NCBI GenBank assembly: GCA_021852265.1
Contig: JAJZNV010000001.1
Coordinates: forward strand, 1 to 34,967
Length of the DNA stretch: 34,967 nt
Direction of reading: 5' to 3'
From: Nanobdellota archaeon
Lineage (GTDB): Archaea; Nanobdellota; Nanobdellia; Parvarchaeales; Parvarchaeaceae
Shown here: piece after piece, positions 1 to 34,967 of the stretch
How positions within the stretch are numbered: position 1 is the first letter of the stretch
Layout: every line of letters starts with the position of its first letter
Translations under genes and position numbers: made by a program
Notes under the pieces: model-generated
Database searches by the model: none
What the model was told of the DNA's origin: nothing
Seen by the model: the letters and a program-made list of their open reading frames with translations, nothing else

Positions 1-10
1 CTAAATAACT

Positions 11-83
11 TAGCCCCGACCGGATTCGAACCGGTGTTACAGGCTCCAAAGGCCCATGTACTTGACCACTATACTACGGGGCT
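11..83 (-). tRNA. tRNA-Gln (TTG anticodon)
   Basis: Reverse complement AGCCCCGTAGTATAGTGGTCAAGTACATGGGCCTTTGGAGCCTGTAACACCGGTTCGAATCCGGTCGGGGCTA; paired acceptor AGCCCCG/CGGGGCT, T-loop GGTTCGAATCC, anticodon loop CTTTGGA. Confidence 0.95.
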
Positions 84-188
84 ATATATTGAACCTAAAG
101 TCACACTTGCTTTTAAATCTTAAAAGAAAAGGGCAATATTATTGGTTTTACTTTGAAAGTTTAAATACCAAATTAACGAATAGATAAA

Positions 189-1232
189 ATGACGGTAGAA
201 GTTCTGGTCTCTGCATTGATAGCTTTAACTGCAACGTTCCTCGGGGGCCAGTTCCTGATGCCTTTGCTTTTACAAAGCGGATTTATAGCTCGTGACATAA
301 ATAAAAAGAACCGTCCCGTACTTCCCGTAGGCGGAGGTCCTATTCTGGCGTTTGGTTTCTTTTTTGGTGTCCTGGCGTTGTTATTTTCATTAAACTATCT
401 TACGACTGCCAATATAAACATAGAATTAGTACTGATAGCGCTTGTGAGTGTAGTGGCAATTTCATTCGTCGGTTTCCTGGATGATCTTATAGGCGGGGGA
501 GTAAGAACATCAAAGGTCAATGCACTGAAAATTGCAAAAAACTATACTTTTTTCAACGGTGGCATAAAACAATGGCAAAAGCCTCTGCTGACACTGATTG
601 CCGCGCTACCACTAATCGCAATAAACTGGGGCGCGCCGGTAATAAATGTGCCGTTTATCGGTGGCATCCAGATAAACCAACTGATCTATGCATTCTTAGT
701 GATTCCGGCGGCAGTTATCTTCTCGGCTAACGCATTTAACATGCTAGAAGGTTTAAATGGTATATCCGTCCAGATGGGGCTTGTTGCATTCTTAGCAATA
801 GCAATATTCGCTTATCATACCCAGGAATACACCGCTTTTGCAATCGCTACAATATTCAGTGGGGCACTGATAGGTTATTTGTATTATGGTGCTTATCCTG
901 CTAAAATACTCCCGGGAGACAGCCTTACTTATTTTATAGGCGCCGGTTTTGCAGCAACAATAATAATAGGAAATCTGCAGTTGCTTGGAATATTATTGAT
1001 CATACCATGGATTATAGAATTTGCATTGAAGGCCAGGAAGCACTTTCATGCTAACTCGTGGGGGTTATTACAGAGAAACGGCACACTTAAATCGCCGCAT
1101 GGACAGAACATTTATTCTTTAACACACCTGTTTTTGAGGACGGGCAGGTTTAAAGAGTGGCAAATAACAAGTCTCCTCACCATAATCGAGATAGTAATTG
1201 CTACATTAAGCCTTGTGCTACTCTGGTCGTGA
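189..1232 (+). CDS. Glycosyl transferase family 4 (MraY/WecA/Alg7-like GlcNAc-1-phosphate transferase)
   Basis: Polytopic membrane protein with FLDDLIGG and NAFNMLEGLNG motifs typical of polyprenyl-phosphate HexNAc-1-P transferases; TATA-like gtttaaatac about 25 nt upstream. Confidence 0.85.
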   Translation: MTVEVLVSALIALTATFLGGQFLMPLLLQSGFIARDINKKNRPVLPVGGGPILAFGFFFGVLALLFSLNYLTTANINIELVLIALVSVVAISFVGFLDDLIGGGVRTSKVNALKIAKNYTFFNGGIKQWQKPLLTLIAALPLIAINWGAPVINVPFIGGIQINQLIYAFLVIPAAVIFSANAFNMLEGLNGISVQMGLVAFLAIAIFAYHTQEYTAFAIATIFSGALIGYLYYGAYPAKILPGDSLTYFIGAGFAATIIIGNLQLLGILLIIPWIIEFALKARKHFHANSWGLLQRNGTLKSPHGQNIYSLTHLFLRTGRFKEWQITSLLTIIEIVIATLSLVLLWS

Positions 1233-1328
1233 GCAATACCTGTTTACTTGTGTTCTAGGTATAATTTTATAACCGATTGAATTGGATGCATTAAAGCTTT
1301 ATATGCAAGTACCCTTCTTCGTAATAAG

Positions 1329-2447
1329 ATGGCAGAAGCAGAAGGTACGAATAAAGTCGGTGCCGGCAACAGTGCTGTAGACAGACATCTAGAGGATATC
1401 CTTGAGAGAGTATCAGTTCTTTATGGAGTTCATTCGGGTGTAACACCCCTTGGCTATAAACAGTTAGATAAGATGATTCTCGACCCAGTTAAAAGTTGTA
1501 CAATAATAGAGTACACGTCTGCTACTAAAACTACCATGTGCAACGAGATTTATGTAATGGCGGCGCAATATATAAAAAACGATGCGCATAAAACCCGTGC
1601 AACCGAGGAAGAAATGAAATCCTCAATTGGCACTTTAAGGGACCCAGACTTCGAGATGGTCAGCATAAATGCACAGGGTAGCACAATACTGGACCAAAAA
1701 CTAACTAGTCGTGAAGTACCTATACTTGGAATTGATATACATCTTAAGGCAACGTTCGAAAAGGACCTATTGGTGGACATTCTTAAGACTATGGATAATA
1801 GTGCATTCACTAAGGTATACAAGGTGATTGTAAATCATTACCAGTTAACATCGACAACGCGTGGTCAAAGTGTTTTCATAACTACCAGTGAAGATGGTTC
1901 TAAGGGGTATCTCATGACTACAGATATAGCTGCGCACGCAGAACTTCCACTGAAAGATATCCTCAGGTATTCATTTTCAGAGTCTAAGGCTGAAGACCTA
2001 AAGGGTCTGCATAACGGGATAAAAACTAGATTGTATGAAGTTATGATGAACGGCAGTGTAAAAAGAGAGATTCTAGGTGATACTCCTCAGTTCAAAACTT
2101 ATGCCGATACGATACAGTGCATAGCTAACGGATTATTCAAGGACGATCCTGGTTTTCAGGATATGAAGGCTGATGCGTTTTTAAATGGACATGAAATAGC
2201 ACTTAGCGAAGTTTTGAAGGACGGGCTGGATGCCTTAATCAACAATGGAAGAGGGTACCTAAAAAGAATAAAACCTAAACTGCATGATGGAATCGTGGAG
2301 TACAAGCTAGGCGATAACCTGTTTTCAGAGAAAGAGGATGTTTTTCTGAAAAAGGTAGGAATACTTTATGATAACGACATTGAAATGGCAAAGAAAATTA
2401 TATTTAGCAGAACCGATAAAAACGACCTGCTTCAAATATATGGGTAG
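1329..2447 (+). CDS. Uncharacterised protein, 372 aa
   Basis: Long ORF, TATA-like ctttatatgc centred about 28 nt upstream of ATG; no family recognised. Confidence 0.8.
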   Translation: MAEAEGTNKVGAGNSAVDRHLEDILERVSVLYGVHSGVTPLGYKQLDKMILDPVKSCTIIEYTSATKTTMCNEIYVMAAQYIKNDAHKTRATEEEMKSSIGTLRDPDFEMVSINAQGSTILDQKLTSREVPILGIDIHLKATFEKDLLVDILKTMDNSAFTKVYKVIVNHYQLTSTTRGQSVFITTSEDGSKGYLMTTDIAAHAELPLKDILRYSFSESKAEDLKGLHNGIKTRLYEVMMNGSVKREILGDTPQFKTYADTIQCIANGLFKDDPGFQDMKADAFLNGHEIALSEVLKDGLDALINNGRGYLKRIKPKLHDGIVEYKLGDNLFSEKEDVFLKKVGILYDNDIEMAKKIIFSRTDKNDLLQIYG

Positions 2448-2483
2448 GGGTAGTTTAAATACAAGCAAAGAAAATAAATAAGT

Positions 2484-2951
2484 ATGGAAGTTATACCTGT
2501 CGGATCAACCACAATTCAATACGACGGCATTTTGGATGATCAGAAATTTTATAATTTCTTAAAAGATACGCTTAAAGGCTTGGGCTATAATGTAATAGAG
2601 GGCTCTTATATTCAATTCTCGAACAACTACGTAATAGACTGGAGTGCAACTAAACTAATTGATGATTATATGGCGTACCGATTGACGCTAAAGATAGACT
2701 TCAGGGGAATAAAAAAGGGCGCAGGCGTAAAAGAGGGTAAACAAGTAGAGGTCAAAACCGGAACGGTAAAAGTAGATGTAACATATGATATTCTTTTAGA
2801 TTATCTGGATAAGTGGACGCACGGTATATCAAAATTAATACGTCCCGTATACGATAAGATGAACGAAGAAGTAATGAAACAACGAAAAGCCACTTTTGAG
2901 GAAGAAGTACAAAATTTAAAGAACACGATACAATCCAACTTAGGGCAGTAA
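2484..2951 (+). CDS. Uncharacterised protein, 155 aa
   Basis: ORF with agtttaaatac TATA-like element about 27 nt upstream; stop followed immediately by the next ORF. Confidence 0.75.
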   Translation: MEVIPVGSTTIQYDGILDDQKFYNFLKDTLKGLGYNVIEGSYIQFSNNYVIDWSATKLIDDYMAYRLTLKIDFRGIKKGAGVKEGKQVEVKTGTVKVDVTYDILLDYLDKWTHGISKLIRPVYDKMNEEVMKQRKATFEEEVQNLKNTIQSNLGQ

Positions 2952-2952
2952 T

Positions 2953-4731
2953 ATGCCTAAGAAGAGCATCTCCTCACTGGACTTATACAAGCTAACTTCT
3001 GAGCTGTCCTTTCTAAATGGCGGGTTCATAAGGGGGGTCAAGAGTGAAAAGAACGCACTTTATCTGCTGATATACCGTGAAGGGGAACACTGGATTAAGA
3101 TAAGACCTGGCGATTATATAGCGGTTACCAAAGAAAAACCTCACGATGCTGTTGAATTTCCATTCACCTCAAAAATAAAATCAGAATTGCTTAATAAAAG
3201 GGTTTTAATCTCAATGCACGGCGCAGATAGGATAATCGAAATCGGCAGTGACACGGCGAAACTTATTATAGAGCTCTTCTCCAATGGCAATATCGTACTC
3301 GTTAAAGAAGGTGTGATAGAACAGGCAATGTTCAACCGCAATTATGGCACACGAATGGTCGCAACGGGAGAGAAATTCTTGTATCCGCCTGGCGGTGTTA
3401 ATGTATTCGAAATAGACTTCGATGGATTCCATAATACGATAAGCAATTCTGACAAGTCTAGCATAGTCAAGACGTTGGCAGTAGACCTGTCTCTCGGTGG
3501 GGTATACGCAGAGGAGATAGTCTACCGTAGTGGACTGGATAAGACCCTTGATCCACACCGAGTTGGGGAAGCGGAGCTCGTGAAACTGTACGACTGCCTA
3601 AAATCTATCATTTCAGAGACACCACATCCAAATATAATCGGAGAAAATATTCTGTCGGTTATAGACTTAAAGCACGTGGATTGGCCGAGGAGATACTTTG
3701 ACACTATCAGTGATGCGATTTTAGCGTTCTTTGCGGAAACCGCTCCAAAGGAGACGACGCGATCTGAGAAAAATGCCAGCGAAACCGGAAAAGCACTTGA
3801 AGAATATTCTGCTGCAGTAGAACTTCTAGAAAATAATTTTAGCGATGTCTCCAAGTTAATTGGAATAGCGAGAGATTCCAAAACTGGTTTAAATGAAAGA
3901 ATGCAAGAATTAGAGAGAAGTGGGTGGATTCTAGAAGGCAGGTTCCTATGCAAATTGCCGGATAAGCGAATAAGTATAGACATTACTAAACCTCTGCGAC
4001 AGACCATATCTGAATATTATGAAAAAATAAAGAAGTTAAAAAGAGCGGCTAATAAAATCGCCGAAATAAAGGTGCTTCCAAAGCGCATCAAGCCAAAACT
4101 TGAATCGGCCTGGTATGCAAAGTTCAGGTGGTGTTTTACGTCAGAGGGAAACCTGGTGGTACTCGGACGGGATAATAGCCAGAACATAGCGCTGATAAAC
4201 AGACATGTCGAAAGGGATGACCTGATAATGCACGCTGATGTATTTGGCAGTCCTTTCTGCGTAATAAAGCCAAATAAGAATCATAGCATCTCCGAAGCAA
4301 GCATCAGGGAAGCTGCTAGCCTGGTGGCGTCTTATTCATCTGCGTGGAAGAGTGGTGCGGGCAGTCTTGATGTATATTGGGTAAAACCGACCCAAGTGAC
4401 TAAAAGCCCTCCTTCTGGCGAATCCCTCAAGAAAGGCGCATTTTACATTGAAGGCAAACGCGAGTACATAAAAAAGGCACCACTCAAAGTATACATACGA
4501 ATATTAGTACACCAGAATGAATACGAGGCGCTGGTTCTTCCCTACAAGCCCGAAGAGGGTTTCGTGCTTATTACTCCCGGAAACAAGAGAAGAGAAGAAT
4601 TAATAAGTAAAATAATAAAATTATTTTCTGAAAGAGCCAGAATCATATTAGAAAGGGACAGCCTAGACCGTCTGATTCCACAAGGCAAGGCTACATTAGA
4701 AAAAATAAATACGCTATTACGAATGGATTAA
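2953..4731 (+). CDS. rqcH: NFACT/RqcH family protein (Rqc2 homologue, ribosome-associated quality control)
   Basis: NFACT-N-like start, coiled-coil middle, and NFACT-R-like C-terminus (DLIMHADVFGSPFCVIK, ...SYSSAWKSG...DVYWVKPTQVTKSPPSGE.LKKGAFYIEGKR). Confidence 0.87.
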   Translation: MPKKSISSLDLYKLTSELSFLNGGFIRGVKSEKNALYLLIYREGEHWIKIRPGDYIAVTKEKPHDAVEFPFTSKIKSELLNKRVLISMHGADRIIEIGSDTAKLIIELFSNGNIVLVKEGVIEQAMFNRNYGTRMVATGEKFLYPPGGVNVFEIDFDGFHNTISNSDKSSIVKTLAVDLSLGGVYAEEIVYRSGLDKTLDPHRVGEAELVKLYDCLKSIISETPHPNIIGENILSVIDLKHVDWPRRYFDTISDAILAFFAETAPKETTRSEKNASETGKALEEYSAAVELLENNFSDVSKLIGIARDSKTGLNERMQELERSGWILEGRFLCKLPDKRISIDITKPLRQTISEYYEKIKKLKRAANKIAEIKVLPKRIKPKLESAWYAKFRWCFTSEGNLVVLGRDNSQNIALINRHVERDDLIMHADVFGSPFCVIKPNKNHSISEASIREAASLVASYSSAWKSGAGSLDVYWVKPTQVTKSPPSGESLKKGAFYIEGKREYIKKAPLKVYIRILVHQNEYEALVLPYKPEEGFVLITPGNKRREELISKIIKLFSERARIILERDSLDRLIPQGKATLEKINTLLRMD

Positions 4732-4797
4732 TACCAGCCTTAAACGATTAAAATATAAGTTAAAGGCATATATATTAAAACCCTTCCTATTAAAGAA

Positions 4798-5148
4798 ATG
4801 GTGCCTAATTACGCTGCATTAAGGGCATTGTTACGCGACCTGGGTGGTGAGCGTGAAGCCAGGATACTTGTTGAAGGGAAACGCGACATTGCGGCTTTGT
4901 CTGGGCTCGGGATACCCAAGGAAAGAATTGTGCAGACTGCACAAATGAATTATTCACAATTGGAGAAGACATTGCCAAAAGAAACCAAGTTAATTCCACT
5001 TTTTGACAATGACAGGACTGGGCTGCTTCGTTTAAAGCGCTTTATAGGATATTTTTCAGCCAATGGTTTTTCAATAGATTATTCTTATTCTGCTAGATGC
5101 AGAACTGCCGGCTTAACTTGCTTAGAGGATATTGGAGACTTATTATAA
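4798..5148 (+). CDS. Small Toprim-domain protein
   Basis: ARILVEGKRDIAALSGLG and LIPLFDNDRTGLLRLKRF match the Toprim E...DxD pattern. Confidence 0.75.
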   Translation: MVPNYAALRALLRDLGGEREARILVEGKRDIAALSGLGIPKERIVQTAQMNYSQLEKTLPKETKLIPLFDNDRTGLLRLKRFIGYFSANGFSIDYSYSARCRTAGLTCLEDIGDLL

Positions 5149-5162
5149 GTATATAAAAAAAA

Positions 5163-6068
5163 TCAACTTAGATACTTCTTACGCACAAGTCTTATTCCAG
5201 TTATGTACGAAAAAATACCTATTATTCCTACAGTCACTATAACGAGTAAGAGCCCCATATCAATACTATTGATATTGTAAACCCCTATCCCTGTGGAGAT
5301 TCCCAAGGATAGTATCTGTGGAAATATGAGACTTATCAATCCGGCAAACATGAAAACTAGTCCGCCGTACAACAAAACTGAGGAGGAGATATACCTTGCC
5401 AGGAATTGGAGAGCTTTCTCAGTTAATTTTTTCATTCGCATTGCCGTGCCGAATACGGCGCCTATTGCAACCTGTGTCACCATAGTGCCTATACCAAATA
5501 TAGCTCCTGGCAAAAATCCAAGGTATGGGCTAGGCATCTTTGGCGCCAAGACAGTAAATATTATGAGCGCGAAGGCACCCATCCCAAATCCAGCAATAAG
5601 TCCGTGGATAATGGCCATCTTATTCGATACGTTCTTTTTGTAAAAATCTTCGTGTTTGTGTTCAAACTGTCCTTTCTTACCGCGTAAAAGCCTATTCAGT
5701 TCCAAGTGCGGGTAAAACCTACCGTACTTTACATAATAACCTGCAATACCCATTGCTAATCCGACCAAAAAGTATACTAGTGCAAAGAAAGTATTTGACT
5801 GTATAAAGTCCCTTATGGAGAATAGCCCATAATTAAAAATAAAATAAAACGCCTCCGACATAATCGCTCGTTGCACTGTAAAGCCAAGAGAAAACACCAG
5901 CCCGGCCTCAGCTCCTTTTCTTGTGCTAAAGTTTCCTATCGCATAAGAAAAAGTTATGGGCCATGTATGCTCATCTGGCGTTATGCCATGTATCACACCG
6001 AGCAGAAACGAAACAACGATTGCAGACAATAATCCGCCAAATGTAGGGTTGAAGATGTTTATATCCAT
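5163..6068 (-). CDS. Multi-pass membrane protein, possible NicO/HupE-like metal transporter
   Basis: Hydrophobic polytopic protein with HGITPDEHTW (HX4DEH) in the first TM region; family assignment tentative. Confidence 0.55.
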   Translation of the reverse strand: MDINIFNPTFGGLLSAIVVSFLLGVIHGITPDEHTWPITFSYAIGNFSTRKGAEAGLVFSLGFTVQRAIMSEAFYFIFNYGLFSIRDFIQSNTFFALVYFLVGLAMGIAGYYVKYGRFYPHLELNRLLRGKKGQFEHKHEDFYKKNVSNKMAIIHGLIAGFGMGAFALIIFTVLAPKMPSPYLGFLPGAIFGIGTMVTQVAIGAVFGTAMRMKKLTEKALQFLARYISSSVLLYGGLVFMFAGLISLIFPQILSLGISTGIGVYNINSIDMGLLLVIVTVGIIGIFSYITGIRLVRKKYLS

Positions 6069-6077
6069 AGTCTTTCA

Positions 6078-6113
6078 GTAGAGCTCAATGTTCAAAACAC
6101 CAATGAACTCTAC
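6078..6113. promoter_or_regulatory. Inverted repeat upstream of the HX4DEH membrane protein gene
   Basis: gtagagctca (6078-6087) and tgaactctac (6104-6113) are inverted with one mismatch, 16-nt spacer, 10 bp upstream of the start codon at 6068. Confidence 0.45.
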
Positions 6114-6343
6114 AGACTCGAAGCAGCAGGCAATTAAAAGCATTCCGTAAAAGTCAACTACTTGGATTTACGTTTTCTTCTTTTTTGAAAAAACCACGGT
6201 AGATTTGCCTTAAATCCAGTATAGACTGCTACCAATTATCAATGAAAGTATGCAGAAATACAGTAATGAAGTAAAGGCAGAAGCGAGAGAACTAATAAAA
6301 AGCAGCCTTTCTAGGAACGAAACGTACACGGTAATATACGGTA

Positions 6344-6943
6344 CTAACCAGCGGAGCTAGTCAAATTACCATACAAATCGAGTACTTCTCTTCGCAAATG
6401 CTCCGGACAAATGGACAGATACTTGTGTAATTTTTGCTTGTTAAGTTTAGAAAGCAGTCTTTCGATAGTTTCTTTTCTTAGATTTATATTAAAATAAACC
6501 ACGTCTATAAATGTCTTTTCCAGATCTGATACGGGGTAATAAAATAGATTTCCTTTTACCATTGTATACCCAAAGAATAATTTTCGTGGCAACCTGAATA
6601 TGGAAACGTTCGCATTCATAGCCTCTCTTTGTCCGATCCTAACTGTACGTGTGGTCAATATAACAGGGTTTGACCGCTCCTCCCAAATGTTGTAATATGA
6701 TAGCGCATAAGTCAGACCATAGTAAAAAGGTGAAAATGCAAAGCCTATAACCTCTGTGTTACTATATATTGTATAAACGCCCTTGGAGATTTTAAATATT
6801 TTACCTCTTTTTACCATATTATTTATAAACCTCTTAGGGTACGTTTTCCCGGCTCGATTATACAATAGAAACCTGCTGACGTCCTTAACAGAAAAGGCAG
6901 GTGTTTTAGAGAAGTGCTTGAGGAAAAGATTAACGTATTTCAT
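6344..6943 (-). CDS. AbiEi-like antitoxin / transcriptional regulator (wHTH)
   Basis: N-terminal wHTH (SRFLLYNRAGKTYPKRFINNMVKRGKIFKISKGVYTIY); overlaps the upstream nucleotidyltransferase ORF by 14 nt. Confidence 0.8.
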   Translation of the reverse strand: MKYVNLFLKHFSKTPAFSVKDVSRFLLYNRAGKTYPKRFINNMVKRGKIFKISKGVYTIYSNTEVIGFAFSPFYYGLTYALSYYNIWEERSNPVILTTRTVRIGQREAMNANVSIFRLPRKLFFGYTMVKGNLFYYPVSDLEKTFIDVVYFNINLRKETIERLLSKLNKQKLHKYLSICPEHLRREVLDLYGNLTSSAG

Positions 6944-7583
6944 AACGTCTTTTTATATAATCAACGATTTCTGCTATAGTCGGTATAGGTCCATCATAGA
7001 TCAACTGAGTTAATACATTCTCGTCTATTGGTGGCTTCATTTCAGATAAAAATCTGACAACTGGAGGGCGCGTTTTGTCCAGTTTTATAACATGTGTGAG
7101 TATAAAGATGTCATAGATGTCCTTTACGGCTCTTCTGGACTTATACGCGGCGATTTTTTCTGACAGCAATGCTTCTGGTGACAGGGAAAATATATCCATA
7201 CTAGAACCATCAGTTTTGGTGTATGTAGCTAGAACACGGTCCACTATTCGTTTGTGGGAGAACTCCAACGCTATACTGGCACGATCATTTGATACAGCGT
7301 AATACGCGATATACCTCCCGCCCCTACGTATTCTTACATTTTTAACAACTAAGTTATATCGCCTGAGGTTTTCTACAATTTTCTCTATTTCTTTATAATT
7401 TCTTACATACAAATCTAGATCATAGGAAAATCTTTTGCCGCCATAACACCTCCAGATGGATGTGCCACCGTGAAATGTTAATTTAGTATCAATACTATAC
7501 AACCTAGCTATAACCTCATCCTGCAACCGGGCCATTTCTAGGTACTCTTTATTTTTCAGGAGCCCTTCCAGGGGTATATCCAT
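6930..7583 (-). CDS. AbiEii/AbiGii-family nucleotidyltransferase toxin
   Basis: LTFHGGTSIWRCYGGKRFSYDLDLYV matches the nucleotidyltransferase GG[TG]S...D.D motif of AbiEii; DIFSLSPEALLSEKIAAYKSRRAVKDIYDIFIL is the typical downstream segment. Confidence 0.88.
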   Translation of the reverse strand: MDIPLEGLLKNKEYLEMARLQDEVIARLYSIDTKLTFHGGTSIWRCYGGKRFSYDLDLYVRNYKEIEKIVENLRRYNLVVKNVRIRRGGRYIAYYAVSNDRASIALEFSHKRIVDRVLATYTKTDGSSMDIFSLSPEALLSEKIAAYKSRRAVKDIYDIFILTHVIKLDKTRPPVVRFLSEMKPPIDENVLTQLIYDGPIPTIAEIVDYIKRRYEIR

Positions 7584-7604
7584 TGATATTTATGGTCATA
7601 TAAG

Positions 7605-7641
7605 TATATAAACCTAGGTAACAATAATTTGTAACCTACGT
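7605..7641 (-). promoter_or_regulatory. TATA box and overlapping inverted-repeat operator of the AbiE-like operon
   Basis: tatataaa at 7605-7612 (TTTATATA on minus strand) 22-29 nt upstream of the ATG; adjacent inverted repeat acctaggtaacaa (7612-7624) / ttgtaacctacgt (7629-7641), 11/13 matching. Confidence 0.65.
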
Positions 7642-7652
7642 AATTAAAACTG

Positions 7653-7874
7653 TTGCGGTGGGATTATTGTATTGGCAATGCTTTATTAACATCGAGAAAA
7701 TACCTAATACGCTATATTTACTTCATGCTTTCTATCGTACTATACAACTTTTGGGTCCTAATAAATGGACTGCTCATATCCGAGCTAAACCTAAAAGGCG
7801 ACAAGCCGATTTTGTCTGCTAAGGTATTCGATGCGATTCTTTACAAGACAAGAGCACTAGCAGACATTACATGA
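7653..7874 (+). pseudogene. Remnant of a DDE transposase C-terminus
   Basis: RW...LLTSRKYLIRYIYFMLSIVLYNFWVLIN resembles the C-terminal RWxIE...TTSxxxxIRLFxFxxSxxLYNxWVLxN segment of IS4/ISH-like transposases; no catalytic region upstream. Confidence 0.6.
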
Positions 7875-8067
7875 CTTTAGACCAAAATTTTTTGAATTGT
7901 CCTAGTCGCACCTATAATAGAAAGCTAAAAATTTGCTCTTTTCATCGATTCTTATTAAGATCGATTTAAATTCTACTCGGGCGCGGTTCTGAAATCAATG
8001 GATTTATTGAAGATTGGATAAGCCGATTTAGAATCTATTTGGCACTTTGCGCTCTACTGGATTTAAT

Positions 8068-8139
8068 AGCCTCAGGCGAGAATCGCACTCGCGACCTTTT
8101 CCTTACCAAGGAAACGCTCTACTACTGAGCCACTGAGGC
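8068..8139 (-). tRNA. tRNA-Thr (GGT anticodon)
   Basis: Reverse complement GCCTCAGTGGCTCAGTAGTAGAGCGTTTCCTTGGTAAGGAAAAGGTCGCGAGTGCGATTCTCGCCTGAGGCT; anticodon loop TTGGTAA, acceptor GCCTCAG/CTGAGGC. Confidence 0.94.
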
Positions 8140-8290
8140 AGCACCTTACGATTATATATACTCATAAAATTTATTCTATAAAAGTATTCCCAATAACGGT
8201 TTAAACCGCCATTATAAAACGACGTGATGCCGTTGTGAGTATGATATTATAATTATTTATAGTCAAAGTTTTCTATAATTTGGATATTCG

Positions 8291-10978
8291 ATGGAATCCA
8301 AATTGCTCAGTTGCCTGGAAGAGCTCCTAATCGAAACGGGGTACAAAACTTCTGAAACCTCTTTGCCTAAAGAGTCGCCAAAGGACTACGCAGGTAAACT
8401 ATCAAAGCACATTGCCTTCAATTTCGATTTAGCGCCGTTCGGTCAGGGAATACAGGGAATACCCCGCAAAAGAATAATCGAGTTTAGCCAAACCAGCGAC
8501 CAGCTTTTAGAAGCTTATAAGGAAGCTATCACTAGCAGGCGAATTGACTTATTTTATACCGTGTTAATGGCAACGTGCATACCTCCTTCGGATAAGATAT
8601 TCGAAGATTTTTTATCTAATATGATTAAGGACAACGACGTTGAAAACCTTAAAAGATTATGGTATATAGATGAGCTAAACTCTCGTATTTTCTCTAAAAA
8701 CTCTATAAATCCGGCTCTAAAACGCCGTTTAACAACGCTCCTTTACAAAGAATTCATATCGGAGGGCGCAATATCAGAGATTGAGGACTTAATGAGTAGA
8801 ACCAAAAAAAGACCGGCTTTTGACCTTGCACAGGTAAAAGCACTTTATCCAAAAATAGATGCTGGCAGCATAGCAACGTTGTTTTTCATAACTGGACTTA
8901 AGCCGAAGAAGGCAGATGTATGGCGTGCTTATGATTACATGCTGGACAATGAAAGCATGGATACGCTATCAAAGTTCAAAAAACTAGCCAAAATTGGGCG
9001 GTATACTAATAATAAAAAAATCCAGGACTGCTATCGTAGGTTACTTAGCCGGGGCGATTTAAATATTGACTTTTATAAAATTAAACTCTTAAAGGATATT
9101 AGCGGCGTTGCGCCGGAGCCAATGCTTACCACTGATTTGTTTAACGAGCTCTACAGCGAGAATCGGTGGCAGGTGATGGAGACTCTTATTAAGAGTACTG
9201 GGGTAAAACCTGCCTTAGACCCTGAGGAATTAAAATACCGGTTAGTGCAGTTAGAAGGTAGGTATTTTTCTTCATTTGAATTGGATTCGAAGATCCGTAC
9301 GATATTGAAAATACTTGGTGAGAACTTGAATGAAGACGAAATGCAAACGATATACAAACGTTTAATCAAAAGTCGACTGTCTGAGGGATTAAAAAAAATA
9401 GAGGTGTTATCCAGAGAAAGCAAAATAACTCCAAAATTTGATGCCGATTTCCTTCAGAAGGAATACGCCCTCTACCTGAAGCAGGGGTGGTTTACCAGTA
9501 TACCCCTACTAGAGAAAATTACAGGCATACAACCGCTATTTAATGGGTTGGACCTCAGAAGGATATTCCTTAGGACTATTGATAAAGATCTTTCGGAGGA
9601 TTTAAAGGAAGTAACGAATTTTCTAAAGTTAACTGGATACAAGCCAGAGTCGAGCGATGTCCAAGACGAGTATGTGAGACTATTAAACGACCAGTACTTT
9701 AGCTCTATAAACCGGCTCAAAGAAGTTTTAAACATAAAACCTGAATTCACAAGGGAGGAGATAATGGCTGCTATTGAGAAGGAGCTGCTTTTCAGGGATA
9801 GCAATATATCTGAAATTATAGAATGCAGTGGCTATGAATTAAACAGAATAGATGCAGAGCACATCCTACGTGGGGTGGGGGTAGATTCGACAGCGATGGA
9901 TAAAATTGACAATTCGGTCGTTACGCTTATACTAGATAGCATTTCAGACAGAAGGTTGAGCGTGTCCAGGCTAAACAAACTTCTAAGGACGCAGAAACAG
10001 CCGACCAAAATCCTTTATACTAAGGAGAGAGCCTCTGAAAACTCTGATATGGATTTTGGACATAAATTCGGCTCACTCTTAATTAGCTTAGTCAGCAGAA
10101 AACCTGAAAACCTTGAACGGGCTTATAAAATGTTTGGAAAAGACGATTTGGATTATATACGATCGCGCATAGACCGAAAGAAAGTATACTATAATGTCAT
10201 CCATCCAAGACTTGACCTTTTAATGAATGGTGAAGTCAGCGCCTGCGAGAATGCATTTAATGAGATCCATGCCAAATATTTCTTAAGGGAAAGGACCGAC
10301 GTATTGAGTGATCTTGTGGAGATTATAAGGGGGAGCGACAAACCAATCAACAAGATAACCGTTAGAACGTGGGAGAGGGGCATAGAAGACATATTCGACA
10401 ACGGAAAAGTACAAGCTTGTGTTTTCTATCCGAACGGCGGACGTGCTGGTGAACCAGGTGACGTACTGGATTACATAGAGAATCAAAACGTTGAGTTAAT
10501 AGACATGTACTTTAATGGTGAAAAATTAAAGGTCGCTACGGCTATATGTTACAAGACAAAAGATGAGTGCGGGAATAAAGTGCTACTTGTAGATTCCGTT
10601 GAAGCTGGAAAAAATGTCGTTGCAATAGGGCGGCGCAGGTGGATAGACATAATGATGAATGCGATTCGAAACTATTCGAAGGAGAACGATTTCGACTATA
10701 TCTTTGTAAATGACAGCGTAACCGAAGGAAAGGCAACCGATTTTAAAAACAGGATAAAATCTGGGAAGTTAACCAACAATAAGCTGTTTTTCGATGGATC
10801 TTATGTTTACTTAGAGGCGTTTAACCCTAGTAAAGCAGGGTACTATAGTGCCAAAGGTTTCTTATTGAATTTAAAAGAAGGTGTGAAGATAAAAACCATG
10901 TTGCAGCGAGGGGCCTCGAAAGAGGACAAGTCTATGGACGAAGCTCTAATTGACCAGCACTTTGAGGATGAGGAGTAA
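8291..10978 (+). CDS. Large PPR-like alpha-solenoid repeat protein with an uncharacterised C-terminal domain, 895 aa
   Basis: About 10 degenerate repeats of 31-39 aa with consensus [LIV]Q..Y..LL......I..L...TGxKP; C-terminal region VLLVDSVEAGKNVVAIGRRRWIDIMMNAIRNYSKENDFDYIFVN looks like a beta-loop-alpha-beta unit. Confidence 0.75.
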   Translation: MESKLLSCLEELLIETGYKTSETSLPKESPKDYAGKLSKHIAFNFDLAPFGQGIQGIPRKRIIEFSQTSDQLLEAYKEAITSRRIDLFYTVLMATCIPPSDKIFEDFLSNMIKDNDVENLKRLWYIDELNSRIFSKNSINPALKRRLTTLLYKEFISEGAISEIEDLMSRTKKRPAFDLAQVKALYPKIDAGSIATLFFITGLKPKKADVWRAYDYMLDNESMDTLSKFKKLAKIGRYTNNKKIQDCYRRLLSRGDLNIDFYKIKLLKDISGVAPEPMLTTDLFNELYSENRWQVMETLIKSTGVKPALDPEELKYRLVQLEGRYFSSFELDSKIRTILKILGENLNEDEMQTIYKRLIKSRLSEGLKKIEVLSRESKITPKFDADFLQKEYALYLKQGWFTSIPLLEKITGIQPLFNGLDLRRIFLRTIDKDLSEDLKEVTNFLKLTGYKPESSDVQDEYVRLLNDQYFSSINRLKEVLNIKPEFTREEIMAAIEKELLFRDSNISEIIECSGYELNRIDAEHILRGVGVDSTAMDKIDNSVVTLILDSISDRRLSVSRLNKLLRTQKQPTKILYTKERASENSDMDFGHKFGSLLISLVSRKPENLERAYKMFGKDDLDYIRSRIDRKKVYYNVIHPRLDLLMNGEVSACENAFNEIHAKYFLRERTDVLSDLVEIIRGSDKPINKITVRTWERGIEDIFDNGKVQACVFYPNGGRAGEPGDVLDYIENQNVELIDMYFNGEKLKVATAICYKTKDECGNKVLLVDSVEAGKNVVAIGRRRWIDIMMNAIRNYSKENDFDYIFVNDSVTEGKATDFKNRIKSGKLTNNKLFFDGSYVYLEAFNPSKAGYYSAKGFLLNLKEGVKIKTMLQRGASKEDKSMDEALIDQHFEDEE

Positions 10979-11013
10979 CTAAAGTAACTGGATGGATTTC
11001 CGCACGTATTAAG

Positions 11014-11820
11014 TTATCTCCCCGTATTGGATGAGACTAGTGACGCCTCTCTCTTCAATCTTTTTGCGAAATCTTGTAGGGCTTCTATCATCCTTTCCCG
11101 ATACCAAATATGAGGCACTTTACCGGACGGAATGCACCCTAATGGCGTATCCTGCATTTTTATAATGACTGGCTTGAAATTTTCAGGGACATAGTCCACA
11201 CCAGACAACTGCTCATAAACTTCCCAGTCCCATGTGCGGATATGGCGCTCTGAAGAACTGATATCTGCCCCACCATAGTTACCGCCAATTCCCTGCATTA
11301 CTGCCGCACTTAACTCCAGTGTTCCACCGCTCAGTTCATTAAATATCTTGCGTATACCTCGAAGGGTTTCGCAGCTACCTGCATAATCATCGAGTATTGT
11401 CACTTTTGACTTGCCGGTAGGCGCGTTATTCAGAATCTCGGCAACAAGCGGCTTGATGTTTTCTTTGCTTAATCTATAAGCTGAAACATATGGTTTTAAT
11501 CTGTTGCTGAAATATACAAACTTTATCATACCGCCCACTGTCGGCAGGTCTCCGTACAGTTCTCTGTACAGGATTTTTGCAGCCAGGCCGACGAGCCTTC
11601 CTCCACGATCTATTGCTATTATATGGTCCGGACTAGTTTTTCTTATATACTGAACAATCGGAAGTATATAATCTCCGATGTTGTGCCAACTGATTCGCTC
11701 GTAGGCACAGCCGAATGCCGCTCCTGTGCCTCCATGATCATATTGATCCGTGCCCAACTCGTTACTGCGCACTTTTGTATCAAGAAATAATTCTAGAGTG
11801 TTGTCTTTTGCTGAGACCAT
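11014..11820 (-). CDS. Phosphoribosyltransferase-like protein
   Basis: IIAIDRGGRLVGLAAKIL and VTILDDYAGSCETLRGIRK resemble the type I PRTase flank and PRPP-binding loop. Confidence 0.65.
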   Translation of the reverse strand: MVSAKDNTLELFLDTKVRSNELGTDQYDHGGTGAAFGCAYERISWHNIGDYILPIVQYIRKTSPDHIIAIDRGGRLVGLAAKILYRELYGDLPTVGGMIKFVYFSNRLKPYVSAYRLSKENIKPLVAEILNNAPTGKSKVTILDDYAGSCETLRGIRKIFNELSGGTLELSAAVMQGIGGNYGGADISSSERHIRTWDWEVYEQLSGVDYVPENFKPVIIKMQDTPLGCIPSGKVPHIWYRERMIEALQDFAKRLKREASLVSSNTGR

Positions 11821-11985
11821 TCAATTATTAGATTACAGCCCGTATTAATACTTGCCTTTTAAGTAGTAGAAATGTTTATATGGTGGTTTACATCTAAAAT
11901 TGTGTTTATCGCAACAGCCCCGATGTTCATGCACCATACTACGAAATAGAAATGGTTAAATACCAAAAAAATGGTCTAATACAGA

Positions 11986-12204
11986 ATGGGAAGGATACGA
12001 GGAAAAATGATTAGGCAGTCGACACTAGAAATACTAAGAAAGTACAAGACTCTATTTGGAGAAGACTACACGGCGAATAAGGCTGTCCTCAGCAAAAGTG
12101 TAACTACGAGCAAGACCGTAAAAAACAAAATCGCGGGGTACATCACAAAACTAGCGAGAGAGAAAAAAATAGAAGAGTATATCATAGAACACGCAACTAA
12201 GTGA
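11986..12204 (+). CDS. rps17e: 30S ribosomal protein S17e
   Basis: MGRIRGKMIRQSTLEILRKYKTLFGEDYTANKAVLSKS..SKTVKNKIAGYITKL matches the archaeal S17e pattern; TATA-like ggttaaatacc about 27 nt upstream. Confidence 0.87.
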   Translation: MGRIRGKMIRQSTLEILRKYKTLFGEDYTANKAVLSKSVTTSKTVKNKIAGYITKLAREKKIEEYIIEHATK

Positions 12205-12384
12205 TTGTAATACTTTTTCTCGAGTTTGGCGAGTTGTTTTGAGCTGAATAACTTTTTGTATTAAAATAAGAGAGTCCTCAGCGGAACACTGTCCATTATG
12301 GATTTTCACGGTTTTTACATGCATCTATATTTATGCCTGAACAAGCCGATTAAACTCAAAAATTAAGATTCGGAAGTATTTCTA

Positions 12385-12417
12385 CACACTATTCCTTTTA
12401 GACCCTCTAAAAGTGTG
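12385..12417. terminator. Stem-loop in the convergent S17e / PRC-barrel intergenic region (possible bidirectional terminator)
   Basis: CACAC ...TTTTAGA CCC TCTAAAA GTGTG: 7-bp stem with 3-nt loop inside a CACAC/GTGTG stem. Confidence 0.35.
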
Positions 12418-12452
12418 CCTACTTTTCTGCAACGGATCGTCCACTGCAGGAA

Positions 12453-12725
12453 TTAAATGATGTCTTCTTCGGCAACTACTACAAAATCTCCTATAGAAAT
12501 AACAGAATTGTAAGGTATCTGGTCATTCCCCCTCTCATCCTTCTCAAATTGGAATGTGTTTGCATAAGAAGTCGGCATCTTTATAGCCAAATAAACCAGC
12601 TCACCAGTTCTTACCTCATATACAAGGTCGCTTACCACGCCTAATTTTTTACCACTTTTTCCAACGACCGTCTTTCCCATGATCGCCTTGGCGTCCAACC
12701 TTTCTCCTTTAGTTATACCTGCCAT
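12453..12725 (-). CDS. PRC-barrel domain protein (start revised to 12725)
   Basis: LDAKAIMGKTVVGKSGKKLGVVSDLVYEVRTGELVYLAIKMP; minus strand TTAAGGAGGCTATTATGGCAGG puts a Shine-Dalgarno before the ATG at 12725, making the TTG at 12746 unlikely. Confidence 0.82.
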   Translation of the reverse strand: MAGITKGERLDAKAIMGKTVVGKSGKKLGVVSDLVYEVRTGELVYLAIKMPTSYANTFQFEKDERGNDQIPYNSVISIGDFVVVAEEDII

Positions 12726-12920
12726 AATAGCCTCCTTAATCGCCAAATTTTTATTAGCGCGTATATAATAAGTAAGTTCAATAACGAATTTAAAGCTTTC
12801 CAGACCCTTATCTGCTTATACCAAAGATAAGCATGTGCCGTGTCAAAATTGGCGTCTTTTACCCCATACGCCTAAATCAGAATGCTATATAAAATACTTG
12901 TGGCCGCAAAAACGCGGTAG

Positions 12921-13397
12921 TTATCTAAATTTAAATGAAAGGTCATTGTACTCCTCTGTATTGTAAACACATGCGCCTTCATTTCGAAATAAAACGAATT
13001 CCGAAACCCCCGTATCTAACGCCATTTTACTACAGATTGTACAGTAGGGTTCTCCGGCCGGCATTTTTTCTCCTTCGCCAGTTAGCCTAATAAAGTAAAG
13101 ACGTGAACCGTTAAGTTCTTCCGGATTTTTGCGCAATGCATCTATTATGGCGCGCTGCTCGGCATGCAGACAGCACGTTCTATCCGACTTGAAAGTTTTT
13201 GGAAGACTTTCTTTTTTACACTCGATTATCTTCTTGTTTAATGGCAAAGAATTGAAACCGCTCCCTATTATTTTGCTGTTTTTAACTATTAAGCTGCCAC
13301 AGCTTGAACGCAGGCACGTTGATTTTTTAGCTATCTCTGCTGACAAGTTTAAGTAATGCAGGGCTTTTTCATTCTCTTCTCCAGAAAGTACACGCAT
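12921..13397 (-). CDS. dCMP/cytidine deaminase family protein
   Basis: CCLHAEQRAIIDAL (HAE) and GEPYCTICSKMAL (PCxxC-like) zinc-deaminase motifs. Confidence 0.83.
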   Translation of the reverse strand: MRVLSGEENEKALHYLNLSAEIAKKSTCLRSSCGSLIVKNSKIIGSGFNSLPLNKKIIECKKESLPKTFKSDRTCCLHAEQRAIIDALRKNPEELNGSRLYFIRLTGEGEKMPAGEPYCTICSKMALDTGVSEFVLFRNEGACVYNTEEYNDLSFKFR

Positions 13398-13407
13398 AGT
13401 CAGAGTT

Positions 13408-13899
13408 TTATCGATTGAATATATAGATTACGTCATTAACTACTTCGTACACCAGTGAAGGTTTTAGATAAGACAGGTCTATATTTGATTGTTTCAATAC
13501 AGATATTACTACCTTACCGCCGCGTTTGCAGTGTTCAAAAGCCGATTTTATGCATTTTTCCCGCTCATTTTTGTCCAAGTCCTGCAGTACTGTTATACAG
13601 AAAACCACATCAAACTTTTTTGAGGATTTGAACTGTGAAATTTTAACCTTTTCGACCTTCACACCGGGCAGTTTCTTTGTCTCTAAGAACTCGCCCATCT
13701 CAGATGGCTCTATTGCAGTCACTGTCCTTACTTTTAGATTCTCCTCTAACAGACCGGTGCCTGCCCCTATATCGAGAACTATCCAATTCTTTTTTGGCTT
13801 TACGGCCGAAAGCATTGAACGTATCTTATCCAACTGCTCTTCCTTGTAAAGTGCATCGTAGCTAGGGGCTATAGAACTGTAATATCCTACTGCATCCAT
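13408..13899 (-). CDS. SAM-dependent class I methyltransferase
   Basis: VLDIGAGTGLLEENL motif I, TAIEPS motif, VVFCITVLQDL; start overlaps the proS stop by 1 nt (TAATG). Confidence 0.82.
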   Translation of the reverse strand: MDAVGYYSSIAPSYDALYKEEQLDKIRSMLSAVKPKKNWIVLDIGAGTGLLEENLKVRTVTAIEPSEMGEFLETKKLPGVKVEKVKISQFKSSKKFDVVFCITVLQDLDKNEREKCIKSAFEHCKRGGKVVISVLKQSNIDLSYLKPSLVYEVVNDVIYIFNR

Positions 13900-15341
13900 T
13901 AATATGATTGTGCAAAGAAAGTATTAAAATTTGCTTTTTTCCCACAGAATACACATTTTTCGCTGATGAGCACTTCTTTATCGAGAGGCCTAACCCTCGA
14001 TGTTGCGCCAGTAGAATCTTTTATGCCAGTTTCACACTCCTTTTCTCCGCACCACGCAACCTTAAGTACTGCCTTTGCATCCTTGAGCGAGGACACAAAC
14101 TTATCCCTGTCTTTTTCTATTGTTATTCTCGATTCCATATCTTTTTTCGCTTTTAAGAACATATTCTTCTGAATTTCATCCAGTTTCGAGGTTACCTTAT
14201 CTATATCCTTCAGGTCTATAGAGTACTTTTCTGCGTTGAATCTAGTCCTTATAAAGAGGGTTTTGGAGGAAAGTTCCCTTTCACCAACATCTATCTTTAT
14301 TGGTACACCTTTCATATCATATTCATTGAATTTCCAGCCTGCGGAGAACGTCTCTCTGTCATCCAATTTCACCCGTACCCCTAAAGAGGACAACTTATCC
14401 AGTATTTTTTGGGCATAATCTTTTATTTCTTTATCAGTTTTTCCGCCCTTCAAAATAGGTATCACAACGACCTGCACGGGCGCTATCTTCGGCGGCAGAA
14501 TCAGACCATTATTATCGCCATGCACGAGAACCATGACACCTATTGCTCTCATCGAAGTGCCCCATGAAGTCTGGTAAACATATTGCCAGGAGTTATTCTC
14601 ATCTAAGAATTTTATATCGAATGCTTTAGAGAAATTTTGTCCCAGGTCATGCGATGTTGCAGCTTGTGAGGTAAAATTATTCGGTAGGACTGCTTCAACA
14701 GTATACGTTCTGTACGCTCCTGCAAACTTCTCCGTCTCACTTTTCATGCCAACAATAACTGGTACAGCCAAGATGTCCTGTACATAACTCTTGTAGAAGT
14801 CTAGCGCCGCAAGCGCATTTTTTCCAGCGTCTTCTTTTGAAGAGAATGCACCGTGCGCTTCATGCCACAGGTTCTCACGACCTCTCAATAAAAATCTGGT
14901 TTCTTTGGTCTCCCAACGTACCATTGTGTTCCACTGGTTTAACAGAAGTGGTAGGTCTCTGTAACTCTTTACCCACTTTGAGTAACTGTCATACATTATT
15001 GTTTCGGATGTCGGTCGTATCGCAAGCCGCTCATCAAGTCTTCTATCGCCGCCCATTGTCACCCACGCCACCTCTGGTGCAAATCCTTCCACGTGATTTT
15101 TTTCTTTAGTAAGCAATTTTTCCGGTATCAAAAGCGGAAAATAAGTGTTTTGTGTCCCTATAGACTTAAATTTTGCGTCTAGGTACGTCTGTGTTATCTC
15201 CCACATAGCATATCCATAAGGCCTATAGACTGCAAAGCCCTTCACTTCAGAAAAATCGACCATTTCTGAACGCAGAAGCACATCGTTGTACCAATCAATT
15301 AGGTTTTTTTCTTTCGTTTCCTTTAATTTTTCCGCACACAT
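13899..15341 (-). CDS. proS: Prolyl-tRNA synthetase (archaeal/eukaryotic type)
   Basis: GFAVYRPYGYAMWE, IRPTSETIMYDSYSKWVKSYRDLPLLLNQWNTMVRWE, C-terminal CGEKECE...CVFCGK zinc site and terminal Tyr. Confidence 0.96.
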   Translation of the reverse strand: MCAEKLKETKEKNLIDWYNDVLLRSEMVDFSEVKGFAVYRPYGYAMWEITQTYLDAKFKSIGTQNTYFPLLIPEKLLTKEKNHVEGFAPEVAWVTMGGDRRLDERLAIRPTSETIMYDSYSKWVKSYRDLPLLLNQWNTMVRWETKETRFLLRGRENLWHEAHGAFSSKEDAGKNALAALDFYKSYVQDILAVPVIVGMKSETEKFAGAYRTYTVEAVLPNNFTSQAATSHDLGQNFSKAFDIKFLDENNSWQYVYQTSWGTSMRAIGVMVLVHGDNNGLILPPKIAPVQVVVIPILKGGKTDKEIKDYAQKILDKLSSLGVRVKLDDRETFSAGWKFNEYDMKGVPIKIDVGERELSSKTLFIRTRFNAEKYSIDLKDIDKVTSKLDEIQKNMFLKAKKDMESRITIEKDRDKFVSSLKDAKAVLKVAWCGEKECETGIKDSTGATSRVRPLDKEVLISEKCVFCGKKANFNTFFAQSY

Positions 15342-15515
15342 AATAATATTTTAACCTGACTCTATAAAACCTTAATTGTTTTGCCATCCAAGTTTTTGTT
15401 GCATCTTAATTAGATAAAGAGAACCTCATTCTTTACTTGAATTTGATAATTGAGCCTTATTTTTATTGATTAAATGCGCGAATAGACTTTTATTCGTTAA
15501 AATACTATTTTTTAG

Positions 15516-18239
15516 ATGGCTACTTACGATTATAAAAAGATAGATAAAAAATGGCAGAAGAATTGGATAAAATCCGGCGTTTTTGAACCGGAAGTGGACC
15601 GATCTAAGAAAAAATTCTTTATAACTGTACCTATACCATATCCTAGCGGTTCAATGCACTTGGGGCACATGTACACATGGACGCGTGCAGATATTTACGC
15701 CAGATTTATGAGAATGCGGGGGTACAACGTTCTCTTCCCACAGGGTTTTCATTTTACAGGAGGTCCAATAGTCGGAATGGCAGAAAAGGTAAAACAAAAG
15801 GACCCTAAAACATTAGAGGCATTTAGAATTCAAGGGGTTAGCGAATCTGATTTAAAGAAATTTGCTGATGACCCCCGTGCACTTGCAGAGTATTTTGCAG
15901 ATGGATTTAGAAAGGATTGGGAGAACATAGGGATGTCTATAGATTGGCGGAGGACTTTCATAACGACCGACTTAAGCCCATATTTCTCAAAATTTGTTAG
16001 CTGGCAGTTTAATAAACTCAAAACCCTCGGACTGATAACTGAAGGCAAACATCCAGTTGTTTGGTGTCCAAAGGAGAACACGCCTTTAGGAGACCATGAC
16101 CGCTCTGAAGGTGAAGGGGAATCTCCCGAGAAATTTTCGATAGTAAAATTCAGTTCTGGAAAGTTTATTTTTCCAGCTGCAACACTAAGACCCGAAACGG
16201 TATATGGTGCCACAAACATGTGGATAAACGGAGAGGGAGAATACTGTATTTTAAACGTGGATAGTGAAAAATGGGTTGTTTCAAAGGATTCGGTTCCCAA
16301 ACTTAAAAGCCAATTACAAAATGTAAGTTTTGAGGGTGATGTAAAAATAAAAGATTTCATTGGAAAATCTGCCAAAAATCCGCTAAATGGAAGAGAATTG
16401 CCAATATTCTCTGAAAGTTTTATAGACACTGCCATAGGAACTGGTATTGCGATGAGCGTACCCATGCATGCACCGATGGATTTCTATGGACTTAGAAAAA
16501 TGAGGGATGAATGGGAAAAATTAAAACCTGAGAGGATAATTGACGTAACTGGTGAAGAAAATATAGTGGAAGACGCGATAAAGAGGTTTGGAGACAGCAT
16601 AGACGGCTTAAAGGAGGCTACTAAATACGTATACAAAAAAGAATTCAACGCAGGCATAATGAGGAATAACTCGGCGGAATTGTCTGGCCTGGCGGTTAAA
16701 GAAGCGAGAGATACAGTACGGGATTCACTTGAAGAGCACAGGGCTTACTCCGAGATGTATGAACTAACTGGAAGGGTAGTATGCAGGGACGGCACGCCGG
16801 GTATAGTAAAAGTCCTTGAAAAGCAATGGTTCATACGCTATTCTGACGCGGAATGGAAAACTAAGACCCGTAGGCTCATAGAGCGCATGAACATATTCCC
16901 GGAAGACGCCCGGTTGCAGCTGTTAAATACACTGGAATGGCTTGAAGATAAAGCAGCAGCCAGAAAAGGCGGACTGGGTACTCCCCTTCCTTGGGATAAA
17001 GACTGGATAATAGAGCCGCTGAGTGATTCCACAATCTATATGGCGTATTACACCATAGCCAATAAAATCTCAAAAATAGCGATAGAAAAACTCACTGATA
17101 ATGTATTTGACTATATATTTCTAGGGCGCAAAATCGACGGCAAACCTGACAAAGAAATCGAAGAAACAAAGAAGGAATTTGAGTATTGGTACCCTCTGGA
17201 TATGAGAGTGAGCGCAAAGGAGTTGTTACAGAACCACTTTATATTCTTCCTGCTCAACCATACTGCAATATTCAATGAAGAGAACTGGCCTAGGGGTATA
17301 CAGATAAATGGCTGGTTGACGGTTAGCGGCGAGAAGCTTTCAAAATCAAAAGGCGCCACACTAACTATAAAACGCGGCCTAGAAACTTATGGCACTGACC
17401 AGCTTAGGATACTTGCGGCAGCAGGAAATGGGATGGATGATGTAGAGTGGAATCCTGCAAGCATAAGCGCATTTGATCAGCGGTTCGGACTTATAAGTGA
17501 TCTTATTAAAAATTTTGATTCTTTCACTGGAGAAAAACGACTGATAGACTCTTACATCCTATCCAAAATGAACCGCGTAATAAAAGAAACCACGGAGAAC
17601 CTTAGATGCTTCCGATATGGAAATGCGCTGTCTCTTATGCTATTTGCATTAACAAACGAAATAAAACTTTATACGGATATGGGCGGCAACAACAAGGAAA
17701 CCGTAAAGACTATACTTTTTACTTTCCTAAAATTAAATCACCCCGTATTTCCACATATAACCGAAGAATTAAACCACGTACTCGGGAGCACAGACATGCT
17801 AGAGACTTCGGTATGGCCCGTGCCTGAAGAGAGTTTATCCAATGAGGGGGCGGAAAATGAGGTGGAAGTACTGAAAGCGACAATTGAGGACATAAAAAAT
17901 ATCATAAAAATCGTGAAAAAATCTCCCGAAAAAATAATTATAGGCGTGGCCGACTCCGGAAAATTTGAAATATACAACAGCGTAGTTAAAGCGGCGTCAT
18001 CCACTAAAAATATTATAGAAATAAGGAAAACGTTAAGGACTAATAGTAAAATACTTGATAAACTATTGAAAAATCCAAATAAATTACCAGAAAAATTGCT
18101 GGATGAACGATTAGAGTACGGTGTATTTATGGAAGCGAAAGATTATCTAAACAAAACATTTAATTGCGGGATATCTATCGAAAAAGAAAGCAAAGAGGAA
18201 AAGGCACTTCCAGGTAAACCCTCAATAAAAATAATATAG
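15516..18239 (+). CDS. leuS: Leucyl-tRNA synthetase (archaeal type)
   Basis: PYPSGSMHLGHMYTWTRADIYARFMRMRGYNVLFPQGFHFTGGPI (HIGH-type) and SGEKLSKSKGATLTI (KMSKS). Confidence 0.95.
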   Translation: MATYDYKKIDKKWQKNWIKSGVFEPEVDRSKKKFFITVPIPYPSGSMHLGHMYTWTRADIYARFMRMRGYNVLFPQGFHFTGGPIVGMAEKVKQKDPKTLEAFRIQGVSESDLKKFADDPRALAEYFADGFRKDWENIGMSIDWRRTFITTDLSPYFSKFVSWQFNKLKTLGLITEGKHPVVWCPKENTPLGDHDRSEGEGESPEKFSIVKFSSGKFIFPAATLRPETVYGATNMWINGEGEYCILNVDSEKWVVSKDSVPKLKSQLQNVSFEGDVKIKDFIGKSAKNPLNGRELPIFSESFIDTAIGTGIAMSVPMHAPMDFYGLRKMRDEWEKLKPERIIDVTGEENIVEDAIKRFGDSIDGLKEATKYVYKKEFNAGIMRNNSAELSGLAVKEARDTVRDSLEEHRAYSEMYELTGRVVCRDGTPGIVKVLEKQWFIRYSDAEWKTKTRRLIERMNIFPEDARLQLLNTLEWLEDKAAARKGGLGTPLPWDKDWIIEPLSDSTIYMAYYTIANKISKIAIEKLTDNVFDYIFLGRKIDGKPDKEIEETKKEFEYWYPLDMRVSAKELLQNHFIFFLLNHTAIFNEENWPRGIQINGWLTVSGEKLSKSKGATLTIKRGLETYGTDQLRILAAAGNGMDDVEWNPASISAFDQRFGLISDLIKNFDSFTGEKRLIDSYILSKMNRVIKETTENLRCFRYGNALSLMLFALTNEIKLYTDMGGNNKETVKTILFTFLKLNHPVFPHITEELNHVLGSTDMLETSVWPVPEESLSNEGAENEVEVLKATIEDIKNIIKIVKKSPEKIIIGVADSGKFEIYNSVVKAASSTKNIIEIRKTLRTNSKILDKLLKNPNKLPEKLLDERLEYGVFMEAKDYLNKTFNCGISIEKESKEEKALPGKPSIKII

Positions 18240-18243
18240 ATGA

Positions 18244-19086
18244 TTGATTATGCCGAAACGGGTTGTCGGAAAAAAATCTAAAAATGTAAAAACTGAAAGT
18301 GTGAGTGGATTTGATATCATAGGTAGCGCAGCGATATTAAAACTTCAAAAAAACACTACCTCTGCACAGGCAAATCGCATCGCTGTAGAAGTAATGCAAA
18401 AAAATAAACACCTAGACAGAGTTTTCAAAAAGATCGGAAAGATTAGCGGTACCGAACGAATTCCAAGATTAGTCTGGATTAGGGGCAAAAAATCATCATT
18501 AGTAACTCACAGGGAAAACGGCTGTTTGTTTCAGGTGGATATAAAAAAAGTATTTTTTACGCCCAGGTTAAGCTCGGAACGCCTAAGGATATTCAAGATA
18601 GTGAAGCCAAATGAAAATGTTCTCGACATGTTTTGCGGAGTAGGCCCTTACTCTATATTGATAGCCAAAAAGGTGAAGAGCGTATATGCCATAGATATAA
18701 ACCCGCGGGCGTCCGAACTTCTAAAAATAAATATGGCATTAAACAAGTCAAAAAACGTTATACCTCTAAATGGAGACGCAAGAAAAATTACAAAAAAGTT
18801 AAAATTAAAATTTGATCGGATAATAATGAACTTTCCACTTTCCGCACAGGACTTTTTAGATTCTGCACTTAGTGTAGCCTCAGACTTGTGTGTTATCCAC
18901 TTATATTCTTTCTTGGACACGAGAGAAGGCTATGAGTCCGCACTTGATAACAAAAAAGCTACGATATTGGCGTCTATCAACAAAGGATTTAGAGTAGACG
19001 GAATACGTGCCATGCCTGCTGGAGAGACTGCACCATATGTTATCCGAGAATGTTTTGATATAAGCCTGTCAAAAATCAAACGTTAG
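18244..19086 (+). CDS. Trm5-like tRNA (guanine-37-N1) methyltransferase
   Basis: VLDMFCGVGPYSILIAKKVKSVYAIDINPRASELLKINMALNK and RIIMNFPLSAQDFLDSAL (NxP motif); MPKR start at 18250 also possible. Confidence 0.82.
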   Translation: MIMPKRVVGKKSKNVKTESVSGFDIIGSAAILKLQKNTTSAQANRIAVEVMQKNKHLDRVFKKIGKISGTERIPRLVWIRGKKSSLVTHRENGCLFQVDIKKVFFTPRLSSERLRIFKIVKPNENVLDMFCGVGPYSILIAKKVKSVYAIDINPRASELLKINMALNKSKNVIPLNGDARKITKKLKLKFDRIIMNFPLSAQDFLDSALSVASDLCVIHLYSFLDTREGYESALDNKKATILASINKGFRVDGIRAMPAGETAPYVIRECFDISLSKIKR

Positions 19087-19834
19087 TTTTTAACATGGCA
19101 CTGTACACTGCTAACATGCCTTTTATGCGGTCGGGTTCATGCCCTTTCAATTTTCCGTTCTCATCAATCGTATACAGCGTCGAAGAGGAAAATGCTCCAT
19201 CTGCAGCCAACATTATCCCCCCCGGTCTGATGGCACATACTGGTGTCGGTTTAGCGCACGATACAAGCACTTGCACATCAACTCTTTTAGTGGAATCATA
19301 TTGTACGTCCCGGTATAAACTCCCTGTGTCACCGCATATCTCGATACCATAAACTATCCCACCTCTCTCAAGAACCCTTGATTTGGGTGAGTAAGATAAA
19401 AGCATTTCGCGTCGTAAATCGAAGCTGGAACTTCCAAAATCAGATTCTTTTGTAATGGAGTACACTAAACGCCCCTTAGAGACTATCGGCAATACATTGT
19501 ATAACGCAGTGCTCGTTCTCGATTGGAATGGTGATGAATTACCCGTTCTTTGAGTAGGAGTAGCTACCATCATTGTGCCGGGCATGGCTATCAACCTGCT
19601 ACCTAAGGTTGCACGTGCTAATGCATGTATAAGCTGTCTAGCTTCGGCAGGGGAGTACGGTTCTCTTACTGAATCTCCATCATTCGGATATTTTCTATTA
19701 AGTGCCCACTCGGGGGCTATTATCAGGTCTAATTTCATCCTTTTTGCAGCATGTATAGCCCCAATTACTTCCAGAGGATCGCCTGTGTATTTACTATTCA
19801 TTCTAATAGCTCCGAATCTAAGTCGTCTTTCCAT
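19076..19834 (-). CDS. Carbon-nitrogen hydrolase (nitrilase superfamily)
   Basis: IIAPEWALN (Glu), YSITKESDFG (Lys), YGIEICGDTG (Cys): E-K-C triad pattern. Confidence 0.75.
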   Translation of the reverse strand: MERRLRFGAIRMNSKYTGDPLEVIGAIHAAKRMKLDLIIAPEWALNRKYPNDGDSVREPYSPAEARQLIHALARATLGSRLIAMPGTMMVATPTQRTGNSSPFQSRTSTALYNVLPIVSKGRLVYSITKESDFGSSSFDLRREMLLSYSPKSRVLERGGIVYGIEICGDTGSLYRDVQYDSTKRVDVQVLVSCAKPTPVCAIRPGGIMLAADGAFSSSTLYTIDENGKLKGHEPDRIKGMLAVYSAMLKTNV

Positions 19835-19910
19835 AAAATTTCATCATTAAGAATTTAAATGAGGATATCAAGTATATAAAACTATCGATAGCCTGGGATT
19901 AAATTCCGGT

Positions 19911-20900
19911 TTATTGGAACTTATAATATACACTCCAATTCGGAGCAGTAGAATAAGTTATATTTGAGCGGGTTCCGTTCGACATTGCACTTATGCCTGA
20001 AAAAAGGCCGTTCTGAACATATTTTAATAGCGACCAGTTCTGCTTTTTTATTTTGTTTAGAATTATATCCACCGCTGAAAGTTTATCAAAGACCTGGTAT
20101 AGTGCTTCTCCTTTAAAAACCTGTGGCGCTTTATCTGCTATCCATATCTCAAAGTTCTTGGCCTCGAGATCTGAAGAGAAATGTGTGTTTACAAGTGAAG
20201 TGTCGCCAGAAAAGACTGCGTTCAACTGTTCGAATATGGAATCATCTGCATTTCGAGGAGGGAGATAAATATCCTTACCGCTTACCAGTGCTGCGGTTTC
20301 GACATCAGTCAGTACGTTTGTAAGGCTTCCATTCGCATTTTTTGCTATCGCGTTGACTGCTGGTGCCGAGAGCTTCAGGTTGTTGATCAAAAGAATCTTC
20401 GATATGTAGTTATTAACCACCTGGTCATTTAATTTGTAAAAACGTATTACCTCATAACCTGTTATATAGGATTTATTTTTGGCTTTAAAGATGTCTCCAC
20501 TGCGCGATTCGAAGACTATTACCGCGCTGGAAACTGTAAAGAGTTTCTTTAGTATAGATGGATCAACTGAAAGTACTTTTTCTATATCCTCGACGTATAT
20601 TAGTTTTTTATTCGAATCGAACAATGATGTGGATTTTGCAGTGTTATAAATAAGAGAGTACATGACCGAAGACACATCATTTCCGTCTATATTCTCTAGG
20701 GCGTACAAATTTATTTTTTCGAGTGACATCCCCATTGATTTTGCGGTGGCTTCGGCTAAAAAACTCTTTCCGCTACCAGAAGGTCCCGAAAATACGAATT
20801 TTGTTTTACCCGAGTTAATTGCAGATGTAAACTTATTTCGTATACTGCCACGATAATTTTCCGCGAAATCATCCAAATTTGGGGCAATAGTCTTTATCAT
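19911..20900 (-). CDS. rfcL: Replication factor C large subunit-like clamp-loader ATPase (short, divergent)
   Basis: Walker A GPSGSGKS; C-terminal IFEQLNAVFSGD...NFEIWIADKAPQ...YQVFDKLSAVDIIL...NWSLLKYVQNG matches the RfcL collar pattern; adjacent to rfcS. Confidence 0.78.
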   Translation of the reverse strand: MIKTIAPNLDDFAENYRGSIRNKFTSAINSGKTKFVFSGPSGSGKSFLAEATAKSMGMSLEKINLYALENIDGNDVSSVMYSLIYNTAKSTSLFDSNKKLIYVEDIEKVLSVDPSILKKLFTVSSAVIVFESRSGDIFKAKNKSYITGYEVIRFYKLNDQVVNNYISKILLINNLKLSAPAVNAIAKNANGSLTNVLTDVETAALVSGKDIYLPPRNADDSIFEQLNAVFSGDTSLVNTHFSSDLEAKNFEIWIADKAPQVFKGEALYQVFDKLSAVDIILNKIKKQNWSLLKYVQNGLFSGISAMSNGTRSNITYSTAPNWSVYYKFQ

Positions 20901-20901
20901 A

Positions 20902-21849
20902 TCAGCGTTTCAATGCCGAAAGAAATGCCAAAAAAGATTGGAATTGTATAAATGGCGTCGCGCCTTCAACAATTCGATAATCTACCTCTGCTAGTTTTTC
21001 TATAGCATACCCCCTCGATTTCTTATCGAGGATATCTTCGGAAGATGTTATAATATCGAATATCTGACCTACTAGTTCCTTAGTGTTTATGCCTTTATCT
21101 AGAATTGATAAAAAAACTTCTCTCGCTTTTGAGTAGTCTCCAGATATTGCGAGCTTTAAGCCTTCTTTTATTTTACTGCCATCCAAAACACCGCTATTAA
21201 TATAAACGGTATGACTCAGTATTACCTTGGAGACGTTTGCCAGCGACTGCAAGAGATTTGTAAGGGCGCGCAAATCTCCCCTTGATACCGATTCGAGCGC
21301 TTCCTTTGCATCCCCGTCTATGGTAAGCCCTTCATTCTTAGATAGTCGATCAATAAATTCAAACACATCCTGTTTAGAGAGGGGTTGGAAACGCAGTATT
21401 GCGCACCTGGATTGCAATGGTTCTATTATATTCGTTTGGTAGTTCACACTAAACAAAAATCTGCAAGTGGCACTGTATTCTTCCATCATTCTACGAAGGG
21501 CTTGCTGTGCCTCCTGCGTCAGAGAATCTGCTTCATCAAATAATATCATCTTAAAGGGTGCTCCAAGGGGCTTGGACCTTGCAAATTCTTTTACTTTTCC
21601 CTGAATGACACTAAGTTTCCTATCATCGGAGGCATTTAGTTCCATGAAATTCTGCGTCCATACATCCCCAAATATCTCTCTCGCGAGAACTACTGCAGAG
21701 GTCGTTTTACCAACCCCGGGCGGACCTGATAGTATCATATGCTGTATATCGCCTTTCTTCAGCATCGCCTTAAGTTTTTCAATGCTATCTTTCTGCCCTA
21801 TAACTTCATCAAATGAAGTAGGTCTATATTTTTCAATCCATAGTGCCAT
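20902..21849 (-). CDS. rfcS: Replication factor C small subunit
   Basis: LWIEKYRPTSFDEVIGQ, LSGPPGVGKTTSA, ELNASDDR, FDEADSLTQEAQQALRRMMEEYS, RGDLRALTNLLQ. Confidence 0.95.
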   Translation of the reverse strand: MALWIEKYRPTSFDEVIGQKDSIEKLKAMLKKGDIQHMILSGPPGVGKTTSAVVLAREIFGDVWTQNFMELNASDDRKLSVIQGKVKEFARSKPLGAPFKMILFDEADSLTQEAQQALRRMMEEYSATCRFLFSVNYQTNIIEPLQSRCAILRFQPLSKQDVFEFIDRLSKNEGLTIDGDAKEALESVSRGDLRALTNLLQSLANVSKVILSHTVYINSGVLDGSKIKEGLKLAISGDYSKAREVFLSILDKGINTKELVGQIFDIITSSEDILDKKSRGYAIEKLAEVDYRIVEGATPFIQFQSFLAFLSALKR

Positions 21850-21851
21850 AT

Positions 21852-22574
21852 CTATATCTCGGTGAAGAGTTCTGCGTTTGGATAGATGATTATACCCTTT
21901 TCAGTTATATCCATCGGACAAAACTTTGTCAAATGATTCGTATTTCTCATCTTTACTATTCGCAAGGCTCTTATAAAGCTATCCTGTTTTTCTATCAGGT
22001 ACAAGGCTATCACTCCGTCGGCCGCAAACTCCTCCACGCCGAAGGTTGAAAGTTTATCTTCACCATATGATATCTCACCTATCAAAAGCCCTAAACAGCC
22101 CTTTAACTTCAATATCGAGGATATTTCAATTATCGCCTTTCGTATCGACATTATGTCTGCAAAAAACATTTGAAAATAAGTTACCGAATCAATTGCTACT
22201 CTTTTTGCACCGCTAGCTTCAATTTCGGAGGAGATTATCGACTTGAATGATTCATAATCTGACAGAGGAATTTCAACTATTTTCAATTTACCTTGCTCTA
22301 TAAGATTTTTGACCTGCGGATCGAAATTTGAGAATTGTTCTATTATGTCATTTGCACTTTCCTCCAAGGTAAAATAAATTCCAGGTTCTCCCTGTTTAGC
22401 ACCATGGGTCAGTATCTGCATACAAAAAGTCGTTTTACCGGAACCTGGCGTGCCGGTTATAAGTGTTATGTCCCCAGAAGGTATGCCCCCTTTCAAAGCT
22501 TCGTCTAGACCAGGGATGCCTGAAGTACATCTCTTGACAGTTCCTTGTGGATTTACATCGTTTGTTGCACTCAT
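21852..22574 (-). CDS. KaiC-like RecA-superfamily ATPase
   Basis: TSGIPGLDEALKGGIPSGDITLITGTPGSGKTTFCMQ and typical KaiC/RadC-like domain. Confidence 0.88.
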   Translation of the reverse strand: MSATNDVNPQGTVKRCTSGIPGLDEALKGGIPSGDITLITGTPGSGKTTFCMQILTHGAKQGEPGIYFTLEESANDIIEQFSNFDPQVKNLIEQGKLKIVEIPLSDYESFKSIISSEIEASGAKRVAIDSVTYFQMFFADIMSIRKAIIEISSILKLKGCLGLLIGEISYGEDKLSTFGVEEFAADGVIALYLIEKQDSFIRALRIVKMRNTNHLTKFCPMDITEKGIIIYPNAELFTEI

Positions 22575-22575
22575 A

Positions 22576-23328
22576 TCATGCCTCTAAAATCATATCTCCA
22601 ATCAACTGATATTTCAGCTTCAACAGAGAGTTATCACTCAAAATTCTTGCCCACCTCTCTATAAGACTTCTATCAAAATGTAAGGTGTCTGCTGCTTCCG
22701 AGACGGTCAGCGATCCGCGTGATTTTGTAAGATTCAATAAATCAGATAGAGGGTTGCTTATTCCGGCATTTGCCCATTCAGTACTCTGAACTACCGGCGC
22801 TTCTACCATAGGCGTTTCAATGTTTTGCGTTAGAGGCGTGCTTACTGCTACGGCTTTCATGGAACTTACCCTGCTCTCCATATGTGCCAAGCTTTCTTTT
22901 TTAACTGCTTCTGGAGGGACTGCATATCCCAAGTCCTTGTGCTCTCCCACAGGAAGATTCACTTTTTTTAACTCGCTAACGTTTGGCGCAGCTTGCAGCT
23001 TCGGCTTATCTACAGCGGGTTTTACATAAGTTTGCATTTCAATAACGGGATTTACTCCTTTACCTATTTCGTGAGACCTTTCGGGACTGGCTTTTTCCTC
23101 TGGTTTAATGGACTGCGTTGCACCCGTGCCGACAGTTCTCATCGGCTCTCCTGTCGCTTGTGGCGCCTTCACTGAAGGAGCAAAACCTAAACTCGGCGTT
23201 TCTAATCTTTTTGTCCCAAGCATGGCCCCTATCTTCACCATCGCTGAGTTTATCCCGTTCAAATCACCATACATATCATAAGAAGCGACAAGTACCTTCT
23301 GATAAAGTGCTGAAATCTCATCTACCAT
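22576..23328 (-). CDS. Uncharacterised protein with C-terminal winged-helix-like domain
   Basis: C-terminal LTVSEAADTLHFDRSLIERWARILSDNSLLKLKYQLIGDMIL resembles wHTH; P/A/V/E-rich linker; stop adjacent to the KaiC-like start. Confidence 0.68.
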   Translation of the reverse strand: MVDEISALYQKVLVASYDMYGDLNGINSAMVKIGAMLGTKRLETPSLGFAPSVKAPQATGEPMRTVGTGATQSIKPEEKASPERSHEIGKGVNPVIEMQTYVKPAVDKPKLQAAPNVSELKKVNLPVGEHKDLGYAVPPEAVKKESLAHMESRVSSMKAVAVSTPLTQNIETPMVEAPVVQSTEWANAGISNPLSDLLNLTKSRGSLTVSEAADTLHFDRSLIERWARILSDNSLLKLKYQLIGDMILEA

Positions 23329-23389
23329 ATGGAATATTTATTATTCGAACTTTAAATACTGATAAAGAATTGACGCTTAAACTGATAGT

Positions 23390-24775
23390 TTAAGGCAGTT
23401 TACCTGTAAAACTTAAGAATAATAAAACTATTCCGATAGCAACCATCGCCATATACAAATATGACAATGAAGTTATAGAAAAACTGCTTGTGTTTAGTTG
23501 TGCAGATGAATATGCAGATGATATTTTTTGCTGAAGTGTACTTATATAACCCAGTGAACAAACCGGTGCACTGTTGTTTATGGCATCGCATATCTGGGCG
23601 GTAAGGATATTTGCGGCGCCAAGAACGGTCTCTCCAAATCCATTTAGATTATTCAATGATGGATTGTGTATAGCGTACAGTATTTGAGATATGGAGGGTT
23701 GATTTGAACCTTGGTAGTTGAAAAGCGCCGGATATATATTCGCTCCATCAAACACAAACTTATTATTTATGTCGAAAAACGGCACACCTCCGAGTTGAAA
23801 GTTCGTTATGCCAAATCCATTGCGGGCGGGCGTAATAACTGAATTCTGTATAAAGGCAGGGAGGCCACTAATATTCAATAGAAAAGAACTCCCAACTTCA
23901 TCAAAGGAATTAAAATTGATATAACTGGAATTATAATATGCCCCTTCAAAAAAGGGTGTTGGATTCGAATCCCCATATGGACCATTGTTTACAAGTGGCG
24001 CGTTAACAACAAACTGATTAAAAAGACTTGCAGAGAAGTTATACATTAAAGTTGATATATTTCCATCGATCGTTGCAGACCTATCATAAAATAGTTTACT
24101 AAAATTTCCGAACCTGCTAAGCGCCACGGTAAAAACGTATCTCTCTTGCGCACAGTATGGACAGCCTTGTGCGCCCACATAGACGAAAGTAGGCTTTCCG
24201 GACTGGTCTACAGAGGGTGCATTAAAGCTTGACGGCACTGGTATAGGAATTATGTCATAATTATTATCAGGCAATACTAAAACGCAATACGCAGGAGTTG
24301 CTGGGGCGGCGGAAGTTTGAGCCTGGGCACCATAACACTTTATATTGCCCGCCAATTGCTCTGACCCTACTGTCGCTAGCTGTGAGGAAAGATTTGTGAA
24401 GCCATTAAGTATACTCTGATTGAAGACCTGACCGGTTGGGCCATTAAAGAATTGTAGAGAAGTCGTAGTAGAATTAAGTGCTGAAAAGCTCGTTCCTGTC
24501 ATGCCTAAAACTATTGAGAAGCCAGTCAACAGGAACATTAGTGCTCCAACTACTACTAAGATAATACCGGCTATTTTAACCAAACGCACTAAGTCAATTT
24601 CTAAATATCGTTTCGTTTTATTCTGGGTTGCCCTTTCTACCCTTTTCTCTATACTTGATAATTCTGACTCTTCCCGTTTTTCTTCTTTAGCCGTCCTATT
24701 CTCAATATCTGTAAGTCTTCTCTCATTTTCTTCAAGCTTCTTCAAAATTAAGTCTAGCTTATCGTCTTCATTCAT
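23390..24775 (-). CDS. DUF929-like membrane-anchored thioredoxin-fold protein
   Basis: N-terminal coiled coil, one TM segment, extracellular N/S/T-rich region, FVYVGAQGCPYCAQERYVFTVALSRFGNF typical of DUF929. Confidence 0.75.
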   Translation of the reverse strand: MNEDDKLDLILKKLEENERRLTDIENRTAKEEKREESELSSIEKRVERATQNKTKRYLEIDLVRLVKIAGIILVVVGALMFLLTGFSIVLGMTGTSFSALNSTTTSLQFFNGPTGQVFNQSILNGFTNLSSQLATVGSEQLAGNIKCYGAQAQTSAAPATPAYCVLVLPDNNYDIIPIPVPSSFNAPSVDQSGKPTFVYVGAQGCPYCAQERYVFTVALSRFGNFSKLFYDRSATIDGNISTLMYNFSASLFNQFVVNAPLVNNGPYGDSNPTPFFEGAYYNSSYINFNSFDEVGSSFLLNISGLPAFIQNSVITPARNGFGITNFQLGGVPFFDINNKFVFDGANIYPALFNYQGSNQPSISQILYAIHNPSLNNLNGFGETVLGAANILTAQICDAINNSAPVCSLGYISTLQQKISSAYSSAQLNTSSFSITSLSYLYMAMVAIGIVLLFLSFTGKLP

Positions 24776-24818
24776 ATCTACTAAACCTAAGCATTTTGCT
24801 TTTATAAATATTAAAATG

Positions 24819-25091
24819 CGGCGTTGAATAGCCCGTTTTTTGTTGCGTTTCGGCCACGTACGTGGCGTCCAAATAACGCACTATAACATTCGACTAAGCG
24901 CCGGAATACCGGTTTGCACCACGCAGGTTTGCCGTTTCATCCTAACCGCGACAATCAAACGAGTATCATCTTTTATCGCGGGTCGGTTCGTTTCTGCTCA
25001 ATATCCTACACATTTAGTGTAATGCATTGCTGCACTGCGGTTTTGAAGTGAACGGACTTCCTCCTTTTACGGTCGGTTATATACAACGCCG
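24819..25091 (-). ncRNA. rnpB: RNase P RNA (archaeal)
   Basis: Minus strand: P1 CGGCGUUG pairs with 3' CAACGCCG; GGAGGAAGUCCG (CR I) pairs with CGGGCU near the 3' end (P4); conserved GAGCAGAAACGA, GGAUGAAACGGCAAACCUGCGUGGUGCAAACC; P12 CCGCGA/UCGCGG. Confidence 0.85.
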
Positions 25092-25141
25092 TATAATGAT
25101 TAATTGTTCAGATATTAATATTTATCAAAACTGGTTAAGGT

Positions 25142-25435
25142 ATGGAAATTGAGTTCATTCCGCTGGATGCTCTTAAGGAAGACAAGATCTACATAAAAGC
25201 GATAGGGTTGATACGGGGGGTGAAGGTTGATTATTCCACGGCTAAACACATCTCATTCTCAGTACAGGGGGATGAGAACGTGCACAACGTAATGTATTTT
25301 ACGGAAAAGCCTGCAAGCAAAAAATGGCAGTGCGACTGTAAATGGTATACCCTACAGAATAAAACCTGCTCTCACATTATAGCAGTTAACTTAGCAATTA
25401 AAAAGAAACTCATCAAACTGGAAGGAGAGGATTAA
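25142..25435 (+). CDS. SWIM zinc-finger domain protein
   Basis: WQCDCKWYTLQNKTCSHIIAV: CxC...CxH SWIM pattern. Confidence 0.8.
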   Translation: MEIEFIPLDALKEDKIYIKAIGLIRGVKVDYSTAKHISFSVQGDENVHNVMYFTEKPASKKWQCDCKWYTLQNKTCSHIIAVNLAIKKKLIKLEGED

Positions 25436-26178
25436 GCGTAGCCGTGCAATTCTTCCGCACGTATTCTTTTCGAAACGTTCACTGTACGACTGGATGCTTC
25501 TCTAAGACCGGAATCGTGGAACTTCTCGAGTGCCTGCATAAACAACGCCAGTCTCAAGTTTTTATCGGTATCCAAAAGAATAGATGAATCATCTGTGCAT
25601 AAATAAAGTCTTGAGGCTTGTTCCTCTCTACCATTATAGGTTGTACGGTACACAACTGCCATCTTTTGTGGCCCATCTAAATAGGCTACAGTGGCTTTTT
25701 GATTAAACACGTTTGAAATCGCCCAGTTAGCCATTCTTGCACCCTGGTCAGTGTAACCGTAGAATTCGAGCACTCTCCTTGAGTTTGCTATGGAGTATTT
25801 AGAAAGATCTATATTTACTGCGCCGTTGTTTATCTGCAAATTGAGTGCTCCCAAATCTGGCTTCCCATATCCGATTTCTGGACTGAGTGCCCCTTTTATT
25901 ACGTATGTGCGGTATGATTTGCCGAGTTTCGTAATGTCAACGGTATTTATATCCAGAAACTGGTCTAGGCTAGTAGTTCCGTACTTATCGAAATCCCGAG
26001 TGGACAGTATATGGTAATAATCACCTGTCTGAGAATTCCAATCAAATCTATCCTCGCTCTGGACGACGGTTATCCCCGAAACTAATTTGGTTAATTTTAT
26101 TAACTCCAAGTCCGATAGAGACATGTCTTCTTTTGCGACAAGGCTTTCCAAGTTTTTTATATCTTCTTCATTCAGCAT
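25432..26178 (-). CDS. Uncharacterised protein, 248 aa
   Basis: Long ORF; no recognised family; convergent with the SWIM gene, overlapping by 4 nt. Confidence 0.7.
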   Translation of the reverse strand: MLNEEDIKNLESLVAKEDMSLSDLELIKLTKLVSGITVVQSEDRFDWNSQTGDYYHILSTRDFDKYGTTSLDQFLDINTVDITKLGKSYRTYVIKGALSPEIGYGKPDLGALNLQINNGAVNIDLSKYSIANSRRVLEFYGYTDQGARMANWAISNVFNQKATVAYLDGPQKMAVVYRTTYNGREEQASRLYLCTDDSSILLDTDKNLRLALFMQALEKFHDSGLREASSRTVNVSKRIRAEELHGYA

Positions 26179-26274
26179 AGTTATTCATACCTTCTTTTTT
26201 GCTTATATGATATTATTATGGATGCCAACTCGTATAAATAGCTGCGAAGAGATCATGACCTTCAATAATCGTTT

Positions 26275-26523
26275 TTATCTTAGATTAACTTGCGGAGCAC
26301 CGCAATGTTCACAAGCTTTATCACATTTAGCAACAGAGCCACAATAAGCACACTTTCTAACCGATGAACTGTATTTACTTGTTGATGAGCACACCGGGGC
26401 GACATTGGGAACGGACGGAGGAATGGCTTCAGGAAATTCTTCTGGTGTTATCGACATTATCCTTTCGCGTAAATCCACATTATCCACCATAGTAACATAG
26501 CAGGTATAACGTCTTTTCCTCAT
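26275..26523 (-). CDS. Small zinc-ribbon-like protein (start revised to ATG at 26523)
   Basis: CAYCGSVAKCDKACEHCGAPQ cysteine pairs; minus strand GGGAGGTGACTAATATGAGG gives a strong Shine-Dalgarno before the ATG at 26523. Confidence 0.68.
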   Translation of the reverse strand: MRKRRYTCYVTMVDNVDLRERIMSITPEEFPEAIPPSVPNVAPVCSSTSKYSSSVRKCAYCGSVAKCDKACEHCGAPQVNLR

Positions 26524-26737
26524 ATTAGTCACCTCCCAATATCCCTTCGGTGTCGGCGTCTCTCTCTTCTCCCCGTGCCAGACTTACTCCCCTCTCGTTT
26601 CTATTTACTAGTGTCGTCAGTTATCTACTATTCTACTCGGGATATCGATACCAAGAAATACCACCAATTTACATAGCATGTTTAGGGTTCTCGATTCTCA
26701 TTTAGAACTCCTTATGCTTATATCCCCTTCTTTATTT

Positions 26738-26811
26738 GCCCCCGCTGGGATTTGGACCCAGGTGACCGGTTTAGGAAACCGGTATTCTATCCAAGCTAAA
26801 CTACAGGGGCA
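26738..26811 (-). tRNA. tRNA-Arg (CCT anticodon)
   Basis: Reverse complement GCCCCTGTAGTTTAGCTTGGATAGAATACCGGTTTCCTAAACCGGTCACCTGGGTCCAAATCCCAGCGGGGGCA; anticodon loop TTCCTAA; acceptor GCCCCTG/CGGGGGC. Confidence 0.93.
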
Positions 26812-26913
26812 CTACATCTATTGCATACCTAACCGATAAATAAGTTTGCGGTCACTGCTGATACTGGAAATGTATAAATAGCCTGTATATTTATACAATA
26901 TTATTGTGATGAT

Positions 26914-27576
26914 ATGCTAGCAAACAACCCCTTTATTAACATCACTTCTACAGGTAAAGAAAAAGTGGTGGATAGAGTAAATGAGAGGATAGAATTACAG
27001 TTATACATAAATGATGGACTTTCTCACGGCAAGATAATAATTATAAAGGGAAACCCTGGTGTGGGAAAAAGCACCCTAATAAACACTATTATTAATGATC
27101 TCAAAAAAACGAGAACCGTTGAATTCATAAAAGAGGAGTTTACGCCATCGGTGTATAATCGACTAAGGACTATAAATATCATGCCAATGAAGAAGGTCCT
27201 TATCGTGCTTGATGATTTCAATAATGTTGAACTTCTCGATAAAACGAGTCAAACAAAGGTCCTAAATCTAATGGATGAGCTTGCACAGAAAGCCTGCGTT
27301 ATTGTTGTTGAAAACAGGAATGAGGGCGTGGAAAAGGACTTTAAGAAGTTAGGTAAACGCTTTGAAAAATTTGAACTTTCCGGTTTGCAAAGAAGCGACC
27401 TTAGACAGTTAATTGTGGATCGTTTGAATAGCATCCGGCAGGTCCCACGCGACAATCTTGATCCTTTTACGGAAGAGGAGTATGACAAGATATTCAGAAA
27501 GGCAGGTGGAAATCCCAGAATCGCACTATTGATATGTTCGACGCTTTACGATCAAAAAGAGACATCTATCATCTGA
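26914..27576 (+). CDS. P-loop ATPase (Cdc6/STAND-like)
   Basis: IIIIKGNPGVGKSTLINTIIN Walker A, KVLIVLDDFNNV Walker B, AGGNPRIALLIC near the C-terminus. Confidence 0.75.
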   Translation: MLANNPFINITSTGKEKVVDRVNERIELQLYINDGLSHGKIIIIKGNPGVGKSTLINTIINDLKKTRTVEFIKEEFTPSVYNRLRTINIMPMKKVLIVLDDFNNVELLDKTSQTKVLNLMDELAQKACVIVVENRNEGVEKDFKKLGKRFEKFELSGLQRSDLRQLIVDRLNSIRQVPRDNLDPFTEEEYDKIFRKAGGNPRIALLICSTLYDQKETSII

Positions 27577-27602
27577 GCTAGGTATTTTTTAGCGATAAGA
27601 CT

Positions 27603-28445
27603 ATGAAAACGGACAAGGCGACGGTCGTGTTGTTACTGCTTGTATTTGTTCTTACGCTTGCCTCCTCCGCGCTTTTTACGCTTAAAACAGAACAGCTTTA
27701 CACCTACCTAGGACTGAGTTCTCCGGCATCTGCTGCCCCATTCCCGCCATTCCTTGAATTAGTATACATAGTGGGCGGTATACTTGTATTTACAGGTATC
27801 ATCCTGCTCCTGATTAGATATGGGCTTACAAAAATAATAGTCGGATTTTTTGCGGTCATATCATTTCTTGTGCTGGTACAATTTCTAGACGTAGTGTTTT
27901 CTCCCTTATTTTTTGAAATAAGCGATTTGTTTTCACTGCTTCCATTTATAGTCGCCATCTTTATGATGGTATACTATTTCAAATACGCAGGTCTGCCTTT
28001 CAGGAATTTCACTAACATAATAATATTCTTAACTATCGCTTCAATTGTTTCATTTGCTCTCGGAGTCGTTCCATCCTTAATCTTGATAGGCATAATAGCA
28101 GTATATGATTACATTGCAGTATTCGTCACAAAACATATGATTACCCTGGCGAAGGGCTTAGGAAATGGCGTGTTTTTAGGGGGACTTATATTCGCTGCCA
28201 AAAAGGCATTGCGTGGCAGGATAATGCTGGGGGGAGGCGACGTCGTATTTCCGGCGGTATTAATAGATGCATTATATCTTAATTATCCACCAATTGCAGC
28301 CGTGCTATCCATAATCGGCGCCGTCGTTGGACTATCTGTACTGCTATTTTTTGGAAAGCACGGAAAGGCGTACCCCGCAATGACGTTTATAGGTCCCGCG
28401 CAGATCGGGTTTTTTGGCATTTACCTGCTTACAACAATCATATAA
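27603..28445 (+). CDS. Presenilin-like (A22 family) intramembrane aspartyl protease
   Basis: Polytopic; AVYDYIAVFVTKHM (YD) and MLGGGDVVFPAVL (GxGD) motifs; C-terminal YPAM in place of PAL. Confidence 0.85.
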   Translation: MKTDKATVVLLLLVFVLTLASSALFTLKTEQLYTYLGLSSPASAAPFPPFLELVYIVGGILVFTGIILLLIRYGLTKIIVGFFAVISFLVLVQFLDVVFSPLFFEISDLFSLLPFIVAIFMMVYYFKYAGLPFRNFTNIIIFLTIASIVSFALGVVPSLILIGIIAVYDYIAVFVTKHMITLAKGLGNGVFLGGLIFAAKKALRGRIMLGGGDVVFPAVLIDALYLNYPPIAAVLSIIGAVVGLSVLLFFGKHGKAYPAMTFIGPAQIGFFGIYLLTTII

Positions 28446-28460
28446 TGGAGAACTAAAAAT

Positions 28461-28766
28461 ATGCAAATAAGCGTCAAGAAAGAAGATGTAATAAGCGCAC
28501 TTAAACTATGTTTTGACCCGGAGATTCCCGTAAATATCTATGACCTCGGGCTTATCTACGATATAGAAATAGCTGAAAGAAAGGTAAAGGTTGTCATGAC
28601 ACTTACTTCTCCATTCTGCCCGGTGACTGATTATATGGTCGAGGACGTAAAAAACAAGATAAGGGAGATGGCCGGTGCAGAAGAAGTGGATTTGGATATA
28701 ACATTTGACCCGCCGTGGAATCAAAATAAAATGTCGGAAGAAGCTAAAGCCCAATTGGGACTGTAA
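28461..28766 (+). CDS. MIP18/DUF59 family metal-sulfur cluster assembly factor
   Basis: CFDPEIPVNIYDLGLIYDIEI, MTLTSPFCPVTDYM, VDLDITFDPPWNQNKMSEEAK. Confidence 0.9.
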   Translation: MQISVKKEDVISALKLCFDPEIPVNIYDLGLIYDIEIAERKVKVVMTLTSPFCPVTDYMVEDVKNKIREMAGAEEVDLDITFDPPWNQNKMSEEAKAQLGL

Positions 28767-28834
28767 TCAAGTTTCTTAGAGAATTAAATAAATGCGCTAT
28801 CAAAGTTGCCCTCTCTTATTATAATTTTTATATT

Positions 28835-29935
28835 TTAGTCTAAGAAATTTTTCTCTTTTAATTTCTCTGGAAGGTAATGTTCTGTTAAAAAGGAGAGCCC
28901 TTTCGCTGTAAACGCATTTAACTCTACTTTTGCGCCGAGTTTTTCCATTTTTTCTAATTCGGCCATCCATTGTTTACTGTTTTTGAACCACTCATAATTC
29001 TTTATCTGTTTTAACCTAGCGATATCCACATCTTTGAATTTTATAAGGTGTCGTTTTAAACCATATTTTTCTATGTCGTCCATTGTAAGTCCCATAAATT
29101 TTGCTTCCGGCAATGCCAATTTCTCAGATACGTGGGCAAGCGCAATTGATCCAAATTTTATTGCAGAGTAGATATAAACACCCCAAATGTCTCCGTCGGT
29201 AAGTACATAGACCGGTAAGTGCTGTTCATGGTATAATCTCTGTAATAATCTTCTTATGCCTCTTGTCGCTTGTCCCTGGCTTGCGATTATGATACAATTT
29301 AATTTCTTCCAAGCCTTGTCCTCATTTAAACGTTGCCAAATGGCCTGCTTTTCCATATATATAACGAACTTTGCGTTAACCTTCTTGAACTCTATATCCT
29401 CAGTTGTACTTGGTATTGCCCAACCACCACTTCCCATTTTTGACCAATCGATGGTGTCTCCGCGGTCCTCAATTGTGACTTCACCGGCCACTTGCCCTGC
29501 TTGATTCGCTGTTATATGAAGCTGTTCACGTGTCAAGTCTGTTATTACCTCTAAATCCTCTATTGCTTTGTCGGTTTCTGTTTGTTCATCTACGACGTCT
29601 ATATTTGTGCCCGGAATTGTCCTCCTCATCTGATAGAACACGTCCCTCAAGCTAGTGTGCTTATCACTATCTATCAGTGTTTTACTTATGGATGCTACCG
29701 ACACAGTTTGTATGAATTTTCTTACATGGCCTACGTTTAAGAAGTACCTATTGGCAGTATTGCTGCCCATAGTTATCATTCCGCTCTCCTTGCTGTATTT
29801 TACATTTGAAAGCCCCCTGACTGGCAAAGTTAATGAGGGGTTCTCGCCTTTTTCAATCTGTTTGTATATCCCATTTCCCATGTTAACCAGAATTTCTGCA
29901 CGTTTTTTCCTGTTCATGTTTGTGGTGTCCGCCAT
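28835..29935 (-). CDS. top6A: DNA topoisomerase VI subunit A
   Basis: SLRDVFYQMRR catalytic Tyr region, VYVLTDGDIWGVYIYS Toprim region; adjacent to top6B. Confidence 0.94.
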   Translation of the reverse strand: MADTTNMNRKKRAEILVNMGNGIYKQIEKGENPSLTLPVRGLSNVKYSKESGMITMGSNTANRYFLNVGHVRKFIQTVSVASISKTLIDSDKHTSLRDVFYQMRRTIPGTNIDVVDEQTETDKAIEDLEVITDLTREQLHITANQAGQVAGEVTIEDRGDTIDWSKMGSGGWAIPSTTEDIEFKKVNAKFVIYMEKQAIWQRLNEDKAWKKLNCIIIASQGQATRGIRRLLQRLYHEQHLPVYVLTDGDIWGVYIYSAIKFGSIALAHVSEKLALPEAKFMGLTMDDIEKYGLKRHLIKFKDVDIARLKQIKNYEWFKNSKQWMAELEKMEKLGAKVELNAFTAKGLSFLTEHYLPEKLKEKNFLD

Positions 29936-29937
29936 AT

Positions 29938-31839
29938 CTATTCTGCTCCCTCATTACCAACTTCACTGTCCGCCGATAGCTTTGTAGAAACGACGTCCGT
30001 GGTGCTTAATGTCTCCTTTACATGCTCCTCAACGGCTTCTTTCTGCTTTTCCAATAGAGAATTTATTTTGCTCTGTATTTTCTTCTCATCAATCCCAATA
30101 AGACTGGCTAATCTAAATGCAAGTTCAGATCCATATTTATCGAATATGCTTATTCTCTCCGCGAAAAGCGCGCTCCTATGCTTCTTGTTTAGGAAAAGAG
30201 ACATCGTTCTTACGAGTTCCTGCAAAGCAAGTTTTATTTCCTTTGTTATTGCAGGATAACTTGCGACGGCAGTCTTTCCTTCATTTGTATATGGAACCCA
30301 TACGGAAGCCATATGTACGACAAATACCATATTCCCTATCGGAACCTTGCTCTCAACCCTTATCCCATATCTGGAGTAATCTACACTAAGGAAACTCTGT
30401 GTTATGGCACATGATGCAGAATCGAAAAGCAGTGGAATTTTGTTTGCATATCTTAGTAGAATCGCCCTGTCTGACTTAATCTCCCCACCATATGCGACAG
30501 CGGCCTCGATCTGGAAGGGCATCCCTCTGTAAACATCTGGTTTCCTGCTTACCGCTTTAACATACTCCGGCTTGAATTCCAGCTTCATTCTTTTTTCAAG
30601 TTCTTCGACTCCTATCGGAGACAGGCAATCTGTTTGCGGCCTCATCAGGTCCAATGACTGTAAAGCTTTTATTATTGAATTTGCTTGAGTGCGGTCGACA
30701 TCCGCAGGCTTCATCTTTGGATCCAGTCCCACACCCTTCAAGGTCGAGTCTGCCACTGCCTTGCTCACTCTCGAGAGCTCATTTTCTAATACGCTAGACA
30801 GCGTACGCTCTGTCGAATTTTTCAGTATTCTCATGAAGATACCTAATTCTAGTCCCTGAGGGTGCGGCTTAATCGAAGTTGCTTCCTTTGGTAATGAGTT
30901 CGATACACGTTTGTAGTTTAGTTTCTCGTCGTTTGGATTTGTGTAATGTATTATAACAGATGGGTTTACCAAGGCGGTCCTTCTGATATATTCGTCTATG
31001 CCTTTAGCCCCAGTCATGTAAAGACCTTCTATTTCGAGTTCTACTTGGGTGCCGTGCTCATATGGAAAATCTGTCTCATCCTTCTCCATAACTTCTGGCT
31101 CATTTTTTGTTATGTTTATCTGTACTTTCATCCTTGTCGCTTTCTTTTGGCTCTGTATCTTTGAGATTACAGTAGTAGGTTTACCCGTAGTCAATTGCGA
31201 GTAAAGTACTGCAGAGTGGATTCCAATTCCCTGCTGGCCTCTACCCTGTCGCATCGACTGGAATTTGCTTCCATAAAGCATCCTCCCGAATATGTCAGGT
31301 ATTTTTGAAGCAAGAATGCCGGGACCGTTATCCATGACCTTTATAACAAATATGGGCGCGGTTTTCTTTAATCGGAGTTGTTCGCCATTAATTGTAACTG
31401 TAAGCTTATCTGATATATCTGAAACTGTAAATTCCTTGTCATCAAATTTAAAAACTGCCTTTCCATTGCGCATCTGTTTTGTGTCGCTCTTACCTTTGTA
31501 TAATATAGTGTATATACTCTTCTGTACCTGCATCTGAGCTACATTCTCTTTTGCACCTAGAAGCTGGTAATTATCACTCAGTGCCTTTACCTCCACTGTT
31601 ATCTCAGGCAGCGACACCGGCTCTTTATTTTTTTCCTGTATGTGACCCAACTCCTCACATGCATCCAGCGCATTGTCGACTGCCTCTTTAACACAGGTGA
31701 GCAACGCTTTTTGTTTGTTGTCAAATCCTAGGAGATGCCTGTTCTTTTCAAAGAATTCCGTCACGCTTATTGCACGCTGTTTCTTTGCTAACTCCTCAGC
31801 TACTTCCATACTCGTACGCCTCAAGTTTCTTTTTATCAA
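29938..31839 (-). CDS. top6B: DNA topoisomerase VI subunit B
   Basis: GHKL ATPase motifs VKEAVDNALDACEE, VMDNGPGI, GRGQQGIGIHSAVLYSQ. Confidence 0.95.
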   Translation of the reverse strand: MIKRNLRRTSMEVAEELAKKQRAISVTEFFEKNRHLLGFDNKQKALLTCVKEAVDNALDACEELGHIQEKNKEPVSLPEITVEVKALSDNYQLLGAKENVAQMQVQKSIYTILYKGKSDTKQMRNGKAVFKFDDKEFTVSDISDKLTVTINGEQLRLKKTAPIFVIKVMDNGPGILASKIPDIFGRMLYGSKFQSMRQGRGQQGIGIHSAVLYSQLTTGKPTTVISKIQSQKKATRMKVQINITKNEPEVMEKDETDFPYEHGTQVELEIEGLYMTGAKGIDEYIRRTALVNPSVIIHYTNPNDEKLNYKRVSNSLPKEATSIKPHPQGLELGIFMRILKNSTERTLSSVLENELSRVSKAVADSTLKGVGLDPKMKPADVDRTQANSIIKALQSLDLMRPQTDCLSPIGVEELEKRMKLEFKPEYVKAVSRKPDVYRGMPFQIEAAVAYGGEIKSDRAILLRYANKIPLLFDSASCAITQSFLSVDYSRYGIRVESKVPIGNMVFVVHMASVWVPYTNEGKTAVASYPAITKEIKLALQELVRTMSLFLNKKHRSALFAERISIFDKYGSELAFRLASLIGIDEKKIQSKINSLLEKQKEAVEEHVKETLSTTDVVSTKLSADSEVGNEGAE

Positions 31840-32311
31840 TCATTGAGAACACACTATCATGTTTTGCGCCATTTAAAAGCATTTCGATGGCTGAAACGGC
31901 AATCTCAACATTCTGTGTGCCACCAATTATACTTATCGTTTTCCCAAATATCTTTATGTAGCATGATGTCGCCATGCTTAATCTTTTTTTTATCATTCCT
32001 CTGCTGCCAATAACTCTCCCCTTAAGTTCTATCTGACGCTTTTGTGCTTTCGCGTAATCATTTATATTTATTATCGCTAAATCGTACGTTTCATCCAGAA
32101 GAAGAAGTGCTGTTTTCGGGTCAAAACCTCTGTTAAAGGCGATTATTGCATTCTTTACAAGGAGTACTCCCATTGCATTTTCAGAGGACATTACAACATG
32201 GTTTCCTTCCATATCTACTTTCACGCCCAAGTCTTCAAGTGCTTTAAGAAACTTTTTTTGTTTTATCAGCTCATCTGCCCTTGCAGAGGTTATGTTAATT
32301 TCATCTTCCAT
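31796..32311 (-). CDS. KH-domain RNA-binding protein (PNO1/Dim2-like)
   Basis: GRVIGSRGMIKKRLSMATSCYIKIFGKTISIIG KH motif; archaeal ribosome biogenesis KH family; overlaps top6B start. Confidence 0.85.
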   Translation of the reverse strand: MEDEINITSARADELIKQKKFLKALEDLGVKVDMEGNHVVMSSENAMGVLLVKNAIIAFNRGFDPKTALLLLDETYDLAIININDYAKAQKRQIELKGRVIGSRGMIKKRLSMATSCYIKIFGKTISIIGGTQNVEIAVSAIEMLLNGAKHDSVFSMIDKKKLEAYEYGSS

Positions 32312-33883
32312 TTAGATGCATTTAACCATGTAATCATTCTCTAATTTATACCCTTCCTTTCTGTAGTATTCACGCACACCTACTCCAGAGATTACCCTTA
32401 TCTTGTGCCTAGAATACTCTTTGGAAGTTATTCGTTCTGCCTCTTTCAGCAACTCCCTCCCTATCCCTTTATGCTGGAAACCCGCGTCTTCCCGGGATTC
32501 AAGTGGTTTTTGTTCGCCGTAGACGTGAAGCTCTCTAACTAATGCCTCTTGGGCGGCATCAACAAGCCTCAAACGCAAAAATCCTACCAGCGCATCATTT
32601 GCTGTGTCGTCCATGCTAAGAAAAAGCTCATCGCCGCCAGCAGCGCGGTAGTCCACCCTTTTTAATTTTAGGTTTGGTTCTCTTACTAGAGGTACGTGCC
32701 CTATTTCACGGCTGCGTATATCATTTGGTTTCTTACCGAGCTCCATAATCCTAGAGAAAACTAACTGTCTTAAATTGGTAATCTTTATTCCACCTTCTAT
32801 AAGATTTGAAGGTATATCCCTTTCAATGCGCATAATGCGCAACCACCTTGGCGCGTTCATTTCCGCTTCTGCAATCAGGTTTACAACATCGTCCAAAGAG
32901 TATGCCTTGTGTTTGCCATCGAGCCACATTTTATAAAGTCCTGTGCCCTTTATCACCAAAGTAGGGTATATTTTTATTGCATCTGGCTTTAAACTCTCAT
33001 CGGTGTATATGCGTCGTATTGTTTCCCTGTCTTTGTCTATATCGGAGAATGGGAGATTGAGCATTATATGATGGTCGACTTTAAAGGCTGCGTTCCTAAG
33101 TTCCCTAGTCGCCACTTTAACGTCATTTATGCTATGGCCGCGATTATTTCTTTTCAGTACATCGTCATACACGCTCTGCACGCCCATCTCAACACGCGTA
33201 ACGCCGTAATCTAGAAGTTCTTTTATTTCATTTTCTCCACACCTCTCTGGTTTAGTCTCCACTGCAAACGTTACGCAGCGTATTCGACTGGTCTCATTGA
33301 TTCTTTTTTGCATTTCGAGATCAGTATTATATTGTGAATTGGAGTCCGGAAAATCGTTGAGTGCACGGTATATCTGTAGAATGTAATTGTCCCGATAATC
33401 CTTTGGAAGTGTGGTAAACGTCCCGCCAATTACTATTATTTCGACTTTCTGTGGGGTGTATCCCATAAATAAGTAGTGCTTGAGTCTTGCTTGAGTCTGT
33501 AGGTACGGATCATAACTATTCATCCTCGCTCTTCTGGCCGCAGGTTCAAAGCCTGTATAGCTCTGGGGCGTGTTTACACGCGTCCCTCCTGGACAGAATA
33601 AGCACACTCCATGCGGACAATCGAACGGTTTGGTCATAAGAGCTACGACTGTAACCCCTGAAAGTGTTCGTACCGGTTTCGATTTAAGCACTGCAGAGAA
33701 TTTATCCCTATCTGCCTGTGACAACATGGAAAGAATGTCTCCATTTTTAGGGATTGCACTAATACCGAGCCTCTCACAGATCCTTCGCTTCTCATAAAGG
33801 AGCTTTTGTCTGCTAGTTACCTGCCCGGATTCTAAGACGGTCTTAAACAATGGCATAAAGCTCTGCAGTGAAGATTCCATCAA
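32312..33883 (-). CDS. elp3: Elp3-like tRNA uridine-34 acetyltransferase (radical SAM + GNAT)
   Basis: CPHGVCLFCPGG radical-SAM cysteines, IVIGGTFTTLPKDYRDNYI, GVTRVEMGVQSVYDDVL, C-terminal QHKGIGRELLKEAERI GNAT motif. Confidence 0.95.
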   Translation of the reverse strand: MMESSLQSFMPLFKTVLESGQVTSRQKLLYEKRRICERLGISAIPKNGDILSMLSQADRDKFSAVLKSKPVRTLSGVTVVALMTKPFDCPHGVCLFCPGGTRVNTPQSYTGFEPAARRARMNSYDPYLQTQARLKHYLFMGYTPQKVEIIVIGGTFTTLPKDYRDNYILQIYRALNDFPDSNSQYNTDLEMQKRINETSRIRCVTFAVETKPERCGENEIKELLDYGVTRVEMGVQSVYDDVLKRNNRGHSINDVKVATRELRNAAFKVDHHIMLNLPFSDIDKDRETIRRIYTDESLKPDAIKIYPTLVIKGTGLYKMWLDGKHKAYSLDDVVNLIAEAEMNAPRWLRIMRIERDIPSNLIEGGIKITNLRQLVFSRIMELGKKPNDIRSREIGHVPLVREPNLKLKRVDYRAAGGDELFLSMDDTANDALVGFLRLRLVDAAQEALVRELHVYGEQKPLESREDAGFQHKGIGRELLKEAERITSKEYSRHKIRVISGVGVREYYRKEGYKLENDYMVKCI

Positions 33884-33939
33884 TAGTTTACTACAAAAAT
33901 AGCATATAAGATTAAATACACGTGTCGATATTAAATTTT

Positions 33940-34967
33940 ATGCCTTCAAAAGGACAGTTTGTTACGTTATTTTTCTCGGTTTTTCTAATAACCGCAGTCA
34001 TAGCAATATTTACGCTTGAATACAATAATCTTATCTCCAGCCAGGACATAAATATGGCTGAGATAAACACATTCTCCTCAAATGCACTTGCTTATGACTT
34101 GTCCCAGCAGTTCTATTTCCTGGCAGCATTAAACCCTTCAGCATCAGCAAATTCATTCGCAGTATCCGCACTGGAAGCGCTAAACAGCGCTTATTTTAGC
34201 AATTATATTTTAAACCTGACTTCCGGAATCTCCTTGAGTGGACCCTCCGGAACCAGCGCTTATGCTACGGCACTGCCATTAAATATAATAAATACGCAGC
34301 CGGAACAAACCCCTGCACCGTTCCAACAGATAATCACCATAAATTCCAGTAAATATCTAAAATACGAATCAAATAGTTTAAGTAATGTTCAATTTTCATA
34401 TCAAAATGGTACAATCATCCCTTCTTGGGTAGAAAGTGGAAACATAGCGGCGTTCAACGGAGTCAACAGCCACATGAATGTAGCAAATACACCTGCACTA
34501 AACCCCACTGCTGTGACGGAAATAGCATGGATACGGCCAAAAACACAGGCGTGCTGTACAAGAGTTGTCTCAAAGGCGAGCACTGGCGGTACAGGAAATG
34601 ATTATGATATTTATGTAAATGGAGGGTCTCTAGGGACGAGATTAAAAAATGCTACCATCTCCGAGCCGATACAGACAACTTCCCAAGTCGTAGCCTATAA
34701 TACCTGGAATATGGTTGCTGTTACTTATAACGGGAATGGTACTATAAAACTTTACGTTAATGGCACAAATGTACTTTCCAGTACTAACTTAATTTCTGGT
34801 CCATTGGCATCGTCTACTGCGCCTCTTCAATTTGGATGCTGTCTTAATGGTGGTTCAAATGATTTCTTTAATGGTTCGGTAGCAGATGTCCAGATATATA
34901 ACGCAGCATTATCTCAGAACCAAATACAACAGGTATACTCAGAAGGACTTGGAGGAGCGCCGATATC
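33940..34967 (+). CDS. LamG/ConA-like surface protein with N-terminal membrane anchor (3' truncated by window end)
   Basis: Open frame from ATG at 33940 to the window end: MPSKGQFVTLFFSVFLITAVIAIFTLEYNN...GVNSHMNVANTPALNPTAVTEIAWIRPK...YNTWNMVAVTYNGNGTIKLYVNGTNV...FNGSVADVQIYNAALSQNQIQQVYSEG. Missing from the ORF track, probably because no stop lies in the window. Confidence 0.85.
   Translation, partial: MPSKGQFVTLFFSVFLITAVIAIFTLEYNNLISSQDINMAEINTFSSNALAYDLSQQFYFLAALNPSASANSFAVSALEALNSAYFSNYILNLTSGISLSGPSGTSAYATALPLNIINTQPEQTPAPFQQIITINSSKYLKYESNSLSNVQFSYQNGTIIPSWVESGNIAAFNGVNSHMNVANTPALNPTAVTEIAWIRPKTQACCTRVVSKASTGGTGNDYDIYVNGGSLGTRLKNATISEPIQTTSQVVAYNTWNMVAVTYNGNGTIKLYVNGTNVLSSTNLISGPLASSTAPLQFGCCLNGGSNDFFNGSVADVQIYNAALSQNQIQQVYSEGLGGAPI

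Follow-up and report, generated by a model that had tools for sequence, protein, structure and literature searches.

The protein of 895 residues encoded in this stretch is best interpreted, with reasonable though not high confidence, as an effector or adaptor, related to GNAT proteins and targeted by its repeats, that belongs to an uncatalogued, multi-copy accessory family of DPANN archaea. A fast-changing α-helical repeat scaffold, predicted here to comprise about 15 hairpins, would serve as the recognition arm, and a slowly changing C-terminal module, made up of a helical linker and a GNAT-fold domain whose cofactor site has been rebuilt, would be the effector. The scaffold would bind one partner, probably a protein, and offer it to the C-terminal module. 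Our computational results comprise the architecture, the GNAT fold, the loss of the canonical CoA loop, the exchange of scaffolds, the variation in copy number and the association with particular neighbours; the nature of the partner, of the chemistry and of the biological role is inferred.

The gene and its full-length homologues

The window, by which we mean the whole 34,967-nucleotide stretch that was analysed, is contig C2 of a genome of 0.78 Mb from a DPANN genus of the Parvarchaeota type, and the archaeon carrying the gene is tiny and probably host-dependent. A sequence-only reading had described a single forward-strand ORF of 895 residues at 8291-10978; its exact length was confirmed and all of the segments quoted in that reading are present in the protein. 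Pfam and NCBIfam scans of the protein gave no usable family, and sequence searches of the PDB gave no match. The full-length AlphaFold model rests on a seven-row alignment and has a mean pLDDT of 76.6 and a pTM of 0.43, while the model of the C-terminal module rests on 22 sequences; the weak points are this full-length pTM and the low model confidence in the region of Cys710. The features of the gene and its surroundings are collected in Table 1.

Table 1. Positions of the features in the window, with the evidence for each
Feature	Coordinates	Strand	Evidence
AbiEi antitoxin homologue	6344..6943	-	PADLOC AbiEi 3.5e-15
AbiEii toxin homologue	6930..7583	-	Pfam AbiEii 5.2e-14; PADLOC 3.1e-16
tRNA-Thr (GGT), directly upstream of the 895-residue gene, between it and the AbiE pair	8068..8139	-	ARAGORN
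895-residue gene, repeat scaffold and GNAT-fold C-terminal module	8291..10978	+	ORF; full-length homologues
α-Solenoid, aa 69-565, ~15 predicted helical hairpins	8495..9985	+	AlphaFold full length, pLDDT mostly 70-90; Foldseek
Repeat unit, aa 152-178	8744..8824	+	Family repeat profile, 22.2 bits
Repeat unit, aa 244-276	9020..9118	+	33.0 bits; 14.4 with this protein left out of the model
Repeat unit (second helix), aa 294-311, TGVKP	9170..9223	+	17.4 bits; 15.2 left out
Repeat unit, aa 352-384	9344..9442	+	30.1 bits
Repeat unit, aa 388-418, TGIQP	9452..9544	+	45.2 bits; 26.6 left out
Repeat unit, aa 457-488, NIKP	9659..9754	+	46.6 bits; 26.1 left out
Conserved C-terminal module, aa 573-866 (helical linker aa 589-681 and GNAT-fold domain)	10007..10888	+	22-homologue alignment; AlphaFold pLDDT 83.5, pTM 0.76
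GNAT-fold domain, aa 688-860, GNAT strand/helix order, without Q/RxxGxG/A loop	10352..10870	+	AlphaFold, Foldseek, hhalign
Invariant Cys710	10418..10420	+	22 homologues; low-confidence loop of models
Invariant Tyr728	10472..10474	+	22-homologue alignment
Invariant Asp768-Ser769-x-Glu771, end of strand β4, where GNATs start the CoA loop	10592..10603	+	Alignment, model
Tyr840-Leu841-Glu842 motif (Leu invariant; Tyr and Glu nearly so)	10808..10816	+	22-homologue alignment
Phosphoribosyltransferase-like accessory gene	11014..11820	-	Weak Pfam match, E 0.13

Two further full-length copies were found, a paralogue in the same genome (G000:C15) and a homologue in another genome of the genus (G029), each with 38% identity to the 895-residue protein, and the three can be aligned from end to end. 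A whole-protein search found the full-length type in only two of the 32 genomes of the family, and the sole match of two pattern scans of genome contigs was the close homologue in JASHWD010000041. Conservation is concentrated in the GNAT core (aa 686-823), where identity is 80% to the paralogue and 64% to the G029 copy, compared with 29-32% and 27-33%, respectively, in the remaining regions. Fourfold sites within the core are only 48% (paralogue) and 24% (G029) identical, so that most of the core identity is attributable to constraint and not to recent copying; recent gene conversion homogenizing the modules of the two copies in this genome is not upheld for the same reason.

The paralogue separates lrp from rpl1, two genes that directly adjoin each other in two related genomes (G020 and G010), and it was thus gained or lost as a single gene. 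On its contig we note an ORF resembling the β subunit of 2-oxoacid oxidoreductases that contains an intein-like stretch (L036 8285-9712; CVSGETKILSVNGL...). Beside the G029 homologue, as well as in three other genomes, there is an uncharacterized family of ~495 residues (L007 3278-4765; L036 6729-8210) with a C-terminus that appears vaguely GNAT-like by eye; a profile test of this likeness was not significant. P0004, the neighbour in G029, was considered as a relative on a resemblance by eye and was set aside when hhalign gave no significant match.

The repeat scaffold

The earlier proposal of about ten degenerate units of 31-39 residues was correct as to the presence of repeats but not as to their number: seven units, some of them partial, are supported by a family profile. 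The units span 29-37 residues, mostly 34, with the consensus xQxxYxxxLxx....LxxxTGIxPxF over ~34 residues. This profile gave 23 matches above 5 bits in the three N-termini, compared with 0.02 per shuffled set, and a repeat model built only from the homologues P0002 and P0003 scored 92 bits on residues 1-575 of the 895-residue protein (mean 0.08 and maximum 3.1 bits in 60 shuffles). The repeats are very degenerate, and autocorrelation within this protein alone is no better than that of shuffles (best offset z 2.0), while it is significant in P0002 (offset 34, z 4.1) and in P0003 (offset 32, z 4.7). Matches of the repeat profile to PDB sequences were mostly LRR/internalin stretches, which we take to have arisen by chance.

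In the full-length AlphaFold model ~31 helices, or ~15 hairpins, are predicted between residues 69 and 565, and the solenoid is therefore longer than had been recognized from the sequence. The proposed helical-hairpin geometry is borne out by this model and by its similarity in Foldseek to PPR/TPR structures; the best matches among solved structures include PPR10, designed PPRs, PPR chains of the plant mitoribosome and NatA.

We also observed the same 34-residue 'TGIKP' repeat in stand-alone proteins of other DPANN genomes (L068 1150-2268, L070 138-1556, L071 1273-2655 and L072 778-1974), among which it also follows a different conserved domain at the N-terminus; these repeats fit no curated family of the PPR type.

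The C-terminal module

A non-repeat C-terminus of ~280 residues with a possible GNAT-like core had been noted previously. The non-repeat region is real, extending to ~290 residues, and its relation to GNAT proteins is supported by AlphaFold and Foldseek, by hints from Pfam and by hhalign. Residues 688-860 form an α/β domain in which the model shows the GNAT order of elements (β1-α-α-β2-β3-β4-α3-β5-α4-β6-β7), in agreement with Foldseek searches of both the PDB and BFVD. Of the top 50 PDB matches of the module, almost all have the GNAT fold (best E 2.1e-4, probability 1.0; TM normalized by target up to 0.64), led by chains of ICL2 and followed by SpNatD, Naa50, AAC(3) and RimI. The named viral structures matched in BFVD are likewise largely acyltransferases.

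At the sequence level, no curated family matches the module above its cut-off. Sequence nevertheless lends independent support: of the Pfam families, Acetyltransf_1 attracts matches from the largest number of members of the module family, five of 22, with a best E of 0.0011. Profile comparison by hhalign of the whole-family module with 30 true GNATs from related genomes gave P 3.5e-5, and that of the modules from HEAT-type relatives alone gave P 3.5e-7; a GNAT profile of three sequences was too thin to match the module. In the controls, the reversed profile gave 0.53 and 39 of 40 column-permuted profiles gave at least 0.2, the remaining one being a five-column end artefact. The three close homologues taken alone gave a weak match (P 0.0076), and the case for GNAT ancestry consequently leans on the wider family and on the fold.

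Judged by predicted fold and profile homology, although not by the CoA loop, assignment of the module to the GNAT superfamily holds. With Acetyltransf_1 (PF00583) proteins such as RimI, AAC(3) and Naa50 it shares the order of strands and helices, a Foldseek probability of ~1.0 and detectable homology; it differs in the additional helical linker and in the residues described below.

The acetyl-CoA pyrophosphate loop, Q/RxxGxG/A at β4-α3, is present in 26 of the 30 true GNATs of related genomes but is absent from all 22 members of the module family. The combination of GNAT fold and homology with the lack of this loop indicates that the module is GNAT-derived with a rebuilt cofactor site. Eight columns are invariant in the 22 sequences, which have a mean identity of 32%: Cys710, Tyr728, Ile752, Asp768, Ser769, Glu771, Phe818 and Leu841. 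Tyr840, Glu842 and Gly856 are nearly invariant. The polar character of several of the invariant residues argues that some function is seated in the cleft, and the Cys, the Tyr and the Asp-Ser-x-Glu motif appear, from the alignment, to mark the rebuilt site.

Distribution and exchange of scaffolds

Searches with C-terminal profiles reached distant relatives, at first 13, and then 26 of 371 genomes of the phylum. Within the family, 20 of the 32 genomes contain the module according to a 22-row profile (A4), each giving 1-11 hits when fragments at contig ends are counted. In most relatives from the same genus the helical repeats are of another kind, HEAT-like by eye (IGRYeg.AA..., offsets 35/44). 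Among the distant relatives, the G182 protein has repeats of ~45/41 residues at its N-terminus, and that of G253 has a β-type N-terminal repeat with weak similarity to Bactofilin. A tree of the modules groups them by scaffold type. The combination of one end domain with various repeat scaffolds makes this look like a family of targeting proteins that has not been catalogued. One genome (G009; L112, L098 and L113-L118) has ten or more copies or fragments of the module gene, several of them at contig ends, with modules that are up to 97% identical in DNA joined to different repeat arrays.

A second GNAT is associated with the module in six of the seven distant loci that could be assessed. It is fused to the module in G171, is adjacent in G196 and lies on the same strand no more than two genes away in G182, G253, G106 (where the genes overlap) and G217; none was seen at the G143 locus. 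In each of the genomes concerned the number of Acetyltransf_1 genes is only 2-9. Neither the 895-residue gene nor its paralogue has a GNAT gene beside it, and none was noticed in the same-genus loci that were viewed. Two distant module genes (L032 6118-15298 and L086 2281-8604) are flanked on both sides by GNAT-like genes; in L032, the flanking gene on the downstream side additionally gives a weak match to PPDK ATP-binding. In G106 two genes with low-molecular-weight phosphatase domains are found directly upstream of the module gene (L034 5704-8375).

Genomic neighbourhood

The 895-residue gene is part of an accessory stretch (6344-11820) that also contains the AbiEi/AbiEii pair, tRNA-Thr and the phosphoribosyltransferase-like gene, the last of which has no counterpart in any of the other 31 family genomes. 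The adjacent tRNA-Thr makes it possible that this is an insertion-prone site. An AbiEii gene also adjoins a HEAT-type copy of the module in G018 (L092 2889-3599). The idea that the 895-residue gene is a constant part of an AbiE locus was rejected, as the paralogue and most of the relatives have no AbiE genes alongside.

Alternative interpretations

The sequence-only reading had related the repeats to pentatricopeptide repeats, which would make the protein a solenoid that recognizes RNA sequence-specifically and directs a modification enzyme to it. The similarities are appreciable: tandem units with a period near 34 that are predicted to form helical hairpins, a GxKP-like unit end (G-x-x-P) and the presence of PPR structures among the best Foldseek matches. 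The details point elsewhere. No match at E<=10 was obtained with PF01535, PF13041 or TIGR00756, or with TPR profiles, and among one or two relatives the PPR profiles gave only weak hits (E 0.06-0.17), located in the C-terminal module. Within the units, 22-26 residues separate the conserved Tyr from the Pro, whereas the corresponding spacing in PPR units is ~31, so the phasing is different. In the PPR code, position 5 is N/S/T and position 35 is N/D/S; the equivalent of position 5 is L/R/F/K/H in 11 of 11 units and N/S/T in none, so the units do not follow the code. Furthermore, the solenoids of the three full-length proteins have net charges of +3, -6 and -16 and are thus near neutral or acidic rather than basic. 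Taken together, the profiles, spacing, code positions and charge do not support RNA guidance; on these sequence comparisons we reject membership of the PPR family and consider the RNA-guided reading highly improbable. None of the papers searched joined the pentatricopeptide repeat with DPANN, or Parvarchaeota with the HEAT repeat.

A different possibility is that the GNAT-fold domain is catalytically dead and acts only as a ligand sensor or dimerization unit, in the manner of the regulatory domain of Mycobacterium tuberculosis isocitrate lyase 2. The C-terminal domain of ICL2 binds acetyl-CoA and thereby regulates an isocitrate lyase; the present module is placed behind a repeat scaffold. That ICL2 chains are the top Foldseek matches of the module, that the canonical loop has been lost and that a second GNAT is often nearby or fused would all suit such a role. 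Loss of the loop also makes acetyl-CoA sensing of the ICL2 type doubtful in itself, and invariant Cys, Asp, Glu and Tyr residues would be unexpected in a plain scaffold; we regard a purely regulatory domain as rather unlikely. The gene might instead be a conflict gene, either directed against mobile elements or involved in host interaction, with variable recognition repeats and with copies that are gained and lost beside toxin-antitoxin genes and tRNAs. The patchy distribution, the AbiE pair and tRNA-Thr beside this gene, the AbiEii gene in G018, the position of the paralogue between lrp and rpl1, adjoining genes elsewhere, and the near-identical modules with differing numbers of repeats in G009 are in keeping with this. 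Against it, PADLOC gave no defence-system match for the gene, no integrase was seen beside it, the module family was not found in IMG/VR or in phage or plasmid records, and many copies of the module lie between housekeeping genes. A conflict role, which is compatible with the interpretation that we prefer, accordingly seems improbable without being far-fetched.

Proposed role and implications

For the repeat-targeted GNAT-related protein that we favour, two modes of action may be envisaged. The module might transfer an unusual acyl or aminoacyl group by means of the invariant Cys, Asp, Glu and Tyr residues, or it might lack catalysis of its own and form one half of a pair with a true GNAT acetyltransferase, a possibility suggested by the second GNAT that distant relatives carry as a fusion or close by. 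The NatA complex, in which the helical-repeat scaffold Naa15 is combined with the GNAT Naa10, provides a comparison of working principle only: a helical-hairpin solenoid is likewise joined to a GNAT fold, but here in a single chain that is restricted to DPANN as far as searched, with the GNAT loop lost and no evidence for N-terminal acetylation.

A broader and more speculative proposal, to which we would give little weight at present, is a DPANN-wide targeting system in which interchangeable PPR-like, HEAT-like and β-type scaffolds are combined with a GNAT-derived effector that has a new active site, works with a second conventional GNAT and is quickly amplified and rearranged between species. 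Such rapid amplification and rearrangement would be expected for recognition of variable partners, for example host or virus proteins. The occurrence in multiple copies of fast-changing repeat arms with a fixed end module points towards recognition of changing partners.

DPANN genomes as small as this one have few genes to spare, and nonetheless as many as 11 copies or fragments of the family are retained. Once the module has a name, annotators can use it to recognize proteins that fall outside every curated family, and its invariant residues, together with the paired GNAT, pose a biochemical question that can be tested.
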